64,000 nucleotides of DNA from Actibacterium sp. (GTDB lineage Bacteria > Pseudomonadota > Alphaproteobacteria > Rhodobacterales > Rhodobacteraceae): assembly GCA_016278325.1 (NCBI GenBank), contig JADQCB010000031.1, forward strand, positions 1 through 64,000, written 5' to 3'. The position numbers and the translations under genes are program-made. Of the stretch, positions 1-64,000 are shown in pieces. How positions within the stretch are numbered: the stretch's first letter is position 1; each line of letters starts with the position of its first letter. The notes under the pieces are model-generated. The model was not told where the DNA came from. It searched no databases and saw only the letters and a program-made list of their open reading frames with translations.

Positions 1-1
1 C

Positions 2-55
2 CGCGAAGGCGGCCGCACCGTCGGCGCCGGCGTCGTCAGCAAGATCATCGAGTAA
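2..55 (+). CDS. tuf: Elongation factor Tu, C-terminal end (partial)
   Basis: Only the last 17 codons and the TAA stop lie in the window. They read REGGRTVGAGVVSKIIE, the conserved end of EF-Tu domain 3. EF-Tu delivers aminoacyl-tRNA to the ribosomal A site as a GTP complex. Its place directly before rpsJ is the usual str/S10 junction, so the full gene lies to the left of the window. Confidence 0.9.
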   Translation, partial: REGGRTVGAGVVSKIIE

Positions 56-72
56 ATACCTACGGGTTCGAC

Positions 73-101
73 GTGGGCCGCCGGATGGTTCGGCGGCCCA
101 C
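73..101 (+). terminator. Perfect GC hairpin between tuf and rpsJ
   Basis: Arms GTGGGCCGCCG (73-83) and CGGCGGCCCAC (91-101) pair perfectly around a 7-nt loop, 18 nt after the tuf stop. No T-run follows, so it may be a weak terminator, a processing site or an attenuator rather than a full Rho-independent terminator. Confidence 0.55.
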
Positions 102-133
102 CTATCAACTCCAACGCCGCGAAAGGCTAGAAC

Positions 134-442
134 ATGCAAAGCCAGAACATTCGCATTCGGCTGAAGGCTTTCGATTACCGCGTGCTTGATTCCAGCACGC
201 AGGAGATCGTGAATACGGCCAAGCGCACAGGCGCCCAGGTCCGTGGCCCGATCCCGCTGCCGAACAAGATCGAGAAATTCACGGTTCTTCGTGGTCCGCA
301 CGTCGACAAGAAGTCCCGTGACCAGTGGGAAATCCGCACGCACAAGCGGCTTCTCGACATCGTCGACCCGACCCCGCAGACCGTGGACGCGCTGATGAAG
401 CTCGACCTGGCGGCCGGTGTCGATGTCGAGATCAAGGTTTGA
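134..442 (+). CDS. rpsJ: 30S ribosomal protein S10
   Basis: The 102-residue product starts [19 protein letters not shown] and contains the conserved stretch [20 protein letters not shown], diagnostic of S10 (NusE). S10 sits in the 30S head and, with NusB, takes part in transcription antitermination. It is the first gene of the S10 operon, 11 nt before rplC. Length is normal for the family. Confidence 0.97.
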
Positions 443-453
443 GGAGGGCACCG

Positions 454-1299
454 ATGATGATGCGCTCTGGAGTGATCGCAAAGAAGGTCGGCATGACCCG
501 CCTTTTCATGGAAGACGGCCGGCAGGTTCCCGTCACCGTCCTGCAACTCGACGGCTTGCAGGTCGTCGCGCAGCGCACCGCGGAACGCGACGGCTACAGC
601 GCCGTTCAGCTGGGTGCAGGGACGGCCAAGGCCAAGCGGGTTTCGGCACCGATGCGCGGGCATTTTGCCAAGGCATCGGTGGCGCCCAAGCGCAAGATCG
701 CCGAATTTCGCGTGGCCCCCGAGAACATGATCGAGATCGGTGAAGAGATCACCGCCGATCATTATTTCGAGGGGCAGTTCGTCGATGTGTGCGGGACCTC
801 GATCGGCAAGGGTTTTGCCGGGGCGATGAAGCGGCACAATTTCCGTGGCCTGGAAGCCACGCACGGCGTGTCGATCAGCCACCGCAGCCACGGCTCCACC
901 GGGCAGTGCCAGGATCCCGGCCGCGTCTTCAAGGGCAAGAAGATGGCCGGTCACATGGGCGCCGCCCGCGTGACGACGCAGAACCTGCAGGTGGTGCGCA
1001 CCGATGCCGACCGTGGCCTGATCATGGTCAAGGGCGCGGTGCCGGGGTCCAAGGGCGGCTGGGTCACGATCAAGGATGCGGTCAAGAAGCCGTTCCCCGA
1101 GAACGCGATCCTGCCCGCGGCGCTGAAATCCGCCGCCGAGGAAGCCAAGCGCCTGGCCGAGGAAGCCGCCGCACAGGCCGCCGCCGAGGAAGAAGCCGCC
1201 GCGAAGGCCGCTGCCGAGGAGCAGGCCGCCGCCGAAGAGGAGGCACTGAAAGAGGCCGAGGCCGAAATTCAGTCCGACAAGAAGGAAGGCGAAGAATGA
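454..1299 (+). CDS. rplC: 50S ribosomal protein L3 with Ala/Glu-rich tail
   Basis: The 281-residue product starts [18 protein letters not shown]. The first ATG lies 5-6 nt after a GAGGAGG ribosome-binding site; ATGs at 457 or 460 are possible alternatives. Residues 1-215 are a normal L3 core, including the [20 protein letters not shown] segment that holds the glutamine methylated by PrmB in other bacteria. Residues about 222-281 form an extra low-complexity Ala/Glu/Lys helix-prone tail, which makes the protein some 60-70 residues longer than E. coli L3. The stop overlaps the rplD start (ATGA). Confidence 0.96.
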
Positions 1300-1913
1300 A
1301 ACTCGACGTGATCAAGCTGGACGGCGGCAAGGCCGGCACCGTTGATCTCGGCGACGAGATTTTCGGCCTGGAACCGCGTGCCGACATCCTGCACCGCGTG
1401 GTCCGCTGGCAGCGCAACAAGGCGCAGGCCGGCACCCACAAGGTCAAGACCCGGTCCGAGACCAGCTATTCGACCAAGAAGATCTATCGCCAGAAGGGCA
1501 CCGGCGGCGCACGCCACGGCGACCGCAACGCGCCGATCTTCCGCAAGGGCGGTATCTACAAGGGTCCGACACCGCGCAGCCATGCGCATGACCTGACCAA
1601 GAAATTCCGGCAGCTGGGTCTCAAGCACGCGCTTTCGGCCAAGATGGCGGCCGGAGAGCTGGTGGTGATCGACAGTGCCGAGGCCGAGGGCAAGACCGCC
1701 GCCCTGGCCCGTCAGGTCAGGAACCTGGGCTGGAAGCGTGCGCTGGTCATCGACGGGGCCGAGGTGAACGAGAATTTCGCCCGCGCCGCGCGCAATATCG
1801 AGGGTCTCGATGTGCTGCCGTCGGTTGGCGCGAATGTCTATGACATCCTCAAGCGTGACACGCTGGTGCTCACCAAGGCGGGTGTCGAAGCACTGGAGGC
1901 TCGACTGAAATGA
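1296..1913 (+). CDS. rplD: 50S ribosomal protein L4
   Basis: The 205-residue product starts [19 protein letters not shown] and carries the L4 signature [22 protein letters not shown], the loop that lines the peptide exit tunnel. The ATG overlaps the rplC stop, and its own stop overlaps the rplW start (both ATGA), so rplC-rplD-rplW are translationally coupled. In E. coli L4 represses the S10 operon; no comparable leader can be identified here. Confidence 0.97.
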
Positions 1914-2206
1914 GCGCGAAGCCGGAACATTACGACGTGATCCGCAAGCCGATCATCACCGAGAAGGCCACCATGGCGTCGGAATCCGGCGCGGTGGTGT
2001 TCGAAGTGGCGATGGATGCGAACAAGCCGCAGATCAAGGAGGCTGTCGAAAGCCTCTTCGGTGTCAAGGTGAAGGCCGTCAACACGACCATCACGAAGGG
2101 CAAGGTCAAGCGGTTCCGCGGCCAGCCCGGTCGCCGGCGGGACTTCAAGAAGGCCTATGTCACCCTCGAAGAGGGCAACACCATCGACGTGACAACGGGC
2201 CTCTGA
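1910..2206 (+). CDS. rplW: 50S ribosomal protein L23
   Basis: The 98-residue product contains [23 protein letters not shown] and the basic [21 protein letters not shown] segment typical of L23. L23 lies at the tunnel exit and docks trigger factor and SRP. Coupled to rplD by an ATGA overlap. The gap to rplB (96 nt) is unusually wide for this operon and holds two hairpins. Confidence 0.97.
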
Positions 2207-2225
2207 TAGAAGACGCCGAATCTTC

Positions 2226-2279
2226 GGCCCCGGTCCAGACCGGGGCCTGAATTGTTTGAAACCGGGGCAGCGAAGCCCC
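2226..2279 (+). promoter_or_regulatory. Two GC hairpins in the rplW-rplB gap
   Basis: A perfect 10-bp stem, GGCCCCGGTC/GACCGGGGCC (2226-2235 with 2238-2247), is followed by a shorter stem GGGGC/GCCCC (2264-2268 with 2275-2279). No T-tract follows. They could be RNase processing sites or partial terminators that set the expression ratio of the downstream genes. Confidence 0.5.
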
Positions 2280-2302
2280 AGAGCTGACGGAAGACAGAAA
2301 GC

Positions 2303-3145
2303 ATGGCACTCAAGTCGTACAAACCGACGACGCCGGGCCAGCGTGGGCTGGTTCTGATCGACCGTTCGGAGCTTTGGAAAGGGCGTCCGGTCAAATCCCT
2401 CACCGAGGGGTTGACCAAGAAGGGCGGCCGGAACAACACCGGACGGATCACGATGCGCCGCCGCGGCGGTGGCGCGAAGCGTCTGTATCGCGTGGTTGAT
2501 TTCAAGCGTCGCAAGTTCGACGTTCCTGCCACGGTGGAGCGTATCGAGTACGATCCGAACCGGACCGCGTTCATTGCCCTGATCCGCTATGGCGACGGCG
2601 AGCAGTCCTATATCCTGGCGCCGCAGCGTCTTGCCGTCGGCGATACCGTCGTCGCGGGCAACAAGGTCGACATCAAGCCGGGCAACGCGATGCCGTTCTC
2701 GGGGATGCCGATCGGCACGATCGTCCACAACGTGGAGCTGAAGGCCGGCAAGGGCGGCCAGCTGGCGCGCGCCGCGGGCACCTATGCCCAGTTCGTCGGG
2801 CGTGACGGCGGCTATGCCCAGATCCGTCTGAGTTCGGGCGAATTGCGCATGGTGCGGCAGGAATGCCTGGCCACCATCGGCGCGGTTTCGAACCCCGACA
2901 ACAGCAACCAGAACCTCGGCAAGGCCGGGCGCAACCGCCACTATGGAAAGCGGCCATCGGTGCGCGGTGTGGTGATGAACCCCATCGACCACCCCCATGG
3001 TGGCGGCGAGGGGCGCACCTCGGGTGGCCGTCACCCCGTGACCCCCTGGGGCAAGCCCACCAAGGGTGCCCGCACCCGTGACCGCAACAAGGCGTCGAGC
3101 AAGCTTATCATCCGCTCGCGTCACGCCAGGAAGAAGGGCCGCTAA
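2303..3145 (+). CDS. rplB: 50S ribosomal protein L2
   Basis: The 280-residue product ends in the highly conserved L2 block [20 protein letters not shown], which includes the histidine near the peptidyl-transferase centre. It also carries [19 protein letters not shown] near residue 45. Length is normal. rpsS follows after 2 nt. Confidence 0.98.
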
Positions 3146-3147
3146 TC

Positions 3148-3426
3148 ATGTCGCGTTCTGTTTGGAAGGGCCCGTTCGTCGATTCTTACGTGCTGAAGAA
3201 AGCCGAGAAGAGCCGCGAATCCGGCCGCAAGGAAGTCATCAAGATCTGGTCGCGCCGTTCGACCATCCTGCCGCAATTCGTCGGCCTGACCTTCGGTGTC
3301 TATAACGGCCGCAAGCACGTTCCGGTGCTGGTCAGCGAAGACATGATCGGCCAGAAATTCGGTGAATATTCGCCGACGCGGACCTATTACGGTCACTCGG
3401 CCGACAAAAAAGCGAAGAAGAGGTAA
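3148..3426 (+). CDS. rpsS: 30S ribosomal protein S19
   Basis: The 92-residue product contains [17 protein letters not shown] and the C-terminal [21 protein letters not shown] typical of S19, which contacts the A-site finger and tRNA in the 30S head. Tightly packed between rplB and rplV. Confidence 0.97.
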
Positions 3427-3432
3427 CTGGTC

Positions 3433-3813
3433 ATGGGTAAGGAAAAGAACCCCCGCCGCGTGGCCGAGAACGAAGCGATGGCCAAGGCCCGCATGCTTCG
3501 CACCTCGCCGCAGAAACTCAATCTGGTGGCCGCGATGATCCGTGGCAAGAAGGTGGACAAGGCCCTTTCGGACCTGACCTTCTCGAAAAAGCGGATCTCG
3601 GAGGACGTGAAGAAATGCCTCGAGTCGGCCATCGCCAATGCCGAAAACAACCACAACCTGGATGTTGACGAGTTGATCGTGGCCGAAGCCTATGTCGGCA
3701 AGAACCTGACCATGAAACGCGGACGCCCGCGTGCCCGTGGCCGGTTCGGTCGCATCATCAAGCCGTTTTCCGAGCTCACCATCAAGGTGCGTCAAGTCGA
3801 GGAGCAAGCGTAA
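3433..3813 (+). CDS. rplV: 50S ribosomal protein L22
   Basis: The 126-residue product contains [20 protein letters not shown] and the extended-loop sequence [17 protein letters not shown] that reaches into the exit tunnel. Its TAA stop shares one base with the rpsC start (TAATG), so the two are coupled. Confidence 0.97.
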
Positions 3814-4520
3814 TGGGTCACAAGGTCAATCCGATCGGCATGCGCCTGCAGGTGAACCGCACCTGGGACAGCCGCTGGTATGCCGACACCAAGGATTACG
3901 GTGGTCTTCTGCTCGAAGACATCAAGATCCGAGAATTCATCCGCGAGGAATGCAAGCAGGCCGGTGTTTCCAAGATCATCATCGAGCGGCCGCACAAGAA
4001 GTGCCGCGTCACGATCCACACGGCGCGTCCGGGCGTGATCATCGGCAAGAAGGGCGCCGATATCGAAACCCTTCGCAAGAAACTGTCGAAGATGACCGAC
4101 AGCGAGCTGCACCTGAACATTGTCGAGGTTCGCAAGCCCGAACTCGACGCGCAGCTGGTCGGCGAAAGCATCGCCCAGCAGCTGGAGCGGCGCGTTTCCT
4201 TCCGCCGCGCCATGAAGCGCGCGGTGCAGAACGCCATGCGCATGGGCGCCCTGGGCATTCGCGTGAATGTCGCCGGCCGCCTGGGCGGGGCCGAGATCGC
4301 GCGGACCGAATGGTACCGCGAGGGCCGGGTTCCGCTGCACACGCTGCGCGCCGATATCGACTATGCCAATGTCGCAGCCGCGACGCCCTATGGCATCATC
4401 GGAATCAAGGTCTGGATCTTCAAGGGCGAGATCATGGAGCACGACCCGTCGGCCCGTGATCGCAAGCAACAAGAGCTCCAGGAAGGCCCCGCACCCCGTG
4501 GCGCCGGCGGCCGCCGTTAA
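3813..4520 (+). CDS. rpsC: 30S ribosomal protein S3
   Basis: The 235-residue product starts [20 protein letters not shown] and carries the KH motif region [16 protein letters not shown] and the C-terminal domain [22 protein letters not shown]3 forms part of the mRNA entry tunnel and its helicase activity. Length is normal. Confidence 0.98.
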
Positions 4521-4532
4521 GGAGTAGATGAC

Positions 4533-4946
4533 ATGCTGCAACCAAAGCGCACGAAATTCCGCAAGATGCACAAGGGCCGGATCCACGGCCAGGCAAAGGG
4601 CGGTTTCGATCTTAACTTCGGCACGTTCGGCCTGAAGGCCGCCCAGCCCGAGCGCATCACCGCGCGCCAGATCGAGGCCGCGCGGCGGGCGATGACCCGC
4701 CACATGAAGCGCCAGGGCCGGGTCTGGATCCGCATCTTCCCCGACACCCCCGTGTCGTCCAAGCCGACCGAGGTGCGGATGGGCAAGGGCAAGGGCTCTG
4801 TCGATTTCTGGGCGGCCAAGGTCAAGCCGGGCCGTATCATGTTTGAGATTGACGGGGTGTCCGAATCTGTGGCAAAGGAAGCGCTCCGTCTGGCCGCGAT
4901 GAAATTGCCGATCAAGACCCGGATCGTCGAACGCGAAGACTGGTGA
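4533..4946 (+). CDS. rplP: 50S ribosomal protein L16
   Basis: The 137-residue product starts [19 protein letters not shown] and contains [24 protein letters not shown], typical of L16, which helps position A-site tRNA. A 94-nt gap with a small hairpin separates it from rpmC. Confidence 0.97.
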
Positions 4947-4957
4947 GTTTTCATCGG

Positions 4958-4978
4958 ACCCCCGGCCGTGTCGGGGGT
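4958..4978 (+). promoter_or_regulatory. Hairpin in the rplP-rpmC gap
   Basis: ACCCCCG (4958-4964) pairs with CGGGGGT (4972-4978) around a 7-nt loop just after the rplP stop. No T-run follows. Likely an RNA stability or processing element within the operon transcript. Confidence 0.4.
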
Positions 4979-5040
4979 TCGATGCATTATTGGAAAAGCG
5001 CCGGCGGATGTCCGGTGACTTCTGATGAGAGGATGAGGCG

Positions 5041-5244
5041 ATGAACGCCCAGGAATTGAAAGAAAAGTCGCCGGACCAGCTGCGCGAAGAGCTGGCCAAC
5101 CTGAAGAAGGAAGCGTTCAACCTGCGCTTTCAGCAGGCCACCGGCGCGCTTGAGAATACCGCGCGCATGCGCGCCGTCCGTCGCGACGTTGCGCGCGTGA
5201 AGACGGTTCTGAACCAGAAGGCCGCCGAAGCGGCGGCGAATTGA
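5041..5244 (+). CDS. rpmC: 50S ribosomal protein L29
   Basis: The 67-residue, mostly helical product contains [20 protein letters not shown] and [20 protein letters not shown], the standard L29 pattern. L29 lies beside L23 at the tunnel exit. A GAGGATGAGGCG ribosome-binding region precedes the ATG. Confidence 0.96.
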
Positions 5245-5257
5245 GGAGCTTGAACAC

Positions 5258-5488
5258 ATGCCCAAACGCATCCTGCAAGGTACTGTGACGAGCGATCAGA
5301 ACGACCAATCCGTGACGGTCTCGGTCGAACGCCGCTTTACGCATCCTATTCTGAAAAAGACCATTCGTAAGTCCAAGAAATACCGGGCTCACGATCCGAA
5401 GAACGATTTCAAGGTGGGCGATGTCGTGCGTATCCAGGAATGCGCCCCCGTCTCGAAAACGAAACGCTGGGAGGTGGTCGCCAGTTAG
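5258..5488 (+). CDS. rpsQ: 30S ribosomal protein S17
   Basis: The 76-residue product starts [21 protein letters not shown] and has the OB-fold S17 pattern [24 protein letters not shown]17 is a primary 16S rRNA-binding protein. About 75 nt separate it from rplN. Confidence 0.96.
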
Positions 5489-5563
5489 GGCGCCGCTTTC
5501 CGGTTTGATCGAAACCCTGGGGCCCTCGGATAGGGACCATCCCCAAAGGTCGGGAGAAACCAC

Positions 5564-5932
5564 ATGATCCAGATGCAGACCAATCTGGATGTCGCTGACA
5601 ACTCCGGCGCGCGCCGGGTTCAGTGCATCAAGGTCCTGGGTGGTTCCAAGCGTAAATACGCTTCCGTCGGCGACATCATCGTCGTCTCGGTGAAGGAAGC
5701 CATCCCCCGCGGCCGCGTCAAGAAGGGCGATGTCCGCAAGGCCGTCGTCGTGCGCACCGCAAAGGAAGTCCGCCGCGAGGACGGCACCGCGATCCGGTTC
5801 GACCGGAACGCCGCCGTCATCCTCAACAACGCGAACGAGCCGATCGGCACCCGGATCTTCGGGCCGGTGGTTCGCGAACTGCGTGCGAAGAACTTCATGA
5901 AGATCATCTCGCTCGCCCCGGAGGTGCTGTAA
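5564..5932 (+). CDS. rplN: 50S ribosomal protein L14
   Basis: The 122-residue product contains [20 protein letters not shown] and [20 protein letters not shown], the classic L14 signatures. L14 forms an intersubunit bridge and is the docking site for the silencing factor RsfS, whose gene also lies in this window (39976-40341). It marks the start of the spc set and is spaced 1 nt from rplX. Confidence 0.98.
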
Positions 5933-5933
5933 G

Positions 5934-6239
5934 ATGGCTGCAAAACTGAAAAAGGGCGACAAGGTCGTCGTTCTGGCCGGCAAGGACAAGGGCAAGCAGG
6001 GGGCGATTTCCCGGGTGATGCCCAAGGCCGGCAAGGCCGTGGTCGAAGGCGTGAACATCGCCATCCGCCACACCGCGCAATCGCAGACCAGCCAGGGGGG
6101 GCGGGTTCCGACCCCGATGCCCATCGACCTGTCGAATCTGGCGCTGGTTGACAGCAACGGCAAGGCCACGCGCGTCGGCTTCCGCTTCGAGGATGGCCAG
6201 AAGGTCCGCTTTGCCAAAACCACCGGGGAGGTCGTCTGA
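5934..6239 (+). CDS. rplX: 50S ribosomal protein L24
   Basis: The 101-residue product contains the KOW motif [20 protein letters not shown] at its N terminus. L24 initiates 50S assembly. Its TGA stop overlaps the rplE ATG (TGATG), so the pair is coupled. Confidence 0.97.
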
Positions 6240-6802
6240 TGCTTGACGCTGCCACCTACACCCCGCGCTTGCGGACCGTCTTTCGCGAGACGATCAAGCC
6301 CGCGCTGAAGGAAGAATTCGGATATACCAACGATCTGATGATTCCGCGCCTGGACAAGATCGTCCTGAACATCGGCTGCGGTGCCGAAGCGGTGCGCGAT
6401 TCCAAGAAGGCGAAATCGGCACAGGAAGATCTGTCGGTCATCGCTGGCCAGCGTGCCGTCATCACCAAGGCGAAGAAGTCGATCGCCGGTTTCCGAGTGC
6501 GTGAGGACATGCCGCTGGGCGCCAAGGTCACGCTGCGCGGCGACCGGATGTACGAATTCCTCGACCGTCTCATCACCATCGCGATGCCCCGCGTCCGCGA
6601 CTTTCGCGGCATATCGGGCAAATCCTTCGACGGCCACGGCAACTATGCCATGGGCCTGAAGGAGCACATCGTTTTCCCCGAGATCGAATACGACAAGGTC
6701 GATGAGGTCTGGGGCATGGATATTGTCATTGCCACCACCGCGAAAACCGACGCGGAAGCGAAGGCGCTGTTGAAGCATTTCAACATGCCTTTCAACAGCT
6801 GA
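6239..6802 (+). CDS. rplE: 50S ribosomal protein L5
   Basis: The 187-residue product contains [20 protein letters not shown] and [20 protein letters not shown], typical of L5, which binds 5S rRNA and contacts P-site tRNA. Length is normal for bacteria. Confidence 0.98.
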
Positions 6803-6821
6803 TCGCGGGAGGAGAAAGAAC

Positions 6822-7127
6822 ATGGCGAAGAAAGCAATGGTCGAACGCGAGAAGAAGCGCCAACGCCTGGTCGAGCAGTATGCCGCCAAGCGCGCCGCGC
6901 TGAAGGAAATCGTGAACGACGAGTCCAAGCCGATGGAGGAGCGTTTCCGCGCCTCGCTGAAGCTTGCGAAACTGCCGCGCAACAGCTCGGCCACCCGTCT
7001 GCACAACCGCTGCCAACTGACCGGCCGTCCGCATGCCTATTACCGCAAGCTGAAGGTCAGCCGGATCATGCTGCGGGATCTCGCCTCGCACGGGCAGATC
7101 CCCGGTATGGTCAAGTCGAGCTGGTAA
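6822..7127 (+). CDS. rpsN: 30S ribosomal protein S14 (zinc-free form)
   Basis: The 101-residue product is the long S14 form without the CxxC zinc motifs of the short form. It ends with [20 protein letters not shown] followed by [15 protein letters not shown]. It therefore does not depend on zinc. It lies 12 nt before rpsH. Confidence 0.97.
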
Positions 7128-7139
7128 GGAGGGTTAGAT

Positions 7140-7538
7140 ATGTCATTCAGTGATCCTCTCGGCGATATGCTGACCCGCATCCGCAACGCGCAGATGCGCG
7201 GCAAGTCAACGGTCCGCACGCCGGCATCCAAGCTGCGCGTCTGGGTTCTCGACGTTCTCAAGGACGAGGGCTATATCCGGGGCCATGAAAACGTCACCGG
7301 CGCCAATGGCCTGCCGGAGATCGAGATCAGCCTCAAATACTACGAAGGCGCCCCGGTCATCCGCGAGGTCAAGCGCGTCTCCACCCCGGGCCGCCGCGTC
7401 TATATGGGTGTAAGGGACATTCCCTCGGTCCGTCAGGGCCTGGGCGTGTCGGTCGTCTCCACGTCCAAGGGCGTGATGTCGGATGCAGCAGCGCGCGCCG
7501 CCAATGTGGGCGGTGAAGTGCTCTGCACGGTCTTCTAA
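7140..7538 (+). CDS. rpsH: 30S ribosomal protein S8
   Basis: The 132-residue product starts [21 protein letters not shown] and ends [22 protein letters not shown], matching S8. S8 binds the central domain of 16S rRNA; in E. coli it represses the spc operon. The stop codon is immediately followed by the AAGGAGG ribosome-binding site of rplF. Confidence 0.97.
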
Positions 7539-7550
7539 GGAGGTTTGGCA

Positions 7551-8084
7551 ATGTCTCGAATTGGTAAACGACCGGTCGAGCTGCCGTCGGGTGTATCTGC
7601 ATCCGTCTCCGGCCAGACCGTCGAGGTCAAGGGGCCGAAAGGCGCCCGCGGCTTCACCGCGACCGATGATGTGACCATCACGGTTGGCGACAACGAGGTT
7701 ACGGTGACCCCGCGGGGGCGGTCCAAGCGGGCGCTTCAGCAATGGGGCATGTCGCGCACGATGATCCAGAACCTGGTTCAGGGCGTCACCGGCGGTTTCC
7801 GCAAGGAGCTGGAAATCCAGGGCGTCGGCTATCGCGCGCAGATGCAGGGCAACAGCCTGAAACTGTCGCTGGGTCTCAGCCACGAGGTCAATTTCGACGT
7901 GCCGGACGGCGTGACCGTCACCGCGCCGAAACCGACCGAGATCGTGGTCGAGGGCAACGATCAGCAGCTTGTCGGCCAGGTTGCGGCGAATATTCGCGAT
8001 TGGCGGCGGCCCGAGCCCTACAAGGGCAAGGGTATCCGCTACAAGGACGAGTATATCTTCCGCAAGGAAGGCAAGAAGAAGTAA
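7551..8084 (+). CDS. rplF: 50S ribosomal protein L6
   Basis: I chose the ATG at 7551 ([15 protein letters not shown]) because AAGGAGG at 7537-7543 is 7 nt upstream; a TTG two codons earlier is too close to it. The 177-residue product contains [19 protein letters not shown] and the C-terminal [20 protein letters not shown] typical of L6, which lies near the factor-binding site. Confidence 0.97.
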
Positions 8085-8095
8085 GGACGCGAATA

Positions 8096-8455
8096 ATGGC
8101 ATACAGCAAACGAGGTCAGTTTCTGAAGCGCCGTCTGCGCGTTCGGAACAAGCTGCGCAAGATGGCCAACGGGCGCCCGCGCCTGAGCATCCACCGCAGC
8201 AACAAGAACATCAGCGTTCAGCTGATCGACGACGTGAACGGCGTTACGCTTGCCGCGGCTTCCTCGCTCGAGAAGGATCTGGGCATTTTCGGAAAGAACA
8301 ATGTCGATGCCGCCACCAAGGTCGGAACGACGATTGCCGAACGCGCCAAGAAGGCCGGTGTCGAAGAGTGCTATTTCGACCGCGGCGGCTTCCTCTTTCA
8401 CGGCACGGTGCGGGCCCTTGCCGACGCCGCGCGTGAAGGCGGGCTCAAGTTCTAA
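8096..8455 (+). CDS. rplR: 50S ribosomal protein L18
   Basis: The 119-residue product starts [20 protein letters not shown] and ends [20 protein letters not shown] with a short tail, matching L18, which binds 5S rRNA. The start lies 11 nt after rplF behind a GGACG ribosome-binding site. Confidence 0.97.
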
Positions 8456-8466
8456 GGAGACGAGAT

Positions 8467-9048
8467 ATGGCAGAACGTGATAACCGCCGGGACCGTCGCG
8501 ATCGTCGCGATCGTGATGAAACCCCGGAATTCGCCGATCGTCTCGTGGCGATCAACCGGGTGTCCAAAACCGTCAAGGGTGGCAAGCGTTTCGGCTTTGC
8601 CGCGCTGGTGATCGTGGGCGACCAGAAGGGGCGCGTCGGATTCGGGAAGGGCAAGGCCAAGGAAGTGCCCGAGGCGATCCGCAAGGCCACCGAACAGGCC
8701 AAGCGCAACCTGATCCGCGTGCCGCTGCGCGAAGGCCGGACCCTGCATCACGATGTCTATGGCCGCCACGGTGCCGGCAAGGTCGTCATGCGCACCGCGC
8801 CGCAGGGGACCGGGATCATCGCGGGCGGGCCGATGCGCGCCGTGTTCGAGATGCTGGGCGTCCAGGACGTCGTGGCCAAGTCGGTCGGGTCGCAGAACCC
8901 CTATAACATGATCCGTGCCACGCTGGACGGGCTGACCGGCGAAAGCTCGCCGCGCCAGGTCGCGCAGCGTCGCGGCAAGAAGGTGGCCGACATCCTGAAA
9001 AAGCCGGCCGATGCCGATGCGCCGGCCCCGGCCGCGGCCGAAGCGTAA
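8467..9048 (+). CDS. rpsE: 30S ribosomal protein S5
   Basis: The 193-residue product has a central S5 domain ([20 protein letters not shown], then [13 protein letters not shown]). It is flanked by an N-terminal run of alternating Arg/Asp ([12 protein letters not shown], about residues 6-17) and an Ala/Pro tail, so it is somewhat longer than E. coli S5. S5 is involved in decoding accuracy and mRNA unwinding. Confidence 0.97.
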
Positions 9049-9060
9049 GGAGACGGGAAC

Positions 9061-9249
9061 ATGGCAAAGACCATCGTCGTCAAGCAGATCGGTTCGCCGA
9101 TCCGTCGCCCCGCCATCCAGCGCCAGACGCTGGTTGGGCTTGGCCTGAACAAGATGCACCGCACGCGCGAGCTGGAGGATACCCCGGCCGTGCGCGGCAT
9201 GGTCAACAAGATCCCGCATCTGGTGAAAATCGTCGAAGAGCGCGGCTAG
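9061..9249 (+). CDS. rpmD: 50S ribosomal protein L30
   Basis: The 62-residue product reads [20 protein letters not shown] near its start and [20 protein letters not shown] further on, matching L30. GGAGACGG precedes the ATG. A gap of 85 nt separates it from rplO. Confidence 0.96.
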
Positions 9250-9334
9250 GCGCTCTTCCCGACCTTCCGTGATTTGAACGCCGTGGCTGGCCCATCCGTC
9301 GCTGGGGGTCATGTCCGGCAAAGGAGCAAGCGAC

Positions 9335-9808
9335 ATGAAACTGCATGAACTGCACGACAACGAAGGCGCGACCAAACCGCGCAAGCGGATCGGCCGCGGG
9401 GTCGGTTCCGGCACCGGCAAGACCGGCGGGCGTGGCATCAAGGGCCAGAACTCGCGTTCGGGCGTTGCGATCAACGCCTATGAAGGTGGCCAGATGCCGC
9501 TGTATCAGCGCCTGCCCAAGCGCGGGTTCACCAAGCCCAACCGCAAGGCCTTTGCCGTAGTCAACCTGGGCCTGATCCAGAAATTCATCGACGCCGGCAA
9601 GCTGGACGCCAAGGCCGAAATCACCGAGGACGCGCTGGTCGCCAGCGGCCTGGTCCGGCGCAAGCGCGACGGTGTGCGGGTTCTGGCCAAGGGCGATTTC
9701 AACGCGAAAGTTGCGCTCAACGTCACCGGCGCGTCGAAATCCGCGGTTGCCGCGGTCGAAAAGGCCGGCGGGTCGATCACCGTCGGCAACGCGACGGCGG
9801 CCGAATAA
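9335..9808 (+). CDS. rplO: 50S ribosomal protein L15
   Basis: The start is the ATG at 9335 ([20 protein letters not shown]), 8 nt after AAGGAG. The 157-residue product has the Gly-rich [20 protein letters not shown] segment and the fold end typical of L15. An in-frame ATG at 9311 would add eight residues but lacks a ribosome-binding site. L15 precedes secY, as in most bacteria. Confidence 0.97.
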
Positions 9809-9858
9809 GAGGTTGTGGGCGGCGACCATGCCGCTTACACCCTTTCCCAGTTTTCCTG

Positions 9859-9892
9859 GCGCCGCCTGACCGGAAAACGGTCCGGGCGGCGC
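9859..9892 (+). promoter_or_regulatory. Hairpin in the rplO-secY gap
   Basis: GCGCCGCC (9859-9866) pairs with GGCGGCGC (9885-9892), and an inner stem GACCG/CGGTC closes a GAAAA loop. No T-run follows. It may lower read-through from the ribosomal genes into secY, or be a processing site. Confidence 0.5.
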
Positions 9893-9912
9893 TGTCATGA
9901 AAGAGACAGTGC

Positions 9913-11270
<1,358 letters not shown>

Positions 11271-11274
<4 letters not shown>

Positions 11275-11918
11275 ATATCATACTTCTGGGTCCGCCCGGG
11301 GCTGGCAAGGGAACGCAGGCGCAAAAGCTGGTCGCGGAGCGGGGCATGATCCAGCTTTCGACCGGTGACATGCTGCGCGAGGCGCGCAGTTCGGGAACCG
11401 AGATGGGAAAGATCGTTGCCGATGTCATGGACCGGGGCGACCTGGTCACCGACGAGATCGTCATCGGCCTGATCGAGGAAAAGCTCAACGGCCCGCAGGG
11501 CGGCGGTTTCATCTTCGACGGGTTCCCGCGGACGCTTGCACAGGCCGATGCGCTGGAGGCGCTTCTCAGGAAAGTGGGCCAGTCGCTGGCAGCGGTCATC
11601 GAGATGCGCGTCGATGACGAGGCGCTCGTCGCCCGGATCACGGCCCGTTCGACCTGTGCCGATTGCGGCGCGGTCTATAACGACAGGACCCGGCCGATCC
11701 CCGCAGATGGAAAATGCGAGAATTGCGGCGGGACCGAGTTCACGCGCCGGGCTGACGACAACGAGGAAAGCCTGCGCCAGCGCCTGATGGAATACTACAA
11801 GAAGACATCCCCGCTGATCGGCTATTACCATGCCAAGGGCAAGCTTCACCCGATCGACGGCCTGGCGGATATCGACACGGTTTCCGGCGAGATCAAGGCG
11901 GTGCTTGACAAGGCGTGA
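11271..11918 (+). CDS. adk: Adenylate kinase with zinc-type LID
   Basis: The 215-residue enzyme interconverts ATP + AMP and 2 ADP. The P-loop [11 protein letters not shown] lies at residues 7-17 and [10 protein letters not shown] near residue 84. The LID domain carries two Cys pairs (CADC and CENC, about residues 128-151), the metal-binding type known from Gram-positives and Paracoccus, not the Cys-free E. coli type. Coupled to secY by an ATGA overlap, the common alphaproteobacterial order. Confidence 0.97.
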
Positions 11919-11928
11919 ATCGCGGCTC

Positions 11929-11957
11929 TTGACCTTGGCCGTGAATCGCCCTAGGCA
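11929..11957 (+). promoter_or_regulatory. Candidate sigma-70 promoter for rpsM-rpsK-rpoA-rplQ
   Basis: TTGACC (11929-11934) is followed after 17 nt by TAGGCA (11952-11957), just after the adk stop. Spacing is ideal and the -10 is partly matched. It would let the alpha operon be expressed independently of spc read-through, consistent with the roughly 190-nt gap before rpsM. Confidence 0.45.
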
Positions 11958-12027
11958 CGGCTTCTCGATCGAGAATCATCTTGTTATCACCGGGGCAGGA
12001 TCCCATCCGGCGGCAAGAACAAATCGG

Positions 12028-12053
12028 GCCCGAAGGCGAACAGTCTTTCGGGC
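12028..12053 (+). promoter_or_regulatory. Hairpin in the rpsM leader
   Basis: GCCCGAA (12028-12034) pairs with TTCGGGC (12047-12053) around a 12-nt loop, about 57 nt upstream of the rpsM start. The leader from 11958 to 12110 is the place where a ribosomal-protein autoregulatory structure would be expected, but I cannot recognise a known one. Confidence 0.35.
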
Positions 12054-12110
12054 TTGCGTTGTGAAAAAAGGTTCTGGGGCTACGGAACCGCAACCAGAGG
12101 AAAGACACAC

Positions 12111-12479
12111 TTGGCACGTATCGCTGGCGTAAACATCCCGACGGGAAAGCGCATCCCCATCGCGCTGACCTATATCCATGGCATCGGTCCGTCCGCCGCC
12201 GAAAGCATCTGCGAGGCGGTCGGCGTCGACACGGCCCGTCGCGTCAATGAACTGTCGGATGCCGACGTTCTGGCCATTCGCGAACATATCGACGCGAACT
12301 ATACCGTCGAGGGCGACCTGCGCCGCGAAGTGCAGATGAACGTCAAGCGGCTGATGGACCTGGGCTGCTATCGCGGTCTGCGCCATCGTCGCAACCTGCC
12401 CGTGCGCGGCCAGCGCACCCACACCAACGCGCGCACCCGCAAGGGGCCCGCGAAGCCGATCGCCGGCAAGAAGAAGTAA
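12111..12479 (+). CDS. rpsM: 30S ribosomal protein S13 (TTG start)
   Basis: The conserved S13 N terminus [20 protein letters not shown] begins directly after a TTG codon at 12111, and no ATG or GTG fits that position. AGAGGAAAG lies 8-15 nt upstream. The 122-residue product has the [20 protein letters not shown] tail of S13, which contacts tRNA and the 50S subunit. The rare start codon may lower expression. Confidence 0.95.
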
Positions 12480-12494
12480 GGGAGGGCAGGACAA

Positions 12495-12887
12495 ATGGCA
12501 CGCGATACCAAACGCGCACCGCGCCGCAAGGAACGCAAGAACATCGCCGCCGGCGTGGCGCATGTGAACAGTTCATTCAACAACACCAAGATCCTGATTT
12601 CCGACGTGCAGGGTAACGCGATTTCCTGGTCGTCGGCGGGCACGATGGGCTTCAAGGGGTCGCGGAAATCCACCCCCTATGCCGCCCAGATGGCTGCCGA
12701 GGATGCGGGCAAGAAGGCGCAGGAACACGGCGTGAAAACGCTGGAGGTCGAGGTGCAGGGCCCCGGGTCGGGCCGCGAAAGCGCATTGCGCGCGCTTGCT
12801 GCGGCCGGGTTCAACATCACCTCGATCCGCGACGTGACCCCGATCGCCCATAATGGCTGCCGCCCGCCGAAACGTCGCCGGGTCTGA
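12495..12887 (+). CDS. rpsK: 30S ribosomal protein S11
   Basis: The 130-residue product contains [20 protein letters not shown] and the C-terminal [22 protein letters not shown], matching S11 of the 30S platform. A strong hairpin with a T-rich tail follows the stop before rpoA. Confidence 0.97.
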
Positions 12888-12899
12888 TTTCGCTCTGAG

Positions 12900-12940
12900 C
12901 TCGGGTCGCGCGGATCGCGCGGCCCGAGTCCGTTCTTTTA
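12900..12940 (+). terminator. Strong hairpin with T-rich tail between rpsK and rpoA
   Basis: CTCGGG-T-CGCGCG (12900-12912) pairs with CGCGCG-G-CCCGAG (12916-12928) with one G-T wobble and a 3-nt loop. TTCTTTTA follows within 4 nt. It resembles a Rho-independent terminator placed inside the operon, so it probably reduces rpoA-rplQ transcription relative to rpsM-rpsK. Confidence 0.55.
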
Positions 12941-12996
12941 CCTCGGGCGCCTGCCGCTTCGGACATGGGCAGCAGGCAGGAATTGAGGAGATTCGC

Positions 12997-14013
12997 ATGA
13001 TCCACAAAAACTGGCAGGAATTGATCAAGCCGACGCAGCTGGACGTGAAACCGGGCAATGAGCCGGCGCGTCAGGCGACGATCGTGGCTGAACCGCTGGA
13101 ACGCGGTTTCGGTCTTACCCTCGGCAATGCGCTGCGCCGCGTGCTGATGAGCTCGCTTCAGGGCGCGGCCATCACCAGCGTGCAGATCGACAACGTGCTG
13201 CACGAGTTTTCCTCGATCTCGGGCGTGCGCGAGGACGTGACCGACGTGGTGCTGAACCTCAAGGGTGTCGCCCTGCGGATGGAGGTCGAGGGGCCCAAGC
13301 GCCTGTCGATCGCCGCCAAGGGGCCGTCGGTCGTGACCGCCCGGCAGATTTCCGAATCCGCCGGCATCGAGGTGCTGAACAAGGATCACGTGATCTGCCA
13401 CCTCGATGAGGGCGCCGACCTGTTCATGGAACTGACAGTGAATACCGGCAAGGGCTATGTCGCTGCCGACAAGAACCGCCCCGAGGATGCGCCCATCGGC
13501 CTGATCCCGATCGACGCGATCTTTTCGCCGGTCAAGAAGGTCGCCTATGACGTGCAGCCCACCCGCGAGGGCCAGGTGCTGGATTACGACAAGCTGACCA
13601 TCAAGCTGGAAACCGACGGGTCGATCTCGCCCGAGGACGCGGTGGCCTATGCCGCGCGGATCGTGCAGGATCAACTGTCCATATTCGTCAATTTCGAGGA
13701 ACCCGAATCCGCCGGCCGCCAGGACGACGACGAGGGGCTCGAATTCAACCCGCTGTTGCTCAAGAAAGTGGACGAGCTGGAGCTTTCGGTGCGCTCGGCC
13801 AATTGCCTGAAGAACGACAATATCGTCTATATCGGAGATCTGATTCAGAAGACCGAGGCCGAGATGCTGCGCACCCCCAATTTCGGCCGCAAGTCGCTGA
13901 ACGAGATCAAGGAAGTGCTTTCGGGCATGGGCCTGCACCTGGGCATGGATGTCGAGGAATGGCCGCCGGAAAACATCGAGGATCTGGCCAAGAAATTCGA
14001 GGACCAGTTCTGA
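12997..14013 (+). CDS. rpoA: RNA polymerase alpha subunit
   Basis: The start is the ATG at 12997 ([20 protein letters not shown]) behind GAGGAG. The 338-residue product has the N-terminal assembly domain ([20 protein letters not shown]) and the C-terminal domain that binds UP elements and activators ([13 protein letters not shown]-type helix, here [20 protein letters not shown]). Length is normal for alphaproteobacteria. Confidence 0.98.
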
Positions 14014-14147
14014 ACCGATCGCGTTTGACGGGGCGGGCCGCCGGCCCGTGCCGTCGCGCAAGGAGACCGGGCAAGTTCGCCCCAAGGAGAGTGGCCCGCA
14101 CGCACCGGCCACCGGACAAAGCAAAAACCTGTAGAAGGAATTGAAAA

Positions 14148-14567
14148 ATGCGTCACGCAAGAGGCTATCGCCGCCTGAACCGGACACAAGAACATCGCAA
14201 GGCCCTGTTCGCGAACATGGCCGGGTCGCTCATCGAGCATGAGCAGATCAAGACCACCCTGCCCAAGGCAAAGGAATTGCGCCGGGTGGTGGAAAAGCTG
14301 GTCACGCTGGGCAAGCGCGGCGACCTGCATGCGCGCCGCCAGGCCGCGTCGCAGCTCAAGCAGGACATGCATGTGGCCAAGCTGTTCGACGTGCTCGGAC
14401 CCCGCTACAAGGACCGCCAGGGCGGCTATGTGCGCGTCCTCAAGGCCGGTTTCCGCTATGGCGACATGGCCCCGATGGCGATCATCGAATTCGTCGATCG
14501 GGACGTGGACGCCAAGGGCGCGGCCGACAAGGCGCGTGTGGCGGCGGAAGAGGCGCTCGAAGACTGA
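14148..14567 (+). CDS. rplQ: 50S ribosomal protein L17
   Basis: The 139-residue product starts [20 protein letters not shown] and has the L17 core [20 protein letters not shown]. It is the last gene of the alpha operon and is followed by a terminator. Confidence 0.97.
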
Positions 14568-14629
14568 TGCGCCCGAACGGGCCGGTGATACGGCCCGCCG
14601 CTTTGCGCGCGACCACTGCCCAATGACCC

Positions 14630-14664
14630 GGCCCTGTCGCGCGATGTGCGGCAGGGCCTTTGTT
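14630..14664 (+). terminator. Terminator after rplQ
   Basis: GGCCCTG (14630-14636) pairs with CAGGGCC (14652-14658) around a 15-nt loop, followed by TTTGTT. It closes the alpha operon before serB. Confidence 0.65.
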
Positions 14665-14798
14665 CGAGACGCGGAAACGGGCTGGCCGAAGCCGGGGGTG
14701 GCGCGAAACGCGATGCCCCTGCGCACGAGGCAAATCCGCCTGTCCGCGTGGCCTTGATGCCCAGATGCGAAAGATCCGTTCACGACCGGAGCCGCCCG

Positions 14799-15677
14799 AT
14801 GTTCATCGTTTCCCTGCTTTGCAATCCCGATCGCGCGGCGCTCGATCCCGCGATAGTCGAGGCGCTGCGCAACGCCTGGGGCGGCGGCGATATCCGGTGG
14901 CTGGCGCCCGACCTGGCCGCCGAATTTCCCGTCCCGCGCGTGCCGGACAATCGTGACTCCGTCTGGAACGAGTTTCAGGCGGTGCAGGTCGACCTGGTGA
15001 TCCAACCCGCCGCCGGACGGCGCAAGGCAATGCTGATCGCCGACATGGACAGCACCATGATCGCGCAGGAATGTATCGACGAACTGGCGGCCGAGGCCGG
15101 GATCGGGCCGCAAGTGGCCGAGATTACCGCGCGCGCGATGAATGGCGAACTGGATTTCGAAGGCGCGTTGAATGAGCGGGTCGCGCTGCTGACAGGGCAG
15201 GATGCGGGCATCATCGACAAGGTTCTGGACGACCGCATCACGTTCACCCCCGGCGGCGCGACGCTGGTCGCGACCATGCGGGCCAATGGCGGGTATGCGG
15301 TGCTGGTTTCGGGCGGGTTTACCAATTTCGCCGACCGTGTCGCGGCGATGTTGGGTTTCGACGAAAGTCGCGCGAATACCTTGTTGATCGACCACGGCCG
15401 GCTGAGCGGTTCCGTGGCCGAGCCGATCCTGGGGCGCGCGGCGAAGGTTGATGCCCTGCGCGAAATCAGCGCGCGCCGGGGTCTGACGCCGGATCAGGTA
15501 ATGGCGGTGGGCGACGGCGCCAATGATCTGGGGATGCTGGGGCTTGCCGGCGCCGGCGTCGCGCTGCACGCCAAGCCGTCGGTCGCGGCGCAATGCGACA
15601 TCCGGATCAATCACGGCGATCTGACGGCGTTGCTGTATTTGCAGGGGTACGCCCGGGACGAATTCCTGCCCGGCTGA
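14799..15677 (+). CDS. serB: Phosphoserine phosphatase
   Basis: The 292-residue HAD-family enzyme hydrolyses O-phosphoserine in the last step of serine synthesis. The nucleophile motif DMDSTMIAQE lies at residues 82-91 (Asp82, Asp84), motif II at VSGGFTNFA and the metal motif at GDGANDLGML. The first 75 residues match the N-terminal region of this family. The chosen start gives the conserved MFIVSLLCNP; longer in-frame extension upstream overlaps the rplQ terminator. Confidence 0.95.
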   Translation: MFIVSLLCNPDRAALDPAIVEALRNAWGGGDIRWLAPDLAAEFPVPRVPDNRDSVWNEFQAVQVDLVIQPAAGRRKAMLIADMDSTMIAQECIDELAAEAGIGPQVAEITARAMNGELDFEGALNERVALLTGQDAGIIDKVLDDRITFTPGGATLVATMRANGGYAVLVSGGFTNFADRVAAMLGFDESRANTLLIDHGRLSGSVAEPILGRAAKVDALREISARRGLTPDQVMAVGDGANDLGMLGLAGAGVALHAKPSVAAQCDIRINHGDLTALLYLQGYARDEFLPG

Positions 15678-15762
15678 GTGAGCCTGGCAAATGCGTGGTG
15701 CGCCCGATCAGACCTGCCCACTGGCCGAGGGGCAGGGACGATCGAAGGCGACAATGTTCGCT

Positions 15763-16761
15763 TCAGAACACCCCGTCGGCGCAACGCACCATTCCCACCT
15801 CGATTCCGCGCCGGTTCAGGATCGGTGCGTTCACACGTTTGCGGGTGGCCGGGTGATCCGGGTCGAGAACCCCCAGATGGACCAGAATCGCCGCCATCGT
15901 CGCCTCGGACGCGCGGGTGGCGCCGTCAGAGATTTTCAACGCCACGCCAAGCCCCTGTTCCGGCAGGACCGCGGTGAACACGCCTTCGGCGCCGGTCTTG
16001 ACCGCCACCTTGCCATCCATCGCGCGCATCAGCTCGGTGCAGGCGCGCCCCTCGCCGGCCACCAGTTCGGGGAAGGCCCGCATCGCGCGGACCAGCCGCG
16101 CGGCGGCCCTTTCGCGCAGGCTGGCGCCATCTTCGCGCGCATTGGCGAAAAACGCCATGGCGCGGGCCAGCGCATGCAGCGTTGTCGCGAAATTCGGGGC
16201 CGAGCAGCCGTCGATTCCGAAACCCGGGCTTTCCATCCCGGTCACGCCCTCGAACGCGTCGCGCACCGCGACCTGCACCGGATGGGCCGGATCGACATAG
16301 TCCGGCCCGGCGCCAAGGTGCCGGGCCAGCGTCAGGAACCCCGAATGCTTGCCCGAGCAATTGTTGTGCATCTGGCATGGTTCGGCATGGGCGCGGATCA
16401 TCCGGTGTTTCGTGGCCGTGTCGCGCGGAACCTCGGGGCCGCAGCGGAACGCGTCGTCGTCCAGTCCCAGCGAGTCGAGCCATTTCGACACCATGTCGGT
16501 ATGTATCGGCGCCCCCTGATGCGAGGCGCAGGCCAGCGCGAGCTGGGCATCGCTCAGCCCGAAGGCATCCGCGGCCCCGCTTTCGATCAGCGGCAGGGCC
16601 TGGATCATCTTCACCGCCGAGCGTGGCAGGATCACCTTGCCGGGATCGCCCCATGAGCGGACGATCCGGCCGGTGCCGTCGCTGATCACGGCATGCCCCC
16701 GATGCACCGATTCGCAAAACGGGCCGCGCCAGATCTCGACCAATGGAAACGCTTCGCTCAT
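15763..16761 (-). CDS. L-asparaginase II (AnsA-type, PF06089 family)
   Basis: The 332-residue product starts MSEAFPLVEIWRGPFCESVH behind GGAGG and has the family motifs ESVHRGHAVI, ALACASHQGAP, NCSGKHSGFL, GMESPGFGIDGCSAPNF and the C-terminal IEVGMVRC. These belong to the rhizobial-type asparaginase II family, unrelated to E. coli AnsA/AnsB. The likely reaction is hydrolysis of L-asparagine to aspartate and ammonia in the cytoplasm. No signal peptide is visible. It runs convergent to serB. Confidence 0.85.
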   Translation of the reverse strand: MSEAFPLVEIWRGPFCESVHRGHAVISDGTGRIVRSWGDPGKVILPRSAVKMIQALPLIESGAADAFGLSDAQLALACASHQGAPIHTDMVSKWLDSLGLDDDAFRCGPEVPRDTATKHRMIRAHAEPCQMHNNCSGKHSGFLTLARHLGAGPDYVDPAHPVQVAVRDAFEGVTGMESPGFGIDGCSAPNFATTLHALARAMAFFANAREDGASLRERAAARLVRAMRAFPELVAGEGRACTELMRAMDGKVAVKTGAEGVFTAVLPEQGLGVALKISDGATRASEATMAAILVHLGVLDPDHPATRKRVNAPILNRRGIEVGMVRCADGVF

Positions 16762-16935
16762 GATCCCTCCTGCGCTCAAACCTGCGCGATTTTCCGCCAA
16801 CCGGGGCTTTTAAAAATCGGCTGTTGCACGTTACTGTGTCATCATCGAGAAGGAAACCGCCGCGCCACTTGTAAAGGCCCGGAAACGGCCGTGGGCGATC
16901 GGCAGAGGCAAGGACGGCTGGAGGCAATAATCGAC

Positions 16936-17472
16936 ATGAAATCTTGGGCTAGGACAGGCATCGCCGCGACGATGATCGCCCTTACCGCGGCATTCGGGGC
17001 GCAGGCACAGGAAGAATCGGACAACCGCGTCGCCGTCGAAACCGACTGGAATGTGTTCGCCGAGCCGCCGGAATCGCCGACCCAGTGCTGGGGTGTTTCG
17101 GTGCCCAAGGAAACCGTGAACACCGATCAGGACGGCAACATCAAATCCGTGTTGCGCGGCGACATCCTGCTTTTCGTGACCTTCCGTCCGGGCGTCGATG
17201 GCGAGGTCTCGTTCACCGGCGGCTATCCCTTCGCCGAGGGCAGTTTCGTCGAGATGACGATCGGCGACCAGACCTTCGAGCTGTTCACCGATGGCCAATG
17301 GGCCTGGCCGAAATCCAAGGCCGATGACCCCAAGATCCTTGCAGCAATGAAGGCCGGCGCCGAGGCCGTTCTGACCGCGCGCTCCACCCGCGGCACGATC
17401 ACCAAGGACACTTTCTCGCTCTTCGGGTTCACCGCGGCGATGGAGCAGGCGGAAAAATACTGCAACGGCTGA
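16936..17472 (+). CDS. Secreted IalB-family (invasion-associated locus B) protein
   Basis: The 178-residue product has a signal peptide (MKSWARTGIAATMIALTAAF, cleavage likely near GAQAQ at 21-25). The mature domain has a W-V followed by PTQCWGVS around Cys51 and a final Cys176, which could form a disulphide. The pattern W.VF...P..CWGVS...........RGDILLFVTFRPG resembles IalB-type periplasmic proteins of alphaproteobacteria. The molecular role is unknown. It is encoded 54-72 nt upstream of rlmN in the same direction. Confidence 0.6.
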   Translation: MKSWARTGIAATMIALTAAFGAQAQEESDNRVAVETDWNVFAEPPESPTQCWGVSVPKETVNTDQDGNIKSVLRGDILLFVTFRPGVDGEVSFTGGYPFAEGSFVEMTIGDQTFELFTDGQWAWPKSKADDPKILAAMKAGAEAVLTARSTRGTITKDTFSLFGFTAAMEQAEKYCNG

Positions 17473-17544
17473 TCCCCGGTCGGGTGTTTATCTGACGGTC
17501 CGAATGTTATATGAGGCGCGTTCCCAGTGTTGGAGACGCGCCCG

Positions 17545-18717
17545 ATGACCATTACCCAGGATGTGGTGACCATTCCCCGCAAGCTGCCGGGCGGTGACCG
17601 GATCAACCTTGTCGGTTTGACCCGGGACCAGCTGCGCGATGCGCTGATCGCGGCCGGGACACCGGAACGACAGGCGAAGATGCGCACCGGGCAGGTCTGG
17701 CAATGGATCTATCAGAAAGGCGTGCGCGACTTTTCCGCGATGACCAACCTGGCCAAGGAATACCGCGCGCTTCTGGCTGCGAATTTCGTGATCGAGCTGC
17801 CCGAGATCGTGTCGCGCAATGTCAGCGCCGACGGCACCCGGAAATACCTGATCCGCATCGCCGGCGGGCACGAGGTCGAAACCGTCTACATCCCCGAGGA
17901 AACCCGCGGAACGCTGTGCATTTCAAGCCAGGTCGGCTGCACGCTGACATGCACGTTCTGCCACACCGGCACCCAGAAGCTGGTGCGCAACCTGACCGCC
18001 GGCGAAATCGTCGGCCAGGTCATGCTGGCGCGCGACGACCTGGGCGAATGGCCTGCGCCGGGCCGCGCGCCCAAGGTCGAGGCGCGGCTTCTGTCGAATG
18101 TCGTGCTGATGGGGATGGGCGAGCCGCTTTACAATTTCGACAACGTGCGCGACGCGATGAAGATCGTGATGGATGGCGAGGGGATTTCCCTGTCGCGCCG
18201 GCGGATCACCCTGTCCACCTCGGGCGTGGTGCCCGAGATCGCCCGCGCGGCCGAGGAAATCGGCTGCCTGCTGGCGGTCAGTTTCCATGCCACCACCGAT
18301 GCCGTGCGCGACAAGCTGGTGCCGATCAACCGCAAGTGGAACATCGCCCAGTTGCTGGAGGCGCTGCGCGCCTATCCCAAGCTGTCGAACTCCGAGCGGA
18401 TCACGTTCGAATACGTGATGCTCAAGGGCGTCAACGATTCCGACGCCGACGCGCGGCGCCTGGTCGCGCTGATCCGCGGCATCCCGGCCAAGATCAACCT
18501 GATCCCGTTCAATGAATGGCCCGGCGCACCCTATGAGCGCAGCGATTGGGAAAGGATCGAGTCCTTCGCCGATATCATCTACAAGGCCGGCTATGCCAGC
18601 CCGATCCGCACCCCGCGCGGCGAGGATATCATGGCCGCCTGCGGTCAGCTCAAATCGGCAACCGAACGGGCCCGCAAATCCCGCGCGCAGATCGCGGAAG
18701 AGGCCGGGCTGGGCTGA
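17545..18717 (+). CDS. rlmN: Dual-specificity rRNA/tRNA C2-A methyltransferase
   Basis: The radical-SAM enzyme methylates C2 of A2503 in 23S rRNA and A37 of some tRNAs. The cluster motif CTLTCTFC holds Cys132, Cys136 and Cys139; LCISSQ (Cys125) and the C-terminal AACGQL hold the additional conserved cysteines. I chose the ATG at 17545 ([14 protein letters not shown], 390 residues) 9 nt after GGAG; a GTG six codons earlier is possible. [13 protein letters not shown] is the SAM-binding region. Confidence 0.95.
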
Positions 18718-18756
18718 TCGGGCGGGATCGGGGTCGCAAACCGCGCGCGGATCGCT

Positions 18757-19746
18757 ATGTTCACGGCCATGGCCGAGACACCGATTGACCCGCCTGCCTT
18801 TGCACCCTTGCCGACACCGTGCAACGCCCGGGGCGACCCGCGCCGCACCGGCGTGGAGATCGAGCTTGGCGGGCTCGACGAGGCGCGCGTCGCCACCTTG
18901 GCCGCCGACCATCTGGGCGGGCGCGTTCAGCAGGTCGGCGGCACCGAATGGCGGGTTCGGGGCACCCGGATCGGCGATCTGGAAATCTATCTCGATACCG
19001 TGCTGCGCAAGGCCAGCGCCGGCGTGCTGCGCGAGGCGGGGCTGGCCCTGGGCCGAGAGGTCATCCCGGTCGAGATCGTGACCGCGCCGCTGACCCGGGC
19101 CGATCTGGCGATGCTCGACGAATTTCGCGACATCCTGCGCCGGGCCGGGGCGCTGGGCAGCAATGCGCGGTTCCGCTTCGGCTTTGGCGTGCATCTGAAT
19201 GTCGAGATCGCGGCCACAACGTCAGAGGCCATCCTGCGTCCGCTTCTTGCCTATGCGCTGATCGAGGACTGGCTGCGCGATGTGCGGCCGATCGACGACT
19301 CGCGCCACATATTGCCATTCACCGATCCCTATCCCACGCGGTTCGTCCGAGGCCTTGTCGGGTTGGGCCGCGAGGCCGATCTGGACGCGGTGATCGGGCT
19401 TTATCTGCAGGAAACGCCCAGCCGGAACCGCGGCCTCGACATGCTGCCCATCTTCGCGCATCTGCGCCCCGACAGGGTGTCGCGGGCCTTGGGCGCCGAC
19501 AGCGCGGTTTCGCCGCGACCGGCCTTTCATTTCCGCCTGCCGGATTGCCGCATCGACGATGCCGACTGGTCGCTGGCCGAGGAATGGTCGCGCTGGCTGC
19601 TGGTCGAGCGGGTGGCCGCCAGCGCCGCGCTTCTGGACGCATTGGCCGACCGCTGGCAGGCAGAGCATGGCGCCGTCACGCTGTTTCGCGCGCATTGGGC
19701 CGCGGCGGCCGGTGAGGTATTGCGCGCGCACGGGGTGCAGGCATGA
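18757..19746 (+). CDS. Putative amidoligase (glutamine-synthetase-like COOH-NH2 ligase)
   Basis: The 329-residue product matches the Amidoligase_2 (PF12224) pattern: an ExE pair in TGVEIELGGL (Glu34, Glu36), LEIYLD (Glu76, Asp80), PVEIVTAPL (Glu106) and FGFGVHLNVE (His146, Asn148, Glu150), the metal/ATP-binding residues expected of a GS-like ligase. Such enzymes join a carboxylate to an amine using ATP; the substrate here is unknown. It overlaps the next gene by ATGA. No clear ribosome-binding site precedes the ATG; an alternative start is 18769. Confidence 0.75.
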   Translation: MFTAMAETPIDPPAFAPLPTPCNARGDPRRTGVEIELGGLDEARVATLAADHLGGRVQQVGGTEWRVRGTRIGDLEIYLDTVLRKASAGVLREAGLALGREVIPVEIVTAPLTRADLAMLDEFRDILRRAGALGSNARFRFGFGVHLNVEIAATTSEAILRPLLAYALIEDWLRDVRPIDDSRHILPFTDPYPTRFVRGLVGLGREADLDAVIGLYLQETPSRNRGLDMLPIFAHLRPDRVSRALGADSAVSPRPAFHFRLPDCRIDDADWSLAEEWSRWLLVERVAASAALLDALADRWQAEHGAVTLFRAHWAAAAGEVLRAHGVQA

Positions 19747-20462
19747 CCCGACCGCTGATCGGGGTCACGACCTCGCGGCGGTCGGGGTGGCGGATCTTTC
19801 CGCTGGTGGCGCTCAACGTGTGGCTTGCGGGGGGGCGGTCCGTGCGCTGGGTCGCGGGGCGCGAGGCACAGCTGGCCTGCGTGGACGGGATCATCATCGG
19901 CGGCGGCGACGACATCTCGCCCGATCTCTATGGCGGGCGGCTGGTCACATCGGCCCGGCTCGATCCCGCCCGTGACGCGCTGGAGCGCCGGCTGATGCGC
20001 GAGGCCGCGGAGGCGAACAAGCCCGTCCTGGGCATTTGCCGCGGCAGCCAGATGCTGAACGTGGCGCTGGGCGGAACGCTGCACCAGGATGCCTATGGCA
20101 TCTACACGGCCAGCCGGCGCAAATGGACGATCCTGCCGCGCAAGATCGTGCATGTCGTGCCCGGCACGCGGCTCGAACGGCTGGCCGGGCGCGCGCCGAT
20201 GAAGGTCAATGCGCTGCACAGCCAGGCGGTGGACCGGCTGGGCGCGGGGCTGCGCGTCGCGGCGCGGGACGAAGGCGGCATGATCCAGGCGGTCGAGCGG
20301 GTGCACGACCCCTTTGCGCTGGGGGTGCAGTGGCATCCCGAACACCTGTTCTATGCGCGGCGCCAGCGCCGTCTGTTCCGCGCCCTGGTCGAGGCGGCCC
20401 GCGCCGGCGCGAGATCGTCGGGCCAGCTGCGCGCGGTGGACCGGGCGACACCGCCGGGCTGA
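19743..20462 (+). CDS. Class-I glutamine amidotransferase-like / gamma-glutamyl hydrolase (Peptidase C26)
   Basis: The 239-residue product has the triad of class-I GATases: Cys99 in LGICRGSQMLN, and His198 and Glu200 in GVQWHPEHLF. GGGDDISPDLYGG (residues 53-65) is typical of gamma-glutamyl-gamma-aminobutyrate hydrolases (PuuD family, PF07722). It is coupled to the amidoligase, so it probably supplies ammonia to it or cleaves gamma-glutamyl bonds made in the same pathway. It ends 13 nt before the convergent LOG gene. Confidence 0.8.
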   Translation: MTRPLIGVTTSRRSGWRIFPLVALNVWLAGGRSVRWVAGREAQLACVDGIIIGGGDDISPDLYGGRLVTSARLDPARDALERRLMREAAEANKPVLGICRGSQMLNVALGGTLHQDAYGIYTASRRKWTILPRKIVHVVPGTRLERLAGRAPMKVNALHSQAVDRLGAGLRVAARDEGGMIQAVERVHDPFALGVQWHPEHLFYARRQRRLFRALVEAARAGARSSGQLRAVDRATPPG

Positions 20463-20475
20463 CGCGCGGTTCCGG

Positions 20476-21297
20476 TCAGGCTGGCGGCACCCAGGTATCG
20501 ATGTAATCCACCGCTTCCTGCGCGGTCTCGACGAAATGGAACAGCTCCAGATCCTCATGGGCGATGGTGCCGGCCTCGGCCAGGGCCTGCCAGTTGATGA
20601 TCCGTTCCCAGAAGTCCCGGCCGAACAGCAGAAAGGGCACCGGTTTCATGCGCCGGGTCTGGATCAAGGTCAGCGCCTCGAACATCTCGTCCATCGTGCC
20701 GAACCCGCCGGGAAACATCGCTACCGCGTTGGCACGCATCAGGAAATGCATCTTGCGAATGCCGAAATAGTGGAAGTTGAAACACAATTCGGGGGTGACA
20801 TAATCGTTGGGCCGCTGTTCGTGCGGCAGCACCACGTTCAGCCCGATCGACACGCCCCCCGCATCCGCCGCGCCGCGGTTGCCCGCCTCCATCACGCCGG
20901 GGCCGCCGCCGGTGACGATGACATTCTTCAAGCCGCCGTTCATGCGGCATTTCAGGGTCACCAGCCGGGCGAATTCCCGCGCTTCGGCATAGTATTTCGA
21001 AAGCTCGGCCAGCGTCTCGGTCCGGGCCGTGTGCTTTTGGTCCGGCTCGGGGATGCGGGCCCCGCCGAACAGGACGATGGTGCTCTTGATGCCGTATTCG
21101 CTCATCAGGATTTCGGGTTTCATCAGCTCCAGTTGCAGGCGAACCGGGCGCAGCTCGTCACGGGCGATGAAATCCTCGTCGTTGAAGGCCAGCCGGTAGG
21201 CCGGGGCCTGCGTCTGCGCCGTGCCCGGGACCGTCCGGAGCGTTTCGATATCGTCCTGTGCATCGGGAAAGACCCGTTCATGGGTGTCTTTTGTCAT
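20476..21297 (-). CDS. LOG-family protein (TIGR00730-type nucleotide 5'-monophosphate phosphoribohydrolase-like)
   Basis: The 273-residue product has the Rossmann-fold LOG signatures GGGPGVMEA (130-138) and PGGFGTMDE (196-204). Members release free bases from nucleoside monophosphates, the cytokinin-activating reaction in plants, and are often mislabelled lysine decarboxylases. It has about 70 extra N-terminal residues compared with minimal LOG proteins. The start at 21297 (MTKDTHERVF) has GGAGG 6 nt upstream. Confidence 0.85.
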   Translation of the reverse strand: MTKDTHERVFPDAQDDIETLRTVPGTAQTQAPAYRLAFNDEDFIARDELRPVRLQLELMKPEILMSEYGIKSTIVLFGGARIPEPDQKHTARTETLAELSKYYAEAREFARLVTLKCRMNGGLKNVIVTGGGPGVMEAGNRGAADAGGVSIGLNVVLPHEQRPNDYVTPELCFNFHYFGIRKMHFLMRANAVAMFPGGFGTMDEMFEALTLIQTRRMKPVPFLLFGRDFWERIINWQALAEAGTIAHEDLELFHFVETAQEAVDYIDTWVPPA

Positions 21298-21384
21298 CGG
21301 CGCCTCCGGTTCCATTGCGCTGGCCCTTTTCTGCGTCTATAGCGTCGCCCGGAAGCAGGCCAGTCACGTTTTCGGAGGAATCCC

Positions 21385-22212
21385 ATGTCGAACGCCCAGC
21401 TTGAGGCCGCCATCGAAGCCGCGTGGGAAACCCGCGACCAGATCACGCCGGCGACCGGCGGCGAGACGCGCGAAGCGATCGAACACACGCTGGACGCCCT
21501 GGACAGCGGCATGCTGCGCGTGGCTGCGCGGCAGGACGACGGCACATGGCATGTCAACCAATGGGCCAAGAAGGCGGTGCTGCTGGGCTTTCGTATCAAG
21601 GATATGGAAATCCAGGACGGTGGCCCGCAGGGTGGCGGCTGGTGGGACAAGGTCGACAGCAAGTTCAAGGGATGGGGCACAGACGAATGGCGCAAGGCCG
21701 GTTTCCGCGCGGTTCCCAACTGCGTCGTGCGCCGCTCGGCCTATATCGCGCCGGGGGTCGTCCTGATGCCCTCTTTCGTCAATCTCGGGGCCCATGTCGA
21801 GGAAGGCACGATGGTTGATACATGGGCCACCGTCGGCAGCTGCGCCCAGATCGGCAAGGGCGTGCACCTGTCGGGCGGCGTCGGTATCGGCGGGGTGTTG
21901 GAGCCGATGCAGGCCGGCCCGACCATCATCGAGGACAATTGCTTCATCGGGGCCCGTTCGGAAGTGGTCGAAGGCTGCATCGTGCGCGAGGGCTCGGTGC
22001 TGGGCATGGGCGTCTATATCGGCAAGTCCACCAAGATCGTCGATCGTGAGACGGGCGAGGTTTTCATGGGCGAGGTGCCGCCCTATTCGGTCGTCGTCTC
22101 CGGCTCGATGCCGACGAAGAACAACCTCAACCTCTATTGCGCGGTGATCGTCAAGCGGGTGGACGCGCAGACACGCTCCAAGACCGGGATCAACGAATTG
22201 CTGCGCGACTGA
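21385..22212 (+). CDS. dapD: 2,3,4,5-tetrahydropyridine-2,6-dicarboxylate N-succinyltransferase
   Basis: The 275-residue enzyme transfers succinate from succinyl-CoA in the succinylase branch of lysine/diaminopimelate synthesis. It shows an N-terminal helical domain and left-handed beta-helix hexapeptides ([20 protein letters not shown], then [19 protein letters not shown]). GGAGGAAT precedes the ATG. The partner enzyme dapE lies 3.4 kb downstream on the same strand, split off by the Hint genes. Confidence 0.97.
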
Positions 22213-22268
22213 GCGCCGGCCCGGGCGGCGTGCCGGGACCGGCAAAAGACGATGGAAGGGCGAATCGC

Positions 22269-22631
22269 GTGAGCGAAAAGCCGAAACGTCCCCAGCAGGT
22301 CTATACGCTGGTCGTCCAGATCGGGCGCAGCGCCGGTGATGGCCTGCCCGACGGCGCGACCGGGGCCGGGCTGGTCTGTTTCGCCTCGGGCGTCGACGAG
22401 GCAGAGGCCGTGCGCGAGACGGTGGCGGTGTTGAAGCAGGCCGATCTGGCGCCGCTCGATGTTACCGGCTATGGCACGGAAGAGGAGCGGCGCGCCGAGG
22501 GGCATGAGATCGACGCCGAGGAAGCCGCGCTGATGGCGCGTGCCCTTGCCGAGAATTCGGTCATCGTGGCGCAGTTCACGCCGTTCTTCCACGGCGAGGA
22601 AACCGCCGGGGATGACCCCGCCGCATCCTGA
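22269..22631 (+). CDS. Conserved unknown, 120 residues, next to dapD
   Basis: The GTG start has GGAAGGG 8 nt upstream. The product (VSEKPKRPQQVYTLVVQIGR...) is soluble and acidic with no signal or membrane segment. A ferredoxin-like alternation YTLVVQIGR ... GAGLVCFASGVDEAEAVRET is followed by a Glu-rich stretch EEERRAEGHEIDAEEAALMA. I do not recognise the family. It sits 56 nt after dapD, so it is probably co-transcribed with it. Confidence 0.7.
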   Translation: MSEKPKRPQQVYTLVVQIGRSAGDGLPDGATGAGLVCFASGVDEAEAVRETVAVLKQADLAPLDVTGYGTEEERRAEGHEIDAEEAALMARALAENSVIVAQFTPFFHGEETAGDDPAAS

Positions 22632-22642
22632 GCCCCGGCGAT

Positions 22643-23731
22643 CTAACGACCGAGCAGGGCCGCGCGCAGGGTCATCGCCTCGTAGTCCAGCAGCGCGCGA
22701 TGGGCCAGTTTCCGGTGGGCGGGCAGGCGCCCGGCCGGAACCCGCGCCAGCATGGTCGTCGCAAGGATCTGCGGAGATTCGCGCAGCGTGCCGATGAACA
22801 GGCTTTCCATTCCGGCGCCGCCGACGCGCAGGACATCATGCTCTTCCAGGATGACCTGGTGATACCGCATGGTCGGGCCGCAGGGGTCTTGCACCGCATA
22901 GGCGGTATTCAGCAAGGCGCGTGCCTCGACCAGAACGGCCTCTTCGTTGAACAGGTATTCCACCTCGTCGCCGCGCAGCACCAGCCGCTGCTGGGGGGCC
23001 ACGATCACGTCGCGGGTGAGGCCCAGATAGGGGGCCATCAGGCGGATCGGACGAAACCTGCCCCGCGCGGGCACGTCGCGCCCGCCGGACCAGAGCACCG
23101 GCCGCACCCGCCCGCCGGCGGTTTCCACCAGGTCGCCTGGTGCCAGTCGTTCGACGGGGACATCCCCGCGCGGGGTGCGAACCGGCGTGCCGGCGGCAAG
23201 GCTCGGGGTCAGGCCGACGGGTTCCGGGCGGTCCGACAGGGCCAGCCAGCAAAGACCGGGTCCGAATGCCAGATCGGCTGCCGGCGCCCGCAGGCGCCGG
23301 GCATCATCGGCCAGCCAGGGCAGCGGATCGACGAAATCGCGTTGCAGAAGGGCGCCGTCATCGACGGTTTCCAGCGACATCACGCCGCGCCGCGCGGCCA
23401 TGTCCCACGACACGATCAGGCGGATCACCCCCTCCAGCCGCATCCGCGTGGCCGAGAGAGAGGTCTGCACCCTTTCATCGCCCAGGCGCCGGACATAGGC
23501 GATGGTCCCGTCCGCCCCCAGGTGCAGCGACGCGTGGCTGACCGGCACCTGCTTGCCGTGCAGCACGAACAGCGTCTGGTCGTCGCGCCGCCAGCGCCCC
23601 AGGTCGGCCTCGACGAACAGGCTGCCGCGCGGCAATACCGTCGCGCCCTTCCACGACGCCCCGTTGCCGGGGGGCATGGCGGCGGGGGCGCCGACGGTGT
23701 CGGCAGACTGGCTGACGCAAAGCCAGCTCAT
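22643..23731 (-). CDS. Hint-domain protein with Ser at the catalytic Cys position
   Basis: The 362-residue product has an N-terminal beta-rich region (1-170) of unknown type, then a Hint_2 (PF13403, Hedgehog/intein) domain starting at TPSLAAGTPVRTPRGDVPVE and containing [13 protein letters not shown] and the late YHQVILEEHDVLRVGGAGMES motif. In the neighbouring protein the domain begins PCFVAGT, so Ser177 here replaces the self-cleaving Cys. It overlaps the upstream Hint gene by ATGA, so both come from one transcript. No signal peptide is evident. Confidence 0.8.
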   Translation of the reverse strand: MSWLCVSQSADTVGAPAAMPPGNGASWKGATVLPRGSLFVEADLGRWRRDDQTLFVLHGKQVPVSHASLHLGADGTIAYVRRLGDERVQTSLSATRMRLEGVIRLIVSWDMAARRGVMSLETVDDGALLQRDFVDPLPWLADDARRLRAPAADLAFGPGLCWLALSDRPEPVGLTPSLAAGTPVRTPRGDVPVERLAPGDLVETAGGRVRPVLWSGGRDVPARGRFRPIRLMAPYLGLTRDVIVAPQQRLVLRGDEVEYLFNEEAVLVEARALLNTAYAVQDPCGPTMRYHQVILEEHDVLRVGGAGMESLFIGTLRESPQILATTMLARVPAGRLPAHRKLAHRALLDYEAMTLRAALLGR

Positions 23732-25323
23732 GCCGCCGCGTCCTCCTGCACCAGAAGCCGCGTTTCATGGGCTTTCAGCAGGCGCCGGGCCGCCGGACCA
23801 TAACCCGCCCCCGTCGCGGGATCGAGTTCGGGAAACAGGGCGCAGATCTCGGCCATCACCTGCCGGTCGAACCCTTTCACCGCCTGCGGACCCGGCAGGA
23901 AACTTTCGGTTTCGAGCCCTTCGGAGAACACGATCTGGTGTTGATCGAACAGGATGTGGACATATTCGACCGCGCCTGTTTCCTGCACCGTGATCGTATC
24001 GCCATTCACCAGATCCTTCGCGGCGACGAGCACTTCGCCCGCACCGAACAGAAGCTCGGCCAGCCCGGTCTGCATCAGAACCCGGTGCTGCGGTGACAGC
24101 CGGATCTCGCGGTGGTTGCCAATGGCGCCCGCGGCGATTCGGATGGGTGCCATCCGGCCCTCGGCGGCCACGGTGCGGCGTCCCACCCAGCGCAGCGGCT
24201 GCAACCCGTCGTCCAGCGTGCGCACCAGGTCGCCGGGGGCCAGCCGTTCCACCGGCACCTCGCCGCGGTCGGTCATGATCCGCGTGCCGGCCACGAAACA
24301 GGGCACCGTATCGACGGTAACGAAGCCGGTGTCCGACACGCCGTTGCCATTCTCGACGGCGTAGGTGAAATTGACCTGTTCCTCGTCGCTATCGGCCGTC
24401 ACCTCGAACGTGCCATCGGCATTCAGCGTGACAACCTGACCCGTCGCCAGCGTGACGCTGTCGCCCGCGGCCACGGCGGTGCCGTTGATATGAGTGATGG
24501 TCAGCGCCCCGCTGCCAGCGTTGCCGTCATTGGCCAGAACATCGACGTTCTGGCTGTGATCCGGGGCGATCGTCACGGAATCGGAATTGGCGATGACCTC
24601 GGTCTGCATGCTGTCGCCGGCAATCAGCAGGTTCGAATCGTAGGTCGAATCCGCCACATCCGCGATTCCGATGCGGATGGTATTCACCTGCCCCGCATTG
24701 ACGGGCATGTTCAGCGACATCGTGACGGTGAACCCGTCCATCTCGGTATTGTGGCTGTCGTCCGTGTTGTCGACATAGAGGTTCCTTGTGTCGGTCTGGT
24801 TCAGATCCCCGACGCTGGCATCACCCGCCCCGACCTCCAGCGGGACCGGCGCACCGTTTACCCAGACCACCACGGCATCATTGAATTGCGAGCCGACATA
24901 TTCGGGGTATTCCTCGGACGAGAACACGAATTGCATCGTCAGCGTGTCGGAATCGGGAATGAAATCGGCGGTCAGATAGGCGCCGTCATAGGTGTTGGCG
25001 CCGGCCTGCGCGTTCATGTCGGGGTCGTTGTCCACGCCCTTGGTGTTCGACCATGTATGGTCGCTGTTGTTGGCCTGATTTCCCCACCAGCCATTCCCGG
25101 GACGGTTGGTGAAATCGTCGGCGTCGCCGGTGGACAGGATCACGCCGCTGTCGCCGGGCGTGGCGAAGGGCGAGATCGAGTCGCCGCCCGAGTAGAGCCC
25201 CGACGCTTCCCGGTCACCGTCGTAACTGGCCGACACGACATTCACGCCATTGCCGAAGATCGCGTTCGCCATCTCCATGGCGTCGGCCTTCAGGTCATAG
25301 TTCAGTTCCGACGGTGCGACCAT
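23728..25323 (-). CDS. Choice-of-anchor L domain / Hint protein, probably secreted
   Basis: The 531-residue, acidic product has a choice-of-anchor L-type beta-sandwich at about 10-240 ([58 protein letters not shown]). A cadherin/VCBS-like Ig segment follows at 245-338 ([12 protein letters not shown]...ADGTFEVTA). A Hint_2 domain starts at Cys342 ([20 protein letters not shown]). No N-terminal signal is seen, which fits type I secretion, although no RTX nonapeptides are present. The Hint domain may cleave or attach the adhesin-like part to another molecule. Confidence 0.85.
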
Positions 25324-25454
25324 GCTGCTCTCCTGCCGTTACAGGGCAGGGCAACACAAGAACCGGCCCTGACGGGCCGCTTTCCTGCAATTACCGCGCG
25401 ATCGGGCCGATTTCTCCTGCTCTGGCCCGCACCCTGCCTCTGGGTCATGTTTGT

Positions 25455-25475
25455 CAAGTTTTGTCCAAAAACTTG
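25455..25475. promoter_or_regulatory. Dyad CAAGTTTT-GTCCA-AAAACTTG between the Hint operon and dapE
   Basis: Perfect 8-bp arms (25455-25462 and 25468-25475) flank a 5-nt centre in an AT-rich patch of the divergent gap 25324-25608. A TTGACA on the minus strand (25457-25452) overlaps the left arm, so this may be an operator for the Hint genes. The rest of the gap shows nothing else clear. Confidence 0.35.
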
Positions 25476-25608
25476 CATGACCTTGCAGCTTCGTAAACCG
25501 GTCGGCCACAATTCGGCATTGATTACCGTGGATTGTTTCCGACCGGCAACATTGCGCCGCCGCGCCACCCGGTTTATCGCTTGTCCCGGCCGGCAAGAGG
25601 ATACCCGA

Positions 25609-26748
25609 GTGATCGACCCCGTAGACCTGACCGCGGACCTGGTTCGCTGCCCCTCGGTGACGCCGCAAGAGGGTGGCGCGCTGCGCTTGCTGGAAACCCG
25701 GCTGGGGGCGGCCGGGTTCGACTGCATGCGCGTGGAGCGAAACGGCATCTCGAACCTTTTTGCGCGCTGGGGGGCCAAGGGGCATCGCAGGACTTTCGGC
25801 TTCAACGGTCACACCGACGTGGTGCCCGTCGGCGATGCGGCCGCCTGGAGTGTCGATCCCTTCGGCGCCGAGCGGAAGGGGGGCTTTCTGTGGGGGCGCG
25901 GCGCGACCGACATGAAATCGGGCGTGGCCGCCTTCGCCGCGGCGGCCATGGATCTTGTCGCGCAGGCGCCCCCGGACGGCGCCGTGGTGCTGGCCATTAC
26001 CGGCGACGAAGAGGGCGACGCGCAGGATGGCACCCGCGCCCTGCTGGACTGGATGGCGCAACAGGGCGAACGCATGTCTGCCTGCCTTGTGGGAGAGCCG
26101 ACATGCCCGGAGCGCATGGGCGAGATGATCAAGATCGGCCGGCGCGGCTCGATGACCGCCTATTTCACGGTGAAGGGCGTGCAGGGGCATTCGGCCTATC
26201 CGCATCGCGCCCTGAACCCGCTGCCCGCGATGGCCCGCCTGATGGATCGGCTGGCAAGCCATGCGCTGGACGATGGGACAGCGCATTTCGACGCCTCGAC
26301 GCTGGCGATCACCACCATCGACACCGGCAACCCGGCGAACAACGTGATCCCGGCCGAATCGCGGGCGACCGTGAACATCCGCTTCAACGACGCCCATTCC
26401 TCGGACAGCCTGGGTGCCTGGCTGCGGCGCGAGGCCGATCGCATCGCCGAGGAAACCGGCGTGACGGTCGAGATGACGATCCGGGTTTCCGGCGAAAGTT
26501 TCCTGACCCCGCCGGGGCCCCTGTCGGACCTGGTGGCCAACGCGGTCGAGATGGAAACCGGCATCGCGCCGGTCCTGTCCACCTCGGGCGGCACGTCGGA
26601 TGCGCGCTTCATCAAGGATCACTGCCCGGTCGTCGAATTCGGCCTGGTCGGCCGGACCATGCACCAGGTGGACGAACGGGTGGAAATCGCCCAGATCAGG
26701 CAGCTGAAGGCGATCTACGCGCGGATTCTGGCCGACTATTTCGCATGA
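25609..26748 (+). CDS. dapE: Succinyl-diaminopimelate desuccinylase
   Basis: The 379-residue M20 metallopeptidase removes succinate from N-succinyl-LL-diaminopimelate. Zinc-ligand and catalytic motifs are [30 protein letters not shown], and the C-terminal MHQVDERV. The GTG at 25609 ([20 protein letters not shown]) has AAGAGG upstream and gives the conserved N terminus; the frame stays open far upstream but only antisense to the Hint genes. Confidence 0.96.
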
Positions 26749-26779
26749 CGTCGCCACGGGCCCGTGTTACCCCCGCCGC

Positions 26780-29038
26780 ATGAGCCAGATCCCTTCCAAA
26801 GACCAGATTCTCGACTGGATAGCCGAACACCCGGGCCAGACATCCAAGCGCGACATCGCCCGGGCCTTCGGCATCAAGGGCGCCGACCGGATCGAGCTGA
26901 AGCGCGTTCTGAAAGAGCTGGAACAGGACGGCCACCTGGAGAAGCGGCGCAAGACCTATCGCGATCCCGACAAGCTGCCGCCGGTCACGGTGCTGCAGGT
27001 GCTGGCGCCGACCGCCGATGGCGATCTTTTCCTGAAACCGATGGAGTGGCATGGCGCGGGGGCCGAGCCACGGGTGCTCTATGTCGCGCGCGACACCGAC
27101 CCGGCGTTGGGCGCCGGCGATCGCATCCTCGCCAAGCTGCTGGACGTGCGCGGCGAGGATCACCAGTATCAGGCCCGGCTGATCCGGCGCATCGGCACCA
27201 ACCCGACGCGATTGCTGGGCATTTTCCGCGCCGGGGCCGAAGGCGGGCGGATCGTGCCGATCGACAAGGGCGCCGACCGCGAATGGATCGTCGCGCCGGG
27301 GGCGACGCATGGCGCCAGGGACGGCGAACTGGTCGAGGCCGAACAGGCCGGGCCGAAGGGGCGCATGGGCCTGCCCCGGGCGCGCGTCACCGACCGGCTG
27401 GGCGATCCGCATGCGCCAAAGGCCGTGTCGCTGATCGCGATCCATCAGCATGGCATTCCCGACGCCTTTCCCGATGACGTCATCGCCGAGGCCGACCGTG
27501 CCAGACCGGCCGGGCTGGGCCAGCGCGAGGATTTGCGCCACCTGCCGCTGATCACCATCGACCCGGCGGATGCGCGCGACCGCGACGACGCGATTCTGGC
27601 GATCCCGGACGAGGATCCGAAAAACCCCGGCGGTTTCATCCTGTGGGTCGCCATCGCCGATGTGGCCCATTACGTCACCCCCGGCTCGGCCCTGGACCGC
27701 GAGGCCCGCAAGCGCGGCAATTCCACCTATTTTCCCGACCGGGTCGTGCCGATGCTGCCCGATCGTCTGTCCGGCGATCTTTGCAGCCTGCACGAAGGGG
27801 TGCCGCGCGCCTGCATGGCGGTGCGGATGAAGATCGACGCGCAGGGCAACAAGCTGTCGCACCGGTTCACCCGCGGGCTGATGCAATCCGCGGCGGCGCT
27901 GACCTATGAACAGGTGCAGGATGCCGTCGACGGCCGCCCGACCGAAAAGACCGAACCGCTGCTCGACGAGGTTATCAGACCGATCTATGGGGCCTATGCC
28001 GCGCTCGGGACCGCGCGCAAGGCGCGCCAGCCGCTGGACCTGGATCTGCCCGAGCGGCAGATCGTTCTCAGCGACGCGGGCAAGGTCGTTTCGGTGCAGT
28101 TCAAGGAACGCTACGACGCGCACCGCCTGATCGAGGAATTCATGGTTCTGGCCAATGTCGCAGCAGCGCAGGAACTGACGCGGATGCGCCGGCCCCTGCT
28201 GTTCCGGGCGCATGAGGAACCCTCGCCCGAAAAGCTGGACGCGCTGCGCGAGGTCGCGGCCGCCTCGGGCTTCACCCTGGCCAAGGGGCAGGTGTTGCAG
28301 ACCCGGCACCTCAACAAGTTGCTCGATGACGCGATGGGCACCGAATTCGCCGAGCTGATCAACATGTCCACGCTGCGGTCGATGACGCAGGCCTATTACA
28401 CGCCCGAGCATCTGGGCCATTTCGGGCTGGCATTGAACAGCTATGCGCATTTCACCTCGCCGATACGGCGCTATTCCGACCTGATCGTGCACCGGGCGCT
28501 GATATCGGCGCATGGCTGGGGCAAGGACGGGCTCAGCGCCGAGGATGTCGAAACGCTGGAGGCCACCGCCCAGCATATTTCCGAGACCGAGCGCCGCTCC
28601 ATGGCGGCCGAGCGCGATACCACCGACCGCTACCTCGCCGCCTACCTGTCCGAGCGGGTGGGAAATGAATTCACCGGAACGATTTCCGGCATCGCCCGCT
28701 TCGGGCTTTTCGTGAAGCTGGACGAAACCGGCGCCGACGGGCTGGTGCCGATCCGCGAGCTGGGCGATGAATATTTTCATTTCGATGCCGAGTCGCAAAG
28801 CCTGATGGGCAGCGACAGCGGCGTTGAAATCGGCATCGGCCAGCGCGTCACCGTGCGGCTGACCGATGCGGTTCCGGTAACCGGCGGGCTGACGCTGGAA
28901 CTGTTGACGCTGGACGGCAAGGCACTGCCCCGCGGCCGCAGGGGCGCGCGCAAGGTCGCGCCGCCCCGCCGGAAGGAGGCGAAGGCCAGGAAGAAGACGG
29001 CCAAGGTCAAGCGCAAGCTCGTCCGAAAACGGCATTGA
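26780..29038 (+). CDS. rnr: Ribonuclease R
   Basis: The 752-residue RNB-family 3'-5' exoribonuclease degrades structured RNA, trims rRNA and acts in tmRNA-mediated quality control. An N-terminal winged-helix region (QTSKRDIARAFGIKGADRIE) precedes cold-shock domains. The RNB active-site segment TIDPADARDRDDAILAI and the S1 domain GTISGIARFGLFVKLDETGA follow, with a Lys/Arg-rich tail. 31 nt after dapE. Confidence 0.96.
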   Translation: MSQIPSKDQILDWIAEHPGQTSKRDIARAFGIKGADRIELKRVLKELEQDGHLEKRRKTYRDPDKLPPVTVLQVLAPTADGDLFLKPMEWHGAGAEPRVLYVARDTDPALGAGDRILAKLLDVRGEDHQYQARLIRRIGTNPTRLLGIFRAGAEGGRIVPIDKGADREWIVAPGATHGARDGELVEAEQAGPKGRMGLPRARVTDRLGDPHAPKAVSLIAIHQHGIPDAFPDDVIAEADRARPAGLGQREDLRHLPLITIDPADARDRDDAILAIPDEDPKNPGGFILWVAIADVAHYVTPGSALDREARKRGNSTYFPDRVVPMLPDRLSGDLCSLHEGVPRACMAVRMKIDAQGNKLSHRFTRGLMQSAAALTYEQVQDAVDGRPTEKTEPLLDEVIRPIYGAYAALGTARKARQPLDLDLPERQIVLSDAGKVVSVQFKERYDAHRLIEEFMVLANVAAAQELTRMRRPLLFRAHEEPSPEKLDALREVAAASGFTLAKGQVLQTRHLNKLLDDAMGTEFAELINMSTLRSMTQAYYTPEHLGHFGLALNSYAHFTSPIRRYSDLIVHRALISAHGWGKDGLSAEDVETLEATAQHISETERRSMAAERDTTDRYLAAYLSERVGNEFTGTISGIARFGLFVKLDETGADGLVPIRELGDEYFHFDAESQSLMGSDSGVEIGIGQRVTVRLTDAVPVTGGLTLELLTLDGKALPRGRRGARKVAPPRRKEAKARKKTAKVKRKLVRKRH

Positions 29039-29127
29039 ACCGCGCATCCGTGAAGACATCGCTTTGTGGTGGATTCGACTCGGGCTACACTCCGGTCAAA
29101 ACAGATGACGGGCAGACAGGTGGGTTC

Positions 29128-30456
29128 ATGGTGCGGTTCATATCCATTTCGGGAGTTTCCCTGGGATTCGCCGGCGTTCTTGCGGCAGGCGTTGCGGCAG
29201 CGATGGAACGATCGCCCTATCCGGTGCCGCGATCCACGCCGGCCCCGGTGGCAATCGCACAATCCGTGCTGCCCGCCCCGCGACCCGAAGTCACGCGCCG
29301 GAACCCGTCCTTGACGCGGATCTCCACATCCAACATGGCCTTTCGCCGCTGGATTGCCGGCTTTCGCGACCGGGCCCTGTCGCAGGGTATTTCGGCGCGC
29401 GTGTTCGACCGGGCCTTTCAGGATGTGCGCTATAATACCGACGTGATCCAGAAAGACCGGAACCAGGCCGAATATACCAGCCAGATCTGGGATTACCTGG
29501 ATACGGCGGCCTCGCCCGTGCGGGTGCGCAACGGCCAGGCGGCCCTGCGCCGCCACGCCCGGCTTCTCGATGCGATCGAGCGGCGCTTCGGCGTGCAGAA
29601 GGAAGTGGTCACGGCGATCTGGGGGCTGGAAAGCGCCTATGGCGAAAGCCGCGGCTCGGTCCCGGTGATCGAGGCGCTGGCGACGCTGGCCTTCGACGGC
29701 CGTCGCGGCAGTTTTTTCGAGGCGCAGTTGATCGACGCGCTGAAGATCGTGCAATCGGGCGATGTGCCGCCCGGGCGCATGAAAGGGTCCTGGGCCGGGG
29801 CGATGGGCCACACGCAGTTCATCCCGTCCAGTTATCAGGCCTATGCGGTCGATTTCACCGGCGACGGAAAGCGCGATATCTGGGCCGATGATCCGGCCGA
29901 CGCGCTGGCCTCGACCGCGTCCTACCTGGCCCGGCACGGCTGGATCAGCGGCCAGCCCTGGGGTGTCGAGGTGCGCCTGCCGCGCGGTTTCGATTTCAGC
30001 CTGGCAAGCCGGTCGATTCAGAAGATGCCCTCGGACTGGGCGCGGCTGGGTGTGACCGGGATCGACGGGCGCGCGGTGCGCGATTACGGTTCCGCCTCGA
30101 TCCTGCTGCCGGCCGGGGCCGATGGCGCGGCTTTCATGATCTTCAGGAATTTCGCGGTGCTCGAACGCTACAACGTCGCCGATGCCTATGTGATCGGCGT
30201 CGGCCACCTGTCTGACCGGCTCAAGGGCGGCCCGCCGATCCAGGCGGACTGGCCGCGCGGATACGAACCCCTGTCGTTCAGCGAAAAGAAGGATCTGCAA
30301 CGCCGGCTGGCGCGGATGGGGTTTCTCGACGACAAGATCGACGGGATCATCGGGCCCAACACGACCGATGCGATCCGGGCCTTCCAGAAAAGCCGGGGCG
30401 TGGCGCCCGATGGCTTTCCGTCCGAGGCGCTGATGGATCTGCTGCGGGGCAGTTGA
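29128..30456 (+). CDS. Lytic murein transglycosylase (MltB-like) with peptidoglycan-binding domain
   Basis: The 442-residue product has a signal peptide (FISISGVSLGFAGVLAAGVA) and an SLT_2 domain with the catalytic Glu in AIWGLESAYGESRG and the supporting GSWAGAMGHTQFIPSSY. A C-terminal PG_binding_1 repeat (DLQRRLARMGFLDDKIDGII, IRAFQKSRGVAPDG) follows. It cleaves glycan strands to 1,6-anhydromuropeptides in the periplasm. The ATG at 29128 is preceded by AGGTGG. It ends 25 nt from the convergent dnaE2; a small GGGCC/GGCCC hairpin lies between. Confidence 0.9.
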   Translation: MVRFISISGVSLGFAGVLAAGVAAAMERSPYPVPRSTPAPVAIAQSVLPAPRPEVTRRNPSLTRISTSNMAFRRWIAGFRDRALSQGISARVFDRAFQDVRYNTDVIQKDRNQAEYTSQIWDYLDTAASPVRVRNGQAALRRHARLLDAIERRFGVQKEVVTAIWGLESAYGESRGSVPVIEALATLAFDGRRGSFFEAQLIDALKIVQSGDVPPGRMKGSWAGAMGHTQFIPSSYQAYAVDFTGDGKRDIWADDPADALASTASYLARHGWISGQPWGVEVRLPRGFDFSLASRSIQKMPSDWARLGVTGIDGRAVRDYGSASILLPAGADGAAFMIFRNFAVLERYNVADAYVIGVGHLSDRLKGGPPIQADWPRGYEPLSFSEKKDLQRRLARMGFLDDKIDGIIGPNTTDAIRAFQKSRGVAPDGFPSEALMDLLRGS

Positions 30457-30481
30457 ACGGGCCGTCGGCCCTGGTCCTGGC

Positions 30482-33382
30482 TCAGCCATTCCCGGTCGCG
30501 GCATGGCGCGGGGTCAATCTTGCCCGCAGCAGCGCCAGGGGATGGGTCCGCAGCGTCATCCGCATCGCGGCGTAATCCTCCACGACCTGTTCGCCCTCGC
30601 TCATCGGTTTCAGCGCGACGGCCGGTTCCACGATCGCCTCGCCATCCAGGTCGCCGGCGAAAAGCGGCAGCGCCGCGGGGGCGGTTATCGCGCGGGCCTG
30701 CCACAGGGCCTCGCGCCGCGTGAGCCCCAGGCCGGCAAAGGCGTCGGCCTCGGCCAGGACGCGCAGCAGCCGTGGCGCGGTTCCGGCGCGGCGCCAGACA
30801 TCCTCTGGCGTGCGATAGCCGTTGGCGCGGGCCGCGACGATCCAGTGCGCCTCTTCCTCGCGCATGGCGCGGATCTGGCGAAAGCCCAGCCGCAGTGCCA
30901 GCCCGCCATTGCCATCGGGTTCCATCACGTTGTCCCAGAAGCTGGCATTGATGCAGACCGGGCGCACCGCCACCCCGTGCGCGCGCGCGTCGCGCACGAT
31001 CTGGGCCGGTGCGTAGAATCCCATCGGCTGCGAATTCAGCAATGCGCAGGCGAAGATGCCGGGGTGATGCCGCTTGAGCCAGGCCGAGGCATAGACCAGC
31101 AGCGCGAAACTGGCGGCATGGCTTTCGGGGAAACCGTAGCTGCCGAACCCCTCGATCTGGGAAAAGCAGCGCGCGGCGAAATCCGCATCATGGCCGTTGG
31201 CCGCCATGCCGCGCAGGAAGCGGCTGCGGAATTCGCCGACATTGCCATGTTTCTTGAAGGTGGCCAGCGCACGGCGCAGCCTGTCGGCCTCTTCGGGGGT
31301 GAAGCCCGCGCCGATGATCGCGATCTGCATCGCCTGCTCCTGGAACAGCGGCACGCCCAGCGTCTTCCCCAGCACCCGCCCCAGCGCATCCGAAGGAAAG
31401 CCGACCCGTTCCTCGCCGTTGCGGCGGCGCAGATAGGGATGCACCATGTCGCCCTGGATCGGGCCGGGGCGGATGATCGCGACCTGGATCACCAGGTCAT
31501 AGAAGCCGCGCGGCCGCATCCGGGGCAGGAAATTCATCTGCGCGCGGCTTTCCACCTGGAACACGCCCAGGCTGTCGGCCTTGCACAGCATGTCATAGAC
31601 GGCCGGATCCTCGGGGGGCAGGGTGGCCAGGTCATATGCCGTCTGGTGGTGCTGGGCGATCAGGTCGAACCCCTTGCGCAGGCAGGTCAGCATGCCCAGT
31701 GCCAGGATATCGACCTTCAGAATGCCCAGGGCGTCGATATCGTCCTTGTCCCAGCAGATGACGGTGCGCTCTTCCATCGTGGCGTTCTCGACCGGCACCA
31801 GCTCGTCCAGCCGGCCCTCGGTGATGACGAAACCGCCGACATGCTGCGACAGATGCCTGGGAAAGCCCTGCACCTCGGCGATCAGGTCCAGCGTCTGGCG
31901 CAGGCGCCGGTCGGCCGGGTCCAGCCCGATCTCGCGCAGGCGGGCCTCGGGGACGGGCCGGAGCGCGCCGAACCCCCAGATCTGCGAGGACATCGCCGAC
32001 AGCGTGTCGTCTGACAGCCCCATCGCGCGGCCGACCTCGCGCACCGCGCGCTTGCCACGGTAATGGATTACCGTGGCGCACAACCCGGCGCGGTGGCGGC
32101 CATAGCGCCGATAGATGTGCTGGATCACTTCTTCGCGCCGCTCATGCTCGAAATCCACGTCGATATCGGGCGGTTCGTCGCGGGCCTCGCTGACGAAGCG
32201 TTCGAAGACCATCGTGCCGATCTCGGGGCTTACGCTGGTGACGCCGAGGCAATAGCACACCACCGAATTGGCGGCCGATCCGCGCCCCTGGCACAGGATG
32301 CCGCGGCCGCGGGCGAATTGAACGATGTCGTGGACGGTCAGGAAATAGGGCGCATAGGCCAGCTTGCCGATGAGGTCGAGCTCATGTTCCAGCATCGCGC
32401 GCACCTTTTCCGGCGCTCCGGCAGGGTAACGCCAGCCCAGCCCGGCGCGCGCCAGGCGGGCCAATCGTTCCTGCGCGGTCTCGCCATCCGACAGTTCCGA
32501 GGGGTATTCATGGCCCAGCTCGTCCAGCGAGAACCGGCAGCGCGCCGCGATCTCGGCGCTGCGCGCCACGGCGGCTTCATGCCCTGCGAAAAGCGTGCGC
32601 ATCCCGGCATCGGAGCGCAGGCGCCGTTCGCCGTTGGCCAGGGCGGCGCGGCCCAACTGGTCGATCCGCACCCCCTGGCGGATCGCGGTCAGCACATCGG
32701 TCAGCCTGCGGCGTCGGCCGTGATGCATCAGCGGTGCACCCGACGCGACGGTGGGCAGGGCCAGCTCTTGCGCCAGCGCCGCCAGCCGGTCGAAACGCGC
32801 CCGGTCCTGCCCGTCATAGGCCGGCGCCATCACAAGGCTTGCCGCCCCGGCAAAGCGATGCGACATCCGCCGCGCCTGCGCCATCCAGCGGCCCGGCGGT
32901 TGCCCCGGCGGCGGGTGCAGCAACAGCTCCATCCCCGCGGCCAGTTCCATCAGGTCGTCGAATGCCAGGTGGCAGCCGCCCTTCTGCGCGCGCAACCGCC
33001 CGCGGGAAATCAGCCGCGACAGGCGGCCCCAGGCGGGCCGGTCGCGGGGCAGGGCGGTGACGGTGAACCCGTCCTCCAGCACCAGCCGCGCGGCGGGGAT
33101 CAACCGCGCAACCGTGTAGATCGGGGTCGCGGGCGGCGCGGGGATATGCGCGGGGCGGGGCGGGCCGATCGGATCCAGGTCGGCGGCGCGCCGCAACCGC
33201 ACTTCGCGCGCGATTTCGCGGGCCTGGACATGCGCCCGCACGATACCGGCGACCGAGTTCACATCCGCCACGGCGATGGCGTCCATCCCGAGCATCGCGG
33301 CCCGGCGGACATATTCCTCGGGATGCGAGCCGCCGGTCAGGAAGGTGAAGTTGGATGTCGCAGAGAGTTCGCAGAAGGGCAT
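30482..33382 (-). CDS. dnaE2: Error-prone DNA polymerase DnaE2, C-terminally short
   Basis: The 966-residue C-family polymerase takes part in SOS mutagenesis. The PHP domain begins SATSNFTFLTGGSHPEEYVR, and the palm has DIDVDFEHERREEVIQHIY. The helix-hairpin-helix region (ALWQARAITAPAALPLFAGD and after) is present. It ends RTHPLALLRARLTPRHAATG plus two residues, where full-length DnaE2 continues for about 100 or more residues with an OB domain. An SOS box lies 13 nt upstream of the ATG. The usual imuA-imuB partners are not adjacent. Confidence 0.93.
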   Translation of the reverse strand: MPFCELSATSNFTFLTGGSHPEEYVRRAAMLGMDAIAVADVNSVAGIVRAHVQAREIAREVRLRRAADLDPIGPPRPAHIPAPPATPIYTVARLIPAARLVLEDGFTVTALPRDRPAWGRLSRLISRGRLRAQKGGCHLAFDDLMELAAGMELLLHPPPGQPPGRWMAQARRMSHRFAGAASLVMAPAYDGQDRARFDRLAALAQELALPTVASGAPLMHHGRRRRLTDVLTAIRQGVRIDQLGRAALANGERRLRSDAGMRTLFAGHEAAVARSAEIAARCRFSLDELGHEYPSELSDGETAQERLARLARAGLGWRYPAGAPEKVRAMLEHELDLIGKLAYAPYFLTVHDIVQFARGRGILCQGRGSAANSVVCYCLGVTSVSPEIGTMVFERFVSEARDEPPDIDVDFEHERREEVIQHIYRRYGRHRAGLCATVIHYRGKRAVREVGRAMGLSDDTLSAMSSQIWGFGALRPVPEARLREIGLDPADRRLRQTLDLIAEVQGFPRHLSQHVGGFVITEGRLDELVPVENATMEERTVICWDKDDIDALGILKVDILALGMLTCLRKGFDLIAQHHQTAYDLATLPPEDPAVYDMLCKADSLGVFQVESRAQMNFLPRMRPRGFYDLVIQVAIIRPGPIQGDMVHPYLRRRNGEERVGFPSDALGRVLGKTLGVPLFQEQAMQIAIIGAGFTPEEADRLRRALATFKKHGNVGEFRSRFLRGMAANGHDADFAARCFSQIEGFGSYGFPESHAASFALLVYASAWLKRHHPGIFACALLNSQPMGFYAPAQIVRDARAHGVAVRPVCINASFWDNVMEPDGNGGLALRLGFRQIRAMREEEAHWIVAARANGYRTPEDVWRRAGTAPRLLRVLAEADAFAGLGLTRREALWQARAITAPAALPLFAGDLDGEAIVEPAVALKPMSEGEQVVEDYAAMRMTLRTHPLALLRARLTPRHAATGNG

Positions 33383-33394
33383 GGGAACGGATGT

Positions 33395-33409
33395 GTTCTT
33401 GATTTGTTC
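33395..33409 (-). promoter_or_regulatory. LexA (SOS) box of dnaE2
   Basis: GTTC-N7-GTTC (GTTCTTGATTTGTTC), the direct-repeat LexA box known from Rhodobacter and Rhizobiales, lies 13 nt before the dnaE2 start codon; on the coding strand it reads GAAC-N7-GAAC. It predicts repression by LexA and induction by DNA damage. Confidence 0.8.
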
Positions 33410-33559
33410 CAGATTAACCTCGATTCGACCGCCGATTCTGTCAATAGCCCGCACCGCCCCGGGCCGGACCCGTGATCCGTATCCTGCCAGAAAACCCGAC
33501 CGGCATCGCGCCTGTGGCGCGGCGCCATCACCGGGCAAGTGTCATGGGGCCGCAGGCGC

Positions 33560-34099
33560 TCAGGCGGAGTGGGGCAGAAGCGCGGCGAAACTGTCAAGCA
33601 CGCTGGCATAGACCGCGCGCTTGAACGGGACGATATTGTCCACCAGTTCCCGGGCCGGCAGCCAGGCCCATTGCGAAAACTCGGGATGCGCCGTGTCGAT
33701 GTCGATCTGGTCATCCGTGCCGTGAAACCGCATCAGGAACCACAGCTGTTTCTGCCCGCGATACCGGCCGCCCCAGATCTTGCCCACCAGCTCGTCGGGC
33801 AGGTCATACCGCACCCAATCGTCGGTGCGACCGATGATCTCTACAAGGTCCGGCGAAATGCCCGTCTCTTCATGCAGCTCGCGCAGGGCTGCGGCTTGGG
33901 GATCCTCGCCATCGTCGATGCCCCCCTGGGGCATCTGCCATGCGGCCACCTCTGAATCGCGGCGCTGTCCGACGAAGACGTCGCCCTCGGCGTTGATCAG
34001 CATCACGCCCACGCAGGGACGATAGGGAAGATCGGCGGTGGAATCGGGCATGGCAATTGCGGGACCGGCATCGACGCCGGCCCCGGTCCTTCCTGTCAT
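33560..34099 (-). CDS. rppH: RNA pyrophosphohydrolase (Nudix)
   Basis: The 179-residue product removes pyrophosphate from 5'-triphosphate mRNA ends and so starts decay. The Nudix box is [23 protein letters not shown] split as [10 protein letters not shown] and [12 protein letters not shown], with the substrate motif [20 protein letters not shown]. The ATG at 34099 overlaps the ctpA-like stop (ATGA). A second in-frame ATG at 34051 ([12 protein letters not shown]) would give the more usual length of 163 residues, but neither has a clear ribosome-binding site. Confidence 0.9.
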
Positions 34100-35430
34100 T
34101 CGGTTTCCAGAACGCTGAGCCCGCGCAGGATGTCGACGGCATAGGCCAGTTGATAATCCTCTTCGCGCAGCTTGGCCGCTTCCTCGGCCTTGCGCGCTTC
34201 CTCCTCGGCCTGCTTGCGCTCTTCCTCGGTCATCGAGTCGTTGCTCAGCCGGCCGCGCAGATCGGCTTCGGAGCGGAACTGCGGCGTTTCCTCGGCGCTG
34301 TCCTCGGCGGCCGCGGGCTCTCGCGGGGGCTGTTCCACGATGATGTCGGGCGAAATTCCAAGCGCCTGGATCGACCGGCCCGATGGCGTGTAATAGCGCG
34401 CCGTGGTCAGCCGCATCGCCCCGTTCCCCGAAAGCGGGATCACCGTCTGAACCGATCCCTTGCCGAAGCTCTTGGTGCCCACCACGACCGCGCGCCGGTG
34501 GTCCTGCAAGGCGCCGGTCACGATTTCCGAGGCCGAGGCCGAACCGCCATTGATCAGCACGACCATCGGCTTGCCGCCGGTCAGATCGCCCTCATCGGCA
34601 TTGTAACGTTCGCTGTCCTGCGGATCGCGGCCGCGGGTGGACACGATCTCGCCGGCATTCAGGAAAGCGTCCGACACCTTGATCGCCTGGGTCAGCAGGC
34701 CGCCGGGATTGTTGCGCAGGTCCAGCACGACACCGTTGACCTTGTCCATGCCGCCGAGTTCCTCGGCCGCCTTGTTCAGCTCTTCCTTCAGATTCGGATA
34801 GGTCTGGTCGTTGAAAGTGGTCACGCGCAGCACCACCGTATCGCCGACGGTGCGCGAGCGCACGGCGGTCAGCGTGATCGTGTCGCGCACGATGGTCACG
34901 TCGAACGGATCGGACCGCCCCTCACGCACGACGGTGATCACGATTTCCGATCCCACGGGGCCGCGCATCAGGTCCACCGCCTCGTCCAGCGTCAGGCCGA
35001 GAACGCTTTCGCCATCGACATGGGTGATGAAATCGCCCGCCTCGATCCCGGCGGCCGCGGCCGGGGTGCCGTCGATCGGCGAGACGACCTTCACGAACCC
35101 CTCTTCCTGCGTGACCTCGATGCCCAGCCCGCCGAATTCGCCGCGGGTCTGAACCTGCATGTCGTCGAAATCCTGCGGTGCCAGATAGCTGGAATGCGGG
35201 TCGAGCGAGGTCAGCATCCCGTTGATCGCCGCCTCGATCAGGTCGCTGCTATCGACTTCCTCGACATACTGGGCGCGGATGCGTTCGAAGATGTCGCCGA
35301 ACAGGTCGAGCTGTTGATAGACCGAACTTTGCTGTTCGGCCTGCTGCGCAAGCAACGGGCCCGCCAGCTGTGTGGTCAGCACCGCGCCTGCAAGCGTGCC
35401 GCCCAGCGCGGCCATCACGAATTTCCTCAT
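34096..35430 (-). CDS. S41-family C-terminal processing protease (CtpA type)
   Basis: The 444-residue periplasmic protease has a signal peptide ([20 protein letters not shown], about 1-28), a PDZ domain around 95-170 ([20 protein letters not shown]) and the S41 catalytic site. The serine lies in [11 protein letters not shown] (297-301) and the base is Lys324 in [12 protein letters not shown]. The charged Glu/Lys tail ([20 protein letters not shown]) is unusual. It is in the gpmI-envC-ctpA-rppH operon. Confidence 0.93.
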
Positions 35431-35436
35431 GGTGAT

Positions 35437-36570
35437 CTAGTCCTTCCTCGCTTTGAACCACACGCCAGGGTCCACCGGTTTGGTGTCGCGTCTCAATTCC
35501 ATATAGAGCGTTTCCGTCCGCTCTGCACCACCGGTCTGGATGGTGTCGGGTGGAAACGCCCGCGCCTTGGGGTCCGCGCCGCCCATCAACCCGACCGGCG
35601 CGCCGGTGGGCAGAACCTCTCCGACCTCAGCATAGACCTGCGCGAGCCCGGCAAGCACCAGCAGAGTGCCCGCAGAAGGCTCAAGGATCATCACATTTCC
35701 GTAGTCGAGCAGGGGCCCGGCATAGCGCACCGTCGCGGCCACCGGCGCGGTGACCAGCGCCAGCGGCGGGGTGGCGATCACCCAGCCGGGGCGCCTTACG
35801 CCGGCGGCGTCGGCCTCGTTCATGGCGCGCAGCAAGGTGCCCTGCACCGGCAGCGGCAGAGATCCTTCGGGGATCGGCAGGTCGGTGACCGGTGGCAGCG
35901 TCTCTTGCGCTTCGAGCCTGGCAAGCCCGCGGGCAAAACCGTTCAGCGTGTCGGTGCCTTCCAGAAGCTGTCGCAGCCTTTCGGAATCGTCGGCGAAGCG
36001 CGGCGGAAGGTCGCGGCGTTCCGACAATGCCTGGCTGAGCGCGGTGCGCGCGCTTTGCGCGCCCTGCATCGCTTCGGCCAGCCGCTGCCGCGAATCCTGC
36101 TGGATGGCGCGCAGCAGCGCGACCTCATCGAGCTTCGCGCGCAAGGCATCGGCCCGGACCTGCAATGCCGGCGTGACCTCGCCCATCAACATGCCGGCGC
36201 GGGCGGTGTCCAGCGGGCCGGCCGGGTGCAGCAACAGCAAGGTCTCCGGGGCGCGCTGCATGGTGGAAAGCACGCCCAGAAGGCGCGAGATCTCTTCGCG
36301 GCGCGCCGCAAGCTCCAGCCGCAGCGCGCGTTCGCGGATCGCCGCGCGGCGCAGCCCGGCGCGCAGCGCGGCGAGCCCGTCCTCGTAGGCGCGGATCGTT
36401 CGCGTCAATGCGTCCACCCGGTCGCGCGCCTGCCGCGCCTGCTGAAGCGCCATGGCCGCCTGGTCGAGCTTCTGCGCCGCGCGTTTCGCCGCGGTGACCG
36501 GGTCGACCTGCGCCGCTGCCGGCAGCCATGCCAGCAACAGGCAGGGCAGGATGAAACGGCGCAAGATCAT
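35437..36570 (-). CDS. EnvC-like murein hydrolase activator with inactive LytM domain
   Basis: The 377-residue product has a signal peptide (to about AAAQ21), long coiled-coil helices (25-215) and a C-terminal M23/LytM fold. The metal-binding histidines of active enzymes are gone: the usual HxxxD and HxH positions read LVTAPVAATVRYAGPLLDYG, ILEPSAGT and LYMELRR. Such degenerate LytM proteins activate amidases in cell division rather than cut peptidoglycan. The start overlaps the gpmI stop (ATGA). Confidence 0.85.
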   Translation of the reverse strand: MILRRFILPCLLLAWLPAAAQVDPVTAAKRAAQKLDQAAMALQQARQARDRVDALTRTIRAYEDGLAALRAGLRRAAIRERALRLELAARREEISRLLGVLSTMQRAPETLLLLHPAGPLDTARAGMLMGEVTPALQVRADALRAKLDEVALLRAIQQDSRQRLAEAMQGAQSARTALSQALSERRDLPPRFADDSERLRQLLEGTDTLNGFARGLARLEAQETLPPVTDLPIPEGSLPLPVQGTLLRAMNEADAAGVRRPGWVIATPPLALVTAPVAATVRYAGPLLDYGNVMILEPSAGTLLVLAGLAQVYAEVGEVLPTGAPVGLMGGADPKARAFPPDTIQTGGAERTETLYMELRRDTKPVDPGVWFKARKD

Positions 36571-38087
36571 TCGTCGATCAGGCTCTTCCCTGTCATTTCG
36601 GGCGGAACGTCCATCCCCATCAGGCCCAGAAGCGTCGGCGCCAGGTCGCTCAGCCGGCCGTCATGTATCCGCGCGCCGTCGGGGCCGCCGACCAGGATCA
36701 CCGGCACCGGGTTGGTGGTGTGGGCGGTGTGCGGCCCGCCTGTCACCGGGTCCACCATCACCTCGCAATTGCCGTGATCGGCGGTCACGATCATCGCGCC
36801 GCCGGCATTTTCCAGCGCCGCGAGCACCCGGGCAAGCCCCTGATCGACGGCTTCGCACGCCTTGATCGCGGCCTCCAGAACGCCGGTGTGGCCGACCATG
36901 TCGGGATTGGCATAGTTCACCACGATCAGGTCGTAGCCCTGGCCGATCACCTCGACCAGCTTGTCGGTGACCTCCGGCGCCGACATCTCGGGCTGCATGT
37001 CATAGGTGGCGACCCTGGGCGACTGCGCCATGTAGCGATCCTCGCCTTCCTCCGGTTCTTCCTTGCCACCGTTCAGGAAGAAGGTGACATGGGGATATTT
37101 CTCGGTCTCGGCCAGGCGGAACTGGCGCAGGCCGTGCGCGGCGACCCAGGCGCCCAGCGTGTTGACGATCTCACGCCTGGGAAAGGCGGCGGTCATGTAT
37201 TTCATGTGACCGACCGAGTATTCCACCATGCCCAGAAGGGCCGACAGGTTCGGCCGGGTTCCGGTCTCGAACTCGGAAAACCCCGGTTCGCCGATGGCGC
37301 GCAGGATCTCGCGCGCCCGATCGGCGCGAAAGTTCAGGCAGAAAAAACCGTCGCCGTCCTTCATGCCCGGCGGGTCGGCGATGACGCTGGGATGGATGAA
37401 TTCGTCGGTTTCGCCACGCGCATAGGCATCGGCAACCGCCGATTGCGGGGTATCGCATTCCTCGCCCAGGCCGTGAACCATCGCATGAAAGGCCAGCGAG
37501 ACGCGCTCCCACCGGTTGTCGCGATCCATCGCGTAATAACGCCCGATGACCGAGGCCACATACGCGCCCTGCGGCAATTTTCCGACAAGCTCTGTCACGA
37601 AACCGGCGGCCGAATCCGGCGCCACGTCGCGCCCGTCGGTGATCGCGTGGATCGCCACCGGAACCCCGGCGCCCGCGATCATCTCGGCGGTGGCCACGAC
37701 GTGGCGGATATGGCCATGCACGCCGCCATCCGAGACCACGCCCATCAGATGCGCGGTGCCGCCCGCGGCCTTGACCTTGTCGATGAAGGACAGGATCGCC
37801 GCGTTCTCGAAAAACGAGCCATCCTCGATCGCCAGGTCGATCTGGCCCAGGTCCATCGCCACCACCCGGCCGGCGCCGATATTGGTGTGCCCGACCTCGG
37901 AATTGCCCATCTGGCCCGCGGGCAGACCGACATCATGGCCATGCGTGACAAGCTGGGCATTGGGGCAAGTCGCCATCAGCCGGTCGAAAGCCGGGGTATT
38001 GGCCAGGGCCGGCGCGTTCGCCTCGGTCTCGGCGCGTTTGCCCCAGCCGTCCAGTATGCAAAGGATAACGGGTTTGCGGTGGGTCAT
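36567..38087 (-). CDS. gpmI: 2,3-bisphosphoglycerate-independent phosphoglycerate mutase
   Basis: The 506-residue alkaline-phosphatase-superfamily enzyme interconverts 3- and 2-phosphoglycerate. It has the metal site ILCILDGWG, the phosphorylated serine in MGNSEVGHTNIGAGRV, and the C-terminal VTADHGNCEVMVD and GGPHTAHTTNPVPVIL. AGGAG lies 8 nt before the ATG. It is the first gene of a four-gene minus-strand operon. Confidence 0.97.
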   Translation of the reverse strand: MTHRKPVILCILDGWGKRAETEANAPALANTPAFDRLMATCPNAQLVTHGHDVGLPAGQMGNSEVGHTNIGAGRVVAMDLGQIDLAIEDGSFFENAAILSFIDKVKAAGGTAHLMGVVSDGGVHGHIRHVVATAEMIAGAGVPVAIHAITDGRDVAPDSAAGFVTELVGKLPQGAYVASVIGRYYAMDRDNRWERVSLAFHAMVHGLGEECDTPQSAVADAYARGETDEFIHPSVIADPPGMKDGDGFFCLNFRADRAREILRAIGEPGFSEFETGTRPNLSALLGMVEYSVGHMKYMTAAFPRREIVNTLGAWVAAHGLRQFRLAETEKYPHVTFFLNGGKEEPEEGEDRYMAQSPRVATYDMQPEMSAPEVTDKLVEVIGQGYDLIVVNYANPDMVGHTGVLEAAIKACEAVDQGLARVLAALENAGGAMIVTADHGNCEVMVDPVTGGPHTAHTTNPVPVILVGGPDGARIHDGRLSDLAPTLLGLMGMDVPPEMTGKSLIDE

Positions 38088-38221
38088 GCGCGGAACTCCT
38101 GATGATCAACCGGGTTCTAGGACGTTGCAGGCGGCGGGACAACCGCCGCGACAAGAATCCACATGCAGGCGGGGCGGCAGGACGTTAGGGTAGAACCGAT
38201 TTCCTGACCCCGGGCATCGGC

Positions 38222-39490
38222 ATGACTCCGAAAATCGTCACCACGCTGAAAAGCTATTCCTGGCCGCAGTTCCACGCCGACCTGTTCGCGGGCATCACCG
38301 TGGCGCTCGTGGCGATTCCGCTGAGCCTGGCGATCGCCATCGCCTCGGGGGCCTCACCCGCGCAGGGGTTGATCACGGCGGTTGTCGGCGGGTTCGTGGT
38401 CTCGGCGCTGGGCGGCAGCCGGGTGCAGATCGGCGGGCCCACGGGCGCCTTCATCGTGGTGGTGTATGACGTGATCGCCACGCACGGCTATGACGGGCTG
38501 GTGCTGGCCACCTTCATGGCCGGGCTGATCCTGCTCGTGGCCGGGTATCTGCGGATCGGCAACCTGATCGCGCATGTGCCCGAACCGGTGATCAACGGCT
38601 TTACCCTGGGGATCGCGATCATCATCGCCACCAGTCAGCTGAAGGATTTCCTGGGCCTCACGGCGCCCGGGCTGCCGGCCGATTTCATCGACAAGATCGC
38701 CGTGCTCTGGGCGGCGCGCAGCACGCTGAACCCCTGGGCCCTGGGCATCGGGCTGGCAACCGTCGGGTTCATCGTGGGGCTGCGCCGCCTGTTGCCCCGG
38801 CGCTGGCCCAGTCTGATCGTCGCGGTCGCGGCGGCCTCGGCGCTGGCGGCGCTTCCCGGGCTGGGCGTCGATACGATCGGCGCGCGGTTCGGCGCACTGC
38901 CCAGCAGCCTTCCCATGCCGCACCTGCCGGCGATCAGCATCGAACAGATCCGCACGCTTCTGCCCTCGGCCTTCGTCATCGCCTTCCTGGCCGGGATCGA
39001 GTCCCTCCTGTCGGCGGTGGTGGCCGACCGGATGATCGGCGGCCGCCACCGGCCACGGGCCGAAGTGGTGGCGCAGGGGGCGGCGAACCTGTCTTCGGCC
39101 CTGTTCGGCGGCTTGCCGGTGACGGGCGCCATCGCACGCACCGCGACCAACATCCGCTCGGGCGGACGGACCCCGGTGGCCGGGATCGTGCATGCGCTGA
39201 GCATCCTGCTGGTGTTGCTCGTCGCCGCCCCGTTGGCCGGGCTGCTGGCCATGCCGGCCATGGCCGCGCTGTTGATCGTGACGGCCTGGAACATGAGCGA
39301 GCCGGACAAATGGCGCGGCTATATGCGCGCGTCGGGGGCCGACCGGCTGTTGCTGGCGGTCACGCTCTTGCTGACGGTGCTTGTGGACCTGACGGTGGCG
39401 ATCGGTGTCGGCGTTGCGCTGGGCCTTGCCCTGCGGCTGCGCGACCGTGCCGCACGGGCGGCGGACGACTGGACTCCGCGCGACCATTGA
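38222..39490 (+). CDS. SulP-family anion transporter without STAS domain
   Basis: The 422-residue membrane protein has about 12 hydrophobic segments and SulP signatures DLFAGITVALVAIPLSLAIA, GPTGAFIVVVYDVIA, and the LPVTGAIARTATNIRSGGRT core. The usual cytoplasmic STAS domain (some 100+ residues) is absent: the chain stops 20 residues after the last helix. The substrate is unknown (sulfate, bicarbonate or another anion). It is divergent from gpmI. Confidence 0.9.
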   Translation: MTPKIVTTLKSYSWPQFHADLFAGITVALVAIPLSLAIAIASGASPAQGLITAVVGGFVVSALGGSRVQIGGPTGAFIVVVYDVIATHGYDGLVLATFMAGLILLVAGYLRIGNLIAHVPEPVINGFTLGIAIIIATSQLKDFLGLTAPGLPADFIDKIAVLWAARSTLNPWALGIGLATVGFIVGLRRLLPRRWPSLIVAVAAASALAALPGLGVDTIGARFGALPSSLPMPHLPAISIEQIRTLLPSAFVIAFLAGIESLLSAVVADRMIGGRHRPRAEVVAQGAANLSSALFGGLPVTGAIARTATNIRSGGRTPVAGIVHALSILLVLLVAAPLAGLLAMPAMAALLIVTAWNMSEPDKWRGYMRASGADRLLLAVTLLLTVLVDLTVAIGVGVALGLALRLRDRAARAADDWTPRDH

Positions 39491-39504
39491 GCGGATACCC
39501 TCTG

Positions 39505-39975
39505 TCAGGCGCGGTGATAGGGGCTTCCGGCAAGGATCGACGCGGCGCGATACAGCTGTTCGGCCAGCATGACACGGGCCAGCATGTGCGGCCAGACCAT
39601 CCGCCCAAAGGACAGGCAGGCATCGGCGCGCCCGCGCAGGGCCGGGTCGAGCCCGTCGGCCCCGCCGATGACGAAGGCCGCGTCACCGCGCCCGGCATCG
39701 CGCCATTTGGCCAGCAGCGCCGCGAAATCCGGTGAACTCATCTGCTTGCCGCGCTCGTCGAGCGCGCAGAGCAGCGCGCCCCTGGGCAGCGCCCGGTCCA
39801 GCAGCGTCGCCTCGCCCGCCATGCCGCCGCCCTTCCTGTCCTCGACCTCGTGCAGGGTAAGCGGGCCAAGCCCCTGGCCACGCCCGGCCCGGTCGAACCG
39901 GGTGGCATAATCGTCGATCAGCGCGCGTTCCGGGCCGGCGCGCAACCGGCCCACCGCGCAGACATGCAGGCGCAT
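39505..39975 (-). CDS. rlmH: 23S rRNA (pseudouridine1915-N3)-methyltransferase
   Basis: The 156-residue SPOUT methyltransferase has ALDERGKQMSSPDFA, FVIGGADGLDP and the knot motif LSFGRMVWPHMLARVMLAEQ. It modifies helix 69 of 23S rRNA after subunit joining. It directly abuts rsfS (no gap), the usual rsfS-rlmH pair. Confidence 0.96.
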   Translation of the reverse strand: MRLHVCAVGRLRAGPERALIDDYATRFDRAGRGQGLGPLTLHEVEDRKGGGMAGEATLLDRALPRGALLCALDERGKQMSSPDFAALLAKWRDAGRGDAAFVIGGADGLDPALRGRADACLSFGRMVWPHMLARVMLAEQLYRAASILAGSPYHRA

Positions 39976-40341
39976 TCAGACCCGGGCCGTTGCCGCCCCG
40001 TTGGGCATCCACATCTTTTCGAGCTGATAGAACTCGCGCACCTCGGGGCGGAAGATGTGCACGATCACGTCGCCCGCGTCGATCAGCACCCAGTCGCCGA
40101 TGTCCTTTCCCTCGACCTTGGATCTGCGGCCGAGATCGGTCTTGAGGCTGTCGGCGAGCTTTTCGGCGATCGAAGTGACCTGCCGGGTCGAGCGACCGGA
40201 ACATATCACCATGTAATCGGCCATTGCGGATTTGCCGCGCAGGTCGATCGTCACGATGTCTTCGGCCTTGTTCTCGTCCAGGATGTAGGTGATGCGCTCA
40301 AGCAATTCCTCGCTTGTCACGTCTTGCGGAAACTGCGTCAT
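39976..40341 (-). CDS. rsfS: Ribosome silencing factor
   Basis: The 121-residue product binds L14 and blocks subunit joining when nutrients are short. Family motifs are KAEDIVTIDLRGKSAMADYM, VICSGRSTRQV and GDWVLIDAGDVIVHIFRPEV. The ATG at 40341 has no good ribosome-binding site, whereas an excellent AAGGAGG (40407-40401, minus strand) lies 8 nt before an in-frame CTG at 40392-40390, so a 17-residue longer form starting at CTG is possible. Confidence 0.92.
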   Translation of the reverse strand: MTQFPQDVTSEELLERITYILDENKAEDIVTIDLRGKSAMADYMVICSGRSTRQVTSIAEKLADSLKTDLGRRSKVEGKDIGDWVLIDAGDVIVHIFRPEVREFYQLEKMWMPNGAATARV

Positions 40342-40612
40342 GCGCAGGTCCGTTGCGGGTGTGTCATGCACCGCATCTGCATGATGAGACAGGACGATGT
40401 CCTCCTTGTCGACGCGCCGGCACGGCCCCGGCGCGGGCCATGTCGGGAATGTAGCAACGAACCGCGTCGATTCCAACCGAGCCGTTGACGCCTTGTGCGG
40501 TCTATTGCCCGATTGCGCGCGTTCGCAGCCGTCCCCCGGCATCCTTGCCATGGCCCGATGCGCCGCATGCCCGCCCTTGATAGACGCGGGGCGAAAGGGT
40601 ATCTGAACGATC

Positions 40613-40699
40613 ATGAAACGGATTTTCGACATGGACGACCGTGCGCGCCTGCCCTGGCGTTTTTTCGGCGCATCGCGCTGCGTTCTTGCCCGCCCGTGA
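40613..40699 (+). CDS. Candidate 28-residue leader ORF before leuC
   Basis: An ATG-started ORF of 28 codons (MKRIFDMDDRARLPWRFFGA...) lies 59 nt upstream of leuC. Translation would run through a short CGCC/GGCG hairpin and a T6 tract (40646-40665). It has no Leu-rich stretch, contrary to classic leucine attenuators, and only a weak ribosome-binding site, so it may not be real. Otherwise the gap 40342-40758 shows nothing clear. Confidence 0.3.
   Translation: MKRIFDMDDRARLPWRFFGASRCVLARP
40646..40665 (+). terminator. Mini-hairpin with T6 tract in the leuC leader
   Basis: CGCC (40646-40649) and GGCG (40656-40659) form a short GC stem with a 6-nt loop followed at once by TTTTTT (40660-40665). 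T6 is rare in this GC-rich DNA. It may be a weak attenuator for leuC. Confidence 0.35.
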
Positions 40700-40758
40700 G
40701 CGAGGCGCAAGGCCTGCCTGACCACATTTCCTGAACATCACCCGCGGGAGAGGACCAA

Positions 40759-42165
40759 ATGACCGCCCCGAAAACGCTCTATGACAAGATCTGGGATGCC
40801 CACCTGGTGGACGAGGCCGAGGATGGCACCTGTCTGCTGTATATCGACCGGCATCTGGTGCATGAGGTGACCAGCCCGCAGGCTTTCGAGGGGCTGCGCA
40901 TGGCCGGCCGCACCGTGCGCGCGCCTGAAAAGACCATCGCCGTGCCCGATCACAACGTGCCGACCACGGCTGATCGCCTCGATGGCATCAAGAACGAGGA
41001 AAGCCGCATCCAGGTCGAGGCGCTGGACCGGAACGCCAGCGACTTCGGCATAAACTATTACCCGGTAAGCGATATCCGCCAGGGCATCGTCCACATCGTC
41101 GGCCCCGAGCAGGGCTGGACCCTGCCGGGCATGACCGTGGTCTGCGGCGACAGCCATACCGCCACGCATGGCGCCTTTGGCGCGCTGGCGCACGGTATCG
41201 GCACATCCGAGGTCGAGCATGTGCTGGCCACCCAGACGCTGATCCAGCAGAAGTCGAAGAACATGAAGGTCGAGATCACCGGCCAGCTGCGCCCGGGGGT
41301 CACCGCCAAGGACATCACCCTGTCGGTGATCGGCGCCACCGGCACCGCCGGCGGCACCGGCCATGTGATCGAATATTGCGGCGAGGCGATCCGCTCGCTG
41401 TCCATGGAAGGCCGGATGACCGTGTGCAACATGGCGATCGAGGGTGGCGCACGCGCCGGGCTGATCGCGCCGGACGAAAAGACCTATCAATACGTCAAGG
41501 GCCGCCCCCACGCCCCCAAGGGCGCCCAGTGGGAGGCCGCGCTGGCCTGGTGGAAAACGCTCTATTCCGATGACGACGCACATTGGGACAAGGTCGTGAC
41601 CATCCGGGGCGAGGATATCGCGCCGGTCGTCACCTGGGGCACCTCGCCCGAGGACGTGCTGCCGATCGACGGCGTCGTGCCCGCGCCAGAGGATTTCGCG
41701 GGCGGCAAGGTCGAGGCGGCGAAACGCGCGCTGGATTACATGGGGCTGACGCCGGGCACGAAACTGTCCGACATCGCGATCGACACCGTCTTCATCGGGT
41801 CCTGCACCAATGGCCGGATCGAGGATCTGCGCGCCGCCGCCCAGATCCTGAAGGGCAAGAAGATCAAGGAAGGGATGCGCGCCATGGTCGTGCCCGGCTC
41901 GGGACTCGTGCGCGCCCAGGCCGAGGAAGAGGGGCTGGCCCAGATCTTCATCGACGCGGGCTTCGAATGGCGGCTCGCCGGCTGCTCGATGTGCCTGGCG
42001 ATGAACCCCGACCAGCTGAGCCCCGGCGAGCGTTGCGCGGCCACCTCGAACCGCAATTTCGAGGGCCGCCAGGGCCGCGGCGGGCGCACCCACCTGATGA
42101 GCCCCGCCATGGCCGCGGCGGCCGCAGTGACCGGCCACCTGACCGACGTGCGCGAGATGATGTAA
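40759..42165 (+). CDS. leuC: 3-isopropylmalate dehydratase large subunit
   Basis: The 468-residue aconitase-family subunit isomerises 2- to 3-isopropylmalate in leucine synthesis. The [4Fe-4S] cysteines lie in [12 protein letters not shown] and [30 protein letters not shown] and the C-terminal [20 protein letters not shown] are conserved. GGGAGAGGA lies upstream of the ATG. It is 11 nt before leuD. Confidence 0.97.
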
Positions 42166-42176
42166 GGAACGACGCA

Positions 42177-42782
42177 ATGGAAAAGTTCGAAAAACTCACC
42201 GGCGTCGCGGCGCCCCTGCCGATGGTCAATGTCGATACCGACATGATCATCCCCAAGCAGTTCCTGAAGACGATCAAGCGCTCGGGGCTGGGGGTGAACC
42301 TGTTCGACGAGATGCGCTATGACGACGATGGCAAGGAGAAGCCCGATTTCGTGCTGAACCGGCCGGCTTACCGCAATGCCGAGATCCTGGTGGCGGGCGA
42401 GAATTTCGGCTGCGGCTCGTCGCGCGAACACGCGCCCTGGGCGATCAAGGATTTCGGCATCCGCTGCGTCATCGCGCCCAGCTTCGCCGACATCTTCTTC
42501 AACAACTGCTTCAAGAACGGCATCCTGCCCATCACCCTGCCGCAGAGCCAGGTGGACATGCTGATGAAGGACGCGGAAAAGGGCGCCAACGCCAAGATGA
42601 CCGTGGACCTCGAGGCGCAGACCATCGCCACGTCGGATGGCGAGGTGATCGCCTTTGACGTGGACCCGTTCCGCAAGCATTGCCTGCTGGAAGGGCTGGA
42701 CGATATCGCGCTGACCCTGGAGAAGGGCGCGGCGATCGACAGGTTCGAGAAAACTGCCGAGACCCGGCGGCCTTGGGTCTGA
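42177..42782 (+). CDS. leuD: 3-isopropylmalate dehydratase small subunit
   Basis: The 201-residue swivel-domain subunit contains [20 protein letters not shown] and [20 protein letters not shown], diagnostic of LeuD. It forms the LeuCD heterodimer. AAGGAAC precedes the ATG. A strong terminator follows. Confidence 0.97.
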
Positions 42783-42806
42783 AATCCGTCCAGACACAAG
42801 ATATGG

Positions 42807-42831
42807 GGCCGCCCGCCTTGGGCGGCCTTTT
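42807..42831 (+). terminator. Rho-independent terminator after leuD
   Basis: GGCCGCCC (42807-42814) pairs perfectly with GGGCGGCC (42820-42827) around a 5-nt loop, followed by TTTTCTTT. It separates leuCD from the membrane-protein/EEP/leuB block. Confidence 0.9.
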
Positions 42832-42887
42832 CTTTCCCCTTTTTTGATGTAAACCGGTGACAGTTCTCCATGAAATCGCCGCAAATA

Positions 42888-42921
42888 TTTACTCAACTTT
42901 AACAATGTCTTGATGAGTAAA
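42888..42921. promoter_or_regulatory. Dyad TTTACTCA-N18-TGAGTAAA upstream of the membrane protein
   Basis: Perfect 8-bp inverted arms (42888-42895 and 42914-42921) sit in an AT-rich pocket about 120 nt before the membrane-protein start and after the leuD terminator, where a promoter is expected. A regulator-binding site is possible; no known regulator is indicated. Confidence 0.35.
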
Positions 42922-43037
42922 GTGAAAGTGGGCGAAACTTGGGCAAAGTTGAGGCAACCCGCCATAAAGACGCGGACACCAGGTGGAGCAAGGTCGCGAC
43001 AACGAATCGTGGCCGTCCGGATTGGGGAACGAAAGCA

Positions 43038-43874
43038 GTGATCGCTCGGATAACAGGCGCCGTTGCGCGCGCCATTCTGGTCGTGATGCTGGTTGCGACG
43101 CCGTCGCTGCTGGTGACCGGCATGTCGTCGGATTCGGTCCAGATCGTCGCGCTGGTCGGCCTGCTGGCCGCGGCCCTTGTTCTGTTCGAATATACCGCGA
43201 CCTATCCGGGACTTCTGGAGTTCCGCGACGCCCCGCCGTTCAACCGCATCCGTTTCTTCGCGATGTTCGCCACGGTCTTCCTGCTGTCGTTCATGGCAAG
43301 GGGCGAGCTGGATCCGAACGTGGCCAGCCGGTTCCTGGCCTCGGTTTCATTGCTGATCGGGCAGATCCTCGACTTTCCCTACAGCCCGGTGCGCCTGTTC
43401 TTGCTGATGTTGCCCGCGGGCGACGGACCGGTGTCGCAGGCGGATATCCTGGCCTCGGCCGGGCTGGCCTATTTCATCTCGATCGTGTCGGTGGCGCTGT
43501 TCTCGATCATCCTGCGCAGCAAGCGGTGGCCCGTCAGCAACGGGTCGTTCAATGTGTGGGTGAATCTGCCCACCTTCGATCCGACCGCGGGCGGTGACGT
43601 GATCGAGCGGATGCAGGGGCTGGCGCGGGTGGACGTCGCCGTGGGGGTGCTGGTGCCGTTCCTGCTGCCGGCGATCGTGACCGTCCTGACCCTGTATTTC
43701 GAGGGGCTGGCGTTCGAGAATCCGCAAACCCTGATCTGGATGGTATCGGCATGGGCCATTCTTCCGGCCAGTCTCATCATGCGTGGAATCGCGCTGTGGC
43801 GGATCGCCAAGCTGATCGGCGAACAGCGGCGCCGGGCCGCGCCGCAATACGAGCAATCGTTGCAGCCGGCCTGA
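43038..43874 (+). CDS. Multi-pass membrane protein of unknown function
   Basis: The 278-residue product has about six hydrophobic segments (ILVVMLVATPSLLVTG, IVALVGLLAAALVLFEY, FFAMFATVFLLSF, LAYFISIVSVALFSIIL, VLVPFLLPAIVTVLTLYF, LIWMVSAWAILPASLIM). The motif EFRDAPPFNRIRF follows helix 2. I do not recognise a characterised family, though similar proteins are common beside leucine genes in Rhodobacteraceae. The GTG at 43038 is my choice; an in-frame TTG at 42939 would add 33 non-hydrophobic residues. Confidence 0.7.
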   Translation: MIARITGAVARAILVVMLVATPSLLVTGMSSDSVQIVALVGLLAAALVLFEYTATYPGLLEFRDAPPFNRIRFFAMFATVFLLSFMARGELDPNVASRFLASVSLLIGQILDFPYSPVRLFLLMLPAGDGPVSQADILASAGLAYFISIVSVALFSIILRSKRWPVSNGSFNVWVNLPTFDPTAGGDVIERMQGLARVDVAVGVLVPFLLPAIVTVLTLYFEGLAFENPQTLIWMVSAWAILPASLIMRGIALWRIAKLIGEQRRRAAPQYEQSLQPA

Positions 43875-44938
43875 TCGCGGCACTCGTGTCCGGCGCGGTT
43901 TCGGCCGGCCCGCTGCGCGTCGCAAGTTTCAATGCCGATCTGACCCGCCGCGGCCCCGGCCTGTTGCTGGGCGATATCCTGTCGGGCGAGGATGCCCAAG
44001 TGCGCGCCGTGGTCGAAGTGATCGCGCGGGTGGCCCCCGATATCCTCGCGCTGCAAGGGCTGGATTACGATCATGACGGTGCCGCGCTGAGCGCGCTGGC
44101 CGATGCGCTGGCCGCGGCGGGGCACCCGATGCCGCATCGCTTTGCGGCCCGGCCGAACGCGGGCTGGCGCACCGGCCTGGATCACAATGGCGACGGGCGC
44201 AGCGACGGGCCGCGCGATGCGCAGGGCTATGGCCCGTTCCCGGGCGTGGGCGGCATGGCGGTGCTGTCGCGCTTTCCCATCCTCGCCGACCGGGTGCGGG
44301 ATTTCTCGGCCCTGCGTTGGGCCGATCTTCCCGGCGCGACCCTGCCGATGCGGGATGGAAAACCATTCCCGAGCGCTGCGATCCGCGACATTCAGCGCCT
44401 GTCGTCGGTGGCGCATTGGGACGTGCCGGTGCGGATCGGCGATACCGTGCTGCATGTGCTGACCTTCCACGCCACGCCGCCGGTCTTCGACGGGCCGGAG
44501 GACATGAACGGATTGCGCAACCGTGACGAGCTGCGGCTCTGGCCGCTTTATCTGGACGGCAAGCTGGCAGTGCCCCCGCCGGACGGCCCCTATGTGCTGA
44601 TGGGCGATGCCAACCTTGATCCGGCGGATGGCGACGGGCGCCATGCGTCGATGCGAAAGCTGCTGGCAGGCCCGTTCTTCGCCGACCCCAGGCCGCGATC
44701 GGCCGGCGCTGCGGCGGCCGCGTCCAGCGCCCAGGCCGGCGACCCGGCGCTCGATACCGCCGACTGGCCCGAGGATGGCGGGCCGGGCAACCTGCGGGTG
44801 GACTATGTCCTGCCTGCGCCGGATCTGAAGGTGAGCGATGCGGGTGTGTTCTGGCCCGCGCCCGGACAGGCCGGGGCGGGGAGCGCCGCTGCGGCGTCCC
44901 GTCATCATCTCGTCTGGGTCGATGTCGATCTGCCCTGA
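43796..44938 (+). CDS. Secreted endonuclease/exonuclease/phosphatase-family protein
   Basis: The EEP fold is shown by LRVASFNADL at its start, AQVRAVVEVIARVAPDILAL, GGMAVLSRFPI, VLMGDANLDPADGDG and the final GNLRVDYVLPAPDL and SRHHLVWVD. A signal peptide (AIVAAGLIAALVSGAVSA) precedes it. The substrate is unknown. No ATG fits; the GTG at 43796 (380 residues) is the best guess and makes the gene overlap the upstream membrane-protein gene by 79 nt. Confidence 0.75.
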   Translation: MADRQADRRTAAPGRAAIRAIVAAGLIAALVSGAVSAGPLRVASFNADLTRRGPGLLLGDILSGEDAQVRAVVEVIARVAPDILALQGLDYDHDGAALSALADALAAAGHPMPHRFAARPNAGWRTGLDHNGDGRSDGPRDAQGYGPFPGVGGMAVLSRFPILADRVRDFSALRWADLPGATLPMRDGKPFPSAAIRDIQRLSSVAHWDVPVRIGDTVLHVLTFHATPPVFDGPEDMNGLRNRDELRLWPLYLDGKLAVPPPDGPYVLMGDANLDPADGDGRHASMRKLLAGPFFADPRPRSAGAAAAASSAQAGDPALDTADWPEDGGPGNLRVDYVLPAPDLKVSDAGVFWPAPGQAGAGSAAAASRHHLVWVDVDLP

Positions 44939-45048
44939 CCGGGGCCCCGCGCCACCGTCCGCCCCGTGCCGGGCCGGCCCATCCGGCTTGACCCCTCCCG
45001 GCCAAGAGGCTAGGCGAAACCGACCCAGCGCAACGAGGATTTTCACCG

Positions 45049-46161
45049 ATGAGCAACCCTTCCCTTCTGATCCTGCCCGGCGACGGAATTGGGCCCGAAG
45101 TCATGGCCGAGGTGCGCAAGGTCATCGACTGGTTCGGCGCCAATCGCGGCCTGACCTTCGACGTGGACGAGGATCTGGTCGGCGGTTGTGCCTATGACGC
45201 GCATGGAACGCCGCTGACCGACGCGACCATGGAGAAGGCACAGGCGGTCGATGCGGTGCTTCTGGGCGCTGTCGGTGGCCCGAAATACGACAGTCTCGAT
45301 TTCTCGGTAAAGCCCGAGCGCGGCTTGCTGCGTCTTCGCAAGGAAATGGATCTTTATGCCAACCTGCGCCCGGCCCAGTGTTTCGATGCGCTGGCCGATT
45401 TCTCGTCGCTCAAGCACGACGTGGTTGCCGGGCTGGACATCATGATCGTCCGCGAACTGACCTCGGGTGTCTATTTCGGCGAACCGCGCGGCATCGTCCG
45501 GGAGGGCAACGAGCGGGTGGGCATCAACACCCAGCGCTATACCGAATCGGAAATCGCCCGCGTCGCCCGCGCCGCGTTCGAACTGGCCCGAAAGCGTGAC
45601 AACCGGGTCTGCTCGATGGAAAAGGCGAATGTCATGGAATCCGGCGTGCTGTGGCGCGACGTGGTGCAGGAAGTGCACGATGCCGAGTATCCCGATGTGG
45701 AGCTGAGCCACATGTATGCCGATGCCGGCGCGATGCAGCTGACCCGCTGGCCCAAGCAGTTCGACGTGATCGTGACCGACAATCTTTTCGGCGACCTGCT
45801 GTCGGATCTGGCGGCGATGCTGACGGGAAGCCTCGGGATGCTGCCCTCGGCCAGCCTCGGGGCGCCGATGGCCAATGGCCGGCCCAAGGCGCTTTACGAA
45901 CCCGTCCACGGCTCGGCCCCCGACATCGCCGGGCAGGGAAAGGCCAACCCCTGCGCCTGCATCCTGAGTTTCGCCATGGCGCTTCGCTATTCCTTCGACC
46001 TGGGGGAAGAGGCAACGCGGCTGGAGCAGGCGGTGCAGAAGGTGCTGGCCGATGGCGTGCGCACCGCCGACCTGATGCAGAGCGAGGCGGGCGCGACCCC
46101 GGCCACGACCGCGCAGATGGGCGACGCGGTGATCGCCGCGTTGCAGGCATCCCAGGCGTGA
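45049..46161 (+). CDS. leuB: 3-isopropylmalate dehydrogenase
   Basis: The 370-residue NAD-dependent enzyme oxidises and decarboxylates 3-isopropylmalate. Motifs are [35 protein letters not shown], the metal/substrate region [16 protein letters not shown] and [12 protein letters not shown]. Third leucine-pathway gene of the window; 110 nt after the EEP gene. Confidence 0.97.
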
Positions 46162-46176
46162 AACCTCACGCGGTTG

Positions 46177-46200
46177 TTCAACGCCGAAACCGGCGTTGAA
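46177..46200 (+). terminator. Perfect hairpin just after leuB
   Basis: TTCAACGCCG (46177-46186) pairs with CGGCGTTGAA (46191-46200) around AAAC, 15 nt after the leuB stop. No T-run follows, so it may be an mRNA-end stabiliser acting with Rho. From here to 46547 I see nothing else clear. Confidence 0.5.
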
Positions 46201-46547
46201 ACGCCGGACGCGGCCGGAGGAACTGCCGTGCAAGACCGGGCGGATGCGCCCATGGAGCGGATACCGGCGGTCGAACCGGCCGCGCCCCGGCCGTCGCGAT
46301 GGTCGAGGCGTGCCACCCGATCGGGCCGCAGCGCGCAACCGCCTATCGGCTGCGGTGGCCGACCGGTCGTGACCCATGATCCGGCAACCGGAAAGATCAC
46401 GTAAGCCCCGGCGACCGTAGCCCTTTCAAACCGCCTGCCGCCGAAATCGGCGAAACCAGCGCCGCGGGTCCGGCCAGGCAGGCTGCGACCAGGCTGGCCC
46501 GCCTTTCAGCCGGCCGCTTCGGGGCCGACCGTCCCTTCGGCGCGACG

Positions 46548-46577
46548 TGGCCCCGCTGTTGCCGGCGGGGCCATTTT
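46548..46577 (+). terminator. Rho-independent terminator before the flavin-redox cluster
   Basis: TGGCCCCGC (46548-46556) pairs perfectly with GCGGGGCCA (46565-46573), followed by TTTT. It isolates the next cluster from leuB transcription. Confidence 0.8.
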
Positions 46578-46672
46578 CCTGACGGCAAGCTGAAGCGGGA
46601 ATCGCCACGCCGTCAGGAAGCGCTCAGGTCGGTTCCACAGATTGGCCTGAGCAGACGAAAGGAGATCCTGCC

Positions 46673-47056
46673 ATGAGAAAGACCCTGACACTTCTCGTTG
46701 CCTCCACGGCGTTGACCGCCGCCATCGGCGTTCCGGCCTGGAGCGCGATGCAGGCACCGGCCGGGAGGGGCCTGGGGCCCGTCGCCGCGCTCTTCGAAGA
46801 GGATCCGCAAACGATGCCGCTCATCCTTGCAAGCGACGATGATGACGACCGCGGCTGGCGAGAGGGATCGCGGCGCGGCGATGACGACGACGATGACGAC
46901 GAGGAGGATGAAGACGACGATGATGATGACGGGTGCGACGACGATGAAGGCGTCTGCCGCGGCGGCGCCCGCAATCCCGCGCCCGCCGGAACGGTTGCAC
47001 CTCCGCAGAACGGGCTCTTTGAAAACGGCGCCCCGCCGCAAGTTCAGGTGAACTGA
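46673..47056 (+). CDS. Asp-rich secreted protein, first gene of the flavin-redox cluster
   Basis: The 127-residue product has a signal peptide (LTLLVASTALTAAIGVPAWS, cleavage near residue 25). It then has a nearly pure Asp/Glu run (DDDDD at 55-59 and about 20 acidic residues at 70-92) with Cys88 and Cys95, and a Pro/Gly tail. AAAGGAGAT precedes the ATG. The acidic stretch could bind cations such as calcium or iron. I do not recognise a family. DUF2271 follows after 39 nt. Confidence 0.8.
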   Translation: MRKTLTLLVASTALTAAIGVPAWSAMQAPAGRGLGPVAALFEEDPQTMPLILASDDDDDRGWREGSRRGDDDDDDDEEDEDDDDDDGCDDDEGVCRGGARNPAPAGTVAPPQNGLFENGAPPQVQVN

Positions 47057-47095
47057 GCCGCCCCGCAGCCCCCTCTCCGAACAAGGATCCAACCG

Positions 47096-47566
47096 ATGAA
47101 ATCGCTACTCGGAACGCTTGCGCTCACCACCGCGCTCACGATTCCCGGTCTCGCCATGGCACGCTCGGTGACGCTGACCACGACGCTGAACAACTATGGC
47201 GGCGACGGGGCCTATCTCGCGCTTTACGTCACCGACGCTTCGGGCGCCTATGCCGGCAGTCTCTGGATGGCCGGCGGAAAGTCGAAATACTATGAGCATC
47301 TGCGCGACTGGTACCGCGCCACGGGCGGCGACACCGCCCAGGTGAACGGCATCACCGGCGCCAGCGTCGGGGCGGGCCGCACGCTGGAGGTCACGCTCGA
47401 CCTTGCCGATGCGCTGTTCGACGCGGGCTATACCCTTCACATCGACGCGGCTGTCGAGGATCTGCGCGACAGCCCGAACGAGGTGGCGGTGCCTCTGACC
47501 GCGGAGGGCGCGGGCACGCCGGTGCAGGGCCGCCGCTACATCGCCAGCTTCGTCTACGACATGTAA
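47096..47566 (+). CDS. DUF2271 periplasmic protein, candidate flavinylated carrier
   Basis: The 156-residue product has a signal peptide (MKSLLGTLALTTALTIPGLAMA) and matches the DUF2271 pattern (YLALYVTDASGAYAGSLWMA, YYEHLRDWYRATGGD). The stretch NGITGAS (84-90) resembles the D-x-x-[ST]-G-A-[ST] motif to which ApbE attaches FMN, with Asn for Asp and Ser90 as the acceptor. DUF2271 genes are known neighbours of PepSY reductases and ApbE. Flavinylation is inferred. Confidence 0.8.
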   Translation: MKSLLGTLALTTALTIPGLAMARSVTLTTTLNNYGGDGAYLALYVTDASGAYAGSLWMAGGKSKYYEHLRDWYRATGGDTAQVNGITGASVGAGRTLEVTLDLADALFDAGYTLHIDAAVEDLRDSPNEVAVPLTAEGAGTPVQGRRYIASFVYDM

Positions 47567-47578
47567 GGAGGCCGGGAG

Positions 47579-49786
47579 ATGATCCGTGCGCTTCACCGCT
47601 GGCCGGGTCTCCTGGCCCTGGCGCTCATCACCATCCTCGCGCTCAGCGGTGCGGCGCTTTCGGTCTTCCCCGCGGCCGAGCGGCTGGCCGCGCCGCAGGC
47701 GAAGGCCGGCCTGAGCGTTGCCACCCTGGCCGAGCGCATCAAGGCGGTCTATCCGGGTGTCGAGCAGATCCGCCGGGCGCCCTCGGGCCGGATCACCGCC
47801 TACTGGTTCGATCAGGGCAGGCCGGGTGCGGCCGTGATCGACCCCGCGACCGGGCAGGGCGTGGCCTCGGCCGACCCGAACCAGATGCTTCGCTGGCTGA
47901 CCAACCTGCACCGGGCGCTGTTTCTCGGGGATGGCGGGCGCATCGCCATGGCCGGGGCGGCGGCGGCGATGCTGGTCCTTTCGTTCTCGGGCGCGGCGCT
48001 GGTCGCGCGGCGGGCGGGCGGCTGGCGGCACTGGTTCGCACGCTTGCGCGGTCCGCTCGCCGGGCGCCTGCATGTCGAGATCGCCCGGATCGCGGTGATC
48101 GGCCTTGTCCTGTCCTCTGCCACCGCCCTGTGGATGACGGCCTCGACCTTCGATCTTCTGCCAGACGGCGACGCCATACCCGCGTTCCCGGCCGAGGTGA
48201 GCGGCGAGACGGGGATCGAATTGCATCGGATGGCCACGTTGCGCCGGACGCCCGTCGCCGAGCTGCGCGAACTGAGCTTTCCCTATCCCGGCGATGCGAC
48301 GGATGTCTTCACGCTCAAGACGGACCGGGGGACCGGGTATCTCGACCAGGGCACCGGTGCGCTGATCGCCTGGGAAGACCTGAGCGGGTGGGCGCGCGTC
48401 TCGGAAACCATCTACATGCTGCATACCGGCCAGGGCGCGGCGACGCTGGGGCTGGTCCTGGGGCTGATGGCGCTCGGGGTGCCGGCGATGGGCGCGACCG
48501 GCGTGCTGGTCTGGCGCGCCGGCCGGCGCGGGCGGCCGCGCATCCGGGGCAATCGACCGGCGGGGCGTGCCGAGACGATCGTGCTTGTCGGCAGCGAGGG
48601 TGGCAGCACCTGGGGCTTTGCCGCGACGCTTCACGCCGCGCTGAGCGAAGCCGGGCAGAACGTCCATGTCGGCCCGATGTCGGGATTCGCGCCGGAACGC
48701 TACATCCGGGCCGAGCGGATCATCGTGCTCGTCGCGACCTATGGTGACGGTGCGGCGCCTGCCTCGGCCAGGGGGTTCCTCGACCGGCTGGACGCCGCCG
48801 ATCGCGCGCCGGCCCTTCCTCTGGCCGTTCTCGGCTTCGGCGATCGCAGCTTTCCGGCCTATTGCGCCTTCGCCAGGGCCGTTGCGACAGCCGCCGAGGC
48901 GAAGGGCTGGCCCGAGCTTCTGCCGCTTGCCACGGTCGATCGCCAGTCGGAGCAGGATTTCGCGCGCTGGGGCCGTGCGCTCGGCCAGGCGCTGGGAATC
49001 CCCCTGGAGCTGGCGCACCAGCCGGTTCCGCCGGCGACCGAGACACTGACCCTCGTCTCGCGCCGTGATTATGGCGCCCAGGTGCAGGCCCCGACCGCGA
49101 TCCTGCGCTTCGCATTGCCGCGCGTCTCTCTGTGGCAACGGCTGTCCGGCGCAAGTTTCGCCCGGTTCGCGGCGGGCGACCTGATCGGCATCCTGCCCGA
49201 GGGCAGCAGCGTCCCGCGGTTCTATTCGCTCGCCTCCGGGCGTCGCGACGGGTTCATCGAGATCGTCGTGAAGAAGCATCCCGGCGGCCTGTGCTCGGGT
49301 CAGCTCACGGCTTTGGAGCCGGGGCAGACGGCGACCGGCTTTCTGCGCCGCAATCCGGGCTTCCGCCCCGGGCGTGGCCGGGCGCCGCTGATCCTGATCG
49401 GCGCCGGCACCGGCATCGGGCCGCTGGCGGGTTTCGTGCGCGGCAATGCGCGGCGCCGGCCCGTGCACCTGTTTTTCGGCATGCGCCATCCCGACAGCGA
49501 TTTCTTCTATGGCGAGGAGATGCCGGCCTGGCAGGCGGAACGCCGCCTGACCCGGCTGGTCACGGCCGTCTCGCGCGTGGCCCGGCCCAGCTATGTGCAG
49601 GACGCGCTGCACGGTGACGCCGCCGAGGTGGCCCGGCTGATCCGCGACGGGGCGCGCGTGATGGTCTGCGGCGGGCACGACATGGCGGCGGGCGTGGCCG
49701 ATGCGCTGGCCGAGATCCTCGCGCCGTCGGGGCTCTCGCCCGAGGCCCTGAAGGCAAAGGGACGGTATGTCGAAGATGTCTACTGA
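47579..49786 (+). CDS. PepSY-TM / flavodoxin / ferredoxin-NADP-reductase fusion
   Basis: The 735-residue inner-membrane protein has membrane segments at about 9-31, 121-143, 167-187 and 287-312, with two periplasmic PepSY-type loops. Conserved His (His6, His111, His165, His282) near the helices could carry heme. Residues about 333-480 are a flavodoxin domain (LVATYGDGAAPASARGFLDR, LGFGDRSFPAYCAFA). The rest is an FNR module (RFYSLASG, LILIGAGTGIGPLAGFVRG, C-terminal GRYVEDVY). It should carry electrons from NAD(P)H across the membrane. AAGGAGG precedes the ATG. Confidence 0.9.
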   Translation: MIRALHRWPGLLALALITILALSGAALSVFPAAERLAAPQAKAGLSVATLAERIKAVYPGVEQIRRAPSGRITAYWFDQGRPGAAVIDPATGQGVASADPNQMLRWLTNLHRALFLGDGGRIAMAGAAAAMLVLSFSGAALVARRAGGWRHWFARLRGPLAGRLHVEIARIAVIGLVLSSATALWMTASTFDLLPDGDAIPAFPAEVSGETGIELHRMATLRRTPVAELRELSFPYPGDATDVFTLKTDRGTGYLDQGTGALIAWEDLSGWARVSETIYMLHTGQGAATLGLVLGLMALGVPAMGATGVLVWRAGRRGRPRIRGNRPAGRAETIVLVGSEGGSTWGFAATLHAALSEAGQNVHVGPMSGFAPERYIRAERIIVLVATYGDGAAPASARGFLDRLDAADRAPALPLAVLGFGDRSFPAYCAFARAVATAAEAKGWPELLPLATVDRQSEQDFARWGRALGQALGIPLELAHQPVPPATETLTLVSRRDYGAQVQAPTAILRFALPRVSLWQRLSGASFARFAAGDLIGILPEGSSVPRFYSLASGRRDGFIEIVVKKHPGGLCSGQLTALEPGQTATGFLRRNPGFRPGRGRAPLILIGAGTGIGPLAGFVRGNARRRPVHLFFGMRHPDSDFFYGEEMPAWQAERRLTRLVTAVSRVARPSYVQDALHGDAAEVARLIRDGARVMVCGGHDMAAGVADALAEILAPSGLSPEALKAKGRYVEDVY

Positions 49787-50747
49787 CCTGGTCCGCCATG
49801 CCATGAACGGCCCGACCATGGGCACAGGCTGGTCCGCGCTGTTCTTTGCGCGGCCGGGGTTTGATACCGCCCCGGTCCGCGCGGCCTTGCAGGCCGCCGT
49901 CGACGAGGTGGATGCGCAGATGTCCACATGGAATCCCGACAGTGATCTCATGCGACTTAACGCGGCGCCGGTGGGCGCGTGGGTGGCGGTGCCCGATCGG
50001 CTGCGGGCGGTTCTGCGACTGGCGGTCGAGATCGGTCGTGCATCGGGTGGCGCCTTTGATATTGGCATGGGCGATGCGGTGACGGCCTGGGGGTTTGGAC
50101 CGGATGCGGCGACATCCGAAGGCATTTCCACCGCGATGCGGATCGACCGGGTGCCCGCACATGATGCGCTGGAGATTGAAGCGGGCAGCGGCCTTGTCCG
50201 AAAGACGTCGCCCGCTGCGCTCGACCTGAACGGCATCGCCAAGGGGTATGGCGTCGACCGGCTGGCCGAGACGCTGGTGGCGCATGGTTTCGGCAACGCC
50301 CTGGTCGGGATCGACGGCGAGATGCGCGCGCTCGGGTTCCGACCCGACGGGCAGGGCTGGACCATCGCGGTCGAGGCACCAGAGCCCGGGCGCCGGGCGC
50401 CGCATTCGATCCTCGCGCTGCATGATGCCGCCGTGGCGACCTCGGGCGATTACCGCCACTGGGTGGAGGTCGGGGGGCGGCGCCTGTCGCACACCATGGA
50501 CCCGACCCGCGGCGCGCCGCTGATCGCGTCGCCGGCCTCTGTCACCGTCGTGGCGCGCAGCTGTGCCGAGGCCGACGCCTGGGCAACGGCGCTCATGGTG
50601 CTCGGGCCGGAGGCGGGCGCGGCACTGGCAAGACGACACGGCCTCGACGCCCTGTTCCTTGTGCGTGCCGAAGACGGCAGCGCACGCGGCGTGGGGGGCG
50701 GGCGGCTGTTCGGCAACGGGTCCGGAGAAATGCCTGAAAACCGGTGA
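49767..50747 (+). CDS. apbE: FAD:protein FMN transferase
   Basis: The 326-residue product shows ApbE signatures: GPTMGTGWSALF, DEVDAQMSTWNPDSDLMRLN, GGAFDIGMGDAV, DLNGIAKGYGVDRLAE, and the metal-site YRHWVEVGGRRLSHTMDPTR. It transfers FMN from FAD to Ser/Thr of target proteins. No signal peptide or lipobox is seen at MSKMSTDLVRHAMNGPTMGT, which is unusual because ApbE normally works outside the cytoplasm. It overlaps the preceding gene by 20 nt. Confidence 0.95.
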   Translation: MSKMSTDLVRHAMNGPTMGTGWSALFFARPGFDTAPVRAALQAAVDEVDAQMSTWNPDSDLMRLNAAPVGAWVAVPDRLRAVLRLAVEIGRASGGAFDIGMGDAVTAWGFGPDAATSEGISTAMRIDRVPAHDALEIEAGSGLVRKTSPAALDLNGIAKGYGVDRLAETLVAHGFGNALVGIDGEMRALGFRPDGQGWTIAVEAPEPGRRAPHSILALHDAAVATSGDYRHWVEVGGRRLSHTMDPTRGAPLIASPASVTVVARSCAEADAWATALMVLGPEAGAALARRHGLDALFLVRAEDGSARGVGGGRLFGNGSGEMPENR

Positions 50748-50871
50748 TCGACCCTGCGGGGTGGCATATGATGACCAAGGTCCGATGGCGCAATTGCCTT
50801 TCGGCAAAGCAATGTGCCGCAGGACGCAGACCACCAAAGCGATTTTGACCGATCGTCCGAGGAACAGCCCA

Positions 50872-51138
50872 ATGCCCTATTTCCGCGTCACACCGAAGGC
50901 CTTCGGCGGCCCCGAAAACCTGGAGCTGGAGACGGTCACGGGTTTGCCCGAGCCGGGCGAAGGGGAGGTGCGCATCCGCGTTCTCGTCACCAGTGCGGCC
51001 TTTACCGACGTGATGATCCGAAAGGGAATGTATCCGGACGTGAAGGACAATCCGCCCTTCACCCCGGGCTACGACATGGTCGGCCTCGTCGATGCCACCG
51101 GCCCCGGCGCGACCCGCTTCCGCCCGTCCCGCGCATAG
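50872..51138 (+). pseudogene. N-terminal remnant of a medium-chain (zinc/quinone) oxidoreductase
   Basis: The first 80 residues (FRVTPKAFGGPENLELETVT, TSAAFTDVMIRKGMYPDVKD, FTPGYDMVGLVDATGPGATR) match the catalytic-domain N terminus of MDR-family quinone oxidoreductases. The frame then ends RFRPSRA-stop. No Rossmann NADPH-binding half is found in any frame downstream before the thioesterase gene, so the gene is truncated (family length about 320-340). Confidence 0.8.
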
Positions 51139-51282
51139 TCACCTGCGCAACTGCCGTGGAGAAAATGAATCCTGTTCCTGACACCGCGTCGAGGCGGACG
51201 ATTTCCGCGACCTGCTAACGCCACGTCGCGCTTGACGAACCGTGCGGCGGCAGCAGGCTGCGCCGGCGAAGGAGACCGTGCC

Positions 51283-51822
51283 ATGTATCCATTCATCCGC
51301 CTTGCGAAGGAATACCTGAAGTTCCGCAACGCCCCGCCGCTTGCGCTTACGGGCGCCCATGTGTCGCGGCACCTGTGCTGGCCGTGGGATCTGGACCCGT
51401 GGGTCGAGCTGAACAATGGCCGGACCCTGACGCTTTACGATCTGGGGCGGATTCCGCTGGCCCGCCGCCTGGGCCTGACCGATGTGCTGCGCGCCAGAGG
51501 CTGGGGAATGACGGTGGCCGGTGCCTCGGTGCGGTATCGCCGCCGGGTGCGGGTCTTCGACCGGATCGAGATGCGCAGCCGCTGCATCGGCTGGGACGCA
51601 CGGTTCCTCTATCTCGATCAGACCATGTGGAAGGACGGCACCTGCACGAGCCAGGCCCTGCTGCGCATGGCCGCCACCTCCTCCGAAGGTATCGTGCCGC
51701 CGCGCGATCTGATCGACGCGCTTGGCCATGATGCACCCTCGCCCGCCCTGCCGGGCTGGGTCGCGGCCTGGATCGACGCCGACGCGCAACGCCCCTGGCC
51801 GCCTGAAGGCAACGGGGCGTGA
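51283..51822 (+). CDS. Thioesterase-superfamily protein (4HBT_2-like)
   Basis: The 179-residue product has the hot-dog fold pattern HLCWPWDLDPWVELNNGRTL, followed by LGWGMTVAGASVRYRRRVRV-type strands (here RARGWGMTVAGASVRYRRRV). It resembles the mammalian THEM6-like group, in which asparagine replaces the usual Asp. AAGGAG lies 8 nt before the ATG. The acyl-CoA substrate is unknown. Confidence 0.75.
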   Translation: MYPFIRLAKEYLKFRNAPPLALTGAHVSRHLCWPWDLDPWVELNNGRTLTLYDLGRIPLARRLGLTDVLRARGWGMTVAGASVRYRRRVRVFDRIEMRSRCIGWDARFLYLDQTMWKDGTCTSQALLRMAATSSEGIVPPRDLIDALGHDAPSPALPGWVAAWIDADAQRPWPPEGNGA

Positions 51823-51882
51823 GCCTTGCACCGGAAAGGTTTTGCCGGTCATATCGTCGCCAAACGCAAGAGGGGGCCAGGC

Positions 51883-53259
51883 ATGGGGCAGGCGATGGCG
51901 AAACGGCGCATCCTGGGCTGGTATTTCTTCGACTGGGCCAGCCAGCCCTATAACACGCTGCTGCTGACCTTCATCTTTGCCCCCTATGTCAAGGAAATCC
52001 TCGGTGACGGCAGCGCGGCGCAGGCCGCCTGGGGATACGGGGTCGGGTTTGCCGGGCTGATCATCGCGCTTCTGGCGCCGGCGCTTGGCGCGATCGCCGA
52101 CCGCGCGGGCGGGCGGATGCGCTTCATCTGGGTTTTCTCGGCACTTTACGTCATCGGCGCGTCGGGCCTTTGGTTCGCGGCCCCGGATGATTTCGACCTG
52201 ATCGTGACATTGATCTTCTTCGGCCTGGGCCTGGTCGGGATGGAGTTCGCCACGATATTCACCAACGCGATGTTGCCCGGGCTCGGTTCGCCGCAGCAGA
52301 TCGGCCGCATTTCCGGTGCCGGCTGGGCGTTGGGATATGTCGGTGGGGTGGTCGCGCTGGCGGTCATGCTGATGCTGTTCGCCGAGAACGCGGCGACGGG
52401 CAAGACGCTGATCGGCCTGGATCCGCTGCTGGGCCTGGATGCCGCCACGCGCCAGGGCACGCGCGCCGTGGGTCCGTTCACGGCGGCCTGGTTTGCCCTG
52501 TTCATGATTCCGTTTTTCCTGTGGGTGCGCGAGCCGCGCCAGCCGGGCGCCCTGTCGATTCGGCAGGCCGTGGCGTCGGCCCTGCCTGAACTGCGCCAGA
52601 CGCTGCGGCACCTGCCGGACAATCGCAGCCTTTTCGCCTATCTCGGGTCGTCGATGTTCTATCGCGACGGGCTGAACGGAATGTATGCCTTCGGCGGCAT
52701 CTATGCGGCCGGCGTGCTGGGCTGGAGCGTCGTGGACGTAGGTATCTTCGGTATCGTCGCCGCGATCGCCGGCGCGGTCTTCGCCTGGGTTGGCGGAATG
52801 GCCGATACGCGCTTCGGCCCGAAGCCGGTGATCGTGACCAACGTGCTGATCCTGACCGGCGTGGCCGTCAGTATCCTGTTCGTCTCGCGCGGCGCGGTCT
52901 TCGGCCTGGCCGTGCCCCCCGGATCGCCCTTGCCCGACATCGCCTTCTACTTGATCGGCGGGCTGATCGGCGCGGCCGGTGGCGCGCTGCAATCGGCCAG
53001 CCGCACGATGATGGTCCGCCAGGCCCATCAGAAGCGGATGACCGAGGCGTTCGGCCTGTATGCGCTGGCCGGCAAGGCGACCTCTTTCATCGCGCCGCTG
53101 TCGATTGGCGTGGCGACCCAGTGGACCGGCAGCCAGCAACTGGGCATCACCCCGCTGATCGTGCTTTTTCTGGTGGGGCTGTTCCTGCTACTGTGGGTCA
53201 AACCCGACGGCGAAAGAGCAGACACATGGGCCGCAGCTTCCTCTCCCTTCTCGTCCTGA
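51883..53259 (+). CDS. MFS transporter, UMF1/Atg22-like family
   Basis: The 458-residue membrane protein has about 12 hydrophobic segments and the UMF1 family signatures ILGWYFFDWASQPYNTLLLT, LAPALGAIADRAGGRMRFIW and LQSASRTMMVRQAHQKRMTE. The start at 51883 is preferred over a more upstream in-frame ATG at 51826. The transported substrate is unknown. It overlaps mepA by 34 nt. Confidence 0.88.
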   Translation: MGQAMAKRRILGWYFFDWASQPYNTLLLTFIFAPYVKEILGDGSAAQAAWGYGVGFAGLIIALLAPALGAIADRAGGRMRFIWVFSALYVIGASGLWFAAPDDFDLIVTLIFFGLGLVGMEFATIFTNAMLPGLGSPQQIGRISGAGWALGYVGGVVALAVMLMLFAENAATGKTLIGLDPLLGLDAATRQGTRAVGPFTAAWFALFMIPFFLWVREPRQPGALSIRQAVASALPELRQTLRHLPDNRSLFAYLGSSMFYRDGLNGMYAFGGIYAAGVLGWSVVDVGIFGIVAAIAGAVFAWVGGMADTRFGPKPVIVTNVLILTGVAVSILFVSRGAVFGLAVPPGSPLPDIAFYLIGGLIGAAGGALQSASRTMMVRQAHQKRMTEAFGLYALAGKATSFIAPLSIGVATQWTGSQQLGITPLIVLFLVGLFLLLWVKPDGERADTWAAASSPFSS

Positions 53260-54116
53260 CCGCCGTGCTGGCCGCCCCGGCGGCGGCGCAGCAGAAGGCC
53301 AACGACCTGTTCGGCGCGAAACGGGTCGCCTCGGCCCAGCCGCCGGCGGCGATCGGAAGCTATGCGAAGGGCTGCGCGGCGGGCCTGGTGCGGCTGCCCG
53401 AAACCGGCCCCGGATGGCAGGCCATGCGCCTGAGCCGGAACCGCAACTGGGCGCATCCGGCTATGGTGGATTTCATCGAGCGGCTGGCCCGCCGGGCGCA
53501 AGGCCAGGGCTGGGCCGGACTTTATGTCGGCGATATCAGCCAGCCGCGCGGCGGGCCGATGACCAGCGGCCATGCCTCGCACCAGATCGGGCTGGATGCC
53601 GATATCTGGATGCGGCCGCCCGATCGGCTGAACCTGACCCGCGCCGAGCGCGAGGAGATCAGCTCGATCAACGTGCGCAGCGCCGACCGGACCTCGGTCA
53701 ACGGCAATTTCACCCGCGCGCATTACAACATCCTCAAGGCCGCGGCCTCTGACCCGGCGGTCGACCGGATCTTCGTCACCCCGCCGGTAAAGGTGGTGAT
53801 GTGCAAGACCGCCAGACCGGCCGATACCCCCTGGTTGCAGAAGATCCGCCCGTATTACGGTCACAACACGCATTTCCACGTCCGGCTCAAATGCCCGTCC
53901 GGCTCGCCGGATTGCAAGACGCAGCAGCCCACCGTGGCCGAGTTGTCGAACGGCGGCAACGGGTGCGACGAAACGCTGGAGTGGTGGATCACCGATTACC
54001 TGAACCCGCCCGAGCCGACCGAGCCGGACAAACCGAAACCGAAACGGCGCGGGGCGCGCGATTACACGATGAAGGATCTGCCACGCCAATGCGCGCAAGT
54101 TCTGGCCTCGCGCTGA
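53226..54116 (+). CDS. mepA: Penicillin-insensitive murein endopeptidase
   Basis: The 296-residue LAS metallopeptidase has a signal peptide ([18 protein letters not shown]) and zinc motifs [16 protein letters not shown] (His...Asp) and [12 protein letters not shown] (His-x-His), typical of MepA. It cleaves D-Ala-mDAP cross-links in periplasmic peptidoglycan. Conserved Cys pairs are present. It overlaps the following esterase gene by 28 nt. Confidence 0.93.
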
Positions 54117-54982
54117 TTGCTGCCTTTGCCTTGCTTGCGGGCCTGTCCTTCGCGGTTCCGGGGCCGGGATCGGCGAGATTCGCGGGCCGGCTGGCCTGGT
54201 CGGTCGATGAAGACTGGTTCGGCGGGTTGTCGGGGGTGGAACTGTCCGGGGATGGCACCCGCTTTACGGCGGTTTCCGATCACGGCCGGCTGTTGACCGG
54301 CCGGATCGCCCGGACCGATGGCGCGATCTCGGGTATTTCCGACCTGGCACAGGCGCCGATGCTGGGCCCGGCGGGCATGCCCCTGAAACGCGGGCGGGAC
54401 GATGCCGAGGGTCTGGCGATCCGCGGCGACGGGCAGATATTCGTGTCGTTCGAGGGCGATCACCGTGTCTGGAGCTATGGCCGGGTCGGCGGCCAGGCGG
54501 CCCGCCTGCCGCGCCATCCCGCCTTTGCACGGATGGCATCGAACGGATCGCTCGAGGCGCTGGCGATCGACGCGGACGGTGCGCTTTATACCCTGGCCGA
54601 GCGCAGCCCGCGCGACGACTGGCCGCTTGTGGTCTATCGCTTTGCCCGGGGGGCGTGGACCCGCGCCTTCAGCCTGCCGCGGCGCGGCGGGTTCTTGCCG
54701 GTGGGCGCCGATTTCGGCCCGGACGGTCGATTCTACCTGCTGGAGCGAAGATTCTATGGCCCGTTCGGTTTTGCCAGCCGGGTTCGCCGCTTCAGCCTCG
54801 GGGCGATGGGCGCGACCGGGGAAGAGGTGCTTGTGACCACCGCCGCGGGGCGGTTCGACAACCTCGAAGGGATCTCGGCCTGGCGCGATCCGGCGGGTGG
54901 GATCCGGATCACGATGATCTCGGACGACAATTTCCGGGCGTTCCAGCGCACCGAGTTCGTCGAATATGTCGTGGGCGAATGA
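54089..54982 (+). CDS. Secreted phytase-like esterase domain protein (PF13449 type)
   Basis: The 297-residue product has a signal peptide ([20 protein letters not shown]) and a beta-propeller pattern: [58 protein letters not shown] and a final [20 protein letters not shown]. These resemble the esterase-like activity of phytase family. The substrate is unknown. Confidence 0.75.
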
Positions 54983-54988
54983 CTTGAT

Positions 54989-55029
54989 CGCGCGGCGTGC
55001 AAGCGGTAAACGGGCCTGTTCGCCGCGCG
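54989..55029 (+). promoter_or_regulatory. Nine-bp hairpin in the leader of the queuosine-precursor transporter
   Basis: CGCGCGGCG (54989-54997) pairs with CGCCGCGCG (55021-55029) around a 23-nt loop, 45 nt before the ATG at 55075. No T-run follows. Either the end of the preceding transcript or a structured leader. Confidence 0.35.
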
Positions 55030-55074
55030 TGGCGGGCCAAGTCTCCGCAACCTTGTAAAAACGGATGAACACGC

Positions 55075-55695
55075 ATGACCCGCATCCTTCCCGGCATCCT
55101 GGCCATGGCCGCCATCGTGGTGGCCTCAAACATCCTGGTGCAATTCCTGTTCGGCCAATGGCTGACCTGGGGCGCCTTCACCTATCCGCTGGCCTTTCTC
55201 GTCACCGACGTGATGAACCGGGTCTACGGGCCCGGCGCGGCGCGCAAGGTCGTCTTCGCGGGTTTCCTGGTGGGGCTTGCCTGTTCCTTCGCGGGCACCC
55301 GGATCACGGGGGAATTCGGCCCGCTCGTGACGCTGCGCATCGCCGTCGGATCGGGCCTGGCCTTCCTGACCGCGCAGATGCTCGACGTGGCGATTTTCGA
55401 TCGGCTGCGCGCGGGGCGCTGGTGGCGGGCGCCGCTGGCCTCGACCCTGGTCGGGTCATCCGTCGATACGGCGCTGTTCTTTTCGGTCGCCTTCTCCGGC
55501 GCGCTGAGTTTTCTCGAGCCCGGCAACGACGTTTCCTGGGCGTCCGAGGCGCTGCCATTGCTGGGCGTCGGGCCGGTCGTGCCGCTCTGGGTGTCGCTGG
55601 CGGTGGCGGACTGGCTGGTGAAGCTGTCGCTTGCCTTGCTTGCGCTGGTGCCGTTTCGCATGATCGTCACAAAACTCGCGCCACAGGTTGCGTAA
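55075..55695 (+). CDS. yhhQ: Queuosine-precursor transporter (YhhQ/VUT family)
   Basis: The 206-residue membrane protein has six hydrophobic segments. The family motif is WGAFTYPLAFLVTDVMNRVY followed by GPGAARKVVFAGF; SSVDTALFFSVAF is also conserved. YhhQ imports preQ0/preQ1 for queuosine tRNA modification. Length is normal. Confidence 0.9.
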   Translation: MTRILPGILAMAAIVVASNILVQFLFGQWLTWGAFTYPLAFLVTDVMNRVYGPGAARKVVFAGFLVGLACSFAGTRITGEFGPLVTLRIAVGSGLAFLTAQMLDVAIFDRLRAGRWWRAPLASTLVGSSVDTALFFSVAFSGALSFLEPGNDVSWASEALPLLGVGPVVPLWVSLAVADWLVKLSLALLALVPFRMIVTKLAPQVA

Positions 55696-55701
55696 AAAGT
55701 T

Positions 55702-55734
55702 TTGACAAACACAAAATCTGTGTCACGCTATGAA
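55702..55734 (+). promoter_or_regulatory. Candidate promoter of the arfB leader
   Basis: TTGACA (55702-55707) is perfect; TATGAA (55729-55734) lies 21 nt further on, longer than usual, with CGCTAT at 18 nt as a poorer alternative. A small dyad ACACA-AAATC-TGTGT (55709-55723) lies inside the spacer and could be an operator. It starts just after the yhhQ stop. Confidence 0.4.
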
Positions 55735-55747
55735 TAACGGTAACAGC

Positions 55748-55765
55748 AGAAAGGAGGTGGTCCAG
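55748..55765 (+). promoter_or_regulatory. Extended Shine-Dalgarno, 18-nt match to 16S rRNA 3' end
   Basis: AGAAAGGAGGTGGTCCAG is complementary, base for base with one G-U wobble, to the alphaproteobacterial 16S 3' end CUGGAUCACCUCCUUUCU. Ordinary sites here pair over 5-8 nt. The GGAGG core is 7 nt before the GTG at 55765. Confidence 0.85.
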
Positions 55766-55821
55766 TGTCTAGAGTGATATTGGAGAGAGGTGTCGGGACA
55801 GTCGGGAGGGCCGCGGCCTGA
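55765..55821 (+). CDS. 18-residue leader ORF upstream of arfB
   Basis: GTG-started ORF encoding VSRVILERGVGTVGRAAA, preceded by an exceptionally long Shine-Dalgarno. It is followed by a hairpin (TGGGCC/GGCCCA, 55852-55875) and a Rho-independent terminator, then arfB. The arrangement looks like a translated attenuator leader, or a short stand-alone mRNA that captures ribosomes. The peptide is basic and shows no known motif. Confidence 0.6.
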   Translation: MSRVILERGVGTVGRAAA

Positions 55822-55891
55822 CGGCAATCCGGAAGGCTGAACGCTCCTGATTGGGCCCAGGCTCTAACTGGCCCATCTCCCAAGAGACTCG

Positions 55892-55922
55892 AAGGGCTGC
55901 TGGTATCCGGCAGCCCTTTTCG
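55892..55922 (+). terminator. Rho-independent terminator between the leader ORF and arfB
   Basis: AAGGGCTGC (55892-55900) pairs with GCAGCCCTT (55910-55918), extendable at the loop by TGG/CCG, followed by a TTTT run. It lies 63 nt upstream of the arfB start, so most leader transcripts should stop here unless read-through is allowed. Confidence 0.85.
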
Positions 55923-55985
55923 ATTTGCGACCGGCAGCGCAAAGGCTTGACGACCCACCTGAAACGACAGGACGGAAACTGCCCG

Positions 55986-56423
55986 ATGATCCGCGTCACC
56001 GACAGCATCACCATCCAGGACTGGGAATTGACCGAGACGTTCAACCGCGCGTCGGGCCCCGGCGGGCAGAACGTGAACAAGGTCTCCACCGCTGTCGATC
56101 TGCGCTTCGAGGCCGAGCGTTCGCCGAATCTGCCCGACGCGGTGAAGCGGCGGCTCAGGCGGCTGGCCGGCCGGCGCTGGACCAGGGACGGCGCGGTGCT
56201 TATCCAGTGCGACGAGACGCGCAGCCAGCCCCGCAACCGCGAGATCGCGCGCCAGCGCCTGGCCGAGCTTTTGCGCAAGGCGGCGGAAAAGCCAAAGCGA
56301 CGGGTGCCGACACGGCCGACGCTGGGGGCAAAGAAACGACGGCTGAAGGCCAAGAAGCTGCGCGGCGAGGTCAAGGCCCTGCGTGGAAAGCCCGGCGGCG
56401 GCGAGCAGGGAATGGAGTCGTGA
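55986..56423 (+). CDS. arfB: Alternative ribosome-rescue factor ArfB (peptidyl-tRNA hydrolase)
   Basis: The 145-residue product has the release-factor-like GGQ motif in NRASGPGGQNVNKVSTAVDL and a Lys/Arg-rich C-terminal tail (KKRRLKAKKLRGEVKALRGK) that enters the empty mRNA channel of stalled ribosomes. It hydrolyses peptidyl-tRNA on non-stop ribosomes. The ATG at 55986 gives the normal N terminus MIRVTDSITIQDWELTETF. Expression is probably limited by the terminator at 55892-55922. Confidence 0.95.
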   Translation: MIRVTDSITIQDWELTETFNRASGPGGQNVNKVSTAVDLRFEAERSPNLPDAVKRRLRRLAGRRWTRDGAVLIQCDETRSQPRNREIARQRLAELLRKAAEKPKRRVPTRPTLGAKKRRLKAKKLRGEVKALRGKPGGGEQGMES

Positions 56424-56556
56424 GGTCCGAAACCCGGATGCGCGAAGCCGCGGGCGTGCCGGCGGCGGGGTCACATCCGCCGGTTGCCGGCGCGACGGGG
56501 ATACTGTCTGACGTGGCAGGGTTGCCCGTGAGCCCGGCCGAAGCGGCGATCGGTTT

Positions 56557-57423
56557 CTATGCCCGCACCAGTTTCTCGTAGCTTTCGGCGATGTCGCGGG
56601 TCAGCGCCCCGACCTCGAACCGGTAATCGCCGATCTGGCCGACCGGGGTGACCTCAGCCGCGGTGCCGGTCAGCCAGCACTGCTCGAAGCCTTCCAGTTC
56701 CTCGGGCATGATATGACGCTCATGCAGCTTGATCTTGCGATCCTTCAGCATTCCGATCACGGTCTGGCGGGTGATCCCGTTCAGGAAGCAATCGGGCAGG
56801 GGCGTGTGAACCTCGCCGTCCTTCACGAAGAAGATGTTGGCGCCCGTCGCCTCGGCCACATAGCCGCGGTAATCGAACATCATCGCGTCCGAGCATCCCT
56901 TGGCCTCGGCGCCGTGCTTGGACATGGTGCAGATCATGTAAAGACCGGCCGCCTTGGCGTGGCTCGGGATCGTCTCGGGGCTGGGCCGCTTCCACCTGGA
57001 AATGTCCAGCTTCGCCCCCTTCATCTTGGCATCGCCGTAATAGGCGCCCCATTCCCAGGTCGCGATGGCCACGCGAACGGGGTTTCGGGCACTGGCAACG
57101 CCCATATCCTCGCCCGAGCCGCGCCAGGCGAAAGCCCGCACATAGGCGTCGGTCTGGCCATTGGCCTTCAACACCGCCTGCTTGGCCTCCTCCAGCTCGT
57201 CCACGCTGAAGGGCACCTCGAAGTCGATCAGGTTGGCCGAGCGATGGAGCCGTTCGGAATGCGCGCGGCTTTTGAAAATCCTGCCATTATAACACCTCTC
57301 GCCCTCGAAGACCGACGAGGCGTAGTGCAGCGCATGGGTCAGGACATGGACTTTCGCATCCCGCCAGGGGATCAGCTTGCCATCCATCCAGATCTGTCCG
57401 TCGCGGTCATCATAGCCAGCCAT
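56557..57423 (-). CDS. ilvE: Branched-chain amino-acid aminotransferase
   Basis: The 288-residue class-IV PLP enzyme makes the last transamination of Val, Leu and Ile. Motifs are VHVLTHALHYASSVFEGERC, the lysine region SHAKAAGLYMICTM, and EATGANIFFVKDGEVHTPLP. The ATG at 57423 (MAGYDDRDGQIWMDGK) is 7 nt after AGGAAAGG; the ATG at 57429 is too close to it. A weak stem CCGGCGG/CCGCCGG (56459-56483) lies beyond the stop. Confidence 0.96.
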   Translation of the reverse strand: MAGYDDRDGQIWMDGKLIPWRDAKVHVLTHALHYASSVFEGERCYNGRIFKSRAHSERLHRSANLIDFEVPFSVDELEEAKQAVLKANGQTDAYVRAFAWRGSGEDMGVASARNPVRVAIATWEWGAYYGDAKMKGAKLDISRWKRPSPETIPSHAKAAGLYMICTMSKHGAEAKGCSDAMMFDYRGYVAEATGANIFFVKDGEVHTPLPDCFLNGITRQTVIGMLKDRKIKLHERHIMPEELEGFEQCWLTGTAAEVTPVGQIGDYRFEVGALTRDIAESYEKLVRA

Positions 57424-57503
57424 GGCCATCCCTTTCCTGACTTTCCGGCGGCTGCCGGATCTTGCGATAAATTGCGACGATCACGTCCTGTTCGGACATA
57501 AAG

Positions 57504-57513
57504 TTTCGCGAAA
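57504..57513. promoter_or_regulatory. Palindrome TTTCGCGAAA in the ilvE-petP divergent gap
   Basis: A perfect 10-bp palindrome lies about 80 nt upstream of ilvE and about 90 nt upstream of petP, in the only AT-rich stretch of this gap (57480-57560). It could be an operator for one or both genes; the regulator is unknown. Confidence 0.3.
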
Positions 57514-57601
57514 TCGAATTTTCGGTATCAATTGATTCTTGGAAAGTCAACAACGCTGACGTAAAATCCGGTGCAGCGAATGAAAGGAAGGGGGAATCGA
57601 C

Positions 57602-58111
57602 ATGCCCGACAGCGCGCCGGCGCCGATTCAAAGCGGCGAAAGCCTGCTTTTCCTGACCGATGAGCAGTTGCGCAAGGGGATCGAGGCGATGTTCTTCGCC
57701 TATCGCGGTTTCACCGCCGACCCGGACCGCATTCTCGAACAATACGGATACGGCCGCGCCCATCATCGCGCGATGCATTTCATTCACCGGGTGCCGGGCA
57801 CGACGGTGAACAACCTGCTTTCGATCCTGGGCGTCACCAAGCAATCGCTCAACCGCGTCTTGCGCACGCTGATCGAGGACGGGCTGGTGCAAAGCAAGGT
57901 GGGAAACCGCGACAAGCGCGAGCGGCACCTGTGCCTGACCGAAGCGGGGGCCGCGCTGGAACAGCAGCTTTCCGACGCCCAGCGTGCCCGGATGCGCAAG
58001 GCCTTTCGCGCAGCCGGGCCCGAGGCCGTCGCGGGGTTCCGCCAGGTGCTTGAGGCGATGATGGAGCCCGAGATGCTGGCCCATTACAACCGGTTGAAGG
58101 ATGGTGGATGA
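57602..58111 (+). CDS. petP: MarR-family regulator PetP
   Basis: The 169-residue product has a winged-helix MarR domain: YGYGRAHHRAMHFIHRVPGT, TVNNLLSILGVTKQSLNRVL (recognition helix) and the wing KVGNRDKRERHLCLTEAG. In Rhodobacter capsulatus petP-petR are required for cytochrome bc1 expression and photosynthetic growth, and the gene order here matches. ATG behind GGAAGGGGG. It overlaps petR by ATGATG. Confidence 0.88.
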   Translation: MPDSAPAPIQSGESLLFLTDEQLRKGIEAMFFAYRGFTADPDRILEQYGYGRAHHRAMHFIHRVPGTTVNNLLSILGVTKQSLNRVLRTLIEDGLVQSKVGNRDKRERHLCLTEAGAALEQQLSDAQRARMRKAFRAAGPEAVAGFRQVLEAMMEPEMLAHYNRLKDGG

Positions 58112-58815
58112 TGCCCGACATGGCCATGCCGCATCTTCTGATCGTGGATGACGACGAACGGATCCGCGGCCTGTTGCACAAGTTCCTTGCCCGGAACGGC
58201 TTTCTCGTCAGCGCGGCGCGCGATGCCGGTCATGCCCGGCGGCTTCTGACCGGGCTCGAATTCGACTTGATCGTGCTCGACGTGATGATGCCGGGCGAGG
58301 ACGGGATCAGCCTGACCCGCGACCTGCGTGAACGGATCGCGACGCCGATCCTGCTTCTGACGGCCCGGGGCGAGACCACCGACCGCATTGCCGGGTTTGA
58401 GGCCGGGGCCGATGACTATCTGCCGAAACCGTTCGAGCCGAAGGAGCTTCTGCTGCGGATCAACGCGATCCTGCGCCGCGTGCCGCAGCCCCAGATCCGG
58501 GTGACCGGTCCGAAATTTCTGCATCTCGGGCCGGTGCGTTATGACATCGAGCGCGGCGAGATGTGGAGGGACGACCGCCCGATCCGGCTGACCGCGACGG
58601 AAAGCCAGCTGATGCGCATTTTCGCCGCCTGTCCCGATGAGGCCGTGACGCGCCAGAAACTGGTCGAGGATCTGGGGCGCGGGGACGGGCAGGCGCAGGA
58701 ACGCGCCGTGGATGTGCAGATCACCCGGCTGCGCCGAAAGATCGAGGCCGACCCGAAACAGCCCCGGTATCTTCAGACGGTGCGCGGCGCGGGCTACATG
58801 CTGTCCCCGGACTGA
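58108..58815 (+). CDS. petR: OmpR-family response regulator PetR
   Basis: The 235-residue product has a receiver domain with the acidic pocket IVDDDERIRG, the phosphoacceptor Asp58 in LIVLDVMMPGEDG and the Lys in YLPKPFEPKEL, and a winged-helix output domain (RQKLVEDLGRGDGQAQERAV, RYLQTVRGAGYML). No histidine kinase is adjacent; the MarR protein PetP takes that place, as in Rhodobacter. Confidence 0.92.
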   Translation: MMPDMAMPHLLIVDDDERIRGLLHKFLARNGFLVSAARDAGHARRLLTGLEFDLIVLDVMMPGEDGISLTRDLRERIATPILLLTARGETTDRIAGFEAGADDYLPKPFEPKELLLRINAILRRVPQPQIRVTGPKFLHLGPVRYDIERGEMWRDDRPIRLTATESQLMRIFAACPDEAVTRQKLVEDLGRGDGQAQERAVDVQITRLRRKIEADPKQPRYLQTVRGAGYMLSPD

Positions 58816-58856
58816 GCGCGCTTGCCCCTGCGCGGCGCAGCGACTAGCCTGCCCCA

Positions 58857-59792
58857 ATGACCACCGCCCTTTTGACCCACAGCGACTGTCTCGGCCATGT
58901 CACGCCGCCCGGTCATCCCGAGCGCGTGGCGCGCCTTGAAGCGGTCTTGCGACGGCTCGACCAGCCCGGCTTTGCTGCCCTGGAACGGGCCGAGGCCCCC
59001 CTGGCCGACCCCGACGCCGTGCTGCGCTGTCATCCGCAAAGCTATCTCGACCGGGTTCTGGGCACGATCCCCGACCACGGGATCACCGCCGTCGATCCCG
59101 ACACCCATGTTTCGCCCGGCTCGCTCAAGGCGGCGCTGCGCGGTGTCGGCGGCGCCCTTCGGGCGGTCGACATGGTGCTGGGCGGCGCGGCCGACAACGC
59201 CTTCGTCGCCACCCGCCCCCCGGGCCATCATGCCGAGCGCGAGACGGCCATGGGGTTCTGCCTGTTCGGCAATGTCGCGATCGCGGCGAAACATGCGCTG
59301 GACCATCACGGGTTGTCGCGGGTGGCGATCATGGATTTCGACGTGCATCACGGCAACGGAACCCAGGATCTGTTGTGGGACGAGGCGCGCGTGCTGTTCG
59401 TCTCGACCCACCAGATGCCGCTTTATCCCGGCACCGGATCGTCCACCGAACGCGGCGCGCATGACAACATCCTGAACGTGCCGCTGCCGCCCCATGCCGA
59501 CAGCACCCGGTTCCGCGACGCGATCGACGGGCAGGTGATTCCGGCCTTGCAGGCGTTCCGCCCCGAGCTCTTGCTGCTGTCGGCCGGCTTCGACGGGCAT
59601 CGCGACGATCCGCTGGCACAGATGGAGCTGGACAGGCAGGATTTCGCCTGGGTCACGCAGCGCCTGTGTGACCTGGCCGATGAAAGTTGCGACGGCAAGG
59701 TGGTCTCGACACTCGAGGGTGGATATGATCTTGAGGCGCTTGCCGACGGCGTGGCGGCGCATGTGAACGTGTTGTTGGAGCGGGGATCGTGA
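58857..59792 (+). CDS. hdaH: Histone-deacetylase-family protein (acetylpolyamine/acetoin type)
   Basis: The 311-residue zinc hydrolase has the class-II HDAC signatures TRPPGHHAERETAMGFCLFG, IMDFDVHHGNGTQDLLW (zinc ligands), VSTHQMPLYPGTGS and STLEGGYDLEALA. Bacterial members deacetylate polyamines, acetyl-lysine or related amides. A homologue named hdaH neighbours petPR in Rhodobacter. It overlaps xseB by GTGA. Confidence 0.88.
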   Translation: MTTALLTHSDCLGHVTPPGHPERVARLEAVLRRLDQPGFAALERAEAPLADPDAVLRCHPQSYLDRVLGTIPDHGITAVDPDTHVSPGSLKAALRGVGGALRAVDMVLGGAADNAFVATRPPGHHAERETAMGFCLFGNVAIAAKHALDHHGLSRVAIMDFDVHHGNGTQDLLWDEARVLFVSTHQMPLYPGTGSSTERGAHDNILNVPLPPHADSTRFRDAIDGQVIPALQAFRPELLLLSAGFDGHRDDPLAQMELDRQDFAWVTQRLCDLADESCDGKVVSTLEGGYDLEALADGVAAHVNVLLERGS

Positions 59793-60034
59793 GCGAACAG
59801 AAGACGGTTGACGAGATGACCTTCGAAGAGGCGATGGCCGAGCTCGAGCGCGTGGTGAACCAGCTGGAGCGCGGCGACGTGCCGCTGGAGGATTCGATCA
59901 AGCTTTATGAACGCGGCGCGGCGCTGAAGAAACGCTGCGAGACGAAGCTGAAAGAGGCCGAGGAAAAGGTTGCCGCGATCACCCTCGACGCCGAAGGCAA
60001 CCCGGCCGGCACGACCCGCATCGAAGGAAAATAG
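59789..60034 (+). CDS. xseB: Exodeoxyribonuclease VII small subunit
   Basis: The 81-residue product has the XseB pattern MTFEEAMAELERVVNQLERG, then VPLEDSIKLYERGAALKKRC. It forms exonuclease VII with XseA, which is not in the window. The GTG start overlaps the hdaH stop. ispA follows with no gap. Confidence 0.95.
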   Translation: MSEQKTVDEMTFEEAMAELERVVNQLERGDVPLEDSIKLYERGAALKKRCETKLKEAEEKVAAITLDAEGNPAGTTRIEGK

Positions 60035-60904
60035 ATGTTCGCCGACCGCCTGGCGAAGGTTGCCGCGCAAGTGGGCGGTCACCTGGACACGGTTTTCACG
60101 CGCTTTCCCGATCAGGATGTGATCCATGCGATGCGGTATGCCGTGGCGGGGGGCAAGCGGCTGCGCGCCTTTCTGGTGATGGAAAGCGCCGCCCTGCACG
60201 ATGTGCCGGGTCGGCGCGCCGTGCAGGCCGCCGCGGCGATCGAGGCGATGCACGCCTATTCGCTGGTGCATGACGACCTTCCCTGCATGGACGACGATGA
60301 CCTGCGCCGGGGCCGGCCGACGGTGCATGTCAAGTGGGACCAGGCGACCGCGGTGCTGGCGGGCGATGCCTTGCAGACCCTCGCCTTCGAGCTTCTGGCC
60401 GATCCGGCCACGCATCCCGATGCCGCCATCCGGTGCGATCTGGTATCGGCCCTGGCCCGGGCTGCCGGGGCGCGGGGGATGGTGCTGGGGCAGGCGCGCG
60501 ACATCGCCGCGGAAAATTGCGACACGCCCCCGGATTTGCAGCAGATTACCGCGCTTCAGGCCGGCAAGACGGGGGCCCTGATCGTCTGGTCGGCCGAGGC
60601 CGGCGCGCGCCTGGCCGGGGCCGATCCGGCGCCGATGGCGGCCTATGCGAATGCGCTGGGGCTTGCCTTCCAGATCGCCGATGACATCCTGGACGTCGAG
60701 GGCGACGCGGCCAAGGCGGGCAAGCGGCTGAACAAGGACGCCGGTGCGGGCAAGGCCACTTTCGTTTCCCTGCTGGGGCTCGACGCGGCGAAAACCCGCG
60801 CAAGGGCCCTTGTCGACGAGGCCGAAGCGGCGCTGATCCCCTACGGGGATGCGGCACGGAACTTGCGGGAAGCCGCCCGCTTCGTTATCTCCCGCGAGAT
60901 GTGA
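60035..60904 (+). CDS. ispA: Farnesyl diphosphate synthase
   Basis: The 289-residue trans-prenyltransferase has the first Asp-rich motif [14 protein letters not shown] and the second DDILDVEGD, plus [10 protein letters not shown] and [10 protein letters not shown]. It condenses IPP with DMAPP and GPP to FPP for quinones, carotenoids and undecaprenyl phosphate. It is in the xseB-ispA-dxs operon. Confidence 0.94.
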
Positions 60905-60927
60905 TTACCGCGCCCCCGGAGGGCCCC

Positions 60928-62862
60928 ATGGCGACAGACCAACCCGTGACCCCGCTGCTGGACAAGGTGCACAGCCCCGCCGATCTGAAGGGGCTCAGCG
61001 ATCGTCAGCTTGAACAGCTGGCCGATGAATTGCGGGCCGAGACGATCTCGGCGGTGTCGCAGACCGGCGGGCATCTGGGCGCCGGGCTGGGCGTGGTCGA
61101 GCTGACGGTGGCGCTGCACGCGGTCTTCGACACGCCGCGCGACCGGCTGATCTGGGACGTGTCGCACCAGAGCTATCCGCACAAGATCCTGACCGGCCGG
61201 CGCGACCGCATCCGCACCCTGCGCCAGAAGGATGGTCTGAGCGGATTCACCAGGCGCAGCGAGTCGCCCTATGATCCGTTCGGGGCGGCGCATTCCTCGA
61301 CCTCGATCTCGGCGGCACTGGGTTTCGCGGTGGCGCGCGACCTGGGCGGGGCGCCCGAACACGGTATCGGCGACGCCATCGCGGTGATCGGCGACGGCGC
61401 GCTGAGCGCGGGCATGGCCTATGAGGCGCTGAACAACGCGGGCCATCTGAAAAAGCGCCTGATCGTCATCCTGAACGACAACGAGATGTCGATCGCCCCG
61501 CCGGTGGGGGCGATGTCATCCTACCTGTCGCGGCTCTATGCCGGGGCGCCGTTCCAGGAACTCAAGGCGGCCGCCCGGGGCGCGGTCAGCCTGTTGCCCC
61601 CGCCGTTCCAGGAAGGGGCAAAACGGGCCAAGGACATGCTCAAGCACCTTACCGTCGGCGGCACCCTGTTCGAGGAAATGGGATTTTCCTATGTCGGGCC
61701 GATCGACGGGCATGACATGGAGCAGCTTCTGGCGGTGCTGCGCACGGTCAAGGCGCGCGCCACCGGGCCGATCCTGATCCATGCGATCACGAAAAAGGGC
61801 AAGGGCTATGCCCCGGCCGAACAGGCCGACGACCGCGGTCACGCCACGGCCAAGTTCGACATGGTGACCGGCAAGCAGAAGAAGGCCCCCTCGAACGCCC
61901 CGTCCTATACCAAGGTGTTCGCCCGGACCCTGATCGAAGAGGCCGCGCGCGACGACAGGATCGTGGCCGTTACCGCGGCGATGCCCGACGGCACCGGGCT
62001 GGATCTGTTCGCCGAACGCTTCCCCAGTCGCTGTTTCGACGTGGGCATCGCCGAGCAGCACGCGGTGACGTTCTGTGCCGGACTGGCCGCCGGCGGGATG
62101 AAGCCCTTTGCCGCGATCTACTCGACCTTCCTGCAACGCGGATATGACCAGGTCGTGCATGACGTGGCGATCCAGCGTCTTCCGGTGCGGTTTGCGATCG
62201 ACCGTGCCGGGCTGGTCGGGGCCGACGGGGCGACCCATGCCGGCAGTTTCGATATCGCCTTCCTCTCGAATCTGCCGGGGTTCACGGTGATGGCCGCCGC
62301 CGACGAGGCCGAGCTGAAGCACATGGTCGCCACCGCCGTCGCGCATGACGCCGGGCCCATCGCCTTTCGCTTTCCGCGGGGCGAGGGCGTGGGTGTCGAG
62401 ATGCCCGAGCGCGGCGCGGTGCTGGAAATCGGCAAGGGCCGGATGATCCGCGAGGGCGCGCGCGTGGCGATCCTGTCCTTCGGCGCGCGGCTGAAGGAAG
62501 TCATGGAGGCGGCCGAAAACCTCTCGGCCCGGGGTGTCGGCCCGACGGTTGCCGACGCCCGTTTCGCAAAGCCGCTGGACCGCGAGCTGATCCTTGCGCT
62601 GGCCGCCGGGCACGAGGCGCTGATCACCATCGAGGAAGGCGCGGTGGGCGGTTTCGGCAGCCATGTGGCGCAGCTTCTGGCCGAAGAAGGCGTTTTCGAC
62701 AGCGGGCTGAAATTCCGCTCCATGGTGTTGCCCGATATCTTCATCGACCAGGCCAGCCCGGCCGACATGTATGCCGTGGCCGGGATGAACGCCGCGGATA
62801 TAGAGCGCAAGGTTCTCGAAGTTCTTGACGTAGCTGCCCTGCCGGCGCGCCAGGCCAGGTGA
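60928..62862 (+). CDS. dxs: 1-deoxy-D-xylulose-5-phosphate synthase
   Basis: The 644-residue thiamine-dependent enzyme makes DXP from pyruvate and glyceraldehyde-3-phosphate, the first step of the MEP isoprenoid pathway. Motifs are [20 protein letters not shown], the TPP site [19 protein letters not shown], and [20 protein letters not shown]. The ATG at 60928 lies 5 nt after GGAGG and is preferred to a GTG at 60901. Confidence 0.96.
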
Positions 62863-62887
62863 ACGGCCCGCGCCCGCGCATTGCCAT

Positions 62888-63811
62888 CTAACCCTGTGGT
62901 GTCATCGCCTTGCGCGGGCGATCGCGTTTCAGGCCCAGCTGACGCTCGCGCCAGATGATCAGCACACCGGCAAGGATGACCAGACCCGCGCCGAACAGCA
63001 TGCTAGGCGTCGGAACCTCGGCGAACACGAAATACCCGATCGCAAGGGCCAGAAGCATCGAGGCATAGTCGAATGGCGCGATCACCGAGGCATCGGCATA
63101 GCGATAGCTCGATGTCAGGCAGATCTGGCCCAGCCCGCCGAGCACGCCGGCCATGATCAGCAACAGCGCCTCGCGCGGGGCCGGGACGACCCAGCCGAAA
63201 GGGATCGTCACCAGGGACAGGGTCGTCGCGGTGACCGAGAACCAGAAAACGATTGCCGGCGTGCGCTCGGTCTGCACGAGCTTGCGCACGAAGACCTGCG
63301 CCAGCGCCGCGCAGGTGGCCCCGGCCAGAACCACGATCGCGCCTAGCGCCTCGCGCGCGCTGGCAGTTCCGCCCGACAGCGCATTCAGCCGCGGCGACAG
63401 CACGATCAGGACACCGATCATGCCCAGCGCCACTGCGGCCAGGCGGAAAAGGCGCACCTGTTCGCCCAGAAACATCGCGGCAAAAATGACCACGAGGATC
63501 GGCGCGGCATAGTTCAGCGCGGTCACTTCGGGCAGGGGCAAAAGGCCCAGCCCGGCAAAGCCAAGCCCCATCGCCGATGTGCCGACCAGGCCGCGCCAGA
63601 AATGGCCCATCGGGTTGACCGTGCGCAACCCTATCGCCAGTTCGCCGCGCAAGGTCAGCCAGATCACGATGACCGGCAGCGCCAGCAGGGAGCGGAAAAA
63701 GACCGCTTCGCCGGGCGGGACATGGGCCGACGCGGCCTTGATAAGCGCCGACATCACGACAAAGAGCGTGACGGCCGTCAGTTTCAGAGCAATGGCGCGG
63801 GCGGGCTGCAT
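62888..63811 (-). CDS. EamA/DMT-family permease
   Basis: The 307-residue membrane protein has ten hydrophobic segments in two EamA repeats (LTAVTLFVVMSALIKAASAH; later LGAIVVLAGATCAALAQVFV). The drug/metabolite transporter pattern PEVTALNYAAPILVVIFAAM is typical. The substrate is unknown. It is convergent to dxs. Confidence 0.9.
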   Translation of the reverse strand: MQPARAIALKLTAVTLFVVMSALIKAASAHVPPGEAVFFRSLLALPVIVIWLTLRGELAIGLRTVNPMGHFWRGLVGTSAMGLGFAGLGLLPLPEVTALNYAAPILVVIFAAMFLGEQVRLFRLAAVALGMIGVLIVLSPRLNALSGGTASAREALGAIVVLAGATCAALAQVFVRKLVQTERTPAIVFWFSVTATTLSLVTIPFGWVVPAPREALLLIMAGVLGGLGQICLTSSYRYADASVIAPFDYASMLLALAIGYFVFAEVPTPSMLFGAGLVILAGVLIIWRERQLGLKRDRPRKAMTPQG

Positions 63812-63917
63812 CGGACTGGCTTTCGTAACCTGCCCCGTTCCTTACCCAATTTCCCGGCCAAAGGGAAATCCCCTCGCGATGCCATTCACCGCAAGACGCG
63901 ACAGGCAAAGCGGCTGC

Positions 63918-64000
63918 TCACCCGGCAGGCGGCGTCGGGAAGCTGTCGAAAGGGGTTTCGCGGGACGTGCCGGCACAAGCGGCGGCGGACGATCGGCCGC
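63918..64000 (-). CDS. Possible C-terminal end of a minus-strand gene (partial)
   Basis: Reading from the right edge on the minus strand, a frame ends ...TSRETPFDSFPTPPAG-stop at 63918. It has no stop up to the window edge and a Pro-rich end. It is too short to assign a family, and a chance open frame cannot be excluded. The gap 63812-63917 shows nothing clear. Confidence 0.3.
   Translation of the reverse strand, partial: GRSSAAACAGTSRETPFDSFPTPPAG

Follow-up and report, generated by a model that had tools for sequence, protein, structure and literature searches.

What does a compact cluster of trans-membrane flavin redox genes do for an Actibacterium, what commands it, and on which side of the membrane does its carrier protein receive its flavin? 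We took up these questions with four genes in a 64,000-nucleotide stretch of Actibacterium sp. DNA (the window; all features below lie on its forward strand). The four closely spaced genes of the preliminary description were found again in place, as intact open reading frames on one strand, the ApbE gene overlapping the reductase gene by 20 nt. For comparison we used the best 80 of 257 relatives, ranked by DUF2271 similarity; many of these are near-identical and plasmid-like, and the counts drawn from them are not independent. The module is also mobile on plasmids (97 records, 71 of them typed conjugative). The order and linkage of the four genes are kept in most of the best 80, so they are not chance reading frames. 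The terminator proposed in front of the operon also stood up: a terminator-like hairpin with TTTT behind it occupies 46547..46578, the hairpin itself (46547-46574) folding at -24.9 kcal/mol, with a z of -4.6 against 200 shuffles. Owing to its short T run, the hairpin was passed over by a generic terminator scan. A sigma-70 scan found nothing.

If electrons cross the membrane, what carries them? The reductase gene (47579..49786) encodes a 735 aa fusion of PepSY_TM, flavodoxin and FAD/NAD(P)H reductase, with Pfam matches to PF03929 (E 8e-31), PF00258 (E 2e-12), PF00175 (E 6e-12) and PF00970 (E 4e-4), in keeping with the domain order PepSY–flavodoxin–FNR previously assigned to it. The PF03929 match is above its cut-off and spans positions 2-293 of 295. 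By both sequence and fold the C-terminal half is a diflavin reductase of the CPR/CysJ-like kind, its fold matches being CysJ, P450 reductase and NOS reductase. The CysJ model TIGR01931 gives E 8e-37, below its equivalog cut-off, and the reductase half is thus not CysJ itself. When the PepSY_TM half was searched by itself against PDB sequences, no meaningful match was returned. Histidines 6, 111, 165 and 282 are invariant in 78 of 78 sequences. Paired from the order of the helices, which a structure model of pLDDT 76 renders with lower confidence, they would hold two b-hemes that carry electrons across, His6/His165 on the inner side and His111/His282 on the outer. Two conserved histidine pairs are described, in the available part of PMC11334425, for FoxB, one of the PepSY_TM ferrisiderophore reductases; unlike FoxB, the PepSY_TM here continues into a diflavin reductase of CPR-like type. 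Among the matches listed in the PDB searches FoxB did not appear, and the likeness is drawn from Pfam and from that paper. We also considered a second flavinylation site, SGAS at reductase residue 523, and rejected it, the commonest variants among 78 sequences having other residues there.

The protein that would receive these electrons is encoded at 47096..47566. It matches DUF2271 (PF10029, E 6e-35) and begins with an apparent Sec-type signal peptide; signal peptides were judged throughout by hydrophobicity window, lipobox and eye. Its hydrophobic N-terminus places the cluster within the inclusion rule of PMC8238504 (at least one target gene with a signal peptide), as that rule is worded in the part available. 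Export by the Tat route was considered and set aside: the N-terminus of the window protein has no twin-arginine motif, and the few ‘RR’ matches in an outgroup comparison are n-region residues of the MRRLL type or lie upstream. The predicted flavinylation site, found by motif comparison, is NGITGAS (47345..47365), with Ser90 as the acceptor. The motif [S/T]GA[S/T] occurs in the DUF2271 protein of all of the best 80 of 257 relatives (80/80), which strengthens the earlier proposal of a flavinylated carrier. The related site in A. ursilacus DUF2271, established by mutation, has threonine as its acceptor rather than the serine predicted here (PMC8238504, in part). A structure model of the DUF2271 protein (pLDDT 65) matched nothing in the PDB within a threshold of E 0.001.

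Which enzyme attaches the flavin? The ApbE-type FAD:protein FMN transferase encoded at 49767..50747 (PF02424, E 6e-78) is the sole ApbE of this genome, in which neither FMN_bind nor NqrB/RnfD proteins, the alternative ApbE substrates, were found. Its assignment as the flavinylating enzyme of the cluster is upheld by both observations. What had been overlooked is that it has no signal peptide: a hydrophobicity check of the window protein and its relatives found no hydrophobic N-terminus here, with only 5 in-frame codons upstream of the start, nor on the ApbE of 78 relatives, 74 of which also have only 5 in-frame codons before the start. In a comparison of 30 loci, the best-scoring among the matches listed, the same-order ApbEs encoded away from a PepSY reductase were lipoproteins in 24 of the 24 sampled; of those encoded beside one, 0 of 6 were. 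A DUF2271 protein with a Sec-export signal, partnered by an ApbE without one, suggests that flavin loading possibly precedes export, and we conclude that DUF2271 may be flavinylated before it is exported. A periplasmic ApbE that crosses the membrane by an unrecognised route, leaving flavinylation conventional, seems to us rather unlikely. Most bacterial ApbEs are indeed secreted and a cytosolic Salmonella ApbE did not complement (PMC12052999), while the cognate ApbE of A. ursilacus was expressed ‘signal peptide-truncated’ (PMC8238504), both as given in the available parts of these papers; the N-termini of the 78 relatives and the short upstream frames in 74 of them nevertheless speak against it. 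Loading on the cytosolic side has a precedent in the Klebsiella ApbE that serves fumarate reductase, likewise without a signal peptide (PMC12052999, in part). That ApbE acts on a soluble enzyme of the cytoplasm, whereas here the only recognisable substrate has an export signal.

What role might be played by the remaining gene? The slot-3 gene (46673..47056) encodes an Asp-rich secreted protein of 127 aa, its signal-like N-terminus recognised by eye, for which neither Pfam nor NCBIfam gave a match above cut-off. An Asp/Glu-rich stretch, seen in the translation, covers residues 55-92 (46835..46948), and behind it lies a conserved C-terminal tail, GGARNPAPAGTVAPPQNGLFENGAPPQVQVN (46961..47053). 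This NGLF tail is present in 79 of the best 80 of 257 relatives, the one exception (L081) beginning inside the tail; such conservation makes the acidic reading frame a real gene. In about half of the best 80 a PepSY_2 domain replaces the acidic stretch, and on the sequences the slot-3 protein comes in two forms that can stand in for each other and have a common tail. The forms were typed by script, which called L086 acidic although its BLAST match is PepSY_2. The suggestion that the acidic protein holds the metal that accepts the electrons is not supported by these observations, nor by a locus lacking DUF2271 (L263) in which the slot-3 gene is still present. Rather than being an obligatory acceptor, either form could buffer metal in the periplasm or act as a signal partner there.

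How, then, is the cluster controlled? Between hairpin and operon lies a predicted response-regulator site (46579..46627), a 49-bp double operator recognised by the geometry that it shares with the relatives. One half, CTGAC-N6-CTGAA, lies at 46579-46594 and the other, inverted, GTCAG-N6-CTCAG, at 46612-46627, so that their starts lie 33 bp apart; the 64-kb window holds no further half-sites of this kind. With up to 2 mismatches allowed, a search of 3.25 Mb finds the double operator exactly three times, against 0 in a read-backwards control. In the relatives, a divergent two-component system of the PmrA/QseB type adjoins the operon in 75 of the best 80 of 257, and 71 of these 75 divergent promoters keep the operator geometry. 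A small PepSY_2 protein belongs to the same neighbourhood. The corresponding locus of this genome is spread over three contigs, with one copy of the operator before each fragment. Contig C33 encodes a response regulator and a histidine kinase 86% and 71% identical to their counterparts in L087, and contig C28 a PepSY_2 protein (70% identical to that of L092) and a cytochrome b561 (69% identical to that of L074). The double operator thus appears, from sequence, to link the four genes to a sensor gene pair and to a second redox operon elsewhere in the genome, and the regulator encoded on C33 would be expected to bind all three copies. What had escaped the preliminary description is that the four genes belong, as one fragment, to a larger two-component regulon with a common operator. 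Across 292 genomes the operator is found in 40 of 49 with DUF2271 but in 5 of 243 without it (Fisher p 7e-35). Neither the strict nor the relaxed operator was found in the loci of Klebsiella, Cupriavidus and Rhizobium plasmids, or in L174 and L175; the CTGAC operator thus belongs with the group near the window.

DbfQRS and BqsRS likewise combine a small PepSY protein with a neighbouring OmpR-type regulator and kinase (PMC12714742, PMC4682146; both in part). The BqsR operator, TTAAG-N6-TTAAG, has in common with ours the 6-bp spacer of its direct repeat, but the pentamer here is CTGAC/CTGAA (PMC4682146, in part). Unlike those regulons, this one includes a flavin reductase, and the ExxE motif by which BqsS senses iron is not kept: the kinase of this genome has QENAQ, and RETAE stands at that position in 55 of 75 aligned kinases, our own among the 75. 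The regulator resembles BasR/PmrA; for L087 the PmrA and QseB models score first.

Is the substrate a metal, and if so which? Downstream in the best 80 of 257 relatives lie a heavy-metal P-type ATPase (48) and a VIT1 transporter (45); a ferric-reductase-like protein (35) and cytochrome b561 (33) also occur. The ATPase has a TPC motif and matches general heavy-metal and cadmium-family NCBIfam models. The motif might suit a P1B-5 pump, but we make no claim to that subclass, which the one paper found on it mentions only in the title of a reference. In the examined stretches of the window genome there are no orthologs of the metal ATPase or of the cluster-type VIT1 (best VIT1 32%), and its link to metals is therefore one of kinship.

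Could the electrons instead repair oxidised periplasmic proteins, in the manner of MsrPQ, with a sensor that reacts to oxidants? The cytochrome b561 and the ferric-reductase-like protein that go with the operon would suit such a role, and the operon with its sensor may resemble HprRS/MsrPQ. The conserved set contained nothing like MsrP, however, and the ATPase and VIT1 of the relatives favour metals, so that we regard repair as quite improbable. Copper, reduced to Cu(I), or another redox metal, for detoxification or cytochrome oxidase assembly, is a decidedly unlikely substrate. The genome's own kinase does match copS/silS heavy-metal kinases, below cut-off, and in Bordetella a PepSY_TM protein, CrpH, supports heme-copper oxidases (PMC13038864, in part); but the regulator is closer to PmrA/BasR and QseB than to CopR/CusR, the VIT1 of the relatives suggests Fe/Mn, and the conserved set showed no copper gene.

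The core of DUF2271, PepSY reductase and ApbE is an already published type of flavinylation cluster, and the co-occurrence of the three in extracytosolic flavin transfer, asserted earlier for this locus, is in print (Meheust et al. 2021, PMC8238504). In the available part of that paper, the PepSY-like clusters have the same three core proteins and the same [S/T]GA[S/T] motif, some of them with a NAD-binding domain on the PepSY protein and some with VIT1; an iron role is proposed for them, and a two-component form is not described. By comparison, the present locus has a two-component system with its operator, a tail protein of PepSY_2 or acidic form, a serine acceptor, and a b561 or ferric-reductase-like partner. 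The PepSY/DUF2271 locus of Caulobacter is controlled by Fur and required under EDTA (PMC12004947). The paper on acid stress in R. leguminosarum does not name these genes. By analogy with the published clusters and with Caulobacter, the metal here would be iron. Does the operon then simply serve uptake, by reducing ferric iron or ferri-siderophores, in the way proposed for Fur-controlled PepSY/DUF2271/DUF4198 clusters? The Caulobacter locus, and the PepSY-like systems, VciB and Fur control treated in PMC8238504 (in part), point that way. Yet neither TonB receptor nor DUF4198 nor ferrous uptake genes were seen in the conserved gene set, where the relatives have instead VIT1, an ATPase of the efflux type and a two-component system, and we think plain assimilation unlikely.

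We conclude that the operon probably encodes an NADPH-driven, trans-membrane PepSY/DUF2271/ApbE reductase, induced by a two-component system within a metal-stress response. Electrons would pass from NADPH to the cytosolic FAD/FMN module of the fusion protein, through the two hemes to the FMN on Ser90 of DUF2271, and on to an acceptor in the periplasm, for which an oxidised metal ion is the likeliest candidate. Cytosolic ApbE would load the FMN before DUF2271 is exported. The fuller proposal, that in this lineage FMN is loaded in the cytosol, the flavin-carrying DUF2271 leaves by Sec, and the whole lets electrons out on behalf of a metal-stress regulon that is under two-component control and marked by the double operator, we advance tentatively, as somewhat short of an even chance. 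If it is true, FAD would no longer be needed in the periplasm. The sequences favour an unexpected side of the membrane for that step, and the question is one with a clear yes or no. The double operator, for its part, provides a regulator together with a DNA site and three loci as its targets, and could yield the missing physiological signal of a widespread redox cluster.

Four genes on one strand make up the operon. They encode an Asp-rich secreted protein (46673-47056, an open reading frame) and, identified by profile matches, a DUF2271 protein (47096-47566), a PepSY_TM–flavodoxin–FAD/NAD(P)H reductase fusion (47579-49786) and ApbE (49767-50747). On their 5' side the DNA folds into a stable hairpin (46547-46574; z -4.6) that is followed by a short T run. 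Both the four-gene cluster and the terminator-like hairpin claimed in the preliminary description are borne out. Upstream in the window is leuB (45049-46161, profile match); in Defluviimonas denitrificans (L074:9763-10869) leuB lies immediately 3' of ApbE.

What does this ApbE flavinylate? The 3.25 Mb genome encodes one ApbE only, and neither an FMN_bind nor an NqrB/RnfD protein was found in it, which leaves DUF2271 as the sole recognisable substrate. We retained the best 80 of the 257 DUF2271 relatives found, those named being mostly Rhodobacteraceae/Roseobacteraceae, to which group the window, too, would probably belong. The window protein contains NGITGAS, and the motif [S/T]GA[S/T] is present in 80/80 relatives. 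In the part of PMC8238504 consulted, a site of this type is the demonstrated FMN attachment site of another DUF2271 protein, and DUF2271 occurs in 2833 of 3220 PepSY-like clusters; on this account the core is already known. The reductase half resembles CysJ (CysJ model E 8e-37, under the equivalog cut-off) and the P450/NOS reductases, both by sequence and by fold. In the PepSY half, His6, 111, 165 and 282 are invariant (78/78 sequences); going by the order of the helices in a model of medium confidence (pLDDT 76), each side of the membrane would have two of them. Among the relatives, about 2.6 kb separates reductase from ApbE in one locus (L097:8675-11256), and in another (L057:6483-6848) the reductase match ends after 122 residues.

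Where, then, is the flavin attached? ApbE lacks a signal peptide, just five in-frame codons preceding its start in 74 of 78 relatives. Its most hydrophobic 10-residue stretch has a median score of 0.83 and a maximum of 1.76 in those 78; for the DUF2271 signal peptides the median is 1.85 and the minimum 1.75. Of the 30 ApbE loci that score best within the order, 24 have no PepSY reductase as a neighbour, and each of these shows a lipobox-type signal (11-residue score at least 2.07); the 6 that do have one lack such a signal (at most 0.66). Outside the order, ApbE was detected in 27 of 40 sampled DUF2271 loci, 23 scoring below 2.0 and four above (L167, L169, L170, L179); the DUF2271 proteins there mostly begin with ordinary Sec-type signals, and in L169 and L170 DUF2271 lies inside longer frames. 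ApbEs beside classic DUF2271 genes (L142-L181) often have R-[VI]-L-[IV]-P at their start in place of a signal peptide. Most ApbEs are apparently secreted, and one cytosolic ApbE serves a soluble fumarate reductase (excerpts of PMC12052999). Not all DUF2271-linked ApbEs are signal-less, since a 'signal peptide-truncated' cognate enzyme was expressed in PMC8238504. A limited search of partial texts found no statement on flavinylation before export. Judged from sequence, the site of attachment would be a testable oddity of this system.

Neighbourhoods were counted in the 80 relatives, some of whose loci end at contig ends. A divergent response regulator/kinase pair lies upstream in 75, and a heavy-metal P-type ATPase (48) and VIT1 (45) lie mostly downstream. 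Of the 80, 35 have a ferric-reductase-like protein, 33 have cytochrome b561 and 12 lack both; whichever of the two genes is present, that of a small PepSY_2 protein stands before it in nearly all. One relative with its full upstream flank (L058) has, like the window, the core without the sensor pair. In the window genome, regulator and kinase are on contig C33 (86% and 71% to L087), and PepSY_2 and b561 on C28 (70%, query from L092; 69%, query from L074). A cation-transporting P-type ATPase gene on C33 (L123:293-3094), Ca/Mg-like by eye and 30-32% to the heavy-metal ATPase, stops ~200 bp before the regulator. The window itself encodes another OmpR-type regulator (58132-58803), 33-35% identical to that of L087.

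In 71 of the 75 divergent promoters CTGAC-N6-CTGAA is paired with its inverse at a distance of 33-34 bp. Of 15,000 stretches taken at random from these loci, the promoter possibly among them, 234 have such a pair. In the window the pair stands at 46579 and 46612, and the 64 kb contain no further half-site; chance expectation for CTGACN6CTGAAG is 0.01. Allowing two mismatches, the double site occurs at three places only in the whole genome (control 0): without mismatch before the four-gene operon and before PepSY_2–b561, and with one before the regulator. Within the order, 45 of 292 genomes have it, with no control match in any genome listed: 40/49 with DUF2271 vs 5/243 without (p 7e-35, overstated because the genomes are related). 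Three of the five were looked at more closely. In G067 and G087 (L262, L263) the operators accompany the sensor pair, b561 and PepSY_2 proteins, DUF2271, reductase and ApbE being absent from the vicinity; the locus can occur as two separate halves. The site in G007 has none of the locus genes nearby. Since most intact loci have a second operator ahead of the first operon gene, where the window has its own, each fragment has retained a site of its own. A three-site regulon is well supported, with regulator binding predicted.

The first gene's slot holds an acidic protein in 42 and a PepSY_2 domain protein in 37 of 79 relatives (by script; L086 doubtful). Both forms end in the same C-terminal tail (..NPAPAGTVAPPQNGLFGNGAPPQVQVN), present in 79/80 relatives; the remaining locus, L081, starts inside it. 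By eye, a weaker tail can be made out in the copies on Rhizobium, Cupriavidus and Klebsiella plasmids. The constant part of these sequences is the tail, not the acidic run, which suggests docking to a common partner. The Asp-rich protein, proposed earlier as perhaps holding the metal that accepts the electrons, need not be the reductase's acceptor, for L263 has the slot without DUF2271.

To what does the regulator respond? In the PDB it matches BasR/PmrA best, and CarR ranks lower. In Pseudomonas aeruginosa, the pentamers that BqsR binds are separated by 6 bp (PMC4682146, in part), and BqsS uses an ExxE motif to sense Fe2+ (PMC12666569). Unlike BqsS, the kinase here lacks ExxE, having QENAQ in this genome and RETAE in 55/75 kinases. 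Small PepSY proteins such as DbfQ can control such kinases (PMC12714742, in part). Iron would be the metal by analogy only, and copper, in view of the CrpH abstract, is a rival candidate.

Of 72,556 plasmid records, 97 carry DUF2271 relatives, and 71 of these are typed conjugative. Salipiger pTPRO2 carries the full set with two operators, and Cupriavidus and Rhizobium plasmids carry sensor, DUF2271, reductase and ApbE. On a Klebsiella oxytoca plasmid (L281:8941-12695) the PepSY gene overlaps at its 3' end with a transposase gene, and ApbE is missing from the genes listed ahead of VIT1. The redox core is confirmed and is mostly known, and it occurs here in a two-component variant.
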